64,000 nt of DNA from Levilactobacillus tongjiangensis. Lineage in GTDB: Bacteria; Bacillota; Bacilli; Lactobacillales; Lactobacillaceae. Positions 1 to 64,000 of this stretch are shown piece after piece; the stretch's first letter is position 1, and every line of letters starts with the position of its first letter. The position numbers and the translations under genes are program-made. The notes below the pieces were generated by a model, which ran no database searches, was not told where the DNA came from, and saw only the letters and a program-made list of their open reading frames with translations. Location: the NCBI RefSeq assembly GCF_003946345.1, contig NZ_RHNY01000002.1, positions 1-64,000 of the forward strand, given 5' to 3'.

Positions 1-112
1 GGGTTTGATACCAAGTATCAAACCGCCCTACACATATTTGGTTTGTCGAAACAATGTTCAGTTTTCAAAGGTCTACCAGTTATTAACGAAACGATTAACG
101 CTCCGTGACAAC
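1..112 (-). other. Leader region, possibly of an rRNA operon, leaving the window to the left
   Basis: This stretch lies downstream of the leftward promoter at 119-147 and has no reading frame. On the minus strand it contains TTTGAAAACTGAACATTG, followed by TTTCGAC and TGTGTAGGGC. That string is reminiscent of 16S rRNA leaders and spacers of lactobacilli as I remember them. At 2-24 there is a perfect 10-bp hairpin (GGTTTGATAC, loop of 3, GTATCAAACC) cut by the window edge. Whether it is a processing stem or a terminator cannot be seen. The rRNA assignment is inference from memory. Confidence 0.45.
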
Positions 113-118
113 TTTTAA

Positions 119-147
119 AGTATATCATGTTGTCAAAATTATGTCAA
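119..147 (-). promoter_or_regulatory. Strong leftward promoter
   Basis: Read on the minus strand, there is a perfect -35 TTGACA (147-142), a 17-bp spacer and a -10 TATACT (124-119). No gene inside the window is downstream, so the promoter serves something beyond position 1. The -35 and spacer coincide with an imperfect palindrome at 127-150 with arms ATGTTG and CAACAT. The near-consensus strength fits a stable-RNA promoter. Confidence 0.7.
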
Positions 148-374
148 CATCTTTTTGAAATTAATGAATATATATTCAAGATTTCAAATCGCTCAGAAAG
201 CGCCGTGTTTTGCTTTTTGACAACATAAATCATTCTAGCAGTTGCTGTTTAACTCGTCAAGCACAAATTTTAATTTGTATGGCTATTCATCAATTACATT
301 TTTATGCAACTAACTGCGGATAACAGCAACAGCTAATATCTTATCAATCATCCCCCCTAAGGTCAAGGTTAAAT

Positions 375-417
375 TCAAAAAAAACAGGAAACATCCAAAA
401 TTAGGACGTTTCCTGTT
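375..417 (-). terminator. Intrinsic terminator of the S1-protein gene
   Basis: The minus strand reads AACAGGAAAC, a loop, GTTTCCTGTT, then an uninterrupted run of T residues. The upstream arm overlaps the last codons of the S1-domain gene. The stem is 10 bp and perfect. Confidence 0.8.
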
Positions 418-787
418 CATCTAATTGCCTCAACGCTTCCGTCTTCCACCCTGTCAGACGGTCACCAATCGGCTTAAAGCCAATATTGATACGGTGATTC
501 GTCCAATAATGACGGTGTTGATGATCTAAAACTTCTACACTAGTGTCAAGGTGTTCCAGACAGCGGAGCGATAAGCTGATTTTCCCCGTAAACTCATCGA
601 TGTCTAAAATAACGACCTCAACCTCTTCATTAACTTTCAAATAATCATGAATGTCCTTTACATAACCGCAATGACATTCCGAAATGTGAATCAGACCCTG
701 CCGGTGCCCACCCAGACTGACAAAAGCGCCGTATGGTTGTATCCCGGTAATCTGACCCGTGACGCGTTGGCCAATTTTAAATGCCAT
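401..787 (-). CDS. cvfD: S1-domain RNA-binding protein, CvfD/GSP13 family
   Basis: This is a 128-residue cytoplasmic protein with one N-terminal S1 (OB-fold) RNA-binding domain: IGQRVTGQITGIQPYGAFV, then LIHISE, then KISLSLR near residue 70. The rest is a short C-terminal tail. Relatives (CvfD of pneumococcus, YugI/GSP13 of Bacillus) bind RNA or ribosomes and affect stress responses. I chose the ATG at 787 because AGAGGTGA lies about eight bases upstream. An in-frame ATG six codons earlier at 805 would place that Shine-Dalgarno sequence inside the gene. It follows the cyclophilin gene closely, probably in one transcript, and ends in the terminator at 375-417. Confidence 0.85.
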   Translation of the reverse strand: MAFKIGQRVTGQITGIQPYGAFVSLGGHRQGLIHISECHCGYVKDIHDYLKVNEEVEVVILDIDEFTGKISLSLRCLEHLDTSVEVLDHQHRHYWTNHRINIGFKPIGDRLTGWKTEALRQLDEQETS

Positions 788-810
788 GCTTGTCACCTCT
801 TCCATAACGC

Positions 811-1398
811 TTACTCGCTAACCGTAACCTTATCCATCGTCACTGGCGTTGCTGGTTGATCACTGGAATCCGTCTTAACTTGGGCAATGGCATCAACCAC
901 GTCCATCCCATCGATTACCTGGCCAAAGACCGTGTGTCGGAAGTCCAACCAAGGAGTACCCCCATTTTTATAAGCATCAACGATTTCTTCAGGGAAACCA
1001 GCATCATGCATCTGGCTCTGCATCTGATTAGTCATATCCTTATCTTGAACGATAAAGAACTGACTACCGTTAGTGTTAGGACCTGCATTAGCCATCGAGA
1101 GCGCTCCACGCAAGTTATACAACTCCTGAGAGAATTCATCTTCAAATGGTTGGCCCCAGATACTTTCGCCACCCATTCCCGTACCAGTAGGATCCCCACC
1201 TTGAATCATAAAGTTAGGAATCACCCGGTGGAACGTCAAGCCATCATAATAACCAGCTTTGGCATGGGTTACAAAGTTTTCAACTGTCTTTGGTGCTTGT
1301 TCGGGGAAGAGCTGCAGCTGAATGTTTCCCATCGATGTTTCAATAGTTACTTGCGGACCCCTGGCGTTAGCCAAATCAATTTGTGGAAACTTTGTCAT
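811..1398 (-). CDS. Cyclophilin-type peptidyl-prolyl cis-trans isomerase
   Basis: This 195-residue protein should catalyse cis-trans isomerisation of peptide bonds before proline and assist protein folding. The cyclophilin core is clear: [15 protein letters not shown] at residues 56-70 carries the catalytic Arg, and [15 protein letters not shown] at 102-116 forms the substrate pocket. A tryptophan and [14 protein letters not shown] follow toward the C-terminus. No signal peptide or lipobox is present, so it is cytoplasmic, unlike the PrsA foldases. GGAGGAT precedes the ATG. The S1-domain gene begins about 24 bases downstream, which suggests cotranscription. The length is normal for lactobacillus PpiB-like enzymes. 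Confidence 0.93.
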
Positions 1399-1530
1399 AA
1401 TTATCCTCCATATCGTTTAAACACTTTCTGTTTATCTATTATATTATCACCGCCTACCACCAAAAATGCAACTCAGGGGTTCGGTGCTATACTAGAAGCA
1501 CGACATTTTTCTTAAAAAGGAGACCTCTTC

Positions 1531-2040
1531 ATGGCTAAACCAGCAACTGCATTAAAGAAACGAACGATTGATTTATTAAACGAACGCGGCGTCGAACTGA
1601 CAGACATCGCCGAACTCGTCCTCTTCCTGCAAAAGGATTACATCAAGGACCTGACCAAGGAAACCGCCCTCCATAGCGTCACCACAGTTCTCAGCAAACG
1701 GGAAGTCCAAAACGCCATCATTACTGGGATTCAACTGGACATCGCCGCCGAACATCACGACCTCTTAGAACCCCTGCAAACAATCGTTGAACGTGACGAA
1801 GGCCTCTATGGGGTTGATGAAACGATGGCTCTTTCAATCGTCGACATCTACGGCTCCATTGGCTTTACAAATTACGGGTATATCGATCGCACGAAACCAG
1901 GTATCCTCGCTAAGCTCAATGCTCACGAACCTGGAATCATCCATACCTTCCTAGACGATCTGGTAGGTGCCATTGCCGCAGCGGCAGCAGCTCGACTGGC
2001 TCACGACGACGTTAATGAAGAAGATACACCCTTTCAATAG
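1531..2040 (+). CDS. pgpA: Phosphatidylglycerophosphatase A family protein
   Basis: This 169-residue protein matches the PgpA/YutG family, whose founding member removes phosphate from phosphatidylglycerophosphate to give phosphatidylglycerol. Recognisable parts are the N-terminal RTIDLLNERGVELTDIAELV, the central GLYGVDETMALSIVDIYGSIGFTN (residues about 91-113) and KLNAHEPGIIHTFLDDLVGA. It is soluble-looking, like Gram-positive YutG proteins, and lacks the membrane helices of E. coli PgpA. AAAAAGGAGA is placed well before the ATG. It is divergent from the cyclophilin gene. The family call is firm; the in vivo substrate is inferred. Confidence 0.82.
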   Translation: MAKPATALKKRTIDLLNERGVELTDIAELVLFLQKDYIKDLTKETALHSVTTVLSKREVQNAIITGIQLDIAAEHHDLLEPLQTIVERDEGLYGVDETMALSIVDIYGSIGFTNYGYIDRTKPGILAKLNAHEPGIIHTFLDDLVGAIAAAAAARLAHDDVNEEDTPFQ

Positions 2041-2148
2041 AAATATCATAATTTGTTTAAGCTTCGCGGATTCTGCTGACTGTGGGGTCAAAAGCCACTA
2101 CAATGTTGAGTGAAAACAAATTAACGCATAAGGAGCAACTATATTAAA

Positions 2149-2823
2149 ATGGGATACTTAATCGATTTTGTGCTTCACATCGACAGCCATCTGGCCAACA
2201 TCGTCACCACGTTTGGCGGCTCAACCTATCTGATACTCTTTGCCATCGTCTTCGTTGAAACTGGTGCCGTGATTCTCCCATTTCTGCCTGGTGATTCTCT
2301 TCTGTTTGCAGCGGCAGCACTAGCGGCTAATCCAGTTTATGGCTTAAACATCTGGCTCTTCTTGGCCATCTTCCTAGCAGCAGCGATTGCCGGTGACTCT
2401 CTGAACTTCTTTCTCGGCGGTAAAGCCGGGGCAGCATTGTCCAACCATTCCTGGTTTGGCCGTTTGATCAATAAAGACAAGCTAGCACAATCTGAGAAAT
2501 TCTTCCGCAAGCATGGTCCCTTGGCCATCTTCCTGGGCCGGTTCATGCCCATCATTCGGACCTTCGTCCCCTTCACGGCAGCCGGCTCACGATTCCCTTA
2601 CCAACGCTTCTTAAAATATAATATTAGCGCCGCAATTACCTGGGTGCTGATCTGCTGCGGCGGCGGTTACTTCTTTGGAAATATTCCATTCGTCAAAGCC
2701 CACTTCTCAGCCGTTGTCTTAGGCATCATCGTGATTTCTTTGATTCCAGCCATCGTTGGTTGGTTAAAGGGGCGTCACACACCTAACAACGCTGCACCGA
2801 GTAATCTCCCAGAAGAAGACTAA
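2149..2823 (+). CDS. DedA family membrane protein
   Basis: This 224-residue polytopic membrane protein has the DedA/SNARE-associated (VTT) fold. An early helix carries E38 and LPGDS at 46-50, and the signature GRFMPIIRTFVPFTAAGS spans residues about 130-147. Hydrophobic segments lie near 25-45, 50-85, 150-175 and 180-205. DedA proteins act in envelope homeostasis, and several are lipid scramblases or undecaprenyl-phosphate flippases; the substrate here cannot be read. AAGGAG lies rather far (13 bases) from the ATG. The gene ends in a bidirectional terminator shared with the convergent TIGR01906 gene. Confidence 0.9.
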   Translation: MGYLIDFVLHIDSHLANIVTTFGGSTYLILFAIVFVETGAVILPFLPGDSLLFAAAALAANPVYGLNIWLFLAIFLAAAIAGDSLNFFLGGKAGAALSNHSWFGRLINKDKLAQSEKFFRKHGPLAIFLGRFMPIIRTFVPFTAAGSRFPYQRFLKYNISAAITWVLICCGGGYFFGNIPFVKAHFSAVVLGIIVISLIPAIVGWLKGRHTPNNAAPSNLPEED

Positions 2824-2837
2824 ACACTGATCCTACT

Positions 2838-2867
2838 AAAAAAGCCTGACTGCAGTCAGGCTTTTTG
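2838..2867. terminator. Bidirectional intrinsic terminator
   Basis: AAAGCCTGACTG and CAGTCAGGCTTT form a 12-bp perfect stem flanked by A residues on the left and T residues on the right. It can end both the rightward dedA transcript and the leftward YunD-to-TIGR01906 transcript. Confidence 0.85.
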
Positions 2868-2885
2868 TTTGCACTAAATTTTCAA

Positions 2886-3515
2886 TTAAGCCCGTTTGAT
2901 AGCCACGCGTCCCCGCCAGTACAGAATGCCAAGCCCTAGTTCAAATAAAATGAAAGCTAAGGCAAAGCAATGTAAGAAGAACGTGTCAGGTAGCGCCGTA
3001 ATAATCGGATCGAGTGATGGATCAAACAGCCAGTCATTATTTCGAAAGAGTACCTTATGGAAAGCGATAAAAAATCCATTAAAGTTGACTGCCATTAACG
3101 CACCTAAGACCAATGGCACCACTGCTGCTACTTGTACCGGCCATAGTAATCGCCACTGTTCCGCGCGCCGGTGAAGTTGCCGCAAAAACAATCCTGCGGG
3201 CACAATGGTCACCAACAACACAACGTTGTTTAGTAAAAATAAATTTTTCACGTCATGAAAGTGAACCATCCCCGTATAGGACGTTGGAAAATCACTCATA
3301 TTGAGATCTGTGACCCAAGGTAGCTCAAGGTAGCCCACCATCTGGTAGTAATTATGCATGAGCTTATGAGGCGCCATCCCCACCGTCTGGGAAATCCCCA
3401 ACCAGTGAATGTCCAACCGATACAGCCAAAAAGCGTTAATAGTTAGAGCAACGACCAGACTGATCAACGCTAAGAATAGCACGGTCAGTCCTCCCCAGCG
3501 GTTCAATCTACGCAA
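2886..3515 (-). CDS. TIGR01906 family (DUF1461) integral membrane protein
   Basis: This 209-residue membrane protein has about five hydrophobic helices (near 10-30, 95-112, 125-150 and 175-200) and a conserved extracytoplasmic stretch with HKLMHNYYQMVGYL. It belongs to the TIGR01906 family of unknown function, which usually sits beside a NagD-type phosphatase, as here. The start is a TTG at 3515 preceded by GAGGGGGG. It overlaps the stop of the upstream HAD gene by eight bases, which implies translational coupling. No function can be assigned. Confidence 0.85.
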   Translation of the reverse strand: MRRLNRWGGLTVLFLALISLVVALTINAFWLYRLDIHWLGISQTVGMAPHKLMHNYYQMVGYLELPWVTDLNMSDFPTSYTGMVHFHDVKNLFLLNNVVLLVTIVPAGLFLRQLHRRAEQWRLLWPVQVAAVVPLVLGALMAVNFNGFFIAFHKVLFRNNDWLFDPSLDPIITALPDTFFLHCFALAFILFELGLGILYWRGRVAIKRA

Positions 3516-4302
3516 TTGGTCCCCCCTCGAGATCCCAATGGTCCAGTGAAGGTACAGTATAGGTCGGTTGAATGGCTTGTTGTGCCACCAGTTCCGGCGT
3601 GGAAACCCCCGTATAGGTCAAGAGTGTGTCCACCCCCGCATGAATACCAGCCAAAATATCCGTCAGATAGTTGTCTCCAACCATCAAAGCATCTTCCGGC
3701 GCGATTCCCATTTGTTGCAACGAATTATTTAAAATAATCGGTTCAGGTTTGCCCACAAAAATAGGATCAGTCTGGACTGCGTACCGGACCAGGTCAACTA
3801 GTGCCCCCGCACCAGGCATCAATCCTCTAGATTTAGGAATATTGGAATCGGAATTGGTTCCAATAAAGGTTGACCCACTGCGGATAGCCAGAACGGCCTT
3901 CGCAAATTTTTCGTAGGTCACGTCGCTATCTAGACCGACGACCACATACTTGGGGTGCTCTTCATCCACCGTGAAGCCCTTGGCAGTCAATGCTTGGCGC
4001 AGACCGATCTCACCAACGACGTAGACGGTTCGCTCACCAGTACTGCCCGCCAATTGATCCAGATAGTCAGCAGTTGCTAAACCCGCCGTGTAGACGTTGT
4101 CCGTCGTCACGTGAATATCATGATTGTCTGCTAAATTACGCACGACATCAACCGGTAATTTGGTGGTGTTGTTGGTGACAAATTTAAATGGCGTTCCAGC
4201 TGCCTGCAGCCGTTCCACGAATTGGCGAGCTTTAGGGTAACGCTTGGAACCCGCATAAATGGTTCCATCCAAGTCAATTAAATAAGCTTGATACTTTTTC
4301 AC
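3508..4302 (-). CDS. TIGR01457 family HAD-type hydrolase (NagD/YutF-like phosphatase)
   Basis: This 264-residue cytoplasmic HAD-superfamily phosphatase has the nucleophile motif DLDGT at residues 10-14, the second motif TNNTT at 43-47, a lysine in GKPEPIIL, and the metal-binding motif GDNYLTDI near 209. The architecture is that of NagD/YutF proteins with a C2 cap; substrates in relatives include phosphosugars and nucleotides. The start is a GTG with GGGAGAG upstream. It sits between yutD and the TIGR01906 gene in a tightly packed minus-strand run and is probably cotranscribed with them. Confidence 0.9.
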   Translation of the reverse strand: MKKYQAYLIDLDGTIYAGSKRYPKARQFVERLQAAGTPFKFVTNNTTKLPVDVVRNLADNHDIHVTTDNVYTAGLATADYLDQLAGSTGERTVYVVGEIGLRQALTAKGFTVDEEHPKYVVVGLDSDVTYEKFAKAVLAIRSGSTFIGTNSDSNIPKSRGLMPGAGALVDLVRYAVQTDPIFVGKPEPIILNNSLQQMGIAPEDALMVGDNYLTDILAGIHAGVDTLLTYTGVSTPELVAQQAIQPTYTVPSLDHWDLEGGPIA

Positions 4303-4314
4303 CGCAAACTCTCC

Positions 4315-5028
4315 CTAATCTTCTTTTTTCTGTCTAATGGTAAAGTGACGACGACCGTGACCGCCAGAGCCAACTGTGACCGTTTTGGCCTTGTCAGTAG
4401 TTGGCTGTTTAGTCGTCGTTCGACGTTCCTCAGTGTATGGATGCGCCGTGTTCTTTCGCCGTGAGTGACGTGACCGCCGACGATGGGTATTCCCATTGCC
4501 GTTGGTGGGATGGTTCCCATTACTAGTCGCTTTCTTTTCAGCATGGGGTTTGGCCGTCTCACGCGGCTTCACACTCTGCTGCGAAGTTTCCTTCGTCGCA
4601 GTCGTAGCTGCTGGTTTATTCCGGCGCCGCGAGCGACTCCGCCGTGGCTTAGGTGCCGACTTTACATCCAAGTTGTGCAGAATAAAGTAGGCACAGCCAA
4701 AGTTACAGGACTCATAAAGGTAATCCTGGACTGCTTCAATCTGATTCTGTTTGGCACCGGCACGGTCCTCAGCATAAAAGCCCTTCAAACGAAGTTGCTC
4801 AAAACCCCAGTCACCCACGATATAGTCAAATTTACTCAAAATCGTACTGAACCGGCGGGCAAACTCAGTGAAATCAAACCCGTCACGAACATCGGTCACC
4901 AACTCATATGGGTGACCATTGATTGTTAAATGCGTCTCATCCACCCGCGTTACTTCGGCGGCTGGCTCACGACTCTCTCGTTGTTCGGCGACTAACGCCT
5001 CTAAATCTTTTCGATCCACCGTCGTCAT
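4315..5028 (-). CDS. yutD: YutD family protein with a long basic C-terminal tail
   Basis: Residues 30-120 match the YutD (DUF1027) family: a segment ending NGHPYELVTDVRDGFDF, then KFDYIVGDWGFEQLRLKGFY and CNFGCAYFILHN. The last 110 residues are low complexity and rich in Arg, Lys, Thr and His (SRSRRRN and HRRRSRHSRRK), so the protein is more than twice the size of the domain. The ATG at 5028 overlaps the stop of the upstream nucleotidase as ATGA. A GTG at 5019 has better spacing from GAGAGAGG and is an alternative. The function is unknown; the tail looks nucleic-acid binding. Confidence 0.82.
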   Translation of the reverse strand: MTTVDRKDLEALVAEQRESREPAAEVTRVDETHLTINGHPYELVTDVRDGFDFTEFARRFSTILSKFDYIVGDWGFEQLRLKGFYAEDRAGAKQNQIEAVQDYLYESCNFGCAYFILHNLDVKSAPKPRRSRSRRRNKPAATTATKETSQQSVKPRETAKPHAEKKATSNGNHPTNGNGNTHRRRSRHSRRKNTAHPYTEERRTTTKQPTTDKAKTVTVGSGGHGRRHFTIRQKKED

Positions 5029-6416
5029 CCTCTCTCGTCAATGGGATAGTGCTTCGCCAGATACTTGGCAAACACTTCCCGCAATAAATCTTCGTATAAA
5101 ATATGGTTTTTCCCCACAATATGAATCGTTGGGAAAAATGGAATAAACAGATAATGGTCTAGCACAGCAATCTTATACTGGCGGTGTGCAGACAAAGCCT
5201 CTCCCCGCCAGGTGACGGCATGAGACTGCGGATCATAAGCGATTCCCAGGTAATTAAGTTCCCCGAAAATCTTTCCGCGAAAGCCCATCCCCTTCTGCGG
5301 GAACCGCCGCAAGAACAGCCGGGCAATTTCAAATTCTTGAACTAGGCGCCACAAGTCATACCCGTTCAAGGTGACCGTCATGACGTGCATATTGTGTGGC
5401 AGCAACTGATGTAACTGATTTGCATTCACGATTCCGCTAGGCAGATCTTGTAAAAATAAACCGGCGTTTAAGATAGCGGCCTGGGTACCCGCATATTCTG
5501 CAATGGCGTGCAAGCCTTCACGAACCAACCGGGGTTGGCCCACGGGGTCTGCCTCCATGGCAACCGGTAAATCAGCTACCCGTTGCTCGGATAGAATCGA
5601 CTCTCCGAGATCCTCTAACCCCGTAATTTCTGCTTGGTCGCTGGGTTCTACTGGCAAAGTAGCCGTTTCCACAACACTGGCCGATGCAGTAGTCACTACG
5701 TGGTTGCCATCCAAAGTCAGCTCGATTTTACCAACGTACCGGCCAAATTTTCCAGCCGCCGCCAGTAAACTCTGCTGATCATGCTCGCCATGCGGTAACA
5801 AATGATGCGTGTGACTCCCAATAATAACGGTCACCTGCGGAAAGCGTTTGGCAATCTGACGGTCTACGTCTAATCCCAAATGAGATAGGAGCACGCAAAC
5901 ATCAAACTGATCAGCATAGGTCGTTAACAACTCCTGTAGCGCCGTCATTGCTGCAATGGGCTTCCAACCAGCCAACGGGTACGTTAATTGGTAAGGCGCC
6001 GTCAGGCCCAGCACGAGGACTCGGGTCCCTGCTGCCGTCGTCAAGAGACGATGGTCGACCGCCCAGCTGGGCCGCTCATGAGTGTCCGCCGTCAGCAGAT
6101 TGCCCACGATTACCGGAAAATTCGCGTGATCGTAGAGGTGGTCTAACTGGGCCCGCATGAAGCCTAGGCCCTCATTGTTCCCAATGGTGACAGCATCATA
6201 ACCAATCTGATTCATCAGCTGAACGTTCTGTTGACCATTCGTGGCCTCACTAACGGGATGCACCCGATCAACGTGGTCACCTAGGTCAAAGGTGTACGCC
6301 GTATGCCCAGCAGCAACTGCTTCTTGCCGTTCTTTAGCCAGGTAACGACGAATCCGTGGCCAGTTCTCAAAGTGAGAATGCAGGTCATTCGTATGCAAAA
6401 TGGTCAGTTGTTCCAT
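5025..6416 (-). CDS. yunD: YunD-like metallophosphatase/5'-nucleotidase
   Basis: This 463-residue enzyme combines an N-terminal calcineurin-type metallophosphatase domain with a C-terminal 5'-nucleotidase domain. Metal ligands are visible in HTNDLHSH (D11, H13), DLGDHVD (44-50), IGNNEG (N80), LLSHLG and GSHTHH. The C-terminal substrate domain covers roughly residues 280-450 (LNAGLFLQDL and GYDLWRLVQEFE). There is no signal peptide or sortase signal, so this is a cytoplasmic YunD-type enzyme and not a secreted ecto-nucleotidase. GAGGAG precedes the ATG. It heads the yutD-HAD-TIGR01906 transcript. Confidence 0.9.
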   Translation of the reverse strand: MEQLTILHTNDLHSHFENWPRIRRYLAKERQEAVAAGHTAYTFDLGDHVDRVHPVSEATNGQQNVQLMNQIGYDAVTIGNNEGLGFMRAQLDHLYDHANFPVIVGNLLTADTHERPSWAVDHRLLTTAAGTRVLVLGLTAPYQLTYPLAGWKPIAAMTALQELLTTYADQFDVCVLLSHLGLDVDRQIAKRFPQVTVIIGSHTHHLLPHGEHDQQSLLAAAGKFGRYVGKIELTLDGNHVVTTASASVVETATLPVEPSDQAEITGLEDLGESILSEQRVADLPVAMEADPVGQPRLVREGLHAIAEYAGTQAAILNAGLFLQDLPSGIVNANQLHQLLPHNMHVMTVTLNGYDLWRLVQEFEIARLFLRRFPQKGMGFRGKIFGELNYLGIAYDPQSHAVTWRGEALSAHRQYKIAVLDHYLFIPFFPTIHIVGKNHILYEDLLREVFAKYLAKHYPIDERG

Positions 6417-6471
6417 GCTCTCAATCTCCTCTTAACACTGATTTTAATCCTACGGCATCGTGAGGAAACGG

Positions 6472-7074
6472 TCAAGCGCTATTGCTTGTCGCGAAACTCT
6501 GCCCCATCTGTTCAATTTCACTGGTGGAAAATGGCGTGCCAAACGGTAATTTCTGATCAAGGTACCGTTGCTCTGGCGTATCCACGCCAACATTGATATT
6601 TTCCTTCACGGGAACTGCATAGTGATGGATATGCCCGTGCAAGTTGATAATTTGATTAACAATCCCCAGCATCATTGGGTAGTGGGTCATATAGTACTGG
6701 CGGTGATCATACTTAATCAGTGCACCGACATCGTGGAACTTGAATTTATCCTCACCATGATCTACATAGTTGTTCGCAGCCAAATGCTTGAACAACGCGC
6801 GGCTATCATGATTTCCCTTAATTAATTCTAGGTTTCCATTTAGCTGGCTCAATACCTCAAACACAGCTTCATCTGACTTGCTGGCTGGCCGCGTGAAGTA
6901 CAAGGCAATGTCTCCCAAATGGTAGACCGTATCCCCTGGCGCCACTCGTGCGTTCCAGTTATCAATAATGGTTTGATTCATTTCGTCAACGTTGGCAAAG
7001 GGCCGCGGTGCAAAATCATTGTCTCCTAAAAGATCTTTATGAAAAAAATGCGTGTCCGATGTAAAAAATTGCAT
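6472..7074 (-). CDS. Metallophosphoesterase family protein
   Basis: This 200-residue single-domain calcineurin-like phosphoesterase has the full set of metal motifs: SDTHFFH (D7, H9), YHLGDIAL (D55), KGNHDSR (87-92), MTHYP (H131) and HGHIHHY (146-152). This family of small cytoplasmic phosphoesterases has no fixed substrate; nucleotides or phosphoproteins are possible. AAGGAGGACC lies just before the ATG. It follows the aldo/keto reductase by 11 bases and is probably cotranscribed with it. Confidence 0.88.
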   Translation of the reverse strand: MQFFTSDTHFFHKDLLGDNDFAPRPFANVDEMNQTIIDNWNARVAPGDTVYHLGDIALYFTRPASKSDEAVFEVLSQLNGNLELIKGNHDSRALFKHLAANNYVDHGEDKFKFHDVGALIKYDHRQYYMTHYPMMLGIVNQIINLHGHIHHYAVPVKENINVGVDTPEQRYLDQKLPFGTPFSTSEIEQMGQSFATSNSA

Positions 7075-7085
7075 GCTGGTCCTCC

Positions 7086-7934
7086 TTACAAAATATCTAA
7101 TGATTCTTTATGAGTTGGGCGGGGAAATTGTTCATCCAATGCTGCAAGTTCAGCCACAGTCAGCGTTAAACTAGCTGCTGCCACGTTCTGTTCCATGTGT
7201 TGGACGGAACTCGTTTGGGGAATGGCTAGGACTTGCGGATTGCGAATGACCCAGGCCAACAAGACTTGATAGATACCAACACCGTGAGCGGCAGCAATTT
7301 CTTTGACCACCGCGTTAGTGGTTAATTGATGCCCCCACGCATCCCCTTGGGCAATCGGAGAATACGCAATCAATGGCAGCTGATGTTCTCGTTGCCAAGG
7401 CAATACCGCAAAGTCTAATCCACGGCTGCCCAGATGATAGAGATCTTCGTTGGCTGCCGCCTGATCGCCCTGTGGCAATGCCCATAGTTCATCAAGGTCG
7501 GCCACATCAAAGTTAGAAATGCCCCAGGCATGAATTTTTCCTGACGTTTGCAAGCGTTGGAGTTCCACCACCGTTTCCGCTAACGGAACGTTGCCGCGCC
7601 AATGATACAAATAGAGATCCAGGTAATCCGTTCGGAGTCGACGAAGGCTGGCATCTAAACTGGCTTCCATCCGTTGTTTAGACGCATTCTCAGGTAATAC
7701 CTTAGATATCAAGAAAAGATCATCTCGCTTACTGCCAGCCAAGGCCTCACCAACAAGTGTCTCTGATCGCCCCGAGCCATACATTTCGGCCGTATCGACT
7801 ACCCGTGCACCGGCAGCGAGTCCCGCCTGAATGGCAGCAATTTCGTTCTCTCGTTGATCTGCCTGATCGCCCATGTGCCAAGTTCCGATTCCAATGGCTG
7901 GGACAGTCTTACCGGCAATTTTTACTGTTTTCAT
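7086..7934 (-). CDS. Aldo/keto reductase
   Basis: This 282-residue NADPH-dependent oxidoreductase of the (beta/alpha)8 aldo/keto reductase superfamily reduces aldehydes or ketones. The catalytic tetrad is complete: D47 and Y52 in DTAEMYGSG, K78 in ISKVLPEN and H111 in LYLYHWRGN. The cofactor part includes AWGISNFDV and LIAYSPIAQG. Substrate specificity cannot be read. ACGGAGGG precedes the ATG. It heads a two-gene unit with the phosphoesterase gene. Confidence 0.92.
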   Translation of the reverse strand: MKTVKIAGKTVPAIGIGTWHMGDQADQRENEIAAIQAGLAAGARVVDTAEMYGSGRSETLVGEALAGSKRDDLFLISKVLPENASKQRMEASLDASLRRLRTDYLDLYLYHWRGNVPLAETVVELQRLQTSGKIHAWGISNFDVADLDELWALPQGDQAAANEDLYHLGSRGLDFAVLPWQREHQLPLIAYSPIAQGDAWGHQLTTNAVVKEIAAAHGVGIYQVLLAWVIRNPQVLAIPQTSSVQHMEQNVAAASLTLTVAELAALDEQFPRPTHKESLDIL

Positions 7935-8032
7935 TAGTGGACCCTCCGTTTTGAATAGATAGTCTTATCGTAGCACTTCCCTGTAAATTTCGCTGACATC
8001 GGTGGCTACTGCTTATAAAAATTTTCGCTCAA

Positions 8033-8061
8033 AAAGGCCGGGAATTCACATTCCCGGCCTG
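8033..8061 (-). terminator. Intrinsic terminator of the amino acid permease gene
   Basis: GGCCGGGAAT (8036-8045), a TCAC loop and ATTCCCGGCC (8050-8059) form a perfect 10-bp GC-rich stem. On the minus strand it is followed by TTTTT. Confidence 0.88.
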
Positions 8062-8120
8062 CGCCATTGACAAAGTCTATTTGGTTAGCTTGCCGGTCCG
8101 ACCTTCATCTTACCGAAACG

Positions 8121-9527
8121 TTACTCATGATCATCGTCCGACTCGCCTAACGTAGCCGTCATTCGCCGATCCTTCACCGTTTTTACCAGCATCAGGATGC
8201 CCAGCCATACAACCGACCCAATCAAGGCAATCAGCGTGTCCGTCTTAAAGAACAGCACCACCGCCACCATCGCCAGAAAGGCTAAGATAAAGTAATCACT
8301 ATACGGGAAGAACGGCAAATGGAACTTCGACGCCTGAATTCCCTGTTCACGCTGCTGCTTTTTAAACTTCATGTGGGCCAAAACAATGACACACCAGATG
8401 AAGAGGAAACAGGTCGTTGCCACACTGGTGACCAGGGCAAAAACGTGTCCAGGCATAATAAAGTTGAGAAATACTGACACCGCAATGACCAGCGTCGAGA
8501 AGCGGAGCGCAGGTACGGGAACTTGCGATTTCGATAACGTACTCATCTTCTTAGAGAACCGGCTCTCACCGTCATACGTGAGTGAAAACAACATCCGACC
8601 AGTCGTGAAAAGTGAACTGTTGCAAGCGGAAGCTGCAGCGGTCAGCACCACAAAATTAATGATGGCCGCCGCTGATTGAATCCCCACACTCTTAAAGACC
8701 TGTACGAATGGACTGCTGTCTGGCGAGATAGCGTGCCATGGGTAAATACACATCAGTGCCAGCAAGGAGCCGACGTAGAACAGAATAATTCGTACGGGAA
8801 TATCATTGATGGCCTTAGGAATAACCTTGGTCGGATTAGCCGTCTCAGACGCGGTCATCCCCACCATTTCAATTCCGACAAAGCTAAAAAGCACCATTTG
8901 AAATGACAGAAAGAAACCTTTAGCACCATGAGAAAAGAACCCGCTAGCAACCAAATTATTCACACTAGCATGCCCGGCCGGTGTAGGAAAGCGTACGGCT
9001 ACCATGTAAGCACCCGCCAAGATCAGGCCGATAATGGCCACGATCTTAATAATTGCAAACCAGAACTCAGTCTCACCAAACGCGCCCACTGCCACAGAAT
9101 TCAACGTGAGAAGGATTCCCAGCAAAACTAGTGCTGTCACCCACTGAGGTAGCCGGGGAAACCAAAATTGCATGTATTGTCCAGCGGCCGTAACTTCCGC
9201 CATAGCCAAGGCAATCCAGCAGACCCAGTAGGTCCAACCGGCCACGAAACTCATTTTATCGCCTAAATAGCGGTGAATAAAATCAATGTAAGAGTGCACG
9301 TTCAAATCGGAAAGTAATAGCTCACCTAATGCTCGCATGAGTAGAAAGCACATCACACCTGTCGCTAGATAAGCTAATAATATGGATGGTCCTGCCAAAT
9401 GGATGGCTTGGCCAGAGCCCAAGAAGAGTCCCGTCCCGATTGTCCCCCCAAGGGCAATCAGCTGGACGTGGCGACTCTGCAGACCACGTGAGAATTCTTG
9501 GTCCTGATTCTGTTGACTATCTTTCAT
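8121..9527 (-). CDS. Amino acid permease of the APC superfamily
   Basis: This 468-residue transporter has about 12 hydrophobic segments and the AAT-family signature IALGGTIGTGLFLGSG at residues 24-39. Relatives such as CycA, GABA or aromatic permeases import amino acids with protons; the substrate cannot be fixed from sequence. The open frame continues 50 codons further upstream. I set the start at the ATG at 9527 because AAAGGGGCG lies in front of it and the family motif then begins at the usual distance. It is monocistronic, with a -10 at 9553-9558 and the terminator at 8033-8061. Confidence 0.9.
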   Translation of the reverse strand: MKDSQQNQDQEFSRGLQSRHVQLIALGGTIGTGLFLGSGQAIHLAGPSILLAYLATGVMCFLLMRALGELLLSDLNVHSYIDFIHRYLGDKMSFVAGWTYWVCWIALAMAEVTAAGQYMQFWFPRLPQWVTALVLLGILLTLNSVAVGAFGETEFWFAIIKIVAIIGLILAGAYMVAVRFPTPAGHASVNNLVASGFFSHGAKGFFLSFQMVLFSFVGIEMVGMTASETANPTKVIPKAINDIPVRIILFYVGSLLALMCIYPWHAISPDSSPFVQVFKSVGIQSAAAIINFVVLTAAASACNSSLFTTGRMLFSLTYDGESRFSKKMSTLSKSQVPVPALRFSTLVIAVSVFLNFIMPGHVFALVTSVATTCFLFIWCVIVLAHMKFKKQQREQGIQASKFHLPFFPYSDYFILAFLAMVAVVLFFKTDTLIALIGSVVWLGILMLVKTVKDRRMTATLGESDDDHE

Positions 9528-9552
9528 CTTAATCGCCCCTTTGTTGAAATAT

Positions 9553-9558
9553 ATTATA
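9553..9558 (-). promoter_or_regulatory. -10 element upstream of the amino acid permease gene
   Basis: The minus strand carries a perfect TATAAT 25 bases before the permease start, with no good -35 at 16-18 bp. It agrees with the ATG at 9527 and argues against a start further upstream. Confidence 0.5.
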
Positions 9559-9691
9559 CACTGACGCATGGACAATGCTACCAGCCGTAACAGTTGGTTC
9601 GTTAAACTAAGTAGCGAGCAGCCCTGGTATAGAGTCATATATTTCACTCTAACAGTTTTTAGATGAAATTCATTCACCTTTTAGTGAACAC

Positions 9692-9726
9692 AAAAGCCCC
9701 CCAGGACAAATATTCCTGGGAGGCCT
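9692..9726 (-). terminator. Intrinsic terminator of ackA
   Basis: On the minus strand CCTCCCAGGA and TCCTGGGGGG form a stem with a seven-base loop, followed by CTTTTG. It lies 11 bases past the ackA stop codon. Confidence 0.78.
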
Positions 9727-9736
9727 CGGTTAATGC

Positions 9737-10927
9737 TTATTTACGTAAACGTTCGATGTCACGAACGATCATTAATTCCTCATCGGTTGGGATCAAGAGT
9801 GTCTTAATCTTTGACCCTTCCTTGCTAAGATCACGTTCAACCCCACGGATGTCGTTCTTTTCAGGATCAACACCGATACCGAAGTATGCCAACTTATCAG
9901 CAACTTCTTGGCGAATCATGATGTCGTTTTCACCAACACCAGCAGTGAAGACGATAGCATCAGCACCACCCAATTCAGCCAGGTACGAACCAACGTAACG
10001 AACGATTCGGTTGATGAACATGTCACGCGCTAACTTAGCCCGTGGGTTCTTAGCTTGGACCTTTTCCAAGTCACGCATGTCGGCTGATACACCGGAAACC
10101 CCAACCAAACCAGACTTCTTGTTCAAGATGTTGATCATGTCGTTAGGCTTGTCAATGTTGAGCTTTTCCATCAGGTAAGCTACCAAGGAAGCATCAATGT
10201 CCCCTGACCGCGTTGCCATTTCAATCCCAGCCAGTGGCGTGAAGCCCATGGACGTATCGAATGACTTACCATCCTTGATGGCAGTGATTGACCCACCAGC
10301 GCCTAAATGCATCGTGATCAACTTCAAGTCCTTCAATGGCTTACCCAGCATAGAAGCGGCACGGTGCGCAACGTAACGGTGACTCGTTCCGTGGGCCCCA
10401 TACTTCCGCGCACCAAACTTTTCGTAGTATTCGTAAGGAATAGCGTACATGTAGTTTTCTTGTGGCATGGATGTGTGGAAAGACGTATCGAAGACCGCCA
10501 CGCTCAAAACGTTTGGCAGAATCTTCTTGAATGCCTTGATACCCATTGCAGCAGCTGGGTTGTGTAGTGGGGCATATTCAGACAAGTCTTCAATTTTTTG
10601 TAAGACGTCATCATCAATGACCGCAGAATCTTTGAATTCTTGTCCACCCGCAACGACCCGGTGACCAACACCGGTGATTTCATTGAAGTCCGTGATAATC
10701 TTCAATTCAGTCAATTGGTCCAACATTAATTGAATGGCGGCGTTATGGTCATTAACGTCCTCATGAGTTTCGTACTTTTGGCCATCACCGTACTTGATTT
10801 CAACTAATGAGTTTCCTAAGCTGATTCGGTCAATCGCACCTTCGGCAATGACTTTTTCTTCAGGCATTTCGAACAGCTTGAACTTTAAGGTTGAGCTTCC
10901 GGCGTTAATAGCTAATGATTTTCCCAT
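9737..10927 (-). CDS. ackA: Acetate kinase
   Basis: This 396-residue enzyme makes ATP and acetate from acetyl phosphate and ADP, the energy-yielding end of the phosphoketolase or pyruvate route. The acetokinase signatures are present: the N-terminal NAGSSTLKFKLF, GHRVVAGG, DTSFHTSMP, GAHGTSHRYV with the catalytic His near 180, LGAGGSITA and TRSGDIDASL. The length is standard. AAGGAG lies ten bases before the ATG. It is directly downstream of the ytxK-like methyltransferase, the same order as in Bacillus. Confidence 0.97.
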   Translation of the reverse strand: MGKSLAINAGSSTLKFKLFEMPEEKVIAEGAIDRISLGNSLVEIKYGDGQKYETHEDVNDHNAAIQLMLDQLTELKIITDFNEITGVGHRVVAGGQEFKDSAVIDDDVLQKIEDLSEYAPLHNPAAAMGIKAFKKILPNVLSVAVFDTSFHTSMPQENYMYAIPYEYYEKFGARKYGAHGTSHRYVAHRAASMLGKPLKDLKLITMHLGAGGSITAIKDGKSFDTSMGFTPLAGIEMATRSGDIDASLVAYLMEKLNIDKPNDMINILNKKSGLVGVSGVSADMRDLEKVQAKNPRAKLARDMFINRIVRYVGSYLAELGGADAIVFTAGVGENDIMIRQEVADKLAYFGIGVDPEKNDIRGVERDLSKEGSKIKTLLIPTDEELMIVRDIERLRK

Positions 10928-10945
10928 GTGGTGTTTTTCTCCTTT

Positions 10946-11968
10946 TTATGCGCGATCCGTCAGTAGATTCTGTTCTTCCCACTGAACGATCTCTGCGACA
11001 AACTTTTGAAATGCTGATTGATTCTTAAATGAAGGGAATTCACCCAACATTACTTGTTCAACTTGCTTGGCACCTGCGCCCGGCTTCTGGAGAATCAGAA
11101 TCGCCTTCTGCGCATTGGCGTTGGCAAAGAGCTCACTTGGTAAGTTCAGCAAGCCCTGTAGGTAGGCGTGACCTGGCAACCACTTCAACATGCCGTGGGC
11201 CTCATCCGTCTGAAATAACTGTGAGGGTACCAGGAAAACCCCAATACCACCATCAGTCAACTGATTGACCGCCTGTTCAAGTAACAGGTGGTGAACGAAT
11301 GAATGACCATTAGCAGCATGGGTTTGGTAGTTGGCTGCATTCTCATCAATTGGATAATACCCAATTGGCAAGTCAGCAACAATCAAGTCACTAGCTGGCA
11401 CCAGTAATTGCTCCAACGCGTCCTGATGGATCAAATCCACCGGTAAACGTTGGAGATCACTCGACGTCTGTGCAATGGCCAACATCGTATCATCGTTGTC
11501 CACCCCATAAGCGTCAATTTTACCAGCTACGACCGCCTTCAGTTGTGAAATCACTGCCGTTAACAAGTTACCCGTACCCACGGTCAAATCAAGCAACGTT
11601 AAATGTTGCTTGTTCTTTTCCAGTCGGGTAACCAGGTACCCCATAATGTAAGCAATTGTATCAGGGGTCAATTGATGATTGGCTTGGATGTCGTCGACGC
11701 GAATCGCCTTCAACATTGCCAATTGAACTGCCCGTCGAACCGTTTCGGCGTCATACGTCTGCCAATCGACTTGTTGATACAAGTCGGTCAGCTGTTGAAC
11801 GACCTTGGCCTCTGGCCGGCCGTCTTCAACTTGAACTTGTCCATTGAGGAGATTGTCTCCCGTTTCAATGAACGCATCTAAATAAGATGTGCTTAACGCA
11901 GATTGTAAGGTCGTCGTTGATTCATCGAGGACCTTAAATAGCGTTTCGGTCTGTTCTTGTGACAGCAC
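10946..11968 (-). CDS. YtxK-like class I SAM-dependent methyltransferase
   Basis: This 340-residue protein resembles adenine-N6 methyltransferase domains of type I restriction enzymes. A predicted helical N-terminal part (1-110) precedes the SAM-binding motif LDLTVGTGNLLTAV (near 125-138) and the catalytic-position motif DLIVADLPIGYYP (near 198-210). DLPIGYYP replaces the usual NPPF/Y, so DNA methylation is not assured. There is no restriction or specificity gene nearby. The start is a GTG after AAGGAGG. YtxK-type genes lie between the comG operon and ackA in many Firmicutes, as here; their role is not established. Confidence 0.85.
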   Translation of the reverse strand: MLSQEQTETLFKVLDESTTTLQSALSTSYLDAFIETGDNLLNGQVQVEDGRPEAKVVQQLTDLYQQVDWQTYDAETVRRAVQLAMLKAIRVDDIQANHQLTPDTIAYIMGYLVTRLEKNKQHLTLLDLTVGTGNLLTAVISQLKAVVAGKIDAYGVDNDDTMLAIAQTSSDLQRLPVDLIHQDALEQLLVPASDLIVADLPIGYYPIDENAANYQTHAANGHSFVHHLLLEQAVNQLTDGGIGVFLVPSQLFQTDEAHGMLKWLPGHAYLQGLLNLPSELFANANAQKAILILQKPGAGAKQVEQVMLGEFPSFKNQSAFQKFVAEIVQWEEQNLLTDRA

Positions 11969-12064
11969 GCTTCGCCTCCTTGTGAAGTTTCCGTGACACT
12001 TTGTATCCGCTATCTATAGTACCGATTTTTACGAACTTATTCAAGCAATCTTTGCGCCTAATCC

Positions 12065-12301
12065 TTATTTAGCGCGATTACGGACGGGTTTACCTGTGGT
12101 TTTCTTCACATGCTGGGCATTTTGCCAGTGAACGGTCTCAGTCGCCTGATCGTACCGTCTAACTAAAACGTTGGTCACTTGTCGTTGGGCAGTCGTGGCA
12201 ACCATCACCACCGTTAATAACAGGCTGACTCCTGCTAGAAGTAATAATGCCCACAAGGTTAAGAATCCCCGCCGCGTAAATCGAGGATGGTGCTGTGCCA
12301 T
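12065..12301 (-). CDS. comGG: ComGG-like minor competence pseudopilin
   Basis: This 78-residue protein is assigned by position as the last gene of the comG operon. It has a basic N-terminus followed by RRGFLTLWALLLLAGVSLLL, a pilin-like hydrophobic helix (residues about 11-34). The Glu normally found five residues into the mature pilin is absent, as in other GG-type minor pseudopilins. The C-terminus is short and basic. It overlaps comGF by 43 bases. ComGG proteins are very divergent, so the label rests on synteny. Confidence 0.7.
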   Translation of the reverse strand: MAQHHPRFTRRGFLTLWALLLLAGVSLLLTVVMVATTAQRQVTNVLVRRYDQATETVHWQNAQHVKKTTGKPVRNRAK

Positions 12302-12708
12302 GGTAATCCCTCCTGTTTGAGGGTCAACCGAACTAACCCGCGCCGATCAACCTCGGTCCACTTAACCTGCGTCACCCGTTTCAAAAGTGGATCATAACCC
12401 TGTTTCTGCTCATTAGTTAACCGTAAAACGTTGTGATCATCTCGCCAAATTGAAATGGCTTTATTTTTTGGTGTGCTTTGGGTATCCCACAACTGCAGTT
12501 CGGTGGGCAACACCCGTCGAATACGGTACCGCTGTGGCTGTTCCAACACCGTAACTACTTGAAACCAAGCCAATGGATTTTGGCGAACGGGACGTAGCAG
12601 GACGCGGTCAATCCCACCCGCCACGACAAACATTCCGGCGGCGATCCCTAATGCCAGGATTGCTTCAAATAAACTAAAACCCTGACGGCGCTTCACTTTT
12701 GCGACCAT
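12259..12708 (-). CDS. comGF: Competence pseudopilin ComGF
   Basis: This 149-residue minor pseudopilin has a prepilin peptidase site and hydrophobic helix in RRQGFSLFEAILALGIAAG (residues 7-25), with the conserved Glu present. The globular part includes QPQRYRIRRVLPTELQLWD and a C-terminal RLTLKQEGLPWHSTILDLR. It would join the ComG pseudopilus that brings DNA through the cell wall. It overlaps comGE and comGG, which suggests translational coupling. Confidence 0.85.
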   Translation of the reverse strand: MVAKVKRRQGFSLFEAILALGIAAGMFVVAGGIDRVLLRPVRQNPLAWFQVVTVLEQPQRYRIRRVLPTELQLWDTQSTPKNKAISIWRDDHNVLRLTNEQKQGYDPLLKRVTQVKWTEVDRRGLVRLTLKQEGLPWHSTILDLRGGDS

Positions 12709-12896
12709 ATTAGCAGCGCCTGATCATGGCGGAGGCGGGCCCGCATCAGGCGTTCCTCCCGCACATGAGCTTGCCGCTGCACGACCAAAACCGTCTGGGT
12801 GACTAATCCCACTGTTAATGCAACCACAGCTAACGCGATTAACGCGTCAGGCAGGAGAAAGCCCTGATGACCGACGTTGTTGCGCTGATTCCACAT
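12693..12896 (-). CDS. comGE: Competence pseudopilin ComGE (short)
   Basis: This 67-residue protein has a pilin-like N-terminus, HQGFLLPDALIALAVVALTVG, with Asp where the canonical Glu would be, followed by a short charged C-terminal helix. It is assigned by position between comGD and comGF. GGGAGG lies about 11 bases before the ATG. It overlaps both neighbours. Short ComGE proteins are usual in lactobacilli. Confidence 0.75.
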   Translation of the reverse strand: MWNQRNNVGHQGFLLPDALIALAVVALTVGLVTQTVLVVQRQAHVREERLMRARLRHDQALLIWSQK

Positions 12897-13314
12897 GAAT
12901 GAGGTTTCCTCCCAACTGAATTGTTTGATACCACCAACAGCGATACGTCGTGCTATACCACTCCACTAGTCTTGGTGCGGTACCACGGTGCGGTAAGAAC
13001 TGCCAACTAGACTCCCCACCACGCCATTTCAAAGTTGTCGGTGGCTGTAACCGGTTCAGCAATTTTCCGGAACGTATCACTCGCAACGTTGTGGTTCCCG
13101 TCTTCTGATCAACTGATAAACGCAACGGCTGTTTTAATTGAATGGCTTGCTGACGGCCGGCTTGCCAGACCCGTTGCCATGCTGGCCAAAAAGCTTGTTC
13201 AGCAGCCATATTGGTTCGTCGATTGCTCTGAAAGCCCACTAAGGTGGTCAAGCTGGTCACGACTGCCAGGACTAGCAACATTTCATATAACGTGAACCCC
13301 CGGCGCTTAACCAC
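12847..13314 (-). CDS. comGD: Competence pseudopilin ComGD
   Basis: This 155-residue type IV pilin-like protein begins with MVKRRGFTLYEMLLVLAVVT, a clear prepilin site with the conserved Glu and a transmembrane helix. The rest is a soluble domain exposed outside the membrane. The start is a GTG that overlaps the end of comGC, with no strong Shine-Dalgarno sequence, so translation is probably coupled. It would be processed by a ComC-type peptidase, which is not encoded in this window. Confidence 0.88.
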   Translation of the reverse strand: MVKRRGFTLYEMLLVLAVVTSLTTLVGFQSNRRTNMAAEQAFWPAWQRVWQAGRQQAIQLKQPLRLSVDQKTGTTTLRVIRSGKLLNRLQPPTTLKWRGGESSWQFLPHRGTAPRLVEWYSTTYRCWWYQTIQLGGNLIHVESAQQRRSSGLSPA

Positions 13315-13591
13315 GTGGCGGAATTTTTTCTTGTTCTGCCTGTTTAACTTGAGCCAGCGTCAAATAGTGATCCCGTTCCAAATCAGCGTAACTAACGGTG
13401 ACCGCCCCTGCATGATCGTCCAGATAAGCCGTAACTTGTCCTTGAACCACCGTTTCCATCGCACTCTTGTGAATTCTTTGGGCCCGATGTCGTTGACCAC
13501 TTAGATTGGGCAAAATAATCAAAATCAGTAATGAAATAATGAATAGGACAATTGTCATTTCAACCAAGGTAAATCCCCTTCTCCTCTGCAC
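13307..13591 (-). CDS. comGC: Major competence pseudopilin ComGC
   Basis: This 94-residue protein has a textbook type IV prepilin N-terminus: MQRRRGFTLVEMTIVLFIIS, with processing after Gly6 and the Glu five residues into the mature chain. ComGC is the major subunit of the transformation pseudopilus and is needed for DNA uptake. The start is a GTG whose first base overlaps the TAG of comGB, with GGGGG seven bases upstream. The size matches other ComGC proteins. Confidence 0.92.
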   Translation of the reverse strand: MQRRRGFTLVEMTIVLFIISLLILIILPNLSGQRHRAQRIHKSAMETVVQGQVTAYLDDHAGAVTVSYADLERDHYLTLAQVKQAEQEKIPPRG

Positions 13592-14640
13592 TACATAACC
13601 CCCTGCAAATTTGCATACATAGGCAGCAACAGGCTCAAATACGCCCCGACAATCATTAACGCCACCACCGTTAATAGGATTGGTTGTACGAGGGCCAACG
13701 TTTGTTCGCTGGCTTGGACCAGCTCCCGATAGCGTAAATCACTGTAGAGGTGGAGCTCTCTAGCCAACTGATCATTGGTACTCCCCTTCTGCAGCAAAAT
13801 AACGAGTTGGGTCGGCACGTATGCCTGTTGCCGCAACCAGCCAACGGGTGACTGACCGGCAGCTAATTGGCTAGATAAAGTCACGGCCAGCTGATGCAGT
13901 AAGGCTTGGTCTGGTAACTGGGTGAGAACGGTAACCATTTGCTTCACGCTCAACCCACTGTTCACTAACTGACTCAAACTAGCCGCCAAATAATACGCAT
14001 AGTATGCCCGGCAGAGTCGGCCTATCAGGGGCAATCGCAGATACCAGCTAGCCAAAGCTAATCGGGATTGTTGGCGCCACCAACGATAACTAGTCACCAA
14101 AAAACACCCAAGCCCAATCACACTCACGAATATCAAGTACTGCCCCGCAGCAAAGGACGTCGCTCGCTGTGGGGCAATCTCTTGCTGGAGCTGTGGTAAA
14201 ATCCCCACCTGCAGCGTGACAAATAACCCCAACATCCCCAGCAAAAGAGCCAACGGGTAGAGAAGCAATTGGCGCAACCGTTTTTTCTGAGTGGCCATTA
14301 ACCTTAATAGTGTGGCAGCCTGATTCAACGCAGAACCAAGGTCACCATACGTTGTCGTCAGTCGTAACTGATAAAACACGTTGGGCTGTAAATAAGGTGC
14401 CAAGCTGGCCACAAAATCAGTACCTGCCGCAAGTTCCGTGGCTACTTGCGCCACACTTTTTGGCAAGTCTGCCTTTACCTCTTGACTGAACGCAATCGCC
14501 TGGCGCAGAGAAAAGCCACTCGCCAATTGGTCAGCTAGTAACTGGCAAAACTGCAACTGACTGGTCAATGGCCACTTAGCCGTAGCGGAGTTGCTGAGCC
14601 ACTTCGCGCGAAACCTCGCCGTTAACCCGTGCCGTCTCAA
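13591..14640 (-). CDS. comGB: Competence type II secretion-like membrane protein ComGB
   Basis: This 349-residue polytopic protein of the T2SF/PilC family is the membrane platform for pseudopilus assembly. Two T2SF repeats are visible: QFCQLLADQLASGFSLRQAI with TYGDLGSALNQAA, and YYLAASLSQLVNSGLSVKQM with LQKGSTNDQLARELHLY. Three hydrophobic spans lie near 125-150, 165-185 and 315-340. The annotated start is a TTG at 14640 and overlaps comGA by 65 bases; a start further inside is possible. Confidence 0.9.
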   Translation of the reverse strand: MRRHGLTARFRAKWLSNSATAKWPLTSQLQFCQLLADQLASGFSLRQAIAFSQEVKADLPKSVAQVATELAAGTDFVASLAPYLQPNVFYQLRLTTTYGDLGSALNQAATLLRLMATQKKRLRQLLLYPLALLLGMLGLFVTLQVGILPQLQQEIAPQRATSFAAGQYLIFVSVIGLGCFLVTSYRWWRQQSRLALASWYLRLPLIGRLCRAYYAYYLAASLSQLVNSGLSVKQMVTVLTQLPDQALLHQLAVTLSSQLAAGQSPVGWLRQQAYVPTQLVILLQKGSTNDQLARELHLYSDLRYRELVQASEQTLALVQPILLTVVALMIVGAYLSLLLPMYANLQGVM

Positions 14641-15547
14641 GAGCTCCCCACCACCTTTCCGAAAATTCTAGTTGCCGATCTTTTTGAAGCTCTCGTCCGG
14701 TGACAATGTCTAATAAGACTGCTGGCCCACCCGTCACTCTAGGAACTAGCCGCTGATAGCTCGTCATCGTCAAGACTTGCTGTAACTGATCCAGTGACAC
14801 ACCCAGTTCTGTCAGCCGAGTCAGCACGCCACCAGCACTTCGCGCGTGCACCGTACTGAGTACTAAGTGACCACTCAAAGCTGCCCGCACCGCTGCCTGA
14901 GCCGTCACCGCGTCCCGAATTTCACCGATAATAAAGACGTCCGGTCGATGGCGTAATCCCACTTTTAAAAGCTCTGCGTAGGTCATCTCCGCGGCAACGT
15001 TGACTTGTAGCTGAACAAACTTAGTCTCCCGAATTTCCACCGGGTCCTCAATGGTCAATACCATCGCGGTGCGCTCTAATTGGCGGGCCGTCAAATACAT
15101 CGTAGTCGTCTTGCCGGAACCAGTTGGCCCAGCAAAAACCATCAACCCCCGTTGCTGCGCCAATTGGGTCAATTTGGCTGGCTGACGGGCATCCAGAAAA
15201 GCCATGTTTCCGGAAAAATAGGGATAAATTATCCGAATCACCAATGACTCACGTGCAGCATAATCCCCCACCGTTGAGAAACGTAGTTCCAAGTCACCAT
15301 TCTTCCCGGTCCAATTCAAGGCGCCCACCTGAGGCCGCCGTTGGTCACTGATTGCCATATTGGCCTGAAATTTGAGATAGGAAATGAGTTGCTCCCCCAT
15401 CGTTCGACTAACTTCACGCCACAACTGAACTGTTTGTGCATAGCGTAGTCGTACCAAATACCCCGTTGCTTGCGGTAACACGTATATATCGGAAGCTCGA
15501 ACTGCGACTGCCGCTGTTAGCATTTCATCAATCACTCGTTTTATCAC
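14576..15547 (-). CDS. comGA: Competence ATPase ComGA
   Basis: This 323-residue GspE/PilB-type ATPase powers pseudopilus assembly at the inner face of the membrane. Walker A is GPTGSGKT at 140-147, the Asp box is IEDPVE at 166-171, Walker B is FIIGEIRD at 205-212 and the His box is VHARSAGG at 233-240. The zinc-binding cysteines of larger GspE proteins are absent, as usual for ComGA. The start is a GTG with GGAGAG upstream. It is the first gene of an intact seven-gene comG operon. Confidence 0.93.
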   Translation of the reverse strand: MIKRVIDEMLTAAVAVRASDIYVLPQATGYLVRLRYAQTVQLWREVSRTMGEQLISYLKFQANMAISDQRRPQVGALNWTGKNGDLELRFSTVGDYAARESLVIRIIYPYFSGNMAFLDARQPAKLTQLAQQRGLMVFAGPTGSGKTTTMYLTARQLERTAMVLTIEDPVEIRETKFVQLQVNVAAEMTYAELLKVGLRHRPDVFIIGEIRDAVTAQAAVRAALSGHLVLSTVHARSAGGVLTRLTELGVSLDQLQQVLTMTSYQRLVPRVTGGPAVLLDIVTGRELQKDRQLEFSERWWGALETARVNGEVSREVAQQLRYG

Positions 15548-15611
15548 ATGCTCACTCTCCTGCCCCTTTTAAGTTAACTCCGTAAAAGTCAGTTGTTTAT
15601 TTTTAATTACA

Positions 15612-15648
15612 GCAAAAAAGGTTCAGAAATTTCTGAACCTTTTTCTTC
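15612..15648 (-). terminator. Intrinsic terminator of the YhgE/Pip gene
   Basis: AAAAAGGTTCAGAAA and TTTCTGAACCTTTTT form a 15-bp perfect inverted repeat directly after the YhgE/Pip stop codon. It has T residues on both strands, so it can also stop transcription entering from the left. Confidence 0.85.
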
Positions 15649-15656
15649 ATTCATAT

Positions 15657-18600
15657 TTACTCATCCAATGTTTCTGACTGTTGCACGTCAAACTGACGTA
15701 TAAATCGTAAGCTAATTGCCACTACACTCAGAACTAAGATGACGCAAGCAGCACTCAATCCCACCGTTAAAACAGTCGAGCTGATTCCCGTTCCACTCAG
15801 TGCCTGCGATAGGCCAAGGTTCGCGTACGTCACTGGCAAGAATTTCGCCAACGGTGCGTACAGCGTCTTCACTGTTTGGCTAGGAAAGATGCCATTGGCT
15901 ACACAAAGCTGCAGGAAGAAGAGTCCTCCCACCACGAGTACTGCCAGCCGTCCGAGGTACGCCCGTAATGCTAGTTCAACACCCAACACTGTCACGGCAA
16001 AGAGCGTCGTCCAGCCCATGAAGGCCAACGGATGAACGGCATGCAGCAGCACCCCGAGTCCACCACTGGTCAGTAAACCTTGCAAGATGACCCAACCGGT
16101 CAAATTCAAGAGTTGTCTTGGCGTGCGTAACCACTGATGAATGTCAAAGAATGCGACTAACACGGTCAAGCCTAAGAACGTCATCATTGCTACCACAAAC
16201 GGCGCGATTGCGTGACCAAAGTTCGGCACATAACTAAAGCGTTGGTGATCTAAGTCCGAAGGCGCTGCAAACATTTCTGCCATTCGACTTGTCAATGGCT
16301 GGGCACTGATTTTATCGGCACCGCCCTGTAACGATTGGGCCAAAGTTCCATTGCCGTCAGAGACTTTCTTCGCTCCTGCAACCAATTTGTCTGAATTCTG
16401 ATTCAGTCTTTGCGAACCAATAGTCAGTTGGCTAATCCCTTGGACCAGAGCAGGCGTCTGGCCATTCAAGGTAGTCAGTCCATTACTAAGCTGATGACCA
16501 CCCGTAGTTAATTGCGATACCCCGGCGACCAGCAGAGGGACTTGACCGTTCAACCGCTCCAGGCCGCCTTGTAATTGGCCCGCACCATTGGTAACACTAC
16601 CGGTCCCCGCACCAAGTCGTTGCAGCCCATTGGTCAGGGCTGGTAACTGAGCATTTAATGTGGTTAAGCCATCGGCCACTTGCAACGAACCGTTTGCCAA
16701 GCTCGTTATGCCGCCTTGGAAGGCCGGCATTTGACCATTCATCTGTTGCAGACCCGTCGTCAGTTGCTGTGAGCCATTTAGTAACTTCCCAACACCAGAC
16801 GTGAGGGTCGGCATCCCTTGCGCCATCTCATCCGTTCCTGCTGCCAATTTAGAAGCCCCCTCTGTCAATGCTGGACTTTTATCTGCCAGCTGTCGACTTC
16901 CCTGAGCAAGTTGGCCAATCCCTGCAGTAAGACCCGGTGTTTTTTGTTTAACTTGATCTAACCCACCTGCCAATTTTTGAGAACCACTAATCAACGCCGC
17001 ATATTGACTCACCAAACTCTGATCAGATACATTCACTTTCGTATTTAACCCACTCAGTGCGGCACTCTGTAAGGCTAATGCTTGTCCCAACTCGCTGAAT
17101 CCGCCTTGAATCGTCTGTACATCCGCCTTTAACTTCTTCAAGGCAATCGAAGCTGATGAAGAGTTAGTTGACGAGTCATCAAGTGCTGCTAGCTTATTTT
17201 GAAGTTTAGCCACGGTTCGCTGAGTCATCGCAGCCGGTGCCGTTGCCCGTTGGTCACTAGCGGCCACCAACCTCTGAGCAGCCACAGTCACTGCCTGTTT
17301 GGCCGTCGCATCAGTACTACTTTGTGACGTACCAGCATTGGCTAGCGCTGATTTCATCGCCGCCTGCTGTTCTGCGCTCATTTTGGTCTTAGTCGCAACA
17401 GCCGTCACCTTAGCATCAATCTGGCTCTGCGACAGCCCCGCACCACTTACGTGTGAATCATCCAAATTAGCCACCGCCTGCGTCAGCTTTGCCGCTGCTT
17501 GGGAAGTGGCATTGTCAGTTTCGACTGAATCTGCACTACCCACCTGACGCTGTAACTGATCAACGTTATTCTGAACGGCTTGTAACGAGTCGCTTGAAGG
17601 CGTGCCGTCAGAAATCGTTGCTTGTTCCAGGGCTGCCAGGTCCTGCGTCAGTAAAGCCGATGCGTTGGCAGTCACCGCAATAAACTTCTGCTGGCCAGCT
17701 GTTGAACCACTAGCTAAAGCTTGAACGCCCTTAGACAGATCCGTGATACCTGCTTGTCCGCCCTGAACGTTCTTAGCCAATTCATCAGAGCCTGCAGCTA
17801 ACTGATCAATTGCCTGGGTTAACGTTTGGGATTTGGTGTTCAACTCCTGAAGACCAGTATTCAACTGGTAAACACCATTCGCATACTTAACTGTACTCAT
17901 GGCTAAGAGCTGACTGCCATCTCGTAGCTGCACGACGCCAGATGCAAGGGCGCCACTCTTGGCATTTAGTTGCTGCAATCCAGTTGTTACTTGTTGGGAA
18001 CCGTTATCGAGTCGTGAAATACCTGGTGCCAAAGGTTTTACCTTTGTTTCTAGTTGCTGCATCCCATTATTCACTCGGCGTGCCCCCGCAGTTAGCCGCT
18101 CAACCCCAGGTGCCAACGGCCCCGTCTTTGTAGTCAGCTGCTCTGCACCATCAGAAACTTTGGTGGCGCCAGTTGCCAAACGTCTAGCCCCGGCATCCAG
18201 CTGTGAAACACCATTTGCTAATGGTTGCGTCTTCGCGTGAAGCTGGTCCAACCCAGTTGTCAATTGTCCAGCCCCAGTGGTGAGGCGTTGTACACCAACT
18301 GGCAGCGACTGAACCTTCGTTGACAACTGAAGCATCCCCTTATTCAAGTTGTGAACTCCAGTGGTATAGGCATTTAGGCCATCAGATAACGTCACGGTCC
18401 CATTTTTTAACTGCGTGGCCCCCGTCGCTGCTCGTTGAAAGCCCTGACCACTGCGTTTAATCTGCTGAAACATGCTCAGTGCGTACGCCTTCGTCACAGC
18501 TTGACGCACAGCCTGGTTCAGTTGGGTAGCACCAGTTTGACTGATAATGCCACCAATATAGTTCAGCGAATCATTCGTCGCATACGACAGCTTCATAGGC

Positions 18601-18959
18601 TGGGGCTGTGCATCCGTCACCGTCTTGGCATGTTGGGAAAAGTTTTTTGGAATTGTTACGACCGTGTAGTATCGGTTCTGTTTCATCCCCGTCGCCGCTT
18701 CACTCGCAGATAGGAAGTGCCAGCCTAGTTCATGATTTTGCTTTAACTGGCTCACGACATTTTCCCCCACGGCCAGTCGTTTCCCCTGGTAACTGACTGG
18801 CTGATCCAAATTAACCACGGCTACTGGCAGCTTGGCAGTTTGCCCAAATGGGTCCCAGAAAGACCGAATGAGTAGACCCGCACAAATAACTGGCAGCACC
18901 AGGCTAGCGACTAACACCCACCCAGTAGTTCCATTCTTCCTCAGTTTTTTCAAATTCAT
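15657..18959 (-). CDS. YhgE/Pip family membrane protein with a very long repeat domain
   Basis: This 1100-residue membrane protein has one N-terminal transmembrane helix (residues about 12-32), an extracytoplasmic domain with AVVNLDQPVSYQGKRLAVGE, and then some 700 residues of degenerate repeats of the form QLxTGxxQLNxKxxxLxxGVxxL. A Gln/Ser/Ala-rich stretch interrupts them near 430-620. About five C-terminal helices follow. This is the YhgE/Pip/EsaA architecture, known as a phage-infection protein in lactococci and related to type VII secretion components. I place the start at the ATG at 18959, after GAGGGGTG, and not at the earlier in-frame ATG. It is monocistronic and probably repressor-controlled (repeats at 18974 and 19038). 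Confidence 0.88.
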   Translation of the reverse strand: MNLKKLRKNGTTGWVLVASLVLPVICAGLLIRSFWDPFGQTAKLPVAVVNLDQPVSYQGKRLAVGENVVSQLKQNHELGWHFLSASEAATGMKQNRYYTVVTIPKNFSQHAKTVTDAQPQPMKLSYATNDSLNYIGGIISQTGATQLNQAVRQAVTKAYALSMFQQIKRSGQGFQRAATGATQLKNGTVTLSDGLNAYTTGVHNLNKGMLQLSTKVQSLPVGVQRLTTGAGQLTTGLDQLHAKTQPLANGVSQLDAGARRLATGATKVSDGAEQLTTKTGPLAPGVERLTAGARRVNNGMQQLETKVKPLAPGISRLDNGSQQVTTGLQQLNAKSGALASGVVQLRDGSQLLAMSTVKYANGVYQLNTGLQELNTKSQTLTQAIDQLAAGSDELAKNVQGGQAGITDLSKGVQALASGSTAGQQKFIAVTANASALLTQDLAALEQATISDGTPSSDSLQAVQNNVDQLQRQVGSADSVETDNATSQAAAKLTQAVANLDDSHVSGAGLSQSQIDAKVTAVATKTKMSAEQQAAMKSALANAGTSQSSTDATAKQAVTVAAQRLVAASDQRATAPAAMTQRTVAKLQNKLAALDDSSTNSSSASIALKKLKADVQTIQGGFSELGQALALQSAALSGLNTKVNVSDQSLVSQYAALISGSQKLAGGLDQVKQKTPGLTAGIGQLAQGSRQLADKSPALTEGASKLAAGTDEMAQGMPTLTSGVGKLLNGSQQLTTGLQQMNGQMPAFQGGITSLANGSLQVADGLTTLNAQLPALTNGLQRLGAGTGSVTNGAGQLQGGLERLNGQVPLLVAGVSQLTTGGHQLSNGLTTLNGQTPALVQGISQLTIGSQRLNQNSDKLVAGAKKVSDGNGTLAQSLQGGADKISAQPLTSRMAEMFAAPSDLDHQRFSYVPNFGHAIAPFVVAMMTFLGLTVLVAFFDIHQWLRTPRQLLNLTGWVILQGLLTSGGLGVLLHAVHPLAFMGWTTLFAVTVLGVELALRAYLGRLAVLVVGGLFFLQLCVANGIFPSQTVKTLYAPLAKFLPVTYANLGLSQALSGTGISSTVLTVGLSAACVILVLSVVAISLRFIRQFDVQQSETLDE

Positions 18960-18973
18960 AACACCCCTCAAAA

Positions 18974-18988
18974 GTATATGGCATGTTG
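18974..18988. promoter_or_regulatory. Putative operator, copy 2 (downstream of the promoter)
   Basis: GTATATGGCATGTTG matches the sequence at 19038-19052 in 14 of 15 positions. It sits in the 5' leader of the YhgE/Pip gene, 15 bases before its ATG. A second copy 64 bp away suggests cooperative binding of a repressor. Confidence 0.5.
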
Positions 18989-19036
18989 TATTAGACTGCA
19001 TGGCACCCAACGTTTTTCCAGCGAATAGAATAAATT

Positions 19037-19064
19037 AGTATACGGCATGTTGCTTTTAATCAAA
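19037..19064 (-). promoter_or_regulatory. Promoter of the YhgE/Pip gene with overlapping operator copy 1
   Basis: The minus strand has -10 TATACT (19042-19037) and, 16 bp upstream, a modest -35 TTTGAT (19064-19059). The repeat GTATACGGCATGTTG at 19038-19052 covers the -10 and most of the spacer, the expected position for a repressor site. Confidence 0.55.
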
Positions 19065-19090
19065 AAAAACGCGGGGCCATAAAGCCCTGC
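19061..19090 (-). terminator. Second terminator-like hairpin downstream of yebC
   Basis: On the minus strand GCAGGGC, a six-base loop and GCCCCGC are followed by GTTTTTTTTG. It lies about 70 bases beyond the better terminator at 19158-19190 and may be a back-up. Its T-run borders the YhgE promoter. Confidence 0.6.
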
Positions 19091-19157
19091 CATAGCTTTG
19101 CAGTTTACGCCTTCCATTTTCGGATTGCAAGCCTCGTTTTCACTAGAGATAAAACAA

Positions 19158-19190
19158 AACCCGTTACCAGGTCAATCCTGGTAACGGGTT
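19158..19190 (-). terminator. Intrinsic terminator of yebC
   Basis: AACCCGTTACCAGG, a TCAAT loop and CCTGGTAACGGGTT form a perfect 14-bp stem. It is followed on the minus strand by TTTTGTTTT. Confidence 0.9.
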
Positions 19191-19215
19191 TGCTAACGAA
19201 AAGTTTTCAATAAAT

Positions 19216-19953
19216 CTATTCCACACCGTCAGGTAAAACGGCAGCTTCGTAAACATCAGAAACGTCATCGTTGTCTTCCAATTCTTCAATTAAACCTTGG
19301 TATTGAGAAGCCTTAGCTTCTGGAACTTCAGTCGTGTTTTGTGGGAACATCCGAACTTCAGCGGTGTCCAGTGAGTACCCTTTTTCTTGAAGGGCATCAC
19401 GAACAGCGATTTCACTCGAAGAATCCGTGTAGATCTTGAACTCATCATCCGTGGTTTCCATGTCATCCGCCCCGGCGTCCAAAGCATCCATCAACATCGT
19501 ATCTTCATCCGTATCCAAACCGTCACGTAAGATAACAATGTAACCCTTACGATCGAACATGTATGAAACGGAACCTGCTGCACCGAGTGCGCCACCATGG
19601 TGCGTGAAGGCGGAACGAACAGCCGCAGCCGTCCGGTTCTTGTTATCCGTTAAGGCAGCAACCATGATTGCTGTCCCGGCTGGACCGTAGCCTTCGTAGG
19701 TGATTTCTTCGAACTTGGCGCCACCAACACCAGAAGCTTTGTCTAAAGCCCGCTTGATGTTTTCCTTAGGCATGTTAGCTGCCCGCGCCTTGTCCATTTC
19801 CAAACGAAGTTGAGGGTTACCGTCGGGATCAGGACCACCTGCTTTTGCAGCTTGGTACAAATCACGTGAGATTTTTTGGAAGATTTTTCCACGTTTTGCA
19901 TCCTGAGCATTTTTCCGGCCCTGGATGTTATGCCATTTTGAATGTCCTGACAT
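19216..19953 (-). CDS. yebC: YebC/PmpR family protein
   Basis: This 245-residue cytoplasmic protein of the YebC/TACO1 family begins with the conserved [20 protein letters not shown] and continues with [19 protein letters not shown] and [19 protein letters not shown]. The C-terminal domain is acidic. Family members were described as transcription regulators, and more recently some as factors that relieve ribosome stalling at proline stretches; which applies here is not visible. AGAGGAG precedes the ATG. It is monocistronic. Confidence 0.95.
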
Positions 19954-20167
19954 CGTAACTCCTCTTTTCTAAAATTTTTTAGATATCCGTATAAAACAGA
20001 CACTGTTTATGTTAGCACTTACTTTCAATTCATTCAATTAAATAACTCGGCTTTTTTGAAATTCATTCTAAAATGTATAAAATTTATGACATCCGCGCTA
20101 CAATCGGGCATTTGCGCATGTTTATTCGGATATTTTGTGTATAAAAACTAGATATTTAAAATAAATC

Positions 20168-20196
20168 TTGCATAAATACACGAAAGTCGCTATACT
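20168..20196 (+). promoter_or_regulatory. Promoter of the amino acid ABC transporter operon
   Basis: TTGCAT (20168-20173), a 17-bp spacer and TATACT (20191-20196) lie 35 bases before the start codon. The 277-bp region between yebC and this operon is otherwise AT-rich and carries no gene. Confidence 0.7.
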
Positions 20197-20230
20197 CAAT
20201 ACATCAACAAATGAAGAGGAGCAATTATAT

Positions 20231-21709
20231 ATGAAAAAGAAACTAATCTTATTGCTCGCCCTCGTCTTAACAGTCGTGACTGGCTTTACCGCGTTGTCTT
20301 CAACGACAGCCAATGCCGCCACGGATAACTCGTTGACGAAGGTCGAGAAAAAGGGGACCCTGGTCATGGGAACTTCCCCTGACTACCCACCTTATGAATT
20401 CCAGGCTACCGTCCACGGCAAGTCGAAAATTGTCGGCATGGACGTGGCCGTTGGGAAGAAAATCGCCAAGGATATGGGCGTGAAGCTCGTCGTTAAATCC
20501 ATGTCCTTTGACTCCCTCCTGGTGGCCTTGCAAACCGGTAAGGTCGACATGGTCATCTCCGGGATGAACCCAACACCCGCTCGGAAAAAGAACGTTGATT
20601 TCACCCACACCTACTATCAAGGTGGGTACAGCATCGTCATCAACAAGTCTGACAAAGGTATCTATAAAGACAAGGATTCCTTCGTCGGTAAGACTATTGG
20701 TGCTCAAACCGGTTCTACTATGTACAATGAATCCAAGAAGCAAACGTCAGGTACGACCGTCAAAGGCATGACCTCCGTTTCTGACTTGATTCTGGCTTTA
20801 CAGAGCCACAAGATTCAAGGGGTGGCCATGGAAAAGCCTTCTGCTCAAGCCTACGTGGCTAACAACAAGGAACTAGCCGCTATTCCAAGTAAATTTGATT
20901 TAAGTGCTTCCGACACCAGTGCTTCCGTTGCCTTCGCTAAGGGATCTGACGCGCTGGTTGCCAAGGCCAACAAGTCCGTTGACCAAATTAAGAACCAGAA
21001 CCTGGTCAACAAGGATTACCTCCCCGCTGCTGGGAAGTACTTAAAGACCAACACCGTCAACACCAGTATGCTCCACTACTGGAAAGCCTTCCTGACCGGG
21101 ATTGAATACACCCTGATCATCACCGTCTGCTCCGTCTTCTTTGGATTCATCATGGGGGTTATCTTAGCCCTAGCACGGATGGGACAAGGTGGCGTTGTCC
21201 GGACTGGTCTCCGTTGGTTAGCAACGGCTTACGTTGAATTCATCCGGGGCACGCCTATGATGGTTCAAGTCATGTTTGTCTACTTCGGTTTAGGCCTCAT
21301 CGTGAACCTACCTGCCCTGACATCCGGGATCATTGCGATTTCATTAAACTCTGGTGCTTACGTGGCTGAATACATTCGTGGGGGAATCAACTCCGTGGAT
21401 GATGGTCAAACGGAAGCCGCACGGAGCCTGGGGATGTCCAGTGGTGCTACCATGCGGTTCGTGGTCTTACCACAAGCCTTGAAGAACATCTGGCCTTCAT
21501 TAGGTAACGAATTTATCACCTTGATCAAGGATAGTTCCATTGTTTCCATCATCGGGGTCTCCGAATTGATTTTCCAAAGCAACATTGTTCGGTCTGACAC
21601 TTACCGGGGGGTTGCCCCAATCGCCGTCATCATGGTCCTCTACTTTGTCCTGACATTTACGGCGTCCCGAATCTTAAACTACTTCGAAAGGAGAATGCAA
21701 CATGACTAA
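20231..21709 (+). CDS. Amino acid ABC transporter, fused substrate-binding protein and permease
   Basis: This 492-residue fusion has a signal peptide at residues 1-32 (ending TTANA), a type 3 solute-binding domain at about 38-270 ([47 protein letters not shown]), and a HisM/GlnP-type permease at about 285-485. The permease carries [10 protein letters not shown] and the EAA loop [21 protein letters not shown]. In such fusions the binding domain is tethered outside the membrane. It probably imports a polar amino acid such as glutamine. The start is the ATG at 20231 after GAGGAGC. It overlaps the ATPase gene by eight bases. Confidence 0.93.
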
Positions 21710-22442
21710 ACCAATTATCGAGGTCAAGAACCTCGCCAAAAGCTTTGGCAAAAATGACGTGTTGAAAGACATTACGGAACAAGTGAATCCTGGCCAAGTC
21801 ATCGTTGTCATTGGTCCTTCCGGTGGTGGGAAGTCAACCTTCCTCCGCTGCCTCAACCTGTTGGAAACGCCCAACAGTGGTGAAGTTGATTTCGATGGTC
21901 AGAACTTGACCACGCTCGACACCAAAAAAGTTAATGAATTACGAGAACAAATGGGGATGGTCTTCCAAGGCTTCAACCTCTTCCCTAACATGACTGTCTT
22001 AGAAAACATCAAGCTGGCACCCATGAAAGTCAAAGGCATGGACGATGCAGCGGCCACCAAACGGGCCCACGAACTGCTCGACCAAGTTAACCTTGATGAT
22101 CACGCCGACGCCTTCCCTAGCAACTTATCTGGTGGACAAGCACAACGGGTCGCCATTGCCCGGGCACTGGCAATGGACCCTAAGGTGATGCTGTTTGACG
22201 AACCTACTTCTGCCTTGGACCCCGAAATGGTCGGCGAAGTATTGAACGTTATGCAGGAATTAGCTAACCAAGGCATGACGATGGTCGTGGTTACCCACGA
22301 AATGGGCTTTGCCAAGTCCGTGGCCGACCGCGTCTGGTTCATGGCCGATGGTTATATTCAAGAAAACAACACCCCAGACGAGTTCTTCAGCAATCCTCAA
22401 ACGGATCGGGCTAAGGACTTCCTCTCTAAGATTTTGATGTAA
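21702..22442 (+). CDS. Amino acid ABC transporter ATP-binding protein
   Basis: This 246-residue GlnQ-type ATPase drives the fused importer encoded just upstream. Walker A is GPSGGGKST at 38-46, the signature LSGGQAQR is near 142-149, Walker B is [12 protein letters not shown], and the H-loop is [10 protein letters not shown]. The ATG overlaps the end of the permease gene by eight bases, and AAAGGAG lies upstream. The operon ends in a strong terminator 10 bases after the stop. Confidence 0.95.
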
Positions 22443-22452
22443 CCTTACACTG

Positions 22453-22493
22453 AAGCGCCACGCAACTGATTCCAGTCAGTTGCGTGGCGCTTT
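22453..22493 (+). terminator. Intrinsic terminator of the amino acid ABC transporter operon
   Basis: AAGCGCCACGCAACTGA and TCAGTTGCGTGGCGCTT form a 17-bp perfect stem with a short loop, followed by TCTTTG. Between it and 22646 I see only unremarkable sequence with a minor CAGGCC/GGCCTG hairpin near 22530. Confidence 0.9.
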
Positions 22494-22645
22494 CTTTGTG
22501 CCCTGGTCATAACCAGCGACCAGTCAGGCCCTAAAAACTGGCCTGTCAGTCGTTTCAAGCCAGTTCATCTCCACCTGCCCAAGTCACAAGTTAAGATCCC
22601 TAATAGTCCCCAAATAGCCGTCTATCCCCCCTTCACCAACACAAC

Positions 22646-22700
22646 AAAAGGGACCAGTCAACAACGTTCACTTGCTTAGAACGTCCGTTGACTAGTCCCT
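22646..22700 (-). terminator. Intrinsic terminator of the MucBP surface-protein gene
   Basis: GGGACCAGTCAAC (22650-22662) and GTTGACTAGTCCC (22687-22699) pair with one mismatch, and ACGTTC pairs with GAACGT inside. The minus strand continues with TTTTGTTG. Confidence 0.78.
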
Positions 22701-22720
22701 ATTTTCATGTCACAAATTAT

Positions 22721-24568
22721 TTACCGAATGCTGCGAACGTAGGTGCCATTCGCTGTCACGTATCCGCCACTAACCTGGTAACGAAGCGTGTCACCCTTAC
22801 TAAAGTTGTTGGCATTAGAATATGTCCAGCCCTTAACTTTCAGGACCGTACCGCGTCGATAGTGCCCATTTTTCTTGGTCAAATTAGCCGTCTGATAACG
22901 GTTGATCCCCCGTTGAACGCGAATGGTCTTTGCTCGCTGTTGCTTCCCCGCCTGAACCAATTGCTTGTTCCCGGTAACGTAACGACCATTACTGAGGACA
23001 AAGCGGGTCGTCAGGTTTTGCGACACAATCTTCTTGACCTTCAGCACTTGTCCCTGCTGGTAGTGGGTCCGTTTGCCAGTCAACGACTTCTTACTGTAAG
23101 CATTGATTCCCTTAGGATTGATCACCGTCACCGTCTTGTGCGTCGTTGCGTAGTAGACGGGCGTCGTGTAGGTCGCCTTAGCCGTCACGTAACCGGTCTT
23201 ACCGGCCGTCTTACTGTGATGGTTGACGTCCTTCACCTTGTATCGCTTAACCCCATTTTTAGATTTTGCGTAGCCCGTAACCACAAACATTGGCCGATTC
23301 GTCCGGGATTTTTGGTGGTACCACTGCTTACGCGCCTTGTTGGTAAAAGTAGCCTGCTTGTAGAGGCCAATTTTCTTAGTAGCGTAAATAACGGTCCCCT
23401 TTGGCACAGCGGTTGCCCCCGCTGATCCCGTCTGAATCACGGCATCGTAAGTGTAGGTTACTGACTGGGCTGAACTGGTAAACTTGCCAGTCGCATTTGC
23501 TGGCGTCTTGGTCAGCTTATAACCCGAAATCGTTTGCGACTCGGACTTATATTCAGCGCCGAGCTCACCCGTCAAGGTCTTATCAGCTGCAATCGTCTTG
23601 CCATCAGCGTCAACGTAATGGACGGTAACGGGCTGACTCTGGGCTGGTGTTGGTTTCTCAGTCGCTGGCGGCGTTACTATTTCTTCAAACCAAGAACTAT
23701 ACGTGGCAAAGTTCGTGAAAAAACCACCATCAAGCTGGTACGTTCCATCCGCTTGTTTCTTTAAGAAATCGGTCATTGGTTGCTTGGCCCGGGCAAGCGT
23801 TTGCCGTTCAGTGGCGGCTGGGTCGATTTTTAAGACGTCTGCTTCAGGTACATCGTTCAAGTAAGCACTGGTCCGGCCACCTTGATAAAAAGCCTTAAAT
23901 ATCGCGTCAAATGACGATTCCTGCGAGCTATCCAAGGCAAATATCCTGTCAAAAGTGACAATTTGTTCGTCACCACCTGGCATCTTGGTTAACCGCGGTT
24001 TGAGATTGTTCTCATAACTTTGTTGTAACTCCTCCCGCGTAATTTGTTTCGCCGTATATTTGCCAGATTCACTGAGCAGCCACGATGTCACATAGGCAGC
24101 GTTTCCCATCGATTCAAGATAGCTTTCCTTGGTCATACCATCGGGAATGTCACCGGATTCCTCTGCATGTCTATACTCAAATTCAATGAAAGATTCTCCT
24201 GGCAGTAAATTGATATCTTGAAGAGCTTGCCGGTAGCCACTAAGAACATCCTCAAGATCAGGTGTATCTGGATATATAGCAGCCAACTCGTGTAAATACG
24301 TTTGATTTTCAAGCTGGTCAGCAGTCAAGGTCGTTGGCAACTTGGGGAACCAGTAAACTTTGACGTTCCCGGTTTTACTCCCCATCAACGTGTACGGCAT
24401 TTCCATTGATCCAACTGAATATGTCTGTCCTTCGCGGGTCGTCGTTCCCTGTGCAACTGGCAAATCCGAGTCAGTCGTCTCGGCATTGGCGGTCACTGGG
24501 CTAACGAGCCCCCCTAATAACAACAGCGTTAATCCTGAAACTGTTAGTTTTTTAGTTGTGCGGTTCAT
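22721..24568 (-). CDS. Secreted MucBP surface protein with C-terminal wall-binding-type repeats
   Basis: This 615-residue secreted protein has a signal peptide at 1-29 (cleavage near TANA/E), an unrecognised alpha-rich region at about 60-295, a MucBP domain at 313-376 (VTVHYVDADGKTIA through VTYTYD), and C-terminal lactobacillus surface repeats at about 391-615. The repeats resemble DUF5776: GTVIYATKKIGLYKQATFTN, then TRFVLSNGRYVTGNKQLV, and finally LRYQVSGGYVTANGTYVRSI. It has no LPxTG; the basic Tyr-rich repeats probably hold it on the wall. It may bind mucus or another host or food polymer. GGGGTGAG precedes the ATG. A truncated copy of its C-terminus lies upstream at 24850. Confidence 0.85.
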   Translation of the reverse strand: MNRTTKKLTVSGLTLLLLGGLVSPVTANAETTDSDLPVAQGTTTREGQTYSVGSMEMPYTLMGSKTGNVKVYWFPKLPTTLTADQLENQTYLHELAAIYPDTPDLEDVLSGYRQALQDINLLPGESFIEFEYRHAEESGDIPDGMTKESYLESMGNAAYVTSWLLSESGKYTAKQITREELQQSYENNLKPRLTKMPGGDEQIVTFDRIFALDSSQESSFDAIFKAFYQGGRTSAYLNDVPEADVLKIDPAATERQTLARAKQPMTDFLKKQADGTYQLDGGFFTNFATYSSWFEEIVTPPATEKPTPAQSQPVTVHYVDADGKTIAADKTLTGELGAEYKSESQTISGYKLTKTPANATGKFTSSAQSVTYTYDAVIQTGSAGATAVPKGTVIYATKKIGLYKQATFTNKARKQWYHQKSRTNRPMFVVTGYAKSKNGVKRYKVKDVNHHSKTAGKTGYVTAKATYTTPVYYATTHKTVTVINPKGINAYSKKSLTGKRTHYQQGQVLKVKKIVSQNLTTRFVLSNGRYVTGNKQLVQAGKQQRAKTIRVQRGINRYQTANLTKKNGHYRRGTVLKVKGWTYSNANNFSKGDTLRYQVSGGYVTANGTYVRSIR

Positions 24569-24614
24569 TTAGCTCACCCCGTTTACTTTTATCATGTTCA
24601 TCTAATAGCAGTAT

Positions 24615-24644
24615 ATCATATAATGAACGGAATTTGGTAAACAA
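24615..24644 (-). promoter_or_regulatory. Candidate promoter of the MucBP surface-protein gene
   Basis: The minus strand has TTGTTT (24644-24639), an 18-bp spacer and TATGAT (24620-24615), about 47 bases before the start codon. The rest of 24569-24811 holds nothing else I can support. Confidence 0.45.
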
Positions 24645-24811
24645 TTTCATTATTCAATACTGGTATAGAGCGGTTTTTAGACTATTATTCGTTTGGAAAT
24701 CCAACTAACTACTGGCCCCCACACATTACCAACACTGTCATAATCAGGTGATAACTGGATTGATTCTTGTAAAGCATAGCCTAGTACCCATCAGACTATT
24801 CCTAAATGGTT

Positions 24812-24843
24812 ATAAAAAAAGATTCGACCGAAGCCGAATCTTT
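24812..24843 (-). terminator. Intrinsic terminator after the surface-gene remnant
   Basis: AAAGATTCG (24818-24826) and CGAATCTTT (24835-24843) pair perfectly, and the minus strand continues as seven T residues. It would end any transcript through the gene remnant. Confidence 0.8.
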
Positions 24844-24849
24844 AAACAA

Positions 24850-25155
24850 TTATTTAATTGACCGGACAAAATGCTGGTTGGCCGTAATATACCCCCCACT
24901 AACTTGGTAGCGTAGGCTATCGCCCTTGCTAAAGTTATTGGCATTGGAATACGTCCAGCCCTTAACCTTCAGGACCGCTCCAGCACTGTAATGATGATTA
25001 CGCTTGGAGAAGTTCGCCGTCTGATAACGGTTGAGGCCGCGCTTAACCTTAACTCGCTTAGGCATGGTCTGCTTTCCAGCCTGAACCAACTGCTTGTTAG
25101 CCGTAATGTAACGTCCATTGTTCAGGACAAAGCGGGTCGTCAGGTTATGTGACAC
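24850..25155 (-). pseudogene. Remnant of a surface-protein gene, C-terminal 101 codons only
   Basis: The reading frame is colinear over 101 residues with the last 101 residues of the MucBP protein encoded at 22721-24568. About three quarters of positions are identical and there is no gap (TRFVLNNGRY against TRFVLSNGRY; KGWTYSNANNFSKGD in both). Homology starts at an in-frame TAA-AAG-GTT just upstream. It has no signal peptide, no ribosome-binding site and lies behind a terminator at 25223-25262, so it is almost certainly a dead fragment of a duplicated gene. A functional role as a recombination donor cannot be excluded. Confidence 0.82.
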
Positions 25156-25222
25156 AACCTTTTAAATCCCAATCCTTCCCGCTTTCACCATCCTTTCATT
25201 TTCAGCCTTCATTTATCCAACG

Positions 25223-25264
25223 CAAAAAGGACTCAGCCATGTTTTAGTCATGGCTAAGTCCCTT
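25223..25264 (-). terminator. Intrinsic terminator of the LRR surface-protein gene
   Basis: GGACTCAGCCATG and CATGGCTAAGTCC pair with a single mismatch around a seven-base loop, and the minus strand continues with TTTTTGCG. It lies about 50 bases after the LPxTG protein stop. Confidence 0.82.
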
Positions 25265-25311
25265 CGTGAATTCTTAAAAATTTTAATGAGAAATTGATTT
25301 TAGCAATAAAT

Positions 25312-28300
25312 TTAGTTGTGCCGTCGCTTCCGCCAACCAGCAAGGCTCAAACTACCCAATGCTAGTCCGAGAACGGACCACCAAGGTGTCTGTGCTTCAC
25401 TCGTCTGCGGCAAGGTTGCCGTCGCCTGCTTGTCAGTAGGCGATTGGGTCTGAGCCGTTGCGTGTCCACTCGTTTCAACCGTGGCCCCCGCACCGCTGGT
25501 CTTGATGCCAGTAGCGCCAGTATCATGGCCAGCGCGGCTGGCAACCGGTGTAATCAGGGCTGCCGAACCACCATCGTGAATCCGCAGGTACTGATCAACT
25601 GACTTTTGTGCTGTTTGCGTTGGCTTGGCCGCTGAGCTGGGATAACGAACATCTTGATCACTGATTACGTGCTCTTTATCCTTGTCGCCCGGCTTACTTG
25701 GGTCTACTGGATCGGTGGGGTCAACGGGATCAGTTGGGCCGATTGGATCAGTCGGATCAACCGTCCCTGAACCATTGTCACCAGAACCTCCATTACCGTT
25801 GCCCCCGGTTGAAGCAGCCTTAACAGTTAGGTTAACGGTAATCGTTTGCCCACCAAAGCTTAACTTGACGGGGTAGGTCCCGGGAACGGACAAATCTGCC
25901 CCCTGAAGATCCACCGCAATCTGATCAGCCGGTACGGCAAGCGCGTTTTCATCAGTGGCGGTCGCCCCAAAGACACTGGCCGTTGGTGTGGCATCCCCCA
26001 CTGTGATGGTGCCGTCCTTCCCGGTCAATGTCACGTCAGCTGGCTTAATCTCCAAACTGCCTGACTTGAAGCTGACCACGTAATTATCACTGGCTGGAAC
26101 TGACAACGTGTAATCATATGTCCCGACTGTTTCACCAGCCACCCGCGTATAGGATACGGTGAATGGGAAATCGACCACTGACGTACCATTGTCGTCAGTG
26201 ACCGTAAAGGTTGGCACTGGATCAGCGGTACCGGCCACCTTAGTCGCTCCGTCATCGTTCATGGTTACCGTGAACCTAGCTGGCACAATGCTCAGAGTTG
26301 CATTTGAACCTTGCTCCGTCCAATCAAAGAGGTCGGCCCCCACTGCTTCACTTTGAACCCGTGCAATGGCGTCCGGGTCGAGCACAACCTGATAGTCGCC
26401 GACGTTAGGGACGCTGCTGGTTGCCGTCGCCCCTACAGAATCAAGAAGACTATTAGCATTCGTATCATTCGTCGGCACGAGCTGTAAGTCACCATCCTTT
26501 AAGGTGTAGACAAACCCGTCGGAAAAAGTAACTTGATAATCGCTAGCCTGCAACGTTGGCGTCTCACCATTGTAGGTCACTTGTTGATTCCCAGTTAAAG
26601 TATACGTTCCCTTACGCTTAGAGACCGTCAATGTAATCGTCTGGGCATTCTCCGTATCACCCTGATACATGTAGGTGACCTGGTAAACACCTGCTGCTTG
26701 CGTAACTTGGTCGGCATTAATGGAATCACCAGCAGCGTTCTTGACCGTGACCGTTAAATCACTGTACTTCAAACTGGTACCATCTGTCATTTCTGCGCTC
26801 ACAAAGTTCGATTCCGGTGTCCAATTATCCTTGTACCAAGCCTGACCATCCACTACTTTAATTTTCGGGTCGTTCAGAATGACTTGGTAGGCCCCGGCGT
26901 ACGTCACACCCTGGGCATCCTTTAAGGACCAGTCAAACCGGAAACTATCCGTTTGATTTAGATTTTTAAATGTCCCGTCAGCGGGGTTATACGTGACGCC
27001 ATTAGTCAGTGACGTTAGCACCAAGTCCTTGTTCGTCAAACTACCCACCTGGGTATCGAACAAGGTGTCGATCGTCACGTTGCTCGATTTGCCGAAGTAA
27101 GCGGCGTATTGGTTCATCGCCAACGAACTATCACCCACACCCGAGTGCAATTGCGTGATTCGGTTGTAACTGAAGGCATCCGTTCCAACCGTGGCGCCAG
27201 TGGGTACGATCACACCGTTGAGTTGATTCCCATAAAAAGCCTTCGCGCCAACTGAGGTCACCGTAGTTGGCAATTCCAGGTTGCCACTCAATTCATTATA
27301 GGTAAAGGCACCCTCGCCAATTGTTGTTAAGCCCTCGTTCAAGTCAATGTTTTCCAGGTGACTGCCGGCAAAGGCGAAGTCGCCAACGGTCGTGACACTG
27401 TCAGGCAGAACAAAGAGCGGATTACCATCTGCGTCCGTTTGACCAGAACTTTCGACCCCAGAATATTCAAACGCCCCGGTACCAATCGTCGTCAGGTTCG
27501 TTGCCTTGCGAGTATCAACGGTTGTAAGGCCATCATCGTAGGTAAAAGCGTTAGCACCAATACTTTGAAGACTGGCTGGTAAGACAAAGCTAGTCAACAC
27601 AGAATTAGCTAGGAAGGCCCGCTTACCAATCGTCGTCACCGTATCGGGTAACGTAATATCGCTTAGAAAGGAATCATAAATAAAGGCATTTTCACTCACC
27701 GTGGTCAACCGACTGCCGTCAGCAAACGTCACGGTCGTCAGGCCACCGGTAGTGTTACCATCGGCATCCTTCAAGTTATCCGCCGTAAAAGCACCATTGC
27801 CGATTACCAACAGGTTTGCTGGCAAGTTCAGCGTGGTAATGTGGCCATCATAAGCAAACGCATTCGCACCAATCGTCAAATCAGCGTCAGCCACGCCACC
27901 TGCAAAGGTCACGTCTGCCAAGCTCAAGTTAGATTCAAAAGCCCCATCACCAATTGATGTCAGGCTGGCTGGCAGGTGAACAGCCGTTAAACCGGACGCA
28001 TAAAAACCATTGTCTCCAATCGTCGTCAAGTGGCTGTCTTTAGGAACGGTCAGCGTGGTTAAGGCCGTTGCACCAGCAAAGGTGCTATTGCCAATGGACG
28101 TCACGTTGCTTCCCAACGTAACTGAGGTCAAGGCAGTGTCGTTGCCCATCACATAGGAACCATCAGGGGCAGTGTATCCAGAAAACGCCGAGTCGCCAAT
28201 AGACTGAACGCCATTGCCGAAGGTCACCGTCGTTAAGGCTTGGTTCCCGGAGAAGGCCCCAGCACCAATCGTCGTGGCGCTGGGCAACGATAAAGTCGTC

Positions 28301-29676
28301 AAGTTAGCGCCAGCAAAGGCCCCGGCCCCAATCGTGTTCAATTGGGTTGCTGATGAAAAATCAACGGTCGCTAACTTTTCGTCCCTAGCAAAAGCACTCG
28401 CCCCAATTGAGGTGAGGTTCGCTGATAGTTTAACGTCAGTTAGGTTATTGTTGTATTCAAATGCTTGGTCCCCAATGCTTGTCACACTATCGGGTAGCGT
28501 CAAGCTCGTCAGTTGACTACTTAGAAAGGCCTGGCTACCAATACTTTGAAGATTGGTTGCGGCGCTCAAATCTAAAGTCTGCAAAGGAACGTAGCTAAAG
28601 GCTTCATCCCCAATACTCGTCACACTCTCGGGTAACGTCAAACTCGTAATTTTAGTGCTGACAAAGGCGCGCGTCCCAATCGTTTCCAACGTATGATTTT
28701 CGCTTAGGTCCACTACCTGAATGTTACCGTTATAAGCAAAAGCGTTGTCGCCAATGGTCTTGATACCATCACCAATGACAACTTTGGTGACGTTACCCAT
28801 TTTATTACCGCTAGCTGCAAAGGCACCACTGCCAATGGCCGAGACAGCGTACGTCGTCGTTACATTATTTACCGTACGACTAACGGTCGTTGGAATCACC
28901 AACGTAGCCGAATCATTGACGCCCACTAAACTGGTCAGTGTGGCCGTACCATCATCATTTATCGTAAATTGAAAGTTGTTATCTACGTAGTCGGTCGGCG
29001 TAACCGCTGCGGCTTTGAAGGTCATCGCCTTCATCAAACCTGCTTTGCCAGTCGTATCATTGCCCAACGTACTGTCACCGGCCAGTTTATTACCGGTCCC
29101 GGCATCATTACCCGTGTCGACGGGGGAACTAGTCTGTTTGCCAGTATCCGCTCCGGTAGTGTCATCGTTGGCAGGCGTCCCAGCCGAAGTATCTTGACCT
29201 GAACCTGAGTTCACATTACCCGGTGTTTCCAAATCTGAGCCGTTAGCCGCATTGTTACCCGCACCCGTTCCATCAGTGCTCTGGTCACCGCCAGTTACTG
29301 ACTCATCGTTGGTCCCAGTGCCACCATTATTAATTTGGTCCGAAGACGTATCCGTTGTCGTCTGATCATTGGTAGCCGAACTATCCTGAGTCCCGTTAAC
29401 AGTGCTAGTCTCACCGGTAACTTTAGAATCAGATTGTTCCTGACCATTAGTCGTTGACCCAGATGTTGCTGCCGTCTTCAATGTTTGTTGTTGACTATCA
29501 TTTGCCGAAGATTCAGCTGCTGTTTGACCACTGGTTGCGCCAGCCGATGCCGTATCGGCATGAGCTAAAACATCTTGTCCGGCGAGTGTTCCTAAACCAA
29601 TTGTTGCCACCGTGATAGCTGCAAAAACCCAGTGCTTGCCATCCTTGTACATTTTAAAGTGCCGTTTTTCTTGCAT
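25312..29676 (-). CDS. LPxTG-anchored BspA-type leucine-rich-repeat surface protein
   Basis: This 1454-residue cell-wall protein begins with a KxYKxGKxW-type signal peptide (KMYKDGKHW near residues 8-16). A Ser/Thr/Asp/Gly-rich linker spans about 45-215. More than 20 BspA-type leucine-rich repeats follow at about 235-850 (pattern LxLPxSVTSIGDxAF). Then come Ig-like and MBG-type domains (VTYNGETPTLQASDYQVTF), a PTDPxDPTDP wall-spanning stretch, and the sortase signal LPQTS at 1422 with a hydrophobic helix and WRKRRHN tail. Such proteins act in adhesion or aggregation. The start at 29676 follows GAGAGGAG and puts the signal peptide at the N-terminus; an earlier in-frame ATG at 29733 is less likely. 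Confidence 0.92.
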   Translation of the reverse strand: MQEKRHFKMYKDGKHWVFAAITVATIGLGTLAGQDVLAHADTASAGATSGQTAAESSANDSQQQTLKTAATSGSTTNGQEQSDSKVTGETSTVNGTQDSSATNDQTTTDTSSDQINNGGTGTNDESVTGGDQSTDGTGAGNNAANGSDLETPGNVNSGSGQDTSAGTPANDDTTGADTGKQTSSPVDTGNDAGTGNKLAGDSTLGNDTTGKAGLMKAMTFKAAAVTPTDYVDNNFQFTINDDGTATLTSLVGVNDSATLVIPTTVSRTVNNVTTTYAVSAIGSGAFAASGNKMGNVTKVVIGDGIKTIGDNAFAYNGNIQVVDLSENHTLETIGTRAFVSTKITSLTLPESVTSIGDEAFSYVPLQTLDLSAATNLQSIGSQAFLSSQLTSLTLPDSVTSIGDQAFEYNNNLTDVKLSANLTSIGASAFARDEKLATVDFSSATQLNTIGAGAFAGANLTTLSLPSATTIGAGAFSGNQALTTVTFGNGVQSIGDSAFSGYTAPDGSYVMGNDTALTSVTLGSNVTSIGNSTFAGATALTTLTVPKDSHLTTIGDNGFYASGLTAVHLPASLTSIGDGAFESNLSLADVTFAGGVADADLTIGANAFAYDGHITTLNLPANLLVIGNGAFTADNLKDADGNTTGGLTTVTFADGSRLTTVSENAFIYDSFLSDITLPDTVTTIGKRAFLANSVLTSFVLPASLQSIGANAFTYDDGLTTVDTRKATNLTTIGTGAFEYSGVESSGQTDADGNPLFVLPDSVTTVGDFAFAGSHLENIDLNEGLTTIGEGAFTYNELSGNLELPTTVTSVGAKAFYGNQLNGVIVPTGATVGTDAFSYNRITQLHSGVGDSSLAMNQYAAYFGKSSNVTIDTLFDTQVGSLTNKDLVLTSLTNGVTYNPADGTFKNLNQTDSFRFDWSLKDAQGVTYAGAYQVILNDPKIKVVDGQAWYKDNWTPESNFVSAEMTDGTSLKYSDLTVTVKNAAGDSINADQVTQAAGVYQVTYMYQGDTENAQTITLTVSKRKGTYTLTGNQQVTYNGETPTLQASDYQVTFSDGFVYTLKDGDLQLVPTNDTNANSLLDSVGATATSSVPNVGDYQVVLDPDAIARVQSEAVGADLFDWTEQGSNATLSIVPARFTVTMNDDGATKVAGTADPVPTFTVTDDNGTSVVDFPFTVSYTRVAGETVGTYDYTLSVPASDNYVVSFKSGSLEIKPADVTLTGKDGTITVGDATPTASVFGATATDENALAVPADQIAVDLQGADLSVPGTYPVKLSFGGQTITVNLTVKAASTGGNGNGGSGDNGSGTVDPTDPIGPTDPVDPTDPVDPSKPGDKDKEHVISDQDVRYPSSAAKPTQTAQKSVDQYLRIHDGGSAALITPVASRAGHDTGATGIKTSGAGATVETSGHATAQTQSPTDKQATATLPQTSEAQTPWWSVLGLALGSLSLAGWRKRRHN

Positions 29677-29892
29677 CGTTGCTTTACTCCTCTCAAAAAG
29701 CGGGCTAGCCAGTCCCCCTAAAATAATTCCCATTTCAGATCAACGGTTTATGTTCCTCAACTTGGCATTTTAATACCTTAATCCCTGAGTGCAACTAAAT
29801 GTCATTTGTGCAACCAAGTTAGTCTCTAAACATTACCAAATAGCCAACCAAATCTGTTGAATTCACGTTTACTCATTAAACCCTTGATTTAT

Positions 29893-29921
29893 ATAATATT
29901 ACCAGCTGCCTCGTGGGTCAA
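29893..29921 (-). promoter_or_regulatory. Promoter of the LRR surface-protein gene
   Basis: The minus strand has -35 TTGACC (29921-29916), a 17-bp spacer and -10 TATTAT (29898-29893). The start codon lies about 210 bases downstream, so the transcript would carry a long leader without an obvious gene. Confidence 0.6.
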
Positions 29922-29952
29922 TCAATAAATACCAAAAATATTCATAAACACA

Positions 29953-29990
29953 AAAAAATTCACCCCTTAACTAATTGCTTAAGGGGTGAA
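29953..29990 (-). terminator. Intrinsic terminator of the orphan membrane-protein gene
   Basis: TTCACCCCTTAA and TTAAGGGGTGAA form a 12-bp perfect stem. The minus strand continues with a run of seven T residues. Confidence 0.87.
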
Positions 29991-30026
29991 CTTTTTAAAG
30001 GTTATTTCCTATTATATGCTGCCCGA

Positions 30027-30854
30027 TTATTCGCGTCGGAACGTGCGGTGACCCAACATGACTAACAGGCCTAAAATAATCTCCGTGACGCCAATAAAGA
30101 TGACCACGCTGAGACCACTGCGGCTGACCGTCTTCATGAGCGTCGTGGCTATGACACTGGTCGAGGTAATCGCAAACGGTGCAAAGAAGAAGCCACCAGT
30201 ACTGACCACCCCTGCTAACAAACCACCCAGGGTCAATCCAGGACCCAAGCTACCGAGAAAATGGTGCATGCCAACTGCGTAGATCAGCGTCACAACCGCC
30301 AACAAGGCGCTCGCCAACATCAACCAGTAATTCACCCGCCGAGCTAGCTGGACCTTGGTCATCGCGGCCATCATGGCACTCGCGTTTAAGGTCGATTTAG
30401 TCTGCTTTTGTGCATCTTGACTGACCCGGTTAATAAACTTGTCGCTCGCTGTGACACCCGTCTGAGCAGCCTGCGTCTTAATAGCTGTCGCCAGATCTGT
30501 GCTATCGATTGCCGTTACGGATTGACCGTATAAGCGCTCGACTCCCTGAGCAATGAAGGGCTCCGCAACGCTCGTCGTCACGGGGCTCCCACTCACACCA
30601 TAGCTATCTAAATCATCGTTTAAGCGATTAATAATTTTCTCGCCCACCGAGGACCGGGAAACAACTCCCGCCGTGTACGTGGCGTTGAAGGCCGTGAACC
30701 GCAATCCCAGCGTAATCGTTAGGACGGCAAATAGCAGCGCCAGCCATCGTGCCAGCCTCGGTCGTCGCTGATAAGTTTTGGTGGGCGCTGGTTGCTGAGG
30801 CGCCTCTGGTTCCTCATCGGAATGGTAACGAGACATTCGACTCTGTGTTTCCAA
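30027..30854 (-). CDS. Uncharacterised four-helix membrane protein
   Basis: I do not recognise this 275-residue protein. It has a charged, Pro/Gln-rich cytoplasmic N-terminus (1-35), a first transmembrane helix at about 36-53, an extracytoplasmic domain of about 110 residues, and three further helices in the last 100 residues. The start is set at a TTG (30854) because GGGAGGTG lies eight bases before it. An extended -10 (TGCTAGAAT, TAGAAT at 30897-30892) would place upstream ATG codons at or before the transcript start. It is monocistronic, between ccpA and the LRR surface gene. Confidence 0.7.
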   Translation of the reverse strand: METQSRMSRYHSDEEPEAPQQPAPTKTYQRRPRLARWLALLFAVLTITLGLRFTAFNATYTAGVVSRSSVGEKIINRLNDDLDSYGVSGSPVTTSVAEPFIAQGVERLYGQSVTAIDSTDLATAIKTQAAQTGVTASDKFINRVSQDAQKQTKSTLNASAMMAAMTKVQLARRVNYWLMLASALLAVVTLIYAVGMHHFLGSLGPGLTLGGLLAGVVSTGGFFFAPFAITSTSVIATTLMKTVSRSGLSVVIFIGVTEIILGLLVMLGHRTFRRE

Positions 30855-30993
30855 ACTCAGCACCTCCCTCTTCATAAATTGATTATCCACTATTCTAGCA
30901 TACTCGTCGGGCATAAAGTTTAAGCACGCCTTAATCACATGAAAATTTATACTTTTTCAACCGATTTTCATGCCAAATATCGCGACATTTAAA

Positions 30994-31027
30994 TAAAAAA
31001 CGTTGCCGCTTTCACGGCAACGTTTTT
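30994..31027 (-). terminator. Intrinsic terminator of ccpA
   Basis: AACGTTGCCG, a six-base loop and CGGCAACGTT form a perfect 10-bp stem, followed on the minus strand by TTTTTTATTT. Confidence 0.88.
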
Positions 31028-31038
31028 CATAAGTGTAG

Positions 31039-32040
31039 CTACTTCGTTGAGCTCCGCTTCATTAAACCATAAGGCAAAATGACGGTATTTTCTTCAACGG
31101 CTTCACTGTTCATGAGTTTCGTTAACAGACGCATTGCCACGGCACCAATATCGTACAGTGGTTGCGTGATTGAACTCATCTTAGGCCGAACTAATTCGGT
31201 CAGCTTCGTGTCATTACTCGTGATGACTTCGAATTCTTCTGGGACTTTTACCCCAGCATCGGTCAACCCGTTCATCACACCAGCAGCTAATTCGTCGTCA
31301 CCGACAAACGCAGCCGTAGCACCAGCAGCAGATAAGGCTGGTTCCAAAGATTGGCCCGCCTTATACGTGTAATCAGTCTCAAAGACCAGCTTGTCATCGT
31401 AGGCAATGCCAGCATCCTTCAACGCCTTCTTGTACCCCTTCAACCGGTAATCATGGTTAATGGCCTGGTCCATGGAACCAGAAACAAAGGCCACCTTTTG
31501 ATTCCCGTGGTCGATCAAGTTTTTAACAGCTTCCGCTACCGCAGCAACGTAATCGATGTTCACGCTTGGCTGAACTTTTTCTTCATCCACGGAACCAGCC
31601 AATACGACTGGGGCTTTTGAACGACGGAATTCTTCACGCAATTCATCAGTCACTTGGTTCCCCATAAAGATGATACCATCCACCTGCTTGGCCATTAAGG
31701 TGTTCAAGACTTGAACTTCCTTGCCCCCGTTTTCATCGGAGTTAGTCAAGATAATGTTATATTTATACATCATGGCGATGTCATCAATTCCTCGTGCGAG
31801 TGAGGAGAAGTAAGCGTTTGTCACGTCGGGAATGATGACCCCAACCGTGGTCGTCTTCTTTGAAGCCAACCCCCGTGCAACGGCGTTTGGTCGGTAGTCT
31901 AACCGATCAATAACTTCCAAAACTTTCTTCCGCGTCGCCGGCTTAACGTTGGGATTCCCATTGACAACCCGTGAAACTGTGGCCATTGAGACCGCTGCTT
32001 CACGCGCTACATCATAAATTGTTACAGTTTGTTTTTCCAT
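31039..32040 (-). CDS. ccpA: Catabolite control protein A
   Basis: This 333-residue LacI-family regulator binds cre sites with HPr-Ser-P to control carbon catabolite repression. The N-terminal helix-turn-helix is TIYDVAREAAVSMATVSRVV with hinge RPNAVARGLASKKTTTVGVI, and the effector-binding core shows GVIIPDVTNAYFSSLARGI and QVDGIIFMG. The length and the divergent pepQ neighbour match ccpA loci of lactobacilli. AAAGAAAGGG precedes the ATG. The promoter at 32101-32129 has a perfect cre just upstream, so autoregulation is likely. Confidence 0.96.
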   Translation of the reverse strand: MEKQTVTIYDVAREAAVSMATVSRVVNGNPNVKPATRKKVLEVIDRLDYRPNAVARGLASKKTTTVGVIIPDVTNAYFSSLARGIDDIAMMYKYNIILTNSDENGGKEVQVLNTLMAKQVDGIIFMGNQVTDELREEFRRSKAPVVLAGSVDEEKVQPSVNIDYVAAVAEAVKNLIDHGNQKVAFVSGSMDQAINHDYRLKGYKKALKDAGIAYDDKLVFETDYTYKAGQSLEPALSAAGATAAFVGDDELAAGVMNGLTDAGVKVPEEFEVITSNDTKLTELVRPKMSSITQPLYDIGAVAMRLLTKLMNSEAVEENTVILPYGLMKRSSTK

Positions 32041-32100
32041 AGCGATAGCCCTTTCTTTCTTGTTTTAATATGTTTTCATTCGTTTTCAAGCAACTTGACC

Positions 32101-32129
32101 AGTATACAGAAAGCTGGACTTTCACGCAA
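32101..32129 (-). promoter_or_regulatory. Promoter of ccpA
   Basis: The minus strand shows TTGCGT (32129-32124), a 17-bp spacer and TATACT (32106-32101), about 60 bases before the ccpA ATG. A second cre-like sequence, TTTTCATTCGTTTTCA, lies inside the leader near 32073-32088. Confidence 0.65.
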
Positions 32130-32133
32130 CAAC

Positions 32134-32147
32134 TGAAAACGCTTTCA
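32134..32147. promoter_or_regulatory. Catabolite-responsive element (cre)
   Basis: TGAAAACGCTTTCA fits the cre consensus TGWAANCGNTNWCA at every position and is almost palindromic. It lies between ccpA and pepQ, just upstream of the ccpA -35 and about 55 bases upstream of the pepQ -10. Confidence 0.85.
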
Positions 32148-32201
32148 TATCAAAGAATACCTTAATTTCATGTAATTTTCAAGGCTGACCATCTCATATG
32201 C

Positions 32202-32207
32202 TATAAT
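32202..32207 (+). promoter_or_regulatory. Extended -10 of pepQ
   Basis: TATAAT preceded by TGC (TGCTATAAT) lies 28 bases before the pepQ start codon. The -35 region is weak, which is usual with an extended -10. Confidence 0.6.
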
Positions 32208-32234
32208 TAACTCATAATTTTAAGGGGTGATTGA

Positions 32235-33332
32235 ATGACAAAACTCGAACAGATTCAGCAATGGACAGCAGAACACCACGCCAGCTTTACCTATCTCAGC
32301 AATCCCAAAACCATCCAGTATCTCACTGGATTTGGGAGTGACCCGATTGAACGGGTCCTGGCACTCGTCATCTTCCCAGACCAAGATCCATTTATTTTTG
32401 CACCAGCCTTAGAAGTCGAAGTTATTAAGCAGACCGGTTGGGCCTTCCCCGTTATCGGTTACTTAGACCACGAAGATCCTTGGGCGATGATTGCGGACCA
32501 AATCAAGGCCCGTCACGTGACCCCCGACCACATCGCACTCGAAAAGGGCCAACTGCAAGTGGCCCGGATGGAAGCTCTGGCCGCGCAATTCACAAACCCA
32601 CAATTTGACCTCGATATCACGAGCTTTATTGACCACACCCGGTTAATCAAGTCTGCCGATGAAATCAAGAAACTAGAAATCGCCGGCAAGTGGGACGACT
32701 TTGCTTTTGAACACGGTTTTGCGGCCGTTAAAGCTGGCAAGACGGAACAATCCGCCGTTGCTGAACTCCAATACGCTCTAATGAAGGAAGGCATCATGGA
32801 AATGTCCTTCGGGAGTTTGGTTCAAGCTGGTGCTCACGCCGCTGAACCCCACGGTGCCACCAACGATACGAAATTTGCGAACAATGAACTCGTCTTGTTT
32901 GACCTGGGAACCGTCTACGATGGCTACATCTCCGATGCCTCCCGGACGGTAGCCTTAGGCACCCCAACGGCCAAGGAAAAGGAAATCTACGCTGTTTGTT
33001 TGGAAGCCCAAGTCACTGCTCAGGCAGCGGTAAAACCTGGGATGACTGCCGCAGACGTGGATAAAATTGCCCGCGACATCATCGCCAAAGCTGGTTACGG
33101 CGAATACTTCATTCACCGGACCGGTCATGGTATGGGGATGAGCGACCACGAATTCCCATCCATTATGGCTGGAAACGACTTGGTACTGGAACCCGGCATG
33201 TGCTTCTCGATTGAACCCGGTATCTACATCCCCGGTGTTGCCGGTGTCCGGATTGAAGACTGCATCCACGTGACGGCTGACGGTAGCTTACCGTTCACCC
33301 ACACGTCTAAAGAATTAACTTACGTTGGCTAA
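32235..33332 (+). CDS. pepQ: Xaa-Pro dipeptidase (prolidase) PepQ
   Basis: This 365-residue M24-family metallopeptidase cleaves dipeptides with C-terminal proline in the cytoplasm. After the N-terminal creatinase-like domain (1-130), the pita-bread domain shows the metal ligands in FDLGTVYDGYISDASRT (two Asp), HRTGHGMGM (His), FSIEPGIY (Glu) and VRIEDCIHV (Glu). It is divergent from ccpA, the classic lactobacillus arrangement, and shares the cre with it. AAGGGGTG precedes the ATG. Confidence 0.95.
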   Translation: MTKLEQIQQWTAEHHASFTYLSNPKTIQYLTGFGSDPIERVLALVIFPDQDPFIFAPALEVEVIKQTGWAFPVIGYLDHEDPWAMIADQIKARHVTPDHIALEKGQLQVARMEALAAQFTNPQFDLDITSFIDHTRLIKSADEIKKLEIAGKWDDFAFEHGFAAVKAGKTEQSAVAELQYALMKEGIMEMSFGSLVQAGAHAAEPHGATNDTKFANNELVLFDLGTVYDGYISDASRTVALGTPTAKEKEIYAVCLEAQVTAQAAVKPGMTAADVDKIARDIIAKAGYGEYFIHRTGHGMGMSDHEFPSIMAGNDLVLEPGMCFSIEPGIYIPGVAGVRIEDCIHVTADGSLPFTHTSKELTYVG

Positions 33333-33344
33333 ATACTGACACTT

Positions 33345-33382
33345 GGACTTTCTCTACATCTTTTTGTAGAGGAAGTCTTTTT
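33345..33382 (+). terminator. Intrinsic terminator of pepQ
   Basis: GACTTTCTCTACA and TGTAGAGGAAGTC pair with one mismatch and are followed by TTTTTAAT. Confidence 0.82.
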
Positions 33383-33426
33383 AATGTCCGCTACGGATTG
33401 GCAGAGCAACTTGATAAATTAGCCAA

Positions 33427-33453
33427 CAAAAAAGCCGCGATTCACATCGCGGC
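33427..33453 (-). terminator. Intrinsic terminator of the YtxH-like gene
   Basis: GCCGCGAT, a TCAC loop and ATCGCGGC form an 8-bp perfect stem, followed on the minus strand by TTTTTTGTTGG. Confidence 0.83.
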
Positions 33454-33469
33454 AACTAACTTCATTTAA

Positions 33470-33865
33470 TTAAACGGGTTGGTCACTGGCTGAGTCGTCG
33501 CTAGCAGCTGGCTCGTCAGCTTCACTACTGGATGCATCAGCAGTTTCGGCATCTGGTAAGTCAGCAACTTCATTACTACTCAGAACGATATCGTCATCGG
33601 CATCATCACTCGTTTCATCGGATGCAGCGCTTTGCCAAGCCGGCGCGCTGTCCTTGCCAGCCAAATGGTCATCGATGGTTTCCTTGAAATCATCGACAGC
33701 ATCAGCGGCGTAGAAGGCGTAATCTACGGCCCGGTCCTTTAAGGTGTTGTACCGGTCACGAGCGGCGTCCTTTAAGGCTTCACGTTGTTCCAAATCCATG
33801 GCGTGATATGCTGCATACGCAGCCCCACCCAATAATAATCCTGCTAAGAGCTTGTGTTTTGCCAT
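33470..33865 (-). CDS. YtxH-like small membrane-associated protein with acidic tail
   Basis: This 131-residue protein has a short N-terminal hydrophobic glycine-rich segment (KLLAGLLLGGAAYAAYHAM), a charged helical middle (ALKDAARDRYNTLKDRAVDY) and a strongly acidic Ser/Asp/Glu-rich C-terminal 55 residues. This is the pattern of YtxH-type general stress proteins, but the match is weak. The ATG at 33865 is preferred because AAAGGGAG has correct spacing to it; an ATG two codons earlier is too close. It lies 22 bases downstream of the DUF948 gene and is cotranscribed with it, a pairing common beside ccpA. Confidence 0.72.
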   Translation of the reverse strand: MAKHKLLAGLLLGGAAYAAYHAMDLEQREALKDAARDRYNTLKDRAVDYAFYAADAVDDFKETIDDHLAGKDSAPAWQSAASDETSDDADDDIVLSSNEVADLPDAETADASSSEADEPAASDDSASDQPV

Positions 33866-33887
33866 TCTCATGACTCCCTTTCCGTGA

Positions 33888-34292
33888 TTAATCTTTATTC
33901 TTATGATTCTTGTATAAATCAAAAGCGGTCTTGCCAACTCGCGCAGCCAAGGACGTTTTTGCCGTCGTCTTGGCAGTATCACTTACGCGCTCAGTCAAGT
34001 TACGGGTCGCAGTGTTCAAATCGGACACGCTCTCGCCCAAATCAGCGGCGGCCTGGAAGACTGGGTCAATGGTCGCAACCTTCTTGTTGACGTCCTCCAA
34101 CAGCTCGTTGGCATTTGCCATGATGTCTTCGGCTTGATGACTAATTACGTCAACGTCCGATGTCATCGTTTTCATTGAGCGGTTAACCTCACTCAACGTT
34201 TTATTCATCTTTACTAAGAACATGCCAATGAAGAGAACCAAGATTAGAAACGCAATTGCTGCAATCAGGCCCGCTACTTGTCCACCGGTCAT
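33888..34292 (-). CDS. DUF948 domain-containing protein
   Basis: This 134-residue protein has one N-terminal transmembrane helix (residues about 7-27) followed by a long amphipathic helix typical of the DUF948/YoxC family (KMNKTLSEVNRSMKTM, ELLEDVNKKVATIDPVFQA). A short basic tail ends it. Members resemble chemotaxis-receptor coiled coils and are thought to be general stress or envelope proteins. The function is unknown. GAGGGG precedes the ATG. It is the first gene of a two-gene unit with the YtxH-like gene. Confidence 0.85.
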   Translation of the reverse strand: MTGGQVAGLIAAIAFLILVLFIGMFLVKMNKTLSEVNRSMKTMTSDVDVISHQAEDIMANANELLEDVNKKVATIDPVFQAAADLGESVSDLNTATRNLTERVSDTAKTTAKTSLAARVGKTAFDLYKNHKNKD

Positions 34293-34457
34293 GACAACCC
34301 CTCCTTGTACTCGTTACTTACCAATAGAATAGCATTCTCGCGCACGACACGCAATTAAAACCCCTAATTCACGTGTGTTTTCTCCCGGAGCTGTGGGCAC
34401 CCCCGCTAAAATCTGCTAAACTGGGAACATAATCTTTTTTCAAAGGAGGCTCGTCCC

Positions 34458-35327
34458 TTGACGGCCCTAGTTACTTCCACTGCCACCTCTTCTAAGTGGC
34501 TTCAAAACTACGTCAATTCGTTTGACTGGGAAAAATTCTTGCACCTGATCACGAGTCGTTTTCTCTCGCTACTCTTTCTGACCCTGCTATTCCTAGTGAT
34601 CAACATCGTGGGAAAATGGATCTTGAACCGCAGCTTTAAGCGTTACCTGGTTCCAAAATCTGGCCCCAGCAATCGCCTACAAACCATCAGCATGCTCTCG
34701 ATGAACATCTTTCACTATACAGTTCTGTTCTTTTGGATTTACGCACTCCTTTCCACTTTAGGCGTACCCGTGGGAACGTTAATTGCTGGTGCTGGGATTT
34801 TCAGTTTAGCTTTAGGTCTCGGAGCTCAAGGCTTTGTAAGCGACTTGGTCACTGGAATCTCTATTCTGTTCGAACAACAGCTCGACGTTGGTGACACTGT
34901 TCAGATTGGCACGATTGAAGGAACCGTCACTGCAATGGGATTGCGGACCACCCAGGTTACCAGCGCTGACGGTACCGTGAACTTCATCCCCAATCGCAAC
35001 ATTACCATCATCTCTAACCGCTCCCGTAATGACATGCGGGCGACCGTTAATATTCCCATTGCATCTACCACTCCGGTTGAACAATTACCTAGCATCATCC
35101 GCGACGTGAATGATCATCTCAAGCCCGACCACCCCAACATCATCGGCGATCCAGCCCTGATTGGCGTCGTCACCCTCCCTACTGGAGAACTGGTATACCA
35201 GGTGATTGTCGTCGCTAAGAGTGGCAGCCAATACGCCCTACAAGCGACCTTCCTGACCGCATACCTAAAAGCGATTCGGACGGCTGGCATTCAACTGCCG
35301 ACGCATACCACGACACCTAGCAAGTAA
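34458..35327 (+). CDS. Mechanosensitive ion channel, MscS family
   Basis: This 289-residue MscS-type channel opens on membrane tension and protects against hypo-osmotic shock. Three hydrophobic segments lie near 27-53, 72-98 and 103-135; the pore helix is Gly/Ala-rich (LIAGAGIFSLALGLGAQGFV). The beta domain follows: DIVGDTVQIG-type QQLDVGDTVQIGTIEGTV and NFIPNRNITIISNRSR. The start is a TTG at 34458, eight bases after AAAGGAGG. It is monocistronic. The size is close to E. coli MscS. Confidence 0.92.
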   Translation: MTALVTSTATSSKWLQNYVNSFDWEKFLHLITSRFLSLLFLTLLFLVINIVGKWILNRSFKRYLVPKSGPSNRLQTISMLSMNIFHYTVLFFWIYALLSTLGVPVGTLIAGAGIFSLALGLGAQGFVSDLVTGISILFEQQLDVGDTVQIGTIEGTVTAMGLRTTQVTSADGTVNFIPNRNITIISNRSRNDMRATVNIPIASTTPVEQLPSIIRDVNDHLKPDHPNIIGDPALIGVVTLPTGELVYQVIVVAKSGSQYALQATFLTAYLKAIRTAGIQLPTHTTTPSK

Positions 35328-35329
35328 CC

Positions 35330-35354
35330 CTTTCAATCATAAATACCAATTAAA
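35330..35354. repeat. Short direct repeat, left copy
   Basis: The 25-bp stretch CTTTCAATC-ATAA-ATACCAA-TTAAA recurs imperfectly at 35748-35773. The two copies enclose a segment of about 395 bp that contains structured repeat A. Confidence 0.4.
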
Positions 35355-35410
35355 GGTTGAAAGTACAGAAGCCGTTAATAATAAGGCATTTTAGACTTAA
35401 AATTAGTCCC

Positions 35411-35595
35411 ACCCAGCCACCTGCGGCTGTCAGAGATTCCGCCTGCTGTGGGGAACGCCTCCGGCCTGAAAAGCGGTCCTTCGGCTCGGTTTGAAGCCTG
35501 GAAAAAACCACCAGTCTCCAAACACGTCCCACGCTGTAAGCCGAAAATCGGCTAACACCGTCGACACAGCTGGCTCCATCTCTGACCACCTCCGG
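35411..35595 (+). repeat. Structured intergenic repeat, copy A
   Basis: Together with 54331-54510 this forms a two-member family. On the plus strand it can fold as a closing stem (GTCAGAGAT at 35429 with ATCTCTGAC at 35578, continued by GCC/GGC), an arm GTTTG/CAAAC topped by CTGG-loop-CCAG, and a hairpin AGCCG/CGGCT. Shared primary sequence includes GCCTGCTGTGGGGA and TGACCACCTCCG. The arms differ from copy B while pairing is kept. It lies in the 497-bp gap between mscS and the YczE gene. A 79-codon frame across it on the minus strand is not credible as a gene. Confidence 0.7.
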
Positions 35596-35747
35596 TTAAA
35601 CGGGTTCTTGGAAACTAAGTTAGCTTAAATGCCTGGCTGACAGCACTTGCTCAATATTATTGGCAAACAGGCAGGCATTAATTTCCTACCAATGACTACC
35701 CCCATACCCAATTCCTGTTGTATCAGGCATAATTGGTGTTTCAGTAC

Positions 35748-35773
35748 TTTCAATCTTTAGATACCAAATAAAA
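35748..35773. repeat. Short direct repeat, right copy
   Basis: CTTTCAATC-TTTAG-ATACCAA-ATAAA matches the copy at 35330-35354 with a one-base gap and a few changes. It abuts the terminator at 35771. Confidence 0.4.
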
Positions 35774-35818
35774 CACCTGAGACACTGGTCGGAAACGACC
35801 AGTGTCTCAGGTGTTTTT
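35771..35818. terminator. Strong bidirectional terminator
   Basis: AAACACCTGAGACACTGGTC and GACCAGTGTCTCAGGTGTTT form a perfect stem of about 20 bp with a four- to six-base loop, flanked by A-rich and T-rich tails. It ends the leftward adh-cyclase-YczE transcript and could stop rightward transcripts through repeat A. Confidence 0.88.
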
Positions 35819-35824
35819 TGGGTG

Positions 35825-36496
35825 TTAATTGTTCACCATTTCAGAATTTAACTTACTCACTTTGCCTTCAGCCACCCATTTAGAAAATGGTGTCAGAACT
35901 TTCATCAGTTGGTCAACGATTGGCCCATAACCAAAGATAGCTACTAATGTCCCAATCCCCCAGGCTCCGCCAAGTAACCAAGCGGCGCTGAACAGGATTG
36001 CATAAACAATTGTCAACGAGATGCCATAGCCCTTATGAATAATTTCCCCCAGTGATAGGGTCAAAATATCTGAAGTCTGGTAACCAAAATCCATCGGAAT
36101 ATAGTACGCCAAGGCCAGACAAACTAAGGCTGTTCCAATAATAATACAAAGAATCTTGACCGCAACCGAGGGACTGCCCGGAATCACAGCATTAACCACC
36201 GGTGACATCAGATCTAGACAAGGACCAATCCCAAAACAATATGCAAACGATCCAAAATTAACCAATTTGCGATTCAAGAAGAAAAATAAGACGAAGATAC
36301 CACCTTCAAAAGTTAGTGACGCCATTCCTAACGAGATATTAAACGTTGAGGATAAAGCTAACTCCCACATGGTCAGGGGATCTGTCCCCCATCCTGCCTT
36401 AACGAAGAAATCCACACCCAAAGCACAAACCGGAACAGAAGGAACAACGGCTAAACATTTTCGCAAGTAGTATCCAATCTTATTTTTAGTCATCAT
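35825..36496 (-). CDS. YczE/YyaS/YitT family membrane protein
   Basis: This 223-residue integral membrane protein has about six hydrophobic segments. Conserved family parts are LGVDFFVKAGWGTDPLTMWE near residues 22-41 and FGYQTSDILTLSLGEIIHKG near 131-150. YczE-type proteins are uncharacterised; a transport or sensing role is often guessed. Its ATG overlaps the end of the cyclase gene, so the two are translationally coupled. It is the last gene of an operon with the dehydrogenase and cyclase, and may export or import their substrate (inference). Confidence 0.8.
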   Translation of the reverse strand: MMTKNKIGYYLRKCLAVVPSVPVCALGVDFFVKAGWGTDPLTMWELALSSTFNISLGMASLTFEGGIFVLFFFLNRKLVNFGSFAYCFGIGPCLDLMSPVVNAVIPGSPSVAVKILCIIIGTALVCLALAYYIPMDFGYQTSDILTLSLGEIIHKGYGISLTIVYAILFSAAWLLGGAWGIGTLVAIFGYGPIVDQLMKVLTPFSKWVAEGKVSKLNSEMVNN

Positions 36497-37145
36497 CCAC
36501 TACCTCAATCGCCACTGGCCGTACCGGAGAGCCATCACAATGCCACCGAATCGGGAAACTAGCTAGATAGAAGTTATCACTCTGAATACGGTCAAAATGC
36601 CCCCAGTTCTCCCCAATCATCAAGCTCCGATTACTGAAAAGGTCATGTACTGGAAATTCAGTGCCACCAGTTTGATCGGCGTTAATCGTATCAATTCCTA
36701 AGAATTTAATTCCATGTGCCACCAATGCCTCAGCTACTTCACCACTAACAAATGGGTGCTTGAAGTAAGTCTCTGTATGAATGTACTTATCCGTCCACCC
36801 AGTTTTAAATAAAACAAACGGGTGTGTCGTAACGTTTTCCAAATATGGGGCGACGTCGTCCAATGTAATCGGTTCGTTTTCACCCTTCCCCGTAACGTCA
36901 ATCAGCATTGCCTTTCCAAAGAAGAGGTCGAGTGGCATATCATCTACTCGAGTGCCTTCATCCCGAAAGTGAAACGGTGCGTCGACATGTGATCCGGATT
37001 GAGACCCTAGGTGGATACTAGATAAATTGTACCCATCGTGTTCCGTGGTCGTGGCCACTTCGAAATGAGGCTCTGGGTCGCCCGGATAAATCGGTGTGTC
37101 ATCGTTTAAATCTAAGGAGAGGTCATCAAATTGTTTGATATTCAT
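36486..37145 (-). CDS. Cyclase family (kynurenine formamidase-like) hydrolase
   Basis: This 219-residue metal-dependent hydrolase has the family signature GSHVDAPFHF at residues 51-60 (H53, D55 and H59 as metal ligands), preceded by the conserved LSLDLNDDTPIYPGDP at 9-24. GIDTINADQTGGTEFPVHDL near 150-170 gives further ligands. Relatives hydrolyse formylkynurenine, isatin or cyclic amides and esters. The substrate here is unknown and there is no tryptophan-catabolism gene nearby. AAGGAAG precedes the ATG. It lies in an operon between the alcohol dehydrogenase and the YczE gene. Confidence 0.85.
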   Translation of the reverse strand: MNIKQFDDLSLDLNDDTPIYPGDPEPHFEVATTTEHDGYNLSSIHLGSQSGSHVDAPFHFRDEGTRVDDMPLDLFFGKAMLIDVTGKGENEPITLDDVAPYLENVTTHPFVLFKTGWTDKYIHTETYFKHPFVSGEVAEALVAHGIKFLGIDTINADQTGGTEFPVHDLFSNRSLMIGENWGHFDRIQSDNFYLASFPIRWHCDGSPVRPVAIEVVDDD

Positions 37146-37167
37146 GAGAGTTACTTCCTTTCAATTA

Positions 37168-38319
37168 TTAGAGGTTGTAGGCTTTTTCAATAATTTCTTC
37201 ATATGCCGATGCTGTCATCGTTTTCGAATTATCCAATGTTAGGTCATTTTTCATGGCCTTCTCTGAGATTCCAACAAATTCATCCGAGTTGAGACCGCCT
37301 AGTTCTTTTAAGTTTGGTAAATCAAATTGGCGAATCATCTGACGAAGAACCTCTACACCGGCACGGGCAGTTTCTTCAGCCGAATCCAACTGAGACACTC
37401 CTAATGCCTCGGCAATATCGGCAAACCGTTTCCAATTTGAATCCAAATTGTATTCAATTGTCGGTACCAACAACAGAGCATTCACTAAGCCATGAGGAAA
37501 ATCATGGAGTGCCCCAATAGTTTCAGACAAAGCATGAACGGATCCAACATTAGCATTGATAAAAGCCATGCCAGCAATAGAAGATGCGACTAACATATTT
37601 TCCCTAGCCGTAATATCTTGTGGTGATTTAAACGCCTGCACTAGATTTTCGTGAACTAGTCGAATCGCTTGTAGAGCTAGAGCATCTGAAATCGGATTAT
37701 GTACTTTACACGTGTATGCCTCAATTGCATGAGTCATAACATCCATCCCTGGGCCAGCGGTTGCTTTAGCTGGTAAGGTTAATGTCAGCTCAGGATCCAA
37801 TAGCGCAATCGTTGGAATCAGATTAACTTCATCTTGAAAAGCCATCTTGAAATGACGTTCAGTATCATCAATTACCGCACAGAAAGTAACTTCACTACCC
37901 GTTCCCGCCGTAGTTGGAATGCAGATTATGGGTAGCATGTGTTGCGCTAACGGTTTGGCATCCCAGTCAGAACACGTTCCCCCGTTAGTCACTAACGCTG
38001 CGATAGCTTTCCCTTCATCCATGGCACTGCCACCACCTAAAGCAATGACTAAATCAACGTTCTGTTCCTCAGCTAGCTTAGCCCCTGCTTCACAATCATA
38101 ATCGCGGGGATTCGGTTGAACATCGGCAAATTCTTGTGACTTAATTCCCATACTACTCAAAGACCTCTGAATTCGCGCCATAACTGCTGAACCTTTGAAA
38201 AAGGAATCGCAGACAATCAATGCATTAGTTGCAGATAGTCCATGTGCGTGATCCCCAACATTATCTAATTCACCCGCACCAGAAATGATTCGGGTCTGAT
38301 GATTAAATTGAAAATTCAT
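37168..38319 (-). CDS. Iron-containing (group III) alcohol dehydrogenase
   Basis: This 383-residue NAD(P)-dependent dehydrogenase interconverts alcohols and aldehydes or ketones. The cofactor loop is GGGSAMDEGK at 95-104. The metal ligands are D193 and H197 (GMDVMTHAIEAY), H262 (SVHALSETIG) and H276 (HDFPHG). The length is standard for the family. AGGAGGG precedes the ATG. It is the first gene of the operon read from the MerR-type promoter at 38358-38388. Base composition is visibly more AT-rich than the flanking housekeeping genes. Confidence 0.92.
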   Translation of the reverse strand: MNFQFNHQTRIISGAGELDNVGDHAHGLSATNALIVCDSFFKGSAVMARIQRSLSSMGIKSQEFADVQPNPRDYDCEAGAKLAEEQNVDLVIALGGGSAMDEGKAIAALVTNGGTCSDWDAKPLAQHMLPIICIPTTAGTGSEVTFCAVIDDTERHFKMAFQDEVNLIPTIALLDPELTLTLPAKATAGPGMDVMTHAIEAYTCKVHNPISDALALQAIRLVHENLVQAFKSPQDITARENMLVASSIAGMAFINANVGSVHALSETIGALHDFPHGLVNALLLVPTIEYNLDSNWKRFADIAEALGVSQLDSAEETARAGVEVLRQMIRQFDLPNLKELGGLNSDEFVGISEKAMKNDLTLDNSKTMTASAYEEIIEKAYNL

Positions 38320-38357
38320 AATATTCCCTCCTGATTTGTGATATCATTTACAATGTT

Positions 38358-38388
38358 AAGATAAACCCTACGGTAACTATAGAGTAAA
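38358..38388 (-). promoter_or_regulatory. MerR-type promoter with 19-bp spacer and palindromic operator
   Basis: The minus strand shows -35 TTTACT (38388-38383), a 19-bp spacer and -10 TATCTT (38363-38358). The spacer lies in the palindrome ACTCTATAGTTAC plus CGTAGGGT (38365-38385), with arms ACYCTA and TAGRGT. Over-long spacers with a central dyad are the hallmark of promoters that MerR-family proteins untwist. The merR-type gene is divergent, 17 bases away. Confidence 0.75.
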
Positions 38389-38401
38389 GGGGAATGTGCA
38401 A

Positions 38402-39205
38402 ATGAACACAAAACAATATCGAATCGGTGAGTTTGCCCGCCTTACAGGCGTTAAGAAACAAACGCTATTGTGGTACGACAAGATTGGACTCTTTAATCCG
38501 GCTGAAATTGGACCAAATGGCTATCGTTACTATACACTGAATCAGTTTGATCTCTTTAGCGTCATTCGTAGTTTTCAAAGCATTGGTATGTCCTTGGAAG
38601 AGATCAAAAACATCTTACAAAATCGTAACCCTCAGTCCAGTCAAAAAATTTTTTCACAACAGTTAAAAAAGGTCCAAAAAGAAATTACACTTGGAGAAAA
38701 CCTGGCTAGTTCACTTCAACAACGTATCCAAATTATCCAAAGCGCCAAGACAGTTGATACACAAACCATTCATATCGAAAGCCAGCCAGCACAGTTTTTA
38801 TTCCGCTCAAAGAGCTTTCAGGATATTTCGCCGGAAGAACAAGCCGTTGAAATCTCGAAAATCACAAATTTCCGTTACCAAACAAATCAATTTGGCAGTG
38901 CTTTAGGCGCCATGGTTGGGAAAGATAATTTTTTAAGTGGTAAGACAGTTTACAATTACTACTATTGCGAAGTTCGTGCCGAAGATAGCAACTACATCAA
39001 ACCACAAGGTACATATTTAACGGGATTCTATCATGGTGACTACCGGGATACTTATAAAATCTACATGGAGATTCGGCGCTATGCTCACCAACATCACTTC
39101 GAACTGGGACCTTACAGTTATGAACAAAGCTTTATTGACGAAACTCTCTCGGCCACTCCGCAAGAATATTTAACGCGGGTCTCTATCCCGCTTCAGGAAG
39201 ACTAA
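38402..39205 (+). CDS. MerR family transcriptional regulator with GyrI-like effector domain
   Basis: This 267-residue regulator has an N-terminal MerR winged helix (YRIGEFARLTGVKKQTLLWY, then GYRYYTLNQFDLFSVIRSF), a linking coiled coil at about 75-115, and a C-terminal effector-binding domain of the BmrR/GyrI type, which binds small hydrophobic or cationic ligands. The ATG at 38402 is chosen over a GTG at 38396 because AAAGGGGA has proper spacing only to the former. It is divergent from the dehydrogenase operon and most likely activates it on ligand binding. The codon and base use is AT-rich, unlike its right-hand neighbours. Confidence 0.9.
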   Translation: MNTKQYRIGEFARLTGVKKQTLLWYDKIGLFNPAEIGPNGYRYYTLNQFDLFSVIRSFQSIGMSLEEIKNILQNRNPQSSQKIFSQQLKKVQKEITLGENLASSLQQRIQIIQSAKTVDTQTIHIESQPAQFLFRSKSFQDISPEEQAVEISKITNFRYQTNQFGSALGAMVGKDNFLSGKTVYNYYYCEVRAEDSNYIKPQGTYLTGFYHGDYRDTYKIYMEIRRYAHQHHFELGPYSYEQSFIDETLSATPQEYLTRVSIPLQED

Positions 39206-39225
39206 CTACTAAACATGACCATATT

Positions 39226-39267
39226 AAAACCCCCAAGATTGAGACTTCCGTCCAACCTTGGGGGTTT
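39226..39267. terminator. Terminator between the convergent merR-type gene and cbpB
   Basis: AAACCCCCAAG and CTTGGGGGTTT form an 11-bp stem with a 19-base loop. T residues follow on the plus strand and TTTTAATAT on the minus strand, so it probably works for both genes. Confidence 0.72.
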
Positions 39268-39317
39268 CATAGTAATATTCAATTTATTAACGAAGAAAGC
39301 GTGACACACTTAACACC

Positions 39318-39806
39318 CTACTTATCTTCTTCCACCACATTTTCCCGCGGAATAACTTCATAATAGTTAGCTAAGTTATGTGCTAAGTAGTTAATTCGCT
39401 TTAAAATTTCACGCCGCGTAATAATCCCCTGGAAGACTTTATGCTCATCAACCAACGGAATAAACGGCTCGTTAATCATATAGTTTAAAATAGTTTCGAG
39501 TTTTGTCGGATCATCGACCCAGTGCTCCACCGGCAACATCACATCGGCGACCGTATAATTGCTTAACTGATCAACTGCGGCGCCCGGGACATGCAAGAGT
39601 TTATCCGTAATCACCGCCAAGGAGATCATCCCCTGCAGGTGGTCGTCCGCATCCAACACGGGAATCCGACTATAGCCCACCTTCGACAGGACCATAAAGG
39701 CGTGTTCCAACGTATTTGTCGCAGTCACGTTCGCGACAATGTCAGCGGAAATCACATAGCTCTTGGGATCATTACGCAGCATTCGCGCAACAGCGGGGTC
39801 AATCAT
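39318..39806 (-). CDS. cbpB: CBS-domain protein CbpB (cyclic-di-AMP binding)
   Basis: This 162-residue protein consists of a CBS-domain pair: YVISADIVANVTATNTLEHAF with VGYSRIPVLDADDHLQGMI (residues about 16-65), and a second CBS repeat at about 85-145 with LVDEHKVFQGIITRREIL. It resembles CbpB/DarB proteins, which bind c-di-AMP and, when free, stimulate Rel or pyruvate carboxylase in relatives. AAAGGATG precedes the ATG. It is downstream of yfcE-rdgB-murI and may be cotranscribed with them. Confidence 0.85.
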   Translation of the reverse strand: MIDPAVARMLRNDPKSYVISADIVANVTATNTLEHAFMVLSKVGYSRIPVLDADDHLQGMISLAVITDKLLHVPGAAVDQLSNYTVADVMLPVEHWVDDPTKLETILNYMINEPFIPLVDEHKVFQGIITRREILKRINYLAHNLANYYEVIPRENVVEEDK

Positions 39807-39828
39807 GGGAGTCTCATCCTTTCTACAA

Positions 39829-40347
39829 CTAAGCGTGGTTAAACGTAAACATTAATTCTGAAACGGGTTGGGCTTGGCGATCATAGTATTGAATCGTCCA
39901 CGCTTTATCAGTTAACGTAATCAAAGCACACGTCCCACCGAGGCGTTCATACTCCCCACGTGGTTGACTAATACTGCCAGGATTAACGAAGATGTGTCCA
40001 CCCTCCTGGTCGACGGCCAACTGATGCGTGTGGCCGTAGAAAACAAAGGCGGCTTCTTCTTGATCCGCCCGCAATTTTAATTTAGTCAAGTCCCAGTTCA
40101 CGTCATCATGGTGACCATGTGTCAGCAGGACCTGCTGACCGTCAACCAAGGGCGTCTCCACCATTGGTAGCGTGCTGCCAAAATCCATGTTTCCTTGAAC
40201 CGCATAGACGTCCTTAAACCAAGGATCATCCGCCGCCATTTCAGAATCCCCACAGTGAAAGATCGTGTCTGGTTGTAACGTCGCTTTTAGGCTGACCAGA
40301 ATGTCTCGATCACCGTGATTATCACTGACCACTAACCATTTTGTCAT
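39829..40347 (-). CDS. YfcE/YsnB-type metallophosphoesterase
   Basis: This 172-residue phosphodiesterase has all metal motifs of the MJ0936/YfcE family: VVSDNHG at 7-13, FHCGDSEM, VQGNMDFG, LTHGHHDD and FYGHTHQL, followed by NPGSISQPRG. Its usual partner is RdgB, encoded immediately upstream, and the order murI-rdgB-ysnB is that of Bacillus. GGGAGG lies before the ATG. The natural substrate is unknown. Confidence 0.9.
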   Translation of the reverse strand: MTKWLVVSDNHGDRDILVSLKATLQPDTIFHCGDSEMAADDPWFKDVYAVQGNMDFGSTLPMVETPLVDGQQVLLTHGHHDDVNWDLTKLKLRADQEEAAFVFYGHTHQLAVDQEGGHIFVNPGSISQPRGEYERLGGTCALITLTDKAWTIQYYDRQAQPVSELMFTFNHA

Positions 40348-40350
40348 TGC

Positions 40351-40950
40351 CTAGGCCTCCCACCATGCGTCAAACTGAGGTAACATCGCCGCGGTCGCCT
40401 TGGCCCGATGACTGTGCTGATTTTTCTTTGCCAAACTCATTTCAGCAAAGGTCTGGCCCTCAGCGGGAACGAAGAATAAGGGATCGTAGCCAAAACCATC
40501 TGCGCCACGCGGAGCCGTAAGAATCTGACCACGCACTTCCCCAGTGCTCACCAGTTGCTGACCATTGGGCTTAACCAACACCAATGAGGTGTGAAAGGCT
40601 GCCGTCCGCTTGTCAGCTGGCACGTTAGCTAGGTTCGCTAACAATTTTTCATTGTTTTTCGCATCATCATGATCTCCAGCGTATCTAGCCGAATAGATGC
40701 CGGGTTCGCCATTCAGCGCGTCCACCATCAACCCTGAATCGTCAGCCAACACGGGTAACTGCGTCGCCTGAGCGACTGCTGTTGCCTTCAACGTTGCATT
40801 TTCAGTAAAAGTCGTTCCGGTCTCTTGAACCTGATCGAGATCTGGAAAATCTGCCAGTGTCTTAACTGTCAGACCCTTGGGCTCAAAAATGGCGCGAAAT
40901 TCCCGCGCTTTTCCCGCATTATTCGTGGCAATCACGATTGTATTTTCCAT
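40351..40950 (-). CDS. rdgB: XTP/dITP diphosphatase (non-canonical purine NTP pyrophosphatase)
   Basis: This 199-residue HAM1/RdgB-family enzyme removes ITP, dITP and XTP from nucleotide pools. The signatures are IATNNAGKAREF near the N-terminus, ADDSGLMVDALNGEPGIYSARYAG near residues 68-91, and GFGYDPLFFVPAEGQTFAEM. Its ATG is three bases from the end of murI with GGAGGAAAA overlapping the racemase stop. It is followed at once by the phosphoesterase gene. Confidence 0.95.
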   Translation of the reverse strand: MENTIVIATNNAGKAREFRAIFEPKGLTVKTLADFPDLDQVQETGTTFTENATLKATAVAQATQLPVLADDSGLMVDALNGEPGIYSARYAGDHDDAKNNEKLLANLANVPADKRTAAFHTSLVLVKPNGQQLVSTGEVRGQILTAPRGADGFGYDPLFFVPAEGQTFAEMSLAKKNQHSHRAKATAAMLPQFDAWWEA

Positions 40951-40952
40951 GG

Positions 40953-41780
40953 TTAGTTTTCCTCCGTTAAACTCGCTAACTCTGCGACTGGTAAATGTTG
41001 GGCGTGTACTGACTTACCCAACCAATCGGTGGCCAACTCGTCAAACTGCTGGGCATCACCAGTGGTCCAGTAAGCCGCTGTCACGCCATCGTGGCTCGTA
41101 TTTGTCAGCTGTTGCTCAGCCAAAATTTGTTGGGCTCGCTGAGCAGTTGCCGTTCCGGGATCAACCAACGTCACGTCGGACCCGATTGCTTGTTGGATTA
41201 CCCCCGCCAATAGTGGATAATGCGTGCAGCCCATCACCAACGTATCTAACTGCTGGCCCCGTAATGCCGCTAAACTCTCGCTGACCACTGTTAGCGCGTG
41301 GGGTGAAGTCAAATCATTCTGTTCGGCTAACGTCACCATTGCTGGACACGCAGCACTCTTCACAACTGCCTGGGAATCCGCGCGTAAAATATCTTGGCGG
41401 TACTGATCACTCTTCACCGTTCCCTCAGTCGCAATCACACCAATCCGATGGTTCTTAGTGGTCGCAACCGCCGCCTGTGCGCCGGGAGCAATGACCCCCA
41501 CCACGGGAAAGGGAAATTCCTTTTGTATCTGAGGCAACGCCGCTGCGGTTGCGGTATTACAGGCGATGATCAACATTTTAATATTTGCCCGTTGTTTTAA
41601 GTAGCTGGCAATTTGCCGCGTAAAGGTCGTGACTTCCGCCACCGACCGTGGCCCGTATGGCAATCGTGCTTGGTCCCCTAGAAATACCGTATTTTCGTTC
41701 GGCATGAGTCGCTGAACTTCCTTTAAAACCGTTAAGCCGCCGACTCCTGAATCCATCAGTCCAATTGGATCTTTTTGCAT
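40953..41780 (-). CDS. murI: Glutamate racemase
   Basis: This 275-residue cofactor-independent racemase makes D-glutamate for peptidoglycan. It opens with IGLMDSGVGGLTVLKEV. The two catalytic cysteines are in IACNTATAAALP (near residue 74) and VMGCTHYPLL (near 185). FLGDQARLPYGPRS is the conserved active-site loop. AAGGAGC precedes the ATG. It heads the murI-rdgB-yfcE set on the minus strand, divergent from yslB. Confidence 0.96.
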   Translation of the reverse strand: MQKDPIGLMDSGVGGLTVLKEVQRLMPNENTVFLGDQARLPYGPRSVAEVTTFTRQIASYLKQRANIKMLIIACNTATAAALPQIQKEFPFPVVGVIAPGAQAAVATTKNHRIGVIATEGTVKSDQYRQDILRADSQAVVKSAACPAMVTLAEQNDLTSPHALTVVSESLAALRGQQLDTLVMGCTHYPLLAGVIQQAIGSDVTLVDPGTATAQRAQQILAEQQLTNTSHDGVTAAYWTTGDAQQFDELATDWLGKSVHAQHLPVAELASLTEEN

Positions 41781-41925
41781 GAATCAACGCTCCTTCGCGA
41801 ATTACTTGAAACTATATTATCGCCTTTTTATGAATCGTTTTCAAGTTTCGGGTCAGCCAAAACGCTTCTGACAACTAAAAAATGGTTAAATTTCCTGACA
41901 GTCCAACTTCCCTAAAAATATACGG

Positions 41926-41936
41926 TATAATATAAT
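41926..41936 (+). promoter_or_regulatory. -10 region of yslB
   Basis: Two overlapping TATAAT hexamers (41926 and 41931) lie 32-38 bases before the GTG start. No convincing -35 is visible. Confidence 0.5.
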
Positions 41937-41968
41937 CAGAATCTATTCGGATGAAGGAGCCAACCATC

Positions 41969-42490
41969 GTGAAAAACTTATATCAAACCGTCATGGGTGA
42001 AGCCAACGGCGCTGCCTATTTACCACAAATGTTACTGCGGGAAACCCTCTTACCCGAATTGTTGGGTGACGCCCAGGGTGACATCAACTATTGGGCTGGT
42101 AAAGCCCTTGCCCGCCATTTTCCACTTGGCAACCCCAAGGATGCGGCGCTCTTCTTTGACCAAGCAGGGTTTGGTGAACTAACTCTGGTCAAACAAACCA
42201 TGCAGATGACCCGCTGGCAGCTCGCGGGAGAACCCGTTAAGCTTAGAAAACAGGTGACTGGTGAAACAGACTTTACTTTAGAGGCTGGCTTTCTGGCTGA
42301 AATGATGGCGCAACAACTTGGCGTCGCGACGGAAGCCGAACTAGTCGATAGTCCCCGCAAGCTTCAAGCAACGGCGGTCACCTTTGAGGTATACACTGAT
42401 CCAGATGACGTCATTACAGACTATGACGCCCCAGAACCCCTGAAGTTAGTTCGGCCAGCTAATTCTGAGAATGATACCCCGACCGAATAG
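41969..42490 (+). CDS. YslB family (DUF2507) protein
   Basis: This 173-residue cytoplasmic protein matches the DUF2507/YslB family: LLRETLLPELLGDAQGDINYWAGKALARHF, cut here into its parts, then LFFDQAGFGELTLVKQ and FTLEAGFLAEMMAQQLG. Related V4R-like domains bind small molecules or other proteins. The function is unknown. I choose the GTG at 41969, nine bases after AAGGAG; an ATG six codons earlier contains that Shine-Dalgarno sequence. Confidence 0.82.
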   Translation: MKNLYQTVMGEANGAAYLPQMLLRETLLPELLGDAQGDINYWAGKALARHFPLGNPKDAALFFDQAGFGELTLVKQTMQMTRWQLAGEPVKLRKQVTGETDFTLEAGFLAEMMAQQLGVATEAELVDSPRKLQATAVTFEVYTDPDDVITDYDAPEPLKLVRPANSENDTPTE

Positions 42491-42580
42491 CAGACCCACT
42501 GACCACTTCATTCACAAATTTAGAATACCTACCGACGGGTCTTTGACCAGTTTTTTTCGTCAAAATTGACAGTATGGTTC

Positions 42581-42616
42581 AAAAAAGGAGCTGAGACCAC
42601 GTCTCAACTCCTTTTT
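42581..42616. terminator. Bidirectional terminator between yslB and trxA
   Basis: AAAAAGGAGCTGAGA and TCTCAACTCCTTTTT pair with one unpaired base and have A- and T-runs at the ends. It serves both convergent genes. Confidence 0.82.
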
Positions 42617-42644
42617 GCATCAATACAAGCACCGTAATTAGGGC

Positions 42645-42959
42645 TTAAGCTTCAACGTATTGGTTTAAAATCTTCTTCAATTGATCTTTGGAGTGATAAC
42701 CCACGATGGAGTCAACCACTTGGCCATCCTTCTTAACCAGCAAGGTTGGAATACTCATAATGCCAAAAGATTGTGGCGTGTTCGGATTAGCATCAACATC
42801 CATCTTGTTAAAGGTCACGTTGTCCATATCCTCAGATAATTGTTCAACAACGGGTGATTGCATCCGACAAGGACCACACCAAGTTGCCCAAAAGTCAGTC
42901 AGGGTAACGCCAGTAGCGGTATCCTGTTCAAAGGTTTTATCAGTTGTCTCAGAAACCAT
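42645..42959 (-). CDS. trxA: Thioredoxin
   Basis: This 104-residue protein-disulfide reductase has the active-site motif WATWCGPCRM near residues 26-35, cis-Pro in SIPTLLVKKDG and the C-terminal VGYHSKDQLKKIL. Electrons would come from thioredoxin reductase, not encoded here. AGGGAGG lies before the ATG. It follows mutS2 at a distance of 240 bases and is probably separately transcribed. Confidence 0.96.
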   Translation of the reverse strand: MVSETTDKTFEQDTATGVTLTDFWATWCGPCRMQSPVVEQLSEDMDNVTFNKMDVDANPNTPQSFGIMSIPTLLVKKDGQVVDSIVGYHSKDQLKKILNQYVEA

Positions 42960-43125
42960 TGTATTGCCTCCCTCTCAAAGTTCATCATTGCTATAGCTTC
43001 CAGTCTACCAGAATATTCTGAAATCACAACTAAGTTGCTTACAATTTATTCGTGTTGATTAATCGTCATATCCTTGAAATGCACTCGCCGCTAATAGCTC
43101 TTTCAAAGTATCTAGTCGGAACGCC

Positions 43126-43159
43126 AGAAGGGTCTGGGACTTTGGTCCCAGACCCTTCT
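43126..43159. other. Perfect 15-bp hairpin without a T-run between mutS2 and trxA
   Basis: AGAAGGGTCTGGGAC, a TTTG loop and GTCCCAGACCCTTCT form a perfect stem about 40 bases beyond the mutS2 stop. Neither strand has a T-run after it. It may be a weak terminator, an RNA-stability structure or a protein-binding palindrome. Confidence 0.6.
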
Positions 43160-43198
43160 AAGCACTTGAAAACTAATTCTGAAAACCTAAATTTATCC

Positions 43199-45562
43199 TC
43201 ACTTAAACCGTACAACGGTTGAGCCGTCGCCCCCAGCATTAGCTGGTGAGAAGCCAAAACTCTTGATACGGTTATTCCGCTTCAAATAATTAGTGACCCC
43301 GGTGCGCAAGGCTCCGGTCCCCTTACCGTGAATAATTGTCACGGATGGGTAACCGGCCAGCAAGGCAGAGTCAATGTACCGATCGACCTCAGCCATGGCC
43401 TCCTCATAACGGTGACCACGCAGATCAAGGGTTGGCGACATTCCGCTAGACCCACTACGTTTGACACTTGCCCGTGGTTGCTTGGCCGACTTAGCTGGAT
43501 CCTTAGCCTTTTCCAGATCATTGTTGGCAATCTTCATCTTCAAGATTCCCAATTGCACTTCCCAATGGCCCTCATCAAGCTGCTCCATCAGCACCCCGAT
43601 TTGGCCGTATGACTTGACCAAAACACTGTCACCCTTGTGGAAGTCCAGCTTGGCCTTTTCCCGACGCAAGACTTTATTCTTCTTGAGCTTAGTGTCCTGC
43701 TGAAGGGCGTTTAAGGCCCCTTGAGCCGCAATCAACTCATCTTCCTTAACGACACTCTTACCAGCCGCTAACTGCTTCTTACGGAGGTCTGAAATGATTT
43801 GGTTGGCCCGCTTACGGGACTCATCAACCAATCGGTTAGCATCACGCTTCGCATCCGTCATCAACTGATCCTTTTGATGTTGATAAGCGTCGAATTGCTT
43901 CCGCAAGTCATCGTGTAACTCTTCGGCTTCAGTCAGTTGCGTTTGAAGATTTTCAGCATCCGCATCGACCCGCCGCTTCTGTTCCGTCAAATCAGAAATC
44001 ATGGCATTTAAGTCCTGACTATCCTGATCCGTCAGGCCGCGAGCCGCGTCGATTACCTGCGAAGGCATTCCCAAGCGTGCTGCAATGTCTAACGCGTTAC
44101 TCCGTCCAGGAATCCCAATCAACAGGTGATAGGTTGGCCGTAACGTTTCGCCGTTAAATTCCATACTGGCGTTGATGGTATCAGGCCGGTTATAACCATA
44201 CGCCTTCAGCTCTGGATAGTGGGTCGACGCCATCACGTAACTGCCCAACGTGCCGATTTCATCCAGAATAGCGATGGCCAAGGCTGCCCCTTCTTGCGGA
44301 TCGGTTCCGGCACCCAGTTCATCGACCACGATGAGACTGTGGTCGTCAGCTTGCTGAAGAATAGCGACGATATTTTCCATGTGCCCCGAGAACGTACTCA
44401 GACTCTGTTCAATAGATTGTTCATCCCCAATATCCGCAAAGATATCGTTGAACACACCGATAACACTGTTCTCATTAGCCGGAATGAAGAGACCTGATTG
44501 GCCCATTAGTTGCACTAAGGCCAGCGTCTTCAGGGTAATCGTTTTCCCACCAGTGTTGGGCCCCGTCACGATGATTGCCTTGTAGTCTTTCCCAATCGCA
44601 ATATCGTTAGCCACGACCTTCTTTTGATCAATCAATGGATGCCGGGCCTGACGCAGACTCACTTGATTTTCCACCGACAACTTAGGTTCTGTGGCCTTTA
44701 GTTGGTGCGCATACTTGGCCTTAGCGTTAATGAAGTCAAAGTGGCCTAACAACTCAGCGTTGCGTAAAATTTCTTCCTGGTAAGGGTCCAATAATGCCGT
44801 CAATTCGGCCAAAATCCGTTGTTCCTCATGTCGCTCATCAATCTGATTCTGCCGTAATCGGTTGTTTAAACCAACCACTGCTTGCGGTTCAATAAACAAC
44901 GTTTGGCCACTGGCACTTTGGTCATGGACGATGCCCCCGAACCGTTGCTTATATTCAGAACGCACGGGAATAACGTACCGGTCATCCCGAATCGTCACAA
45001 TGGTTTCACTCAAATACTTGGCGTCTTTGCCGCGCGTGTACTGATCCATCGTTCGCCGAATCTCAGCTTCCGTCGACGTAATGTGCTGACGAATCTGCCG
45101 CAGGGCTGGTGACGCTTCATCGGTAACGTGACCATCATCTTCCAGGGACGTCCGCAACCGACGCGTCACATCTGGCAGCGTCACTAACTCTTTGACAACG
45201 CGATTGAGCCGACGTAAATCAACCTCTTTTTCAGCTAGGTCGTGGAAAAATTTCACCACGGACCCCGTCGTCCAAAGAACCCGACTGATTTGCGCCAATT
45301 CTAGCCCGTTTAACGCCGCTTCCATCTCTAAACGATGGAGGTGGGGTCGAATATCATCGAGTTTAGGCAACGGAATGCCACTCTCTAAACGGTAAATATC
45401 CGCACCATCACGTGTTTCGTCTAACCAAATCTGTAGCTCTTTAGCATCGGCAGTTGGCGCTAGCTGGGCCAATTCATGCTGACCCGCTGCGGAGACTAAG
45501 TAGCCCCGTAACGCTTGCTTGATGCGATCGTATTCCATAATTTTTAATGTTTTTTGATTCAT
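43199..45562 (-). CDS. mutS2: Endonuclease MutS2
   Basis: This 787-residue MutS-family ATPase suppresses homologous recombination or rescues stalled ribosomes in relatives. Walker A is GPNTGGKTITLK near residues 333-344, Walker B is LIVVDELGAGTDPQEGAAL near 405, a coiled coil spans about 515-630, and the C-terminal Smr nuclease domain at about 710-787 has LDLRGHRYEEAM and IIHGKGTGALR. It lacks the mismatch-recognition domain of MutS. GAGAGGAG precedes the ATG. It is downstream of zapA-cvpA, as in Bacillus. Confidence 0.96.
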   Translation of the reverse strand: MNQKTLKIMEYDRIKQALRGYLVSAAGQHELAQLAPTADAKELQIWLDETRDGADIYRLESGIPLPKLDDIRPHLHRLEMEAALNGLELAQISRVLWTTGSVVKFFHDLAEKEVDLRRLNRVVKELVTLPDVTRRLRTSLEDDGHVTDEASPALRQIRQHITSTEAEIRRTMDQYTRGKDAKYLSETIVTIRDDRYVIPVRSEYKQRFGGIVHDQSASGQTLFIEPQAVVGLNNRLRQNQIDERHEEQRILAELTALLDPYQEEILRNAELLGHFDFINAKAKYAHQLKATEPKLSVENQVSLRQARHPLIDQKKVVANDIAIGKDYKAIIVTGPNTGGKTITLKTLALVQLMGQSGLFIPANENSVIGVFNDIFADIGDEQSIEQSLSTFSGHMENIVAILQQADDHSLIVVDELGAGTDPQEGAALAIAILDEIGTLGSYVMASTHYPELKAYGYNRPDTINASMEFNGETLRPTYHLLIGIPGRSNALDIAARLGMPSQVIDAARGLTDQDSQDLNAMISDLTEQKRRVDADAENLQTQLTEAEELHDDLRKQFDAYQHQKDQLMTDAKRDANRLVDESRKRANQIISDLRKKQLAAGKSVVKEDELIAAQGALNALQQDTKLKKNKVLRREKAKLDFHKGDSVLVKSYGQIGVLMEQLDEGHWEVQLGILKMKIANNDLEKAKDPAKSAKQPRASVKRSGSSGMSPTLDLRGHRYEEAMAEVDRYIDSALLAGYPSVTIIHGKGTGALRTGVTNYLKRNNRIKSFGFSPANAGGDGSTVVRFK

Positions 45563-45588
45563 CGGGCTCTCCTCTCTACCGATTGTTG

Positions 45589-46125
45589 TTAAGCCGCCTG
45601 CTCAGTTAACCACCAGCTATACACCTGTTTTGATAAAACTGGCGTTTGTTTCACGATAAACTGGGCCACTGGCGAGGCTTGATAACTTTTTTGTAATCCC
45701 GTACTTGGTAACAGGATAATTAAATTTAGAATTAAAAAAATCACGATGTAGCGGATGACCAAATTAATGAGACCGCCTGCTAACGAGTTTACTTGATGAA
45801 TGACTGGCAGCCACGTCACCTTGTTTAACGTGTAGGCAATGCGATGTGTGATAAAGAAACCCACCGTTAGAATAGCAGAAAAGGCAATCCCATTTAGGAA
45901 AAAGGAACTACTCTGGCTGGCCGTCACCGCACTCACTGAACTATTGAGCGAAAGGTTACCCACAAACTGGCCAATCCCTGCTGCCAATGGTTTAGCACCA
46001 AATCGGGCTGCTAGCCACACGATAATGTAGCCAATGGTGTTCAGTATCTGGAGCACTAATCCCCGCCGGTAGCCCCGGCGAAAACCAAAATAGAGAACTG
46101 CCAAAATTATTAAACTGAGTACCAA
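45589..46125 (-). CDS. cvpA: CvpA family membrane protein
   Basis: This 178-residue protein has four to five hydrophobic segments typical of CvpA/YshB (LSLIILAVLYFGFRRGYRRG at the N-terminus, then spans near 65-90, 100-125 and 130-150). CvpA was named for colicin V production and affects envelope integrity; the mechanism is unclear. The start is a TTG at 46125, just after the zapA stop with GGGGGA upstream. Longer starts overlap zapA and would add a basic N-terminus atypical for the family. Confidence 0.85.
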   Translation of the reverse strand: MVLSLIILAVLYFGFRRGYRRGLVLQILNTIGYIIVWLAARFGAKPLAAGIGQFVGNLSLNSSVSAVTASQSSSFFLNGIAFSAILTVGFFITHRIAYTLNKVTWLPVIHQVNSLAGGLINLVIRYIVIFLILNLIILLPSTGLQKSYQASPVAQFIVKQTPVLSKQVYSWWLTEQAA

Positions 46126-46126
46126 A

Positions 46127-46390
46127 CTAGTCCCCCGTTTCCGCGTTATCCTTTTTGGGAGCTGATTGATCACTGGCCGCCGCCATTTTCAACTGATCGG
46201 AAATGGCATTAAACGCCATCAAAATCGCAGCGTCTTCCTTACTGATTTTAGGTGATAACTCTTTTAGTTGTTTGTATTGATCATTGAGTAATTCCGTTAC
46301 TGCTCGCATATGCTCGTCCGTTGCTTGGCCCACAATCGTGTAACTCTTGCCCGCAATGACGGCTTTGAAACGGTGTGTTTCTTCGGTCAT
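46127..46390 (-). CDS. zapA: Cell division protein ZapA
   Basis: This 87-residue protein bundles FtsZ filaments at the division site. It shows FKAVIAGKSYTIVGQATDEHMRAV and a C-terminal coiled coil (LLNDQYKQLKELSP; AAILMAFNAISDQLK). AGGGGG precedes the ATG. It leads a zapA-cvpA-mutS2 transcript. Confidence 0.92.
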   Translation of the reverse strand: MTEETHRFKAVIAGKSYTIVGQATDEHMRAVTELLNDQYKQLKELSPKISKEDAAILMAFNAISDQLKMAAASDQSAPKKDNAETGD

Positions 46391-46489
46391 TTTAAATTCC
46401 CCCTGTTTTGCACAATGCCTTATTTTACCATTAATGGGGGGCCGGACGCACGTTTTGACGTCTTAATATTCCGTAAACTCATGCCAAAC

Positions 46490-46516
46490 AAAAAAGGACG
46501 GAATACTCCGTCCTTT
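46490..46516 (-). terminator. Intrinsic terminator of the ireB-ruvX-DUF1292 unit
   Basis: AAAGGACGGA, a four-base loop and TCCGTCCTTT form a perfect 10-bp stem, followed on the minus strand by TTTTGTTTGG. Confidence 0.88.
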
Positions 46517-46528
46517 CCTCGTCACTGA

Positions 46529-46840
46529 CTAGTCTTTCTTGCCAGCGTTAGGATCAATCGTTCCGTCAGCCAAGAAGGTGTTCAGAACTGATTCAACCAT
46601 GTCCCATTCTTCATCGGACTCGATTAATTGCAAGTCACCACCGGATGGGTTAGCTGGGTCATCATCGGCTGGTAAAGCGTAGGCTTGGATGTCAACTTCC
46701 TCGTCTTCGCTCTTGCCGGATGGGTAAATCAAAATGTATGACTTACCAAAATCATCAGATTCAAAGGTAAATAAGACATCGTATAATTCTTCATTACCGT
46801 TTTCATCAACTAATGTGATTTGTTCTTGGTCTTCGTTCAT
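46529..46840 (-). CDS. DUF1292 domain-containing protein (YrzB-like)
   Basis: This 103-residue acidic cytoplasmic protein matches DUF1292: ITLVDENGNEELYDVLFTFE, SYILIYP, VDIQAYALP and SDEEWDMVESVLNTF. The family is uncharacterised but is a constant partner of ruvX and ireB in Firmicutes. The ATG at 46840 is preferred, with GTGAGG upstream; that GTG itself is four codons earlier in frame. It is the last gene of the cluster. Confidence 0.88.
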   Translation of the reverse strand: MNEDQEQITLVDENGNEELYDVLFTFESDDFGKSYILIYPSGKSEDEEVDIQAYALPADDDPANPSGGDLQLIESDEEWDMVESVLNTFLADGTIDPNAGKKD

Positions 46841-46848
46841 GGGAAACC

Positions 46849-47286
46849 TCACTTTTCTCGGGTTAATTTTCCTCGCCGATCTAAATAGTTCTGCAAGATC
46901 AACCCGGCTGCTAATTTATCAATAACTTTTTTACGTTTGCGGCGAGACGTATCCGCCTGTTCAACTAACATACGCTCCGCCTCAACCGTTGTCAACCGCT
47001 CGTCCTCAAAATCAACGGGCATATGGAAACGTTCGGTCAACATCTCACCGTACCGCTTGGAAGCAGCGGCCCGGGGACCTAGCGAATTGTTCATGTTCTT
47101 GGGAAGGCCCACCACAAAGCCTTGAACTTCGTGAGCTTTGACCAACTCGGCCACACGGTCGATCCCAAAAATTTCTTCCTCTTCGTTGATCCGGATGATT
47201 TCAACACCCTGTGCTGTCCAACCTAACGCATCACTGATGGCAATCCCCACGGTACGGGAACCAACATCTAATCCCATTAACTTCAT
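46849..47286 (-). CDS. ruvX: Holliday junction resolvase RuvX (YqgF)
   Basis: This 145-residue RNase H-fold protein is of the YqgF family, implicated in pre-16S rRNA processing and Holliday-junction resolution. It has [15 protein letters not shown] near the N-terminus (catalytic Asp), [17 protein letters not shown], and [16 protein letters not shown] with D/E ligands. The ATG overlaps the ireB stop as ATGA. It lies between ireB and DUF1292, the standard order. Confidence 0.93.
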
Positions 47287-47555
47287 TTAGGCTTCACCGG
47301 TCCATTCTGATTCAAGTAAACCCGCACCAGTTCCTCGATGATCTCATCGCGTTCGTGCTTACGAATCAAGTTCCGCGCATCATTGATACGTGGAATATAT
47401 GCAGGATCGCCCGATAGTAGGTAGCCGACAATCTGATTAATTGGGTTATAACCCTTTTCCTCTAGTGCTTGATAGACCGTTACCAGCGTATCGTGGACAT
47501 CCTTTGGCTGGTTAGCCCCAAAGTCAAAATACATCGTTTTGTCTAATGAACTCAC
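47283..47555 (-). CDS. ireB: IreB family regulatory phosphoprotein
   Basis: This 90-residue protein is related to IreB of Enterococcus, a substrate of the Ser/Thr kinase IreK that modulates cephalosporin tolerance. The conserved sequence runs [59 protein letters not shown]. The kinase target threonines lie near the N-terminus. The start is a GTG at 47555, six bases after GGGGGTG. It is downstream of alaS, as in other Firmicutes. Confidence 0.93.
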
Positions 47556-47748
47556 TATAAACACCCCCGCACTTCTCACTTAGCCTCAATTTTACTCGAT
47601 TGCCGACAAAACTACAATGAACGATTCTCAATGTAACCTATTCGTAATACTGCCGGTGGCAAGAGCCCGGGAGAAACTTTCCCAGGCTCCGCTGTTTAAC
47701 AATCTTATTCAGCAAGCCGTCATCAAATGACCACCGCTTGCCTTAATT

Positions 47749-50391
47749 CTAGTCTTGTTCACTCAGCCAATCAACCGCGGCTGTCATCGCATCTGGCAAC
47801 CCAGCAGGATTCTTCCCACCGGCTTGTGCTAAGTTAGGACGACCACCGCCGCCACCATTGATCTTAGGCGCAATGGCTTTGATCAGGTCACCGGCTTTGA
47901 CCTGCTTTTGCTTGTCCGCAGACACCGCAACAATCAGGTTAGCCTTCCCGTTTACCTCGGCTCCCAATACTAACACATCGGACAAGGATTGGTCACGCCA
48001 AGTGTCTGCTAAAGCCCGCAACTGGTCCATCTTGGATACTTGCACGGTCCCACTGATCAGTTGGTAATTCCCAGCGGTCGTAATCTTATCGAACACGGCA
48101 CTAGCCTCTTGACTAGCCAGCTTGCCTTCTAAGGCTGCTTGTTGCTGTTCTAAGCTCTTTACTTGTGCTTGTAAGGCACTAACCTTCTGAGTCACTTCAG
48201 TAACCTGAGTAACCTTCAGAGCGCTCCCTACGGCATGTAAAATGTCATCATGGTCGTGCAAATACTTGTAGGCAGCGGCTGAGGTCACGGCTTCAATCCG
48301 CCGAACCCCGGCACCGACCCCGGATTCTGAGGTAATCTTGAACAGTCCAATTTCATTGGTGTTCTTAACGTGGTTCCCACCACAGAATTCGGTCACGAAG
48401 TCACCAGCACTGACGACCCGAACGGTCTTCCCGTACTTTTCACTGAACAGTGCAATGGCGCCCATCTTCTTAGCGGATTCGATGTCGGTCACAACCGTCT
48501 TAACGGGCATTTCAGCAAAGATCTTCTCGTTAACGATGGCTTCAGCCTTGGCTAAATCAGCGGGATCAACGGCACCAAAGTGGGTAAAGTCAAACCGCAA
48601 GTAGTCGCCTTCAACTAATGACCCAGCTTGTTGCGTATGTTCGCCGAACACTTCGCGTAAAGCCTTGTCCAACAAATGGGTTGCCGTATGGTTCTTTTCA
48701 ACTTTGCTATGGAACTTCCGGTCAACCTTCAGCTCATAGCTCGTACCCTTCTCCATCGGCGCAACGAGTGTCAACGTGTGGAGGTTTTGACCATTAGGTG
48801 CGTGTTGGACGTCAGCTACGTGGGCAACGACAGTCCCATCACCAGTCAAGATGTCTCCTTTATCAGCAACTTGGCCACCCATTTCTGCATAGAACGGTGT
48901 GGTATCAAACATTGCTTCTACAGTCGCACCAGCTGGAGCTTCGTCAGCCAATTGGTCATCAACCACTAACTCAGTTAACGTACTGGTCGTCTCTAGTTCC
49001 GTGTAACCGACGTATTCGCTAGGCGTCTTGACGTTGATCAACAGGTCGTGTTGCAGGCCCATCGCCGTTTGCTTACCCCGCGCGTTACGAGCCCGGTCCT
49101 TTTGCTTTTGCATTTCAGCCTTAAAACCAGCTTGGTCGACCGTGATGCCCTGGTCATCCGCGTATTCCTCAGTCAATTCAACGGGGAAACCATAGGTATC
49201 ATACAGTTTGAAAGCATCGGCACCGTCAATTTGCGTACCACCTTGTTCTTTCAAATCAGCAATCACGCTATTCAGCAGGTTCAACCCATCGTTTAACGTT
49301 TCGCCAAACCGGTCTTCTTCAGAGCGAACGATCTTAGCGATATAGTCCGCTTGCTTCAAGACATCTGGGTAGTAGGACTGCATGATTTCACCAACCACTG
49401 GGACGAGTTGGTCCAAGAAGGCCCCGTTAATGCCCAGCTTCTGGCCGTTAACGATTGCCCGCCGAATCAGCCGCCGGATAACGTAGCCCCGACCTTCATT
49501 GCTAGGCAAGGCGCCATCACCAATGGCAAACGTAATGGCCCGTGCATGGTCAGCAATCACCTTGAAGGCCACGTCGTCTTCGTGGTTGTCACCATATTTC
49601 TTACCAGCACTTAATTCAGCCGTTTTATGAATAATTGGCAGGAACAAGTCGGTTTCAAAGTTCGTCCGAGCATTTTGGAAAATGGAAACGACCCGTTCTA
49701 AGCCCATCCCCGTATCAATGTTTTTACGAGGTAATGGTTTGTAACTACCATCTGGCTCGTGGTTGAACTGGGAGAACACGATGTTCCAAACTTCCAAGTA
49801 GCGTTCATTTTCGCCACCAGGGTAGTTCTCTGGGTCGTCGGCAGCCAAATTATTGAAGGCTTCACCACGGTCATAGAAGACCTCAGAGTCAGGACCCGAA
49901 GGACCTTCACCAATATCCCAGAAGTTATCTTCAACGGCAATGATGTGGTCAGGGGCAACGCCCACAGCTTCCCAAGCATCCTTGGCGTCCGTATCCTTAG
50001 GGTAAACCGTCATGTACAGTTTATCAGCGTCCCAGCCAAACCAATCCGGTGACGTCAATAATTCCCAAGCAAATCCAATGGCTTCCTTCTTGAAGTAGTC
50101 ACCCACAGAAAAGTTCCCGAGCATTTCGAACAGCGTGTGGTGACGCGCCGTCTTCCCAACGTTTTCAATATCGTTCGTCCGGATACTCTTTTGAGAACTC
50201 GTCATACGGGGATTCTCTGGCACAACTTGGCCGGAGAAGTACTTCTTCATCGTGGCAACCCCGGAGTTGATCCACAATAATGAGGGATCATCTTGGGGAA
50301 CCAGTGAAGAACTTGGTTCCACTGCGTGCCCCTTCGACTTAAAGAAGTCGAGGTACATCTGGCGAATTTCGCTACTTGATAACTCTTTCAT
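47749..50391 (-). CDS. alaS: Alanyl-tRNA synthetase
   Basis: This 880-residue class II synthetase charges tRNA-Ala. The aminoacylation domain begins SSEIRQMYLDFFKSKGH, and motif 2 is near TSSQKSIRTNDIENVG. The editing domain has HTATHLLDKALR and FCGGNHV zinc ligands. The C-terminal oligomerisation domain includes a coiled coil (VSALQAQVKSLEQQQAALEG) and ends in a Gly-rich INGGGGGRPNLAQAGG. GGAGG lies before the ATG. Expression is controlled by the T-box leader at 50392-50625. Confidence 0.97.
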   Translation of the reverse strand: MKELSSSEIRQMYLDFFKSKGHAVEPSSSLVPQDDPSLLWINSGVATMKKYFSGQVVPENPRMTSSQKSIRTNDIENVGKTARHHTLFEMLGNFSVGDYFKKEAIGFAWELLTSPDWFGWDADKLYMTVYPKDTDAKDAWEAVGVAPDHIIAVEDNFWDIGEGPSGPDSEVFYDRGEAFNNLAADDPENYPGGENERYLEVWNIVFSQFNHEPDGSYKPLPRKNIDTGMGLERVVSIFQNARTNFETDLFLPIIHKTAELSAGKKYGDNHEDDVAFKVIADHARAITFAIGDGALPSNEGRGYVIRRLIRRAIVNGQKLGINGAFLDQLVPVVGEIMQSYYPDVLKQADYIAKIVRSEEDRFGETLNDGLNLLNSVIADLKEQGGTQIDGADAFKLYDTYGFPVELTEEYADDQGITVDQAGFKAEMQKQKDRARNARGKQTAMGLQHDLLINVKTPSEYVGYTELETTSTLTELVVDDQLADEAPAGATVEAMFDTTPFYAEMGGQVADKGDILTGDGTVVAHVADVQHAPNGQNLHTLTLVAPMEKGTSYELKVDRKFHSKVEKNHTATHLLDKALREVFGEHTQQAGSLVEGDYLRFDFTHFGAVDPADLAKAEAIVNEKIFAEMPVKTVVTDIESAKKMGAIALFSEKYGKTVRVVSAGDFVTEFCGGNHVKNTNEIGLFKITSESGVGAGVRRIEAVTSAAAYKYLHDHDDILHAVGSALKVTQVTEVTQKVSALQAQVKSLEQQQAALEGKLASQEASAVFDKITTAGNYQLISGTVQVSKMDQLRALADTWRDQSLSDVLVLGAEVNGKANLIVAVSADKQKQVKAGDLIKAIAPKINGGGGGRPNLAQAGGKNPAGLPDAMTAAVDWLSEQD

Positions 50392-50625
50392 CTCTTAAAA
50401 ACCTCCAAAAAATGTCAAAAACACCGTTGCCCGTAAAGACGCCGAAGCGCGGTACCACTTTACTTGCAACGATGTTTTAATCGTTTACCTCTTGAACTCA
50501 TAACGCTGAGTCGCGATGTTACTGAGGGAGCGCCACCCCGTCACCGACTCGTTTTTCACAGCAACCAAAACGTTTCTTAAAATCCGTAACCGGGGGTATG
50601 TCCTCGAGATATATTTAATTGTCCA
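50392..50625 (-). ncRNA. T-box riboswitch leader of alaS
   Basis: The minus-strand leader contains the T-box core AAAGTGGTACCGCG (rc of 50448-50461). It is followed by CGCGC-TTCG-GCGTC and a distal CGGTGTTTTTG, which can form the terminator that competes with the antiterminator. Upstream is a long stem-I region with GGACATACC and a specifier area containing GCT (Ala) in TTGCTGTG. T-boxes sense uncharged tRNA and raise synthetase expression when the amino acid is short. The exact specifier codon is inferred. Confidence 0.85.
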
Positions 50626-50631
50626 TTCAAA

Positions 50632-50660
50632 ATTATAGGTGGCCGAGCTGACCTTGTCAA
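50632..50660 (-). promoter_or_regulatory. Promoter of alaS
   Basis: On the minus strand a perfect -35 TTGACA (50660-50655), 17-bp spacer and perfect -10 TATAAT (50637-50632) stand just beyond the helicase stop codon. It starts the T-box leader. Confidence 0.9.
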
Positions 50661-50693
50661 TTCTGAAGCGCCAGCTCACTGACGAATCTCAGA

Positions 50694-52052
50694 TTATTGG
50701 TACCGGTCTGATTCGCGCTTCCGCCGTTTTCGCTCGTTACGCGCACTTTGACGTGCCGCAATCCGCTTCTCTTGGTCCTTCTTGGCGTGAATAATCTGCT
50801 TGATTTGGTGCTTGTAACCAGGCTTGATCTTCTTTTTCTTCTTCTTGACCATCCCAATCAGAGTTGGATCCAGCTTAGCAGTACTCTTAGCCCGCTTAGT
50901 CCGGCGGTTCCGGTCATAGGAGTCAACAATTTCGCCATTGCTGATGCGCTTAGGTTGGAACTTGATCCCCAACGCTTCAATCTGGCTGATCTTCGCTTCT
51001 TCATCTGGTGAGTACAGGGTGATGGCCGTTCCAGGCATCCCCTGACGGCCCGTCCGGCCAACCCGGTGAATAAAGAAGTCCAAGTCTTCTGGAATATCAT
51101 CGTTGATCACGTGAGAAACCCCTTCAATATCGATTCCCCGAGCAGCCAAGTCGGTTGCCACCACAAATTGATACTGCAAGTTCTTAACTTCACGCATGAC
51201 CCGCTTCCGTTCACGAGGCTTGATACCCCCGTGAATCATAGCGACCTTGAGGCCTTGATTCTTCAAGAAGTCGTGAATTTGTTCAACTCGCGTCTTGGTA
51301 TTCGCAAAGATCAAGACCAGGTAAGGTTCGCCCATCGTAATCAGGGAATAGATCAGTTGGTTTCTGTTCTGCCCCTTGGTTGAAATCAACCAGTTATCAA
51401 TGGTGTCTGAAATAATGGTATCAGTTGGGATCTCTTCAACAACTGGATGGTTCATATATTTACGTAAGAACGGGTTCAGTCGTTGAGGAATCGTCGCTGA
51501 AAAGACCATCATTTGTAGGTTCTTTGGCATCCGTCCAGCAATTTTATCGACTTGGTCCAAGAAACCTAAGTCCAGCGTCATGTCGGCTTCATCGACGACA
51601 AACTGCCGCGTGGTGTGCACGTCCAGCGCTTGTGAGTCAATTAAATCCTTGACCCGACCAGGTGTCCCAATAATCAATTGGGGTTGGTAGTGATGCAACT
51701 TTTCAATCTGCCGCTTCTTATCAGTACCCCCAACGTAATTCCCAATTCGAATTTCAAAAGGTGCTTCGGCTGCTAATTGTTCCGCAGCCGTGTGAATTTG
51801 GTAAGCGAGTTCCCGGCTAGGGGTCGTGATAACCGCCTGAACCTGGTTCTCTTCAGTTAGTTGATTAAAAATCGGTAGCAGGAACGTATGGGTCTTCCCA
51901 CTCCCGGTCTGTGATTGGCCGACAACGTCCTTACCCGAAGCGATGATGGGAATTAATTTTTCCTGAACCGCCGTAGGCTTCACGAAGCCAATCTTGTGCA
52001 AGGCCGTCATTAAATACGGCTGCAGGTTAAATTCTTTAAAATCCTTGCTCAT
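50694..52052 (-). CDS. DEAD-box RNA helicase (CshB-like)
   Basis: This 452-residue ATP-dependent RNA helicase has the Q motif (FVKPTAVQEKLI), Walker A GSGKTHTFLLP, motif II DEAD in VVDEADMTL, motif III SAT in VFSATIP, motif IV/V ATDLAARGID and motif VI HRVGRTGRQG. The C-terminal 60 residues are strongly basic (KKKKKKIKPGYKHQ). The size and tail fit CshB/YqfR proteins, involved in ribosome or cold adaptation. Its ATG overlaps the nrnA stop as ATGA, with AAAGGAGA upstream, so the two are coupled. Confidence 0.92.
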   Translation of the reverse strand: MSKDFKEFNLQPYLMTALHKIGFVKPTAVQEKLIPIIASGKDVVGQSQTGSGKTHTFLLPIFNQLTEENQVQAVITTPSRELAYQIHTAAEQLAAEAPFEIRIGNYVGGTDKKRQIEKLHHYQPQLIIGTPGRVKDLIDSQALDVHTTRQFVVDEADMTLDLGFLDQVDKIAGRMPKNLQMMVFSATIPQRLNPFLRKYMNHPVVEEIPTDTIISDTIDNWLISTKGQNRNQLIYSLITMGEPYLVLIFANTKTRVEQIHDFLKNQGLKVAMIHGGIKPRERKRVMREVKNLQYQFVVATDLAARGIDIEGVSHVINDDIPEDLDFFIHRVGRTGRQGMPGTAITLYSPDEEAKISQIEALGIKFQPKRISNGEIVDSYDRNRRTKRAKSTAKLDPTLIGMVKKKKKKIKPGYKHQIKQIIHAKKDQEKRIAARQSARNERKRRKRESDRYQ

Positions 52053-53014
52053 TCATTTTCTCCTTTACCGTTAGCCACTAACTCATCGAGCTCGTGGATA
52101 ACTTGGTCAATCTCTGCTTGATTGTGGGCAGTGGCACCACTGGCCAGAGCGTGACCGCCCCCACCGTGGTTCTTCGCCAGTTCATTGATGGAAGGTCCCT
52201 TCGACCGCAACCGAATGCGGAAGGTCTGGTCCTTAGATTCAACGAAAATTGCCCAGGCAACGACCGACGTGATCTTACCGGGCAATGGTACCACGGCAGA
52301 CGTTGAATCCTTGGCTGCTAAGCCAAAGGACTCGACGATTTCATCGGTCAGCTTCAGGTACGCTGCCCCACTAGGCAGAATTTCGAGGTTCTGGTAAACG
52401 TAAGCGGACAACTTGGCCATGGCCGGCGAAATTTCATCTTCCGCCTGGTTGACGGCGGTCATGGAAAAGTTGTAGGTCAGAAGCTTGCTAGCTACCGCAA
52501 AAGTGTTGGCAGAAGTAGCCGGGTACATAAACCGACCCGTGTCCCCAATGATGCCGGCATACAGTAGTCGAGCCGCATCGTCAGGCATGGTCAGTTCAGC
52601 TGAGTTCACATCGTACCAGTCATAAATAATCTCAGACGTACTGGACGCTTGATCCAATACCCACTGAAGGTCACCAAAGGCGTCATCGTTAGGATGGTGG
52701 TCAATTTTAATGACCGCCTTCCCCGACTGCCACCGTTCGTCATCGATCCGCGGCTGGTTAGCCGTGTCGACCACGATGACTAAAGCATCCTGAAAGGCCT
52801 CATCAGCCACGTCCTGGTCGGCCTGACCCATCCAGTCAAAGCCAGGATAATGTTTCCCAACAGCCAAGATCTTTTTATCAGGAAAACTGGCTTTTAAAAT
52901 GTCCCGTAAAGCCAATTGAGCCCCGATACAATCAGGATCTGGGCGTTGATGACGGTGAATAATAATCGTTTCATACTTTTTAATTTCTTCTAAAATGGCA
53001 GTTTCAATGGCCAA
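52049..53014 (-). CDS. nrnA: DHH/DHHA1 phosphoesterase, NrnA-type oligoribonuclease/pAp phosphatase
   Basis: This 321-residue enzyme degrades nanoRNAs or dephosphorylates pAp. The DHH domain shows IIIHRHQRPDPDCIGAQ, IVVDTANQPR and the DHH motif in IKIDHHPND; TGRFMYPATS follows. The DHHA1 domain ends with NHGGGGHALASGA. The start is a TTG at 53014 after GGGTGA. It is translationally coupled to the downstream helicase gene. Confidence 0.92.
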   Translation of the reverse strand: MAIETAILEEIKKYETIIIHRHQRPDPDCIGAQLALRDILKASFPDKKILAVGKHYPGFDWMGQADQDVADEAFQDALVIVVDTANQPRIDDERWQSGKAVIKIDHHPNDDAFGDLQWVLDQASSTSEIIYDWYDVNSAELTMPDDAARLLYAGIIGDTGRFMYPATSANTFAVASKLLTYNFSMTAVNQAEDEISPAMAKLSAYVYQNLEILPSGAAYLKLTDEIVESFGLAAKDSTSAVVPLPGKITSVVAWAIFVESKDQTFRIRLRSKGPSINELAKNHGGGGHALASGATAHNQAEIDQVIHELDELVANGKGENE

Positions 53015-53112
53015 TATAGTTCACCCGTTTTCTATCCGTTTTTTTCGACCAAGACGCGTCGATACCGCGTTTCAGTATACAAGTTTTACGGGGTAATATC
53101 AAAGAAAGTCTG

Positions 53113-54225
53113 TTATTTCTCACGATTCTGGCCAAATAACGGTAATTTTAAATTTTCAAACGTCTGTGCCGCCAAGCCGGTAATCGTAATTCCCAGCAAA
53201 CGGACCGGTTCCTCATCCTTAGCCACACTATGGTACAAGTCCAGCGCCAAATCATAGTACACCTGGGCGTCGTTGTCGATGAAGTCATCCTGGGTAATCC
53301 GCTTAGTGATGGTATTAAATTCACTATCCCGGAACTTCAGTACCAGGGTTTTACCATGACGTTGTTTTTGCTTGACAGTCGTGGCGACCATTTCTGCTAA
53401 CCGTTGTAATTGATTTTCAACTTCTCCCACTGAGGTCAGAGGCGGACCGTACGTCCGCTCCTTGCCAATCGATTTACGTTCTCGTAAATACTCCACTGGC
53501 CGTTCGTCAATCCCACGAACCCGTTGGTACAGGACATAGCCAAATTTACCAAAATCGTGAATCAACTCCAACTGTGACCGTTGAAAAAGGTCCGCCCCGT
53601 TCATAATCCCCAGTTCGTGCATCTTAGGCACCGTTTTCTTACCCACGCCCCGGTACCGCTCAATCGGCAACGCCATGAGAAAATCGTGGGCATCCTCCGG
53701 TAAAATCACACTGACCCCGACTGGCTTCCGAAAGTCGGAGGCTTCCTTGGCCAAAAACTTACTGTACGAGATCCCCGTTGAACACGTCAGGTGAGTCTTT
53801 TCAAAAATTTCTACCTGAATGGCATGAGCGACTTGAACCGCCGAATGAATGTGATGCTTATTCTCCGTCACATCAAGGTAGGCTTCGTCAAACGCCACAG
53901 TTTCAATTTTGTCCGTATATTCATGAAAAATAGCGTGAATTTGGTCCGAAATTTCTCGATAATGGGAGAAATCTGGGTCCTTAAAGGTGGCATTGGGTGA
54001 GAGTTTTAACGCCTCATTAGCATTCATAGCAGAATGAACCCCCGCCTGGCGCGCCACATAATTAGCGGTGGTCACAACCCCCCGCCCACCCGTGCGCCGG
54101 GGGTCCCGCGCAATAATCAGGGGATGACCCTTAAATTCCGGGTGGTCCCGTTCCTCAATCGATGCGTAGAACGCATCCATATCAACGTGAATAATCTTTC
54201 GTTGCGTATATTTTGCGGGTACCAC
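53113..54225 (-). CDS. dinB: DNA polymerase IV
   Basis: This 370-residue Y-family translesion polymerase has the catalytic carboxylates in [18 protein letters not shown] and in [13 protein letters not shown], with the little-finger domain in the last 110 residues. It has [15 protein letters not shown] (helix-hairpin-helix). There is no obvious beta-clamp motif beyond [11 protein letters not shown] at the end. The GTG at 54225, eight bases after GGGAGG, gives the normal N-terminus; earlier in-frame starts add unrelated residues. Repeat B lies upstream. Confidence 0.93.
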
Positions 54226-54330
54226 CGCGGTCACCTCCCAGCTTAGCAAATTTCTAATCCTATTGTACCCAAACATCCGTTTGCCTTCAACGGTTTTGAT
54301 TGAATAGTCAATAGGTGTTGCTAATAACAT

Positions 54331-54510
54331 CCGCTCCGGTGGTCAGGGCGGGCGCCTGCTGTGGGGACGCTTCAGCCCAAGGGCGGGCTTCTCGCTCGAT
54401 TTAAAGCCACGAAAAACCCGTGTCTTTAAATGCGCCCATGGCCTAAGCTAACCAAAACCGTTAGCTAACGCCATTTTCACCGCTGGCGCCCGTCCTGACC
54501 ACCTCCGCTT
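54331..54510 (+). repeat. Structured intergenic repeat, copy B
   Basis: This is the second member of the family seen at 35411-35595. The closing stem is GGTGGTCAGG then CGGGCGCC (54338-54356), pairing with GGCGCCCG then CCTGACCACC (54485-54503). Inside are ATTTAAAG/CTTTAAAT topped by CACG-loop-CGTG, and GCTAAC/GTTAGC. Shared blocks with copy A are GCCTGCTGTGGGGA and CTGACCACCTCCGC. The arms differ from copy A yet still pair. It fills much of the 480-bp gap between dinB and yajC. Confidence 0.72.
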
Positions 54511-54518
54511 ACATTGTT

Positions 54519-54560
54519 GACAATGATGATACTGTCTCACAACTTGTCATCATCCTTTTT
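54519..54560 (+). terminator. Possible rightward terminator after repeat B
   Basis: ATGATGA and TCATCAT pair across a 17-base loop and are followed by CCTTTTTTT on the plus strand. It would fit a plus-strand transcript of repeat B, but the stem is short and AT-rich. Confidence 0.4.
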
Positions 54561-54664
54561 TTCAGTCACCAATTTTCCCTGCTACCCATAGTGGCTTATT
54601 CTATTAACGATTCACTTGTTTAAGCCCAACCAATAACATCACCGGTTGTTTATCTTTAAAATTC

Positions 54665-54695
54665 AGCAAAAAAAAACGGCCTCCGAGAGACCGAA
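54665..54695 (-). terminator. Intrinsic terminator of yajC
   Basis: On the minus strand CGGTCTC, a three-base loop and GAGGCCG (one G-T pair) are followed by nine T residues. Confidence 0.82.
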
Positions 54696-54704
54696 CTTTT
54701 GACA

Positions 54705-55136
54705 CTATTTAGCTGATTCGTCGTCAGTTTTTTCAGCAGCTTCGTCACTGGCAGCATCGTCAGTATCGTTTTCAGCTGGCTTGTCTTCAGTAGCAGCTTC
54801 ACTAGTTGCTTCTTCAGCAGCTGGGGCAGTTACTGCTTGTGGTGCTTGGGAAGTTACTTGCGCAATGGCCCGAAGGTCAAAGACCAAGTAGATTCCATCG
54901 CAATCCAAGGTAGCCGTTTGGTCGGCTTGGTTGATTTCATCAATCACACCGTGTAACCGGCCAATCGTGATGACGTGGTCGCCCTTTTTAAGCTCGCTCA
55001 TCATGTCCTTGTGCTTCTTCTGTTGCTTTTGTTGTGGCCGTAACATTAAGAAGTACATCAAGCCTAAGAAGACCACCAAAATGATCAGCGTTGAGTACCC
55101 ACCAGTTGATGCGGCAACGTTAAAACTATCTAACAC
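54705..55136 (-). CDS. yajC: Preprotein translocase subunit YajC
   Basis: This 143-residue protein is part of the SecDF-YajC accessory complex of the Sec translocase. One transmembrane helix (LIILVVFLGLMYFLMLRPQQ, about 16-36) is followed by the conserved KHKDMMSELKKGDHVITIGR. The last 50 residues form an unusually long Ala/Glu/Asp-rich acidic tail. The start is a GTG after AAGGGGTG. It is downstream of ruvB; queA and tgt, often located between them, are missing. Confidence 0.93.
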   Translation of the reverse strand: MLDSFNVAASTGGYSTLIILVVFLGLMYFLMLRPQQKQQKKHKDMMSELKKGDHVITIGRLHGVIDEINQADQTATLDCDGIYLVFDLRAIAQVTSQAPQAVTAPAAEEATSEAATEDKPAENDTDDAASDEAAEKTDDESAK

Positions 55137-55290
55137 GTTCGTTCACCCCTTTATAATCTATCTATTGGACAACTTTACCAGAATACCGGGAATCCGTCCA
55201 ATTATTTCTAGAAATTCTTAATTAGTTCGGTTTAGTATCTAAATTCAGCAACCATCCTGCCTGACAGCACACACTGGTGCGGCGGTGCGT

Positions 55291-56313
55291 TTACGAATTG
55301 GCTGTCGGTGGAAGTTCCCGGCCTAGGTGGGCGTAACCAGCGGCGGTCACGACTCGCCCCCGAGCGGTTCGTTTCAGGTAGCCGCGCTGTAGCAGGTAGG
55401 GTTCATACATCGCCGCGACCGTTTCCGTCTCTTCCCCAACGTTAGCCGCCAACGTGTTCAAGCCTACTGGGCCCCCATTATAGTAATCGATCATGGTTTC
55501 CAACAATTTGATATCTGTGGAATCCAAGCCCGCTGAATCCACCCGTAACAGTTTTAAGGCGTGGTCAACAATGGCCAAATCAATCATCGAATGGTCTGGC
55601 GAAACCTCTGCAAAATCACGAATCCGCTTCAACAAACGGTTGGCGATCCGCGGCGTCCCCCGCGAACGGAGCGCCACTTCATGGGCCCCCTCGGTTGCAA
55701 TCGTCGTGTTAAAAATGTCTGCTGAACGCGTCACAATTTCTTGCAGGTCAGCCGTCTCGTAGTATGCCATGTGTTCAACGATACCGAAACGATCCCGCAA
55801 CGGTGAGGACAGTAGGCCAGCCCGCGTGGTGGCCCCAATCAAGGTAAATGGTGGAAGGGGAAAATGAACGGGATGCGCCGTTGGCCCCTGGCCAACCACA
55901 ATGTCGATGTAAAAGTCTTCCATCGCTGAATACAACATTTCTTCAACAATTTTAGGTAATCGGTGAATTTCATCAATGAAGAGAATGTCGCCCGGTTGTA
56001 ACTCATTTAGGAGTGCCACCAAGTCGCCTGGCTTTTCAATGGCCGGACCACTGGTCGTGCGAATCTGAACACCCATCTCATTGGCGATCACCATGGCGAG
56101 GGTCGTCTTCCCTAGACCAGGTGGCCCGTATAGTAGTACGTGGTCAAGCGATTCCTCACGCTGCTTAGCCGCCTGAATATAAACCGACAGCTCATGCTTG
56201 ATGGGAGCTTGCCCAATGTACTGTGCCAACGTCTGCGGCCGCAAAGACTTTTCAATAGAATCTTCTTTTTGATCTTCAGGTTCCGGTGAAACGATTCGTT
56301 CGTCATCCGCCAT
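55291..56313 (-). CDS. ruvB: Holliday junction branch migration helicase RuvB
   Basis: This 340-residue AAA+ ATPase drives branch migration with RuvA. Walker A is [11 protein letters not shown] near residues 64-74, Walker B is FIDEIHRLP, sensor 1 is LIGATTRAG, and the winged-helix C-terminus contains [15 protein letters not shown] and [24 protein letters not shown] precedes the ATG. It follows ruvA by 21 bases. Confidence 0.97.
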
Positions 56314-56334
56314 AACTGCCCCTCCTTTCCATCA

Positions 56335-56940
56335 TTACTTGGTTAATAATCGTAAGCCCTCGCTCAGATAATCATTCGTGGACTCGCCAGCAAACTTCAT
56401 GAGTTTGGGTTTAATTTTGTTAACTGCGGTGGCTCGATAACCCAGTGCAGTCAAGGCAGCAATGGCATCGGCCAACTGAGGATTCTCGCCATCCGTTGTC
56501 GCCACTTCCGGTGTGAAAAGCGTGCCATCATCAGCCGGAGCTAAATCATCCAACTTATTTTGCAGATCCAATACAATCTGACCAGCCGTCTTTTTACCGA
56601 CACCGGGAAACTTCGTGAGAAAACCTGTATCGTTAGTCTTAATAGCCAACATCAATCCCTGGTGATCCGGATTTGCCAGAATGGCCAAGGCGCTCTTGGG
56701 GCCAATACCGTTCACGTTGATCAGCTTCAAAAAGAGTTGCTTTTCTGCAAAATCTACAAAGCCGTACAACGTTTGGGCACTGTCACTAACAGCTTGATAC
56801 ACGTAAATCGTGGTGGCTTCACTGCCCACTTGGTAGCGGTAGGGATTGGCCGTATTTACCAGGTACCCCACGCCGTTAACATCAACAACGACGTGATCCG
56901 GGTAAACAGCCGTAATGGTCCCGTGGAGGTATTCATACAT
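56335..56940 (-). CDS. ruvA: Holliday junction DNA helicase subunit RuvA
   Basis: This 201-residue protein binds four-way junctions and loads RuvB. It has an OB-fold N-terminus (MYEYLHGTITAVYPDHVVVD), two HhH motifs (INVNGIGPKSALAIL and FPGVGKKTAGQIVLDL) and a C-terminal RuvB-binding domain with ALTALGYRATAVNKI. The ATG at 56940 gives the usual N-terminus; the frame is open 60 codons further but that part overlaps mutL. GGAGATT lies upstream. Confidence 0.96.
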   Translation of the reverse strand: MYEYLHGTITAVYPDHVVVDVNGVGYLVNTANPYRYQVGSEATTIYVYQAVSDSAQTLYGFVDFAEKQLFLKLINVNGIGPKSALAILANPDHQGLMLAIKTNDTGFLTKFPGVGKKTAGQIVLDLQNKLDDLAPADDGTLFTPEVATTDGENPQLADAIAALTALGYRATAVNKIKPKLMKFAGESTNDYLSEGLRLLTK

Positions 56941-57019
56941 GGTCCGTCTAATCTCCTTTAAGAAAACATATGTTTGCTCTACAAATTGTACCACATTGGC
57001 CAATAAAACTGGAAGAAAT

Positions 57020-59035
57020 CTATTCTTCCCAGTCATCACCGCTATGATGCGGATCCTGAATCCGTTTGAAGAGCTTTTCCAAGTCTTGATCAGTGAAGTG
57101 GACCAAGACAGGTCGCCCATGAGGGCAATTGAACGGGTTTTCAGCCGTTGCCAGCTTCTTCAGCAGTGCTCGGGCCTGCTGATCGTCCAAGTGATGGTTA
57201 GCCTTGATAGCGCGCTTACAGCTCATCATGATGGCCGCCTTTTCTCGGAAAGCTGCCACGGAAATCTTGCCATCCTTCAGCACCCAATCCACCATTTCCT
57301 TAACCGTATCCGTTTCCTGACCAGCCTTGAACCAAGTGGGATGTTCATGAACGATAAAACTGTTGGGACCAAATGACTCCAGGTGAACCCCCACGCTGCT
57401 CAACGTTTCCAGATGGTTGGTAAGTTCCAAAACATCTGTGGTTGGGTAGTCTAAGACAATGGGAACTAACAATTTCTGCTCGTCATCGCTGACCTCACCG
57501 ATTGCTTGACGGTAAAACTCGTAGTTGACACGTTCCTGCGCGGCATGTTGGTCAACCAGGTAGAGACCATCATCCGCTTCCGCCAGTAAATACGTTCCGT
57601 GAACCTGACCCAAATAACGTAGCTGTGGAAAACGCTGGACGGGTGGCTCCGCGGTCATATGGTTGGTCGCTGCCACCGTAGTAGCAGTTGCCTCCTTAGC
57701 AGTTGCCTGCGAGCTTCCAAGCGGTGCAGCCACCGTTTCAGTTCGATATTTTTCGTCGAATTGTTTCACAGCTGGCTGTGAAAAGTCCGCCCGGTCGTGA
57801 ACCACAACTGGCGCCACCGGCACCTCTTCAGGGGTCTGTAGCGGTTGCGGTCCCGCCACGGGAGCCTCCGGATCAGCAGCCGGATACACTGGCTGAATGG
57901 GTTGAGCAACCTGAGGTTCAGGGGTTTGAAAACGCGCCTGGGTCGGCATCTCATACTTAGCTGATACGTCGTTCAATGCCATGGTCAGCTGATCTGTATT
58001 GCGCTCTTCCCGCTTGGTAGGCGCCCCTTCGCTGAGCGCATCCGGAATCAAGTTTTCTTGCGATAACCGTTTAAAAACTGTGTCCTGAATCAATTGCGTC
58101 AGTTCTGGTTCCTCACTAATGCGAACCTCCTGCTTGGTTGGGTGAACGTTCACGTCAACCAAGAGTGGATCCATCGTGATGTCCAACACCGCCAACGGAT
58201 AACGCCCGACCATCAATTTGGAGCCATACCCAGCAATCAACGCTTTACTCAGCTGGAAGTTATGAATAAATCGACCGTTGAGCAACAGCGAAATGTACTG
58301 CCGACTAGCCCGAGTCAGTTCTGGCAGACTCACGTAACCGTGAATTTTAAAGTCCGGATTCTCACCCTGAATAGCAACCATTTTGCGGGCACTCTGAACT
58401 CCGTAAATACCGGCAATCACCTGTTGAAGATCACCGCGTCCGGTCGTCCGGGTTAACTCACGACCATTGTGGACCAGGGAAAAAGCAATGTTGGGGTAGC
58501 TCAAAGCCAAGCGATTAACAATGTCAGTGATCCGAGCCAATTCGGTCGCCGGTGACTTCAAATACTTCAAGCGTGCTGGCACGTTACCGAAGAGATCCTT
58601 CACCGTGACCGTTGTCCCCTTACGAGCCGCCGCAGCGGTGTGTTCCTGGATGATACCGCCAACGTTATGAATCAGTGTGCCAACCCCACCTGTAGACGTG
58701 GACAACGTCACATCGGCCACGGACGCAATACTCGGCAGAGCTTCACCCCGGAACCCCAGCGACTTGATTCGAAACAAATCGCGGCGTTCCGTAATCTTAC
58801 TGGTAGCGTGGCGTTTGAAGGCCATTTCAGTATCCTCATCCGCAATGCCATCCCCATCATCGACGACGGTAATCCGCTTCAAACCAGCCTCTTCGACCGT
58901 AATGTCGATCTGCTGGCTGTGGGCGTCCACTGCATTTTCAACTAATTCTTTAACTACTGAGGCGGGCCGTTCAACCACTTCACCCGCTGCGATTTGGTCG
59001 GCCAGAACCGACGCTAACTCATGAATCTTGGCCAT
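57020..59035 (-). CDS. mutL: DNA mismatch repair protein MutL
   Basis: This 671-residue protein links MutS recognition to strand incision. The N-terminal GHKL ATPase shows [28 protein letters not shown] and [16 protein letters not shown] Pro/Ala/Thr-rich linker covers about 350-450. The C-terminal domain carries [12 protein letters not shown], the metal-binding motif of endonuclease-active MutL proteins, which fits the lack of MutH in Firmicutes. AAGGG precedes the ATG. It lies in a mutS-mutL-ruvA-ruvB series. Confidence 0.97.
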
Positions 59036-59107
59036 AACGACCCTTCCCTTCTTAAAATGATTTCCTCATACTTTGATTTTGAACCAGCCAGTTAGAGGCA
59101 ACTCACA

Positions 59108-61795
59108 CTATTTCTTGCCCAACTTCTGCTGCCATTGATAGACCTGATTCATGACCGCCATGGGCGTCATCCCCATTAGATTCAATTCAGATAACTGACC
59201 AAGAACCTTACTCTGTGCCGGACTTAGCTCTGGTGCGTCTGAGAACAGAGACAACTGTTGATCCTGATCAGGCGCTGCACTTTCGGGTTGTGCTGGCGTG
59301 CTCGAAGCCGACGTTTGTGCCGTGTCCTGAGCTGGTTCAACCGACACGGTCGCCTGTGATTCGGGCGTCGCAACCGGCGTGCTCGTCGACTCAACTGCTA
59401 CAGCAGGCTGTTCAGCGGCTTCCTCTTCCAGGTGCTGCAAAATGACCTCAGCCCGTTGTAAGAGGTTATCTGGCATCCCCGCCAGCTTCGCCACGTGAAT
59501 CCCGTAAGACTTGTCGGCTGGACCTGGCTGCATTTGATGCAAGAAGACTAGGTCGCCGTCACGTTCCACCGCACCAACGTGGACGTTACGTAACTGTTTG
59601 AGCGACTGATCCAGTGCCGTCAACTCATGATAGTGGGTCGAGAACAGTGTCTTAGCGTGCACCCGATTATGCACAAACTCAATGATGGCTTGTGCTAACG
59701 CCATCCCATCATAGGTGGCCGTCCCCCGGCCAATTTCATCAAATAAAATCAGGCTATTGGCTGTCGCCTGACTCAAGGCATGATTGGCTTCCTGCATTTC
59801 AACCATGAACGTACTCTGACCAGAGATCAGGTCGTCCGCCGCACCAATTCGCGTGAAAATTTGATCGAAGATGGGCATTTCGGCAGCCTCAGCAGGCACA
59901 AAACACCCCATCTGTGCCATGATCACAGTCAGAGCCAGCTGCCGCATGTACGTACTCTTCCCAGACATGTTAGGCCCAGTGATCAGCAGAATATTGGTAT
60001 TTTGATCCATCGTCACATCGTTTGGCACGTATGACTGCCGACCCAATACCTTTTCGACCACGGGATGCCGCCCCTGTGTAATCTTCAGCGTGTGACCTGC
60101 CACTAACGTTGGTTTAACGAAGTGATAGTCTTCGCTGACAACAGCAAAGCTTTGCAAAACATCCAAGCTAGCAATCGTCGCAGCCAGCTTTTGCAAACGA
60201 GTAATGGCCTTCTTAACCTCTTCACGCAGGTCGACAAATAATTGGTATTCTAGAGACTTGGACTTCTCCTGAGCCTCCAAAATGAGCTGTTCTTTTTCCT
60301 TCAATTCCGGGGTTGAAAACCGTTCCGCGTTCGCCAAGGTTTGTTTACGTTCGTAACGATCAGCTGGTAACTTATCGAGATTGACCTTCGTCACCTCAAT
60401 GTAGTAACCGAAAACGTGGTTATAGCCAATTTTCAGGTTGTTGATCCCCGTGACCTCACGCTCGTGGGTTTCCATCTCAGCTAACCAAGTCTTCCCGTTA
60501 CGCATCGCATCACGGTACTCGTCCAGTTGCTCGTTGAACCCGTCGCGAATGACGCCCCCGTCAGCAACTGACAGTGGGGGTTCCGGTACGATGGTCTCTC
60601 GAATGGTATCCGCTACGTCTGCCACGGGATCCAGGTTGTTAAGCATCGGATCAAAAATCGTTTCGCCCAATTCCGCGATGGTATGCTGAATCTGTGGAAC
60701 CTGCTCCAACGACGTTTGCAGCTGAATCAAGTCTCGACCGTTGACGCTCCCAAAGGCCACTCGTCCAGCCAACCGTTCCAGGTCATAGACCTTGACCAAT
60801 TCACCCTGTAGATTGTTACGTTCAAAGTAGTGATCCAATAGAGCGCCGACCTTGGCCTGTCGGTCTTCAATCTGTTGACGATTGATCAAAGGACGGTCAA
60901 GCCACTGCTTGAGAAGTCGTCCCCCCATCGCCGTTTTGGTCTCATCCAACAGCCACAGCAACGTCCCAGACTTCTTCTTGGTGCGCAGGTTCTGCGTGAT
61001 CTCCAGATTAGTCTGAGAAGAATGATCCATCTTCAAAAAGGCAGTCGGTTGGTAAGCCACTGCTCGTTGCAGGTGAGCCAGGCTACGTTTCTGAGTGACC
61101 GTAACGTAGGTCACTAGGACGCCCACCACGCCACGTAAGCGATCCGTGGTAAGGTCCTGCTCGACGTAACTCAGCTCAGAACTAGTTTGGACGTCCGTTT
61201 GCGTAGAAATCAAGATTCCTAATTGCTTGAGTCGATCCCGCAACTCAGTCGTCACCGTATCATCCACGACGACTTCCTTCGTTTGCAAACTCATTAATTC
61301 ATTCACCACTGCATCCACACTACTCAACTCGGCAGCCTTCAGCTCACCAGTCGACAGGTCGGTGTAGGCTAAGCCAAAGTTATCCTTAGCTGGCATGATT
61401 AGTGCAGTCAGGTAATTGTTGCGCTTCGCACCGGCCGCACCCGTATCGGTCTGTGTCCCAGGTGTCACCAGTTGGATAACTTCCCGTTTAACCATGCCTT
61501 TAGCAAGCTTAGGGTCTTCCATCTGCTCACAGATAGCGACCTTGTAACCTTGATCGACGAGAATATCGATATAGCTCTGCACAGCCTTATGTGGTACCCC
61601 ACACATAGGAATTGGATTCTTAGCACTGTGACTCCGCGTCGTCAGCGTTAATTCTAAGAGTTGGGAGCCTTTGACGGCATCCTCATTAAACATTTCATAG
61701 AAATCCCCAAGCCGGTAGAACAAAAAGGCATCGGGATACTGATCTTTAATTTTTTGATACTGCACCATCATGGGCGTCGTGTTCGCTTTCGTCAT
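59108..61795 (-). CDS. mutS: DNA mismatch recognition ATPase MutS
   Basis: This 895-residue protein recognises mismatches. The N-terminal mismatch wedge is LGDFYEMF (residues 30-37), Walker A is [13 protein letters not shown] near 606-618, and Walker B is [11 protein letters not shown]. After the ATPase a Pro/Ala/Gln/Ser/Thr-rich linker at about 790-850 precedes a C-terminal helix-rich tail with QLSLF, a probable beta-clamp binding motif. It leads the mutS-mutL-ruvAB series. Confidence 0.97.
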
Positions 61796-61823
61796 GAAAA
61801 ATGGTTCATCCTTCCGTTGTCGT

Positions 61824-62618
61824 TTAGCTCTGGTACGGGTGTTGCGGACTAATCAAGATTGAATGAATCCGCGTTGCGTGCCCCGTCTTATCATTAATAT
61901 CAATCACACAGCCTGAGAGGAGCCCTGGGCCCTTCTCCTGCACCGTGTACCGGGTTGGTCGTTGGTTTTCAAAGCGTTCAATCACGCTATCAGCCTGCAT
62001 ACCCAGCACACTGTTGGCGGGACCAGTCATCCCCACTTCGGTCAAGAAGGCCGTTCCGTGTGGCAATACTTGTGCGTCACTGGTTTGGACGTGGGTGTGA
62101 GTCCCGACGACGGCTGACAGCTGGCCGTCATAACGCATAGCAAAGGCCCGTTTTTCACTAGTCGTTTCCGCATGGAAATCTACGAAGACAAAGTCCGTGT
62201 CGAGCTTGGGCAATAGGTCCTTCATCATCGCAAACGGATCATCCATGGGATTCATGAATACCCGTCCCTGCAGGTTGACCACGGCAAGCACCTGTTGGTT
62301 GACCTTTACCTTAGTCCACCCTTGTCCCGGTGTATCACCAGGAAAGTTCAAGGGCCGCACCAACCGGTTGGCATCACCAATAAAATCATACAGTTCGGCA
62401 TTGTCCCAGGTATGGTTTCCCATGGTGACAACGTCTGCACCATCTTTCAAGAGTTGCTTGTAAATATTTTGGCTGATTCCGCGACCAACCGGGGTCGAAT
62501 TCTCCCCGTTAACTATGGTGACCTGTGGCTTCAAATCGCGTTTCAATTGTGGGAGGTACTCGTGAATCATATCCATACCCAAGTTCCCAACAACGTCACC
62601 GACAAACAGAATTCGCAT
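61824..62618 (-). CDS. ymdB: YmdB family metallophosphoesterase
   Basis: This 264-residue TIGR00282/YmdB phosphoesterase hydrolyses 2',3'-cyclic nucleotides in Bacillus and affects biofilm and motility decisions. Its motifs are [11 protein letters not shown] near the N-terminus, [31 protein letters not shown] and [21 protein letters not shown] precedes the ATG. It lies between rny and mutS, and the rny-ymdB pairing is conserved in Firmicutes. Confidence 0.94.
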
Positions 62619-62806
62619 CTTCGTTCCCCTATCTTAGACCTCACAAGGTCTAGCTGGTTTTTCCAGTATTATTAAATAACATCTATTTTACCATGGTTCC
62701 TTGGATTCTGCGTGAGTTAAATCCGCTGGACCGAGCGATTGACGCCCCGATTGCCATCCTAGTTAGCAATGACTGTCGACTTACCAGCTCATCAGCGTCA
62801 ACAACG

Positions 62807-62838
62807 TAAAAAAGCTAGGACCACAATGGCCTAGCTTC
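62807..62838 (-). terminator. Intrinsic terminator of rny
   Basis: AAGCTAGG and CCTAGCTT pair across a ten-base loop, and the minus strand continues with TTTTTTACG directly after the stem. Confidence 0.83.
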
Positions 62839-62844
62839 TCTGAC

Positions 62845-64000
62845 TTATTTCGCATATTCAACTGACCGGACTTCCCGGATGACGGAAACCTTGACGTGAC
62901 CTGGATAATCCAAGTCGCCCTCAATTTGTTTCTTGATGTCTCGTGCCAAGACAACGGCATCCGTATCGGAAATCTTTTCTGGCCGCACGATCACTCGAAC
63001 TTCTCGGCCCGCTTGGATGGCGAAACTGTGGTCAACACCATCAAAGGCATTCGCAACAGTTTCCAACTTGTCCAAACGATGAATGTAACTTTCCAAGGAA
63101 TCTGAGCGTGCGCCTGGCCGCGTCGCTGAGATAATGTCAGCGGTCCCGACCAGTTCCGCAATCACGGATTGCGGCGCCGTTTGATCCGCCTGAGCAGCGA
63201 TAGCGTTGACCACAACAGAACTCTCGCGGTACTTCTTGGCGAGTTCCGTTCCCGTTGTGATATAAGAACTATCGTCTTCGTGCTCGGCAGCACGGCCAAT
63301 ATCATGTAGTAATCCTGCACGTTTTGCTAACGCAACATCCTCACCTAATTCAGCAGCCAGCACCCCAGTGATCTTGGCAACTTCAATTGAGTGGGCCAAG
63401 GCATTTTGCCCGTGAGAAATGCGGAAGTTCAAGCGACCAACCAGCTTGACCAATTCGGGGTGCATAGAATGAATCCCTAGGTCAAACGTTGCTTGCTCGC
63501 CAAGTTCCCGGACATGTTCGTCCAGTTCTTTTTTGGCCTTCGCAACCATTTCTTCAATCCGAGCCGGATGAATCCGCCCGTCTTGAATCAACTTCTCTAA
63601 AGCAATCTTGGCAACTTCTCGCCGTAATGGGTCAAAGCCACTCAATACAACAGCTTCTGGCGTATCGTCGATGATCAGGTCGATCCCGGTCAGCGTCTCT
63701 AACGTCCGAATATTTCGCCCTTCACGACCGATGATTCGGCCCTTCATGTCGTCATTTGGCAACGTGACCACGGTAATCGTCGTCTCGGTGACCATATCAG
63801 CGGCACTCCGTTGAATGGCAGACACAATCAAGTCCTTGGCGTTAGCCTGGGCCGTCTTGCGTGCTGTTTCTTCACTTTCCTTGATCATTTTTGCGCGTTC
63901 CCCCGCCAGAGCCGTCTTGGCCTCCGAAATAATCAGGTCACGTGCATCGTCCTGGGATAACGCAGCGACTTCTTCAACCGCTGCTTGGCGTTTCTCAATC
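62845..64000 (-). CDS. rny: Ribonuclease Y, N-terminus beyond the window
   Basis: The last 384 codons of the gene for the membrane-anchored endoribonuclease that starts bulk mRNA decay lie here; the frame stays open to position 64000, so the transmembrane helix and most of the coiled coil are missing. Visible are the end of the coiled coil ([20 protein letters not shown]), the KH domain ([19 protein letters not shown]) and the HD domain with the metal pair in LLHDIGRA and the following EHEDDSS. The stop is followed by the terminator at 62807-62838. Confidence 0.95.

Follow-up and report, generated by a model that had tools for sequence, protein, structure and literature searches.

A covarying hairpin-armed repeat of Lactobacillaceae and the case for a mobile DNA element

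The first 64,000 nt of contig NZ_RHNY01000002.1 of Levilactobacillus tongjiangensis (assembly GCF_003946345.1), here called the window, carry two diverged copies, A and B, of a structured sequence whose stems differ in compensating ways. Covarying conserved structure is a known criterion of structured RNA families, and it is displayed by this sequence, for which a preliminary description suggested the plus strand as the RNA. Is the folded molecule RNA or DNA, and what keeps its arms paired?

Architecture, abundance and covariation of the module

Each copy is a module of about 180 nt (Table 1) that, on the plus strand, consists of a long stem (P1), helix P1b, a junction with P2 and P3 closed by a GGG/CCC helix, and hairpin P4. 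All the arms described earlier for copy A were located at their coordinates, as were their copy B counterparts; that inventory of four helices holds, to which P1b, the GGG/CCC helix and the hairpin around 35456-35486, overlooked at the time, have to be added. Two helices are weak, helix 5 (65.0% of cells paired) and helix 11 (60.6%), and P3 is missing from some second modules (L150, by eye). A minus-strand ORF of 79 aa (35350-35589) spans the copy A hairpin.

Table 1. Features of the copy A unit, and copy B, in the window
Feature	Position	Strand	Details
Left target-site duplication ATACCAA	35343..35349	.	same as 35761-35767; single at the orthologous L. yonginensis site (L069)
Left TIR TTAAAGGTTGAAAG	35350..35363	+	TIR pattern search of own genome
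Copy A, module M1, branched hairpin	35418..35595	+	reference orientation (minus folds better); covariance model R1, 165.6 bits, full length
P1 left arm GTCAGAGAT	35429..35437	+	partner ATCTCTGAC, 35578-35586; covarying helix 2, 86.6% of cells paired
P1b left arm GCTGTG	35445..35450	+	partner CACAGC, 35565-35570; helix 3, 95.1% of cells paired
Junction-closing helix, arm GGG	35451..35453		partner CCC, 35528-35530
P2 hairpin, variable stem, extent approximate	35456..35486	+	helices 5 and 6, 65.0% and 97.5% of cells paired
P3 hairpin, A-rich loop, C × T mismatch	35489..35523	+	stem GTTTG 35489-35493 / CAAAC 35519-35523; tip CTGG 35498-35501 / CCAG 35511-35514; helix 8, 96.9% of cells paired
P4 hairpin, A × A mismatch	35531..35561	+	stem AGCCG 35539-35543 / CGGCT 35549-35553; helices 9 and 10, 91.0% and 93.7% of cells paired
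Inner part of unit, opposite module M2 missing	35597..35746	.	by-eye comparison with full ~595-bp units; unit lengths
Right TIR CTTTCAATCTTTAG	35747..35760	-	sequence and TIR pattern search
Right target-site duplication ATACCAA	35761..35767	.	matches 35343-35349
Copy B, second-type module	54331..54508	+	covariance model R1, 179.4 bits

The two copies first described are real, but their number was far too low. With copy A as the query, the L. tongjiangensis genome yielded 158 first-look candidates and at least 40 matches, the other 39 being 92-98% identical over the aligned part, and copy B also gave at least 40, more diverse (other 39 at 73-92%). This genome contains 87 instances of the 12-base word CTGCTGTGGGGA and one of the reversed control. 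Covariance model R1, built from 44 copies (alignment A1), returned at least 150 matches from 1135 first-look candidates, all with E values of 1.5e-21 or better and 149 of them full length, indicating that this genome contains at least 150 modules.

Within the genus, blastn with copy A found matches in 25 of 35 Levilactobacillus genomes, its own included. The covariance-model scan that had been suggested for Lactobacillaceae matched 76 of 301 genomes, in 10 of 40 genera (E ≤ 0.001), and a scan of 395 genomes of the order matched 20 (E ≤ 1e-4), all 20 of them Lactobacillaceae; carriers beyond Levilactobacillus include Companilactobacillus hulinensis, C. tucceti and C. mishanensis. Distant blastn gave no match in plasmid records for copy A, the pair at L159 (g38), one g20 module or one g4 module, nor in phage records for copy B or L159. 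One exact match to a module-like pattern lies in a 4936-bp IMG/VR viral contig (L299:247-289), which may be host DNA.

In RNA folding, copy A was more stable than all of 200 shuffles on both strands (z = -5.3 minus, -4.0 plus), and copy B likewise beat its shuffles on the minus strand (z = -7.1); the partial piece 35411-35542 folded no better than shuffles (z = -0.3). We examined covariation in alignment A3, the 150 best of 165 model matches (149 distinct rows, six rows being opposite-strand readings or overlaps of copies already present). Both sides had changed in 59 of the 62 pairs. Doubly changed cells numbered 1830, compared with 468 (sd 20) in shuffles, a control that ignores relatedness among rows, and with 233-323 in slid controls, over which the structure has an advantage because rows of the tested alignment had served to derive it. 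Likewise, 90.1% of cells were paired (68.9% in shuffles), and the covariation score was 0.508, against 0.148 in shuffles and 0.056-0.089 for slides of 1-3 columns. The covariation proposed from two copies is thus borne out, and the evidence for it is overwhelming.

Pairing is interrupted at specific positions. Mismatch counts, like the wobble and strand-fold counts below, used 119 rows of less than 85% identity, taken from the 144 left once six overlapping rows had been dropped. The C × T mismatch of P3 is kept in 112 of these 119 modules and the A × A of P4 in 96. A T × T beside P1b, apparently conserved in copies A and B, was rejected as a conserved feature because TT occurs in only 44 of the 119, although the position is usually mismatched in some way.

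Mobility and genomic setting

The 411-bp unit at 35350-35760, of which copy A forms an arm, is MITE-like: it has inverted ends and is flanked by a 7-bp target duplication (Table 1), and the corresponding site in L. yonginensis lacks the element. Full A-type units of about 595 bp consist of a TIR, also written CTAAAGGTTGAAA, an inward-facing module, a spacer, a second, opposed module and the other TIR. We regard it as near certain that copy A belongs, as an arm, to a MITE-like insertion. The preliminary description had named a match to a known transposon-derived repeat as evidence against its reading; in kind, this is what copy A proved to be (TIRs, duplication, empty site), and no named element was found. 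Of the features that define MITEs, TIRs are present for the copy A type only, the target-site duplication with its empty site is found for the copy A unit, and the units are short and without a transposase gene. No TIR was seen adjoining copy B. Directly behind the right target duplication lies a terminator-like hairpin (35772-35815, 20 counted pairs, both strands).

The TIR pattern CTAAAGGTTGAAAG (at most two mismatches) occurred at 116 places in the L. tongjiangensis genome and at 40 for the reversed control. Among the loci examined, 31 TIR-bounded stretches measured 200-720 bp; when duplications of 7-9 bp were sought, with one mismatch allowed at 8 bp or more, they surrounded 17 of the 31, including 12 of the 22 with the module core motif, and the remaining 14 had none under this rule. 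Besides Levilactobacillus, a single genome (G320, of genus g38) showed two-sided TIRs; they are the same TIRs, with duplications of 7, 8 and 9 bp at L159, L161 and L160, respectively. Among 40 pairs without A-type units, four had the TIR motif on both sides, all in G320, and it was absent at two g38 pairs of other genomes.

No autonomous relative with the same TIRs appeared among 100 listed of the 116 TIR places or in 14 other genomes, nor by TIR spacing in 14 fetched regions (ORFs examined in L245), and no transposase ORF was found by eye in 10 regions, three of which were L. tongjiangensis pairs whose modules lie 1.7-1.9 kb apart. A long candidate at L245 was rejected as an autonomous element, being two A-type repeats around a 98-aa ORF (L245:1933-2229), presumably a RelB-type antitoxin.

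Gene context was assessed for 70 modules of the L. tongjiangensis genome with a crude purpose-written gene caller, which left seven modules lacking a called neighbour on one side. None of the 70 lay inside a called gene; 20 were between convergent genes, 6 between divergent genes, and 19 and 18 in tandem arrangements, with and against transcription, respectively, so that their orientation to tandem genes is even. Several modules start 8-35 bp after a stop codon, and pairs in opposite orientation are frequent in Levilactobacillus and other genera. A terminator-like hairpin separates the members of 7 of 31 such pairs, compared with 0.3 in shuffles; a rule that pairs flank a host terminator was dropped, given that terminators lay in 7 of 31 gaps, upstream of 3 and downstream of 9. 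Complementarity extends into the flanks, with a mean of 7.02 against 6.07 (sd 1.37) for swapped flanks, and 26 of 118 modules, all drawn from the 119 rows used for the mismatch counts, fall in the top 5%, where about 6 are expected.

The spacer between two genes that we take to be dinB and yajC is a recurrent landing spot in the genus (window 54230-54700; L182, L184, L187, L195 and L197; by eye), and several species have the repeat between a promoter-like sequence of dinB and the ribosome-binding site of that gene (by eye). Downstream of a presumed mscS, a terminator-like stretch with TGTGACTTCGGTCATGG recurs inverted beyond the element pair in L085 and L086 (L085 by eye). Also downstream of mscS, the whole module is gone in L080 (compare L078 and L079) between the near-direct repeats CCTGCGGCT and CCTACGGCT (by eye), as in a deletion between direct repeats.

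Comparison of sister species revealed both insertion and change in place. Seven sites of L. tongjiangensis contig C12 were compared with L. yonginensis (G031), whose sites are empty where the former has its units at 35350, 106671 and 144168. Copy B is common to both genomes at the same site, no counterpart exists for a weak match near 159.4 kb, and two sites are occupied by another type: at 84.6 kb a B-type module in L. tongjiangensis corresponds to an A-type in L. yonginensis, and at 153 kb the reverse holds. These two switches suggest that recombination among dispersed copies replaced one type with the other, which is likelier than independent insertion at one site. A further comparison covered five loci with both flanks in additional stretches, of which L001 is the copy A unit again, no element is present at L004, the flanks of L008 lie about 95 bases apart, and L009 (copy B) and L034 are shared. 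A single compensated pair distinguishes the L034 module from the corresponding one of L. yonginensis (by eye), and the copy B site of G032 carries an internal deletion (L181, by eye); counterparts were decayed or deleted at L080, L181 and L192 (by eye), and one locus has mosaic cores and stems in three sister species (by eye).

Across 19 of 20 sister-species comparisons at corresponding places, some of which share a sequence and several of which clearly involve replaced rather than orthologous modules, 114 pairs had changed on both sides from one Watson-Crick pair to another. Steps between Watson-Crick and non-Watson-Crick states were single-sided in 86 cases (38 mismatch, 29 A.C, 19 G.T) and two-sided in 27 (18 mismatch, 7 A.C, 2 G.T).

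Strand and nature of the folded molecule

Over 62 pairs in 119 modules, the plus strand had 6318 Watson-Crick cells (1490 of them doubly changed), 116 G.T, 240 A.C and 434 other mismatches. As A.C on the plus strand is G.U on the minus strand, wobble favours the latter. The 40 cleanest pairs agreed (G.T 59, A.C 119, other 38), with an A.C excess in L. tongjiangensis (29 G.T, 55 A.C) as in other genomes (30 and 64), and the direction was unchanged in a single-mismatch tally of 124 modules (GT 71, AC 107). RNase P served as a wobble control, tRNAs being too few (2 in the loci). RNase P sequences taken from 30 of the 35 Levilactobacillus genomes and treated in the same way yielded G.T 62, A.C 3 and other 43, an imperfect comparison since RNase P is far more conserved than the module (91% mean identity against 55%). 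Next to this 62:3 ratio, the 2:1 of the module indicates a weak strand bias, which may carry mutation asymmetry between strands.

Folding also separated the strands. The RNA folding energy of copy A was -91.8 kcal/mol on the minus and -72.1 on the plus strand, and the means per nt were -0.528 and -0.478, respectively. The fraction of conserved pairs recovered was 0.829 on the minus and 0.806 on the plus strand with RNA parameters (60 vs 44 modules), and 0.86 and 0.795 with DNA parameters (81 vs 18 modules), such that DNA parameters on the minus strand gave the best recovery of the four settings (other three 0.795-0.829). The plus strand, which the preliminary description had preferred for its A-rich loops, is thus disfavoured by wobble and by fold recovery; its sole support is a promoter-like match upstream of copy A (35375-35403, plus; 1 found, 0.6 expected by shuffle). 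A simple scan of 35300-35850 found no promoter-like site on the minus strand.

The module had earlier been left without a named RNA class, in agreement with our comparison with Rfam, which gave no module match at the gathering threshold in the window and six loci; a tRNA-Sec hit was weak (E 8.4, below the cut-off). One locus of another genus contains a purine riboswitch (RF00167, L163:238-336, 69.1 bits). We rejected covariation alone as proof of RNA in view of the unit with TIRs and target duplication, the empty L. yonginensis site and a wobble bias far below that of RNase P, and an RNA reading of the module is not established. On balance, we infer from the weak strand bias, the even orientation and the DNA-parameter result that the fold acts as DNA.

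Origin of the repeat and its fold

We consider it rather probable, with due reserve, that copies A and B are members of a family of mobile DNA repeats with hairpin arms in Lactobacillaceae, whose fold works mainly as DNA and is kept by selection together with recombination and template switching; the family as a whole is likely mobile or selfish rather than kept by the host. TIR-bearing units would be moved by a transposase encoded elsewhere, and TIRs with a duplication of 7-9 bp suggest a cut-and-paste enzyme. Modules without TIRs would be remnants of older insertions, or may have spread via recombination between copies. The fold would act as a hairpin or cruciform, best on the strand running outward from each module; selection on the copies still able to move would maintain its pairing, with the conserved mismatches as putative recognition marks, and recombination among copies as well as template switching over the hairpin could repair it. 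PMC8794818 presents template switching as a source of compensatory change, and flank complementarity could fit copying across the hairpin base. Against a DNA repeat stand the lack of a transposase in a limited search (TIR places, regions and ORFs by eye), the narrow occurrence of two-sided TIRs, the 14 TIR-bounded stretches with no duplication, and the fit of the 2:1 wobble bias and the lower minus-strand RNA energy to an RNA. The mismatches conserved in P3 and P4 speak against template switching as the sole process. A broader proposal, which we put forward as doubtful, is a superfamily across Lactobacillaceae whose mobility or persistence needs the fold of about 180 nt in single-stranded DNA of the outward-running strand, its mismatches being recognised by a hitherto undescribed host or transposase protein and its pairing kept by template switching, gene conversion and selection.

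The main alternative, unlikely in our judgement but to be taken seriously, is a structured RNA read outward from the minus strand, a selfish or regulatory sRNA hitch-hiking on the mobile repeat and selected as RNA. It would account for the wobble excess, the minus-strand energies of copy A and of the modules on average, and the covariation, but its wobble bias is far under that of RNase P, the only promoter-like site by copy A lies on the plus strand, orientation to tandem genes is unbiased and Rfam has no match. Mutation by itself might produce most of the covariation if template switching perfects quasi-palindromes and gene conversion homogenises them, leaving a fold with little or no function. 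Few wobble cells next to many double changes, flank complementarity, the type switches in situ and the locus at which three sister species have mosaic copies are all consistent with this, and we nevertheless hold it improbable, as specific mismatches persist within helices and full-length covariance-model matches extend across 10 genera. That the host keeps the repeat as a beneficial 3'-UTR or intergenic element, an mRNA stabiliser or terminator-like insulator, seems highly improbable: the surplus of convergent over divergent sites, the modules close behind stop codons and the terminator-like hairpins within pairs point that way, but insertions are polymorphic among sister species, counterparts have decayed or been deleted, and there is no bias towards either orientation in tandem genes.

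Several classes of repeat resemble this family by description. ERIC and BOX elements, from other hosts, are palindromic, foldable, intergenic sequences of 100-200 bp in high copy, all properties of the module. REP/BIME sequences are intergenic hairpins in inverted pairs and high copy, defined by a short hairpin with a GTAG/CGTC tag and a RAYT gene encoding the transposase. Our repeat shares their inverted, intergenic, high-copy arrangement, but its module of about 180 nt bears three hairpins on a stem, and REPs measure 20-40 bp (PMC3733652). The unit is MITE-like in being short, intergenic and in high copy, with TIRs, a target duplication and no transposase gene seen inside, and differs in its two large, opposed branched-hairpin modules, in a fold conserved across genera and in having no parent transposase identified. 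The closest published analogues found are the bcr repeats of the Bacillus cereus group. According to PMC3446304 and PMC6542083, bcr1-bcr3 are MITE-like and bcr10 and bcr18 have conserved secondary structure; these repeats are likewise intergenic, with mobile features, and partly transcribed. Up to 130 copies of bcr1 per genome, and a link between bcr mobility and the motif TTTAT, are given in the latter source (PMC6542083), whereas TTTAT occurs in just 1 of 17 target duplications here and the host family differs. We recognised no published description of the hairpin-armed repeat among the papers listed by searches of the openly licensed literature; in a survey of 40 genomes for stem-loop repeats, the Lactobacillus named in a table is L. 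johnsonii (PMC2267715).

With many natural copies of one large fold per genome, empty sites and switches in place, this repeat offers a test bed for compensatory change, in which its origins in selection, gene conversion and template switching can be addressed. It also carries a warning, as covariation of the strength usually accepted to prove a functional RNA can be borne by a mobile repeat with weak strand bias.
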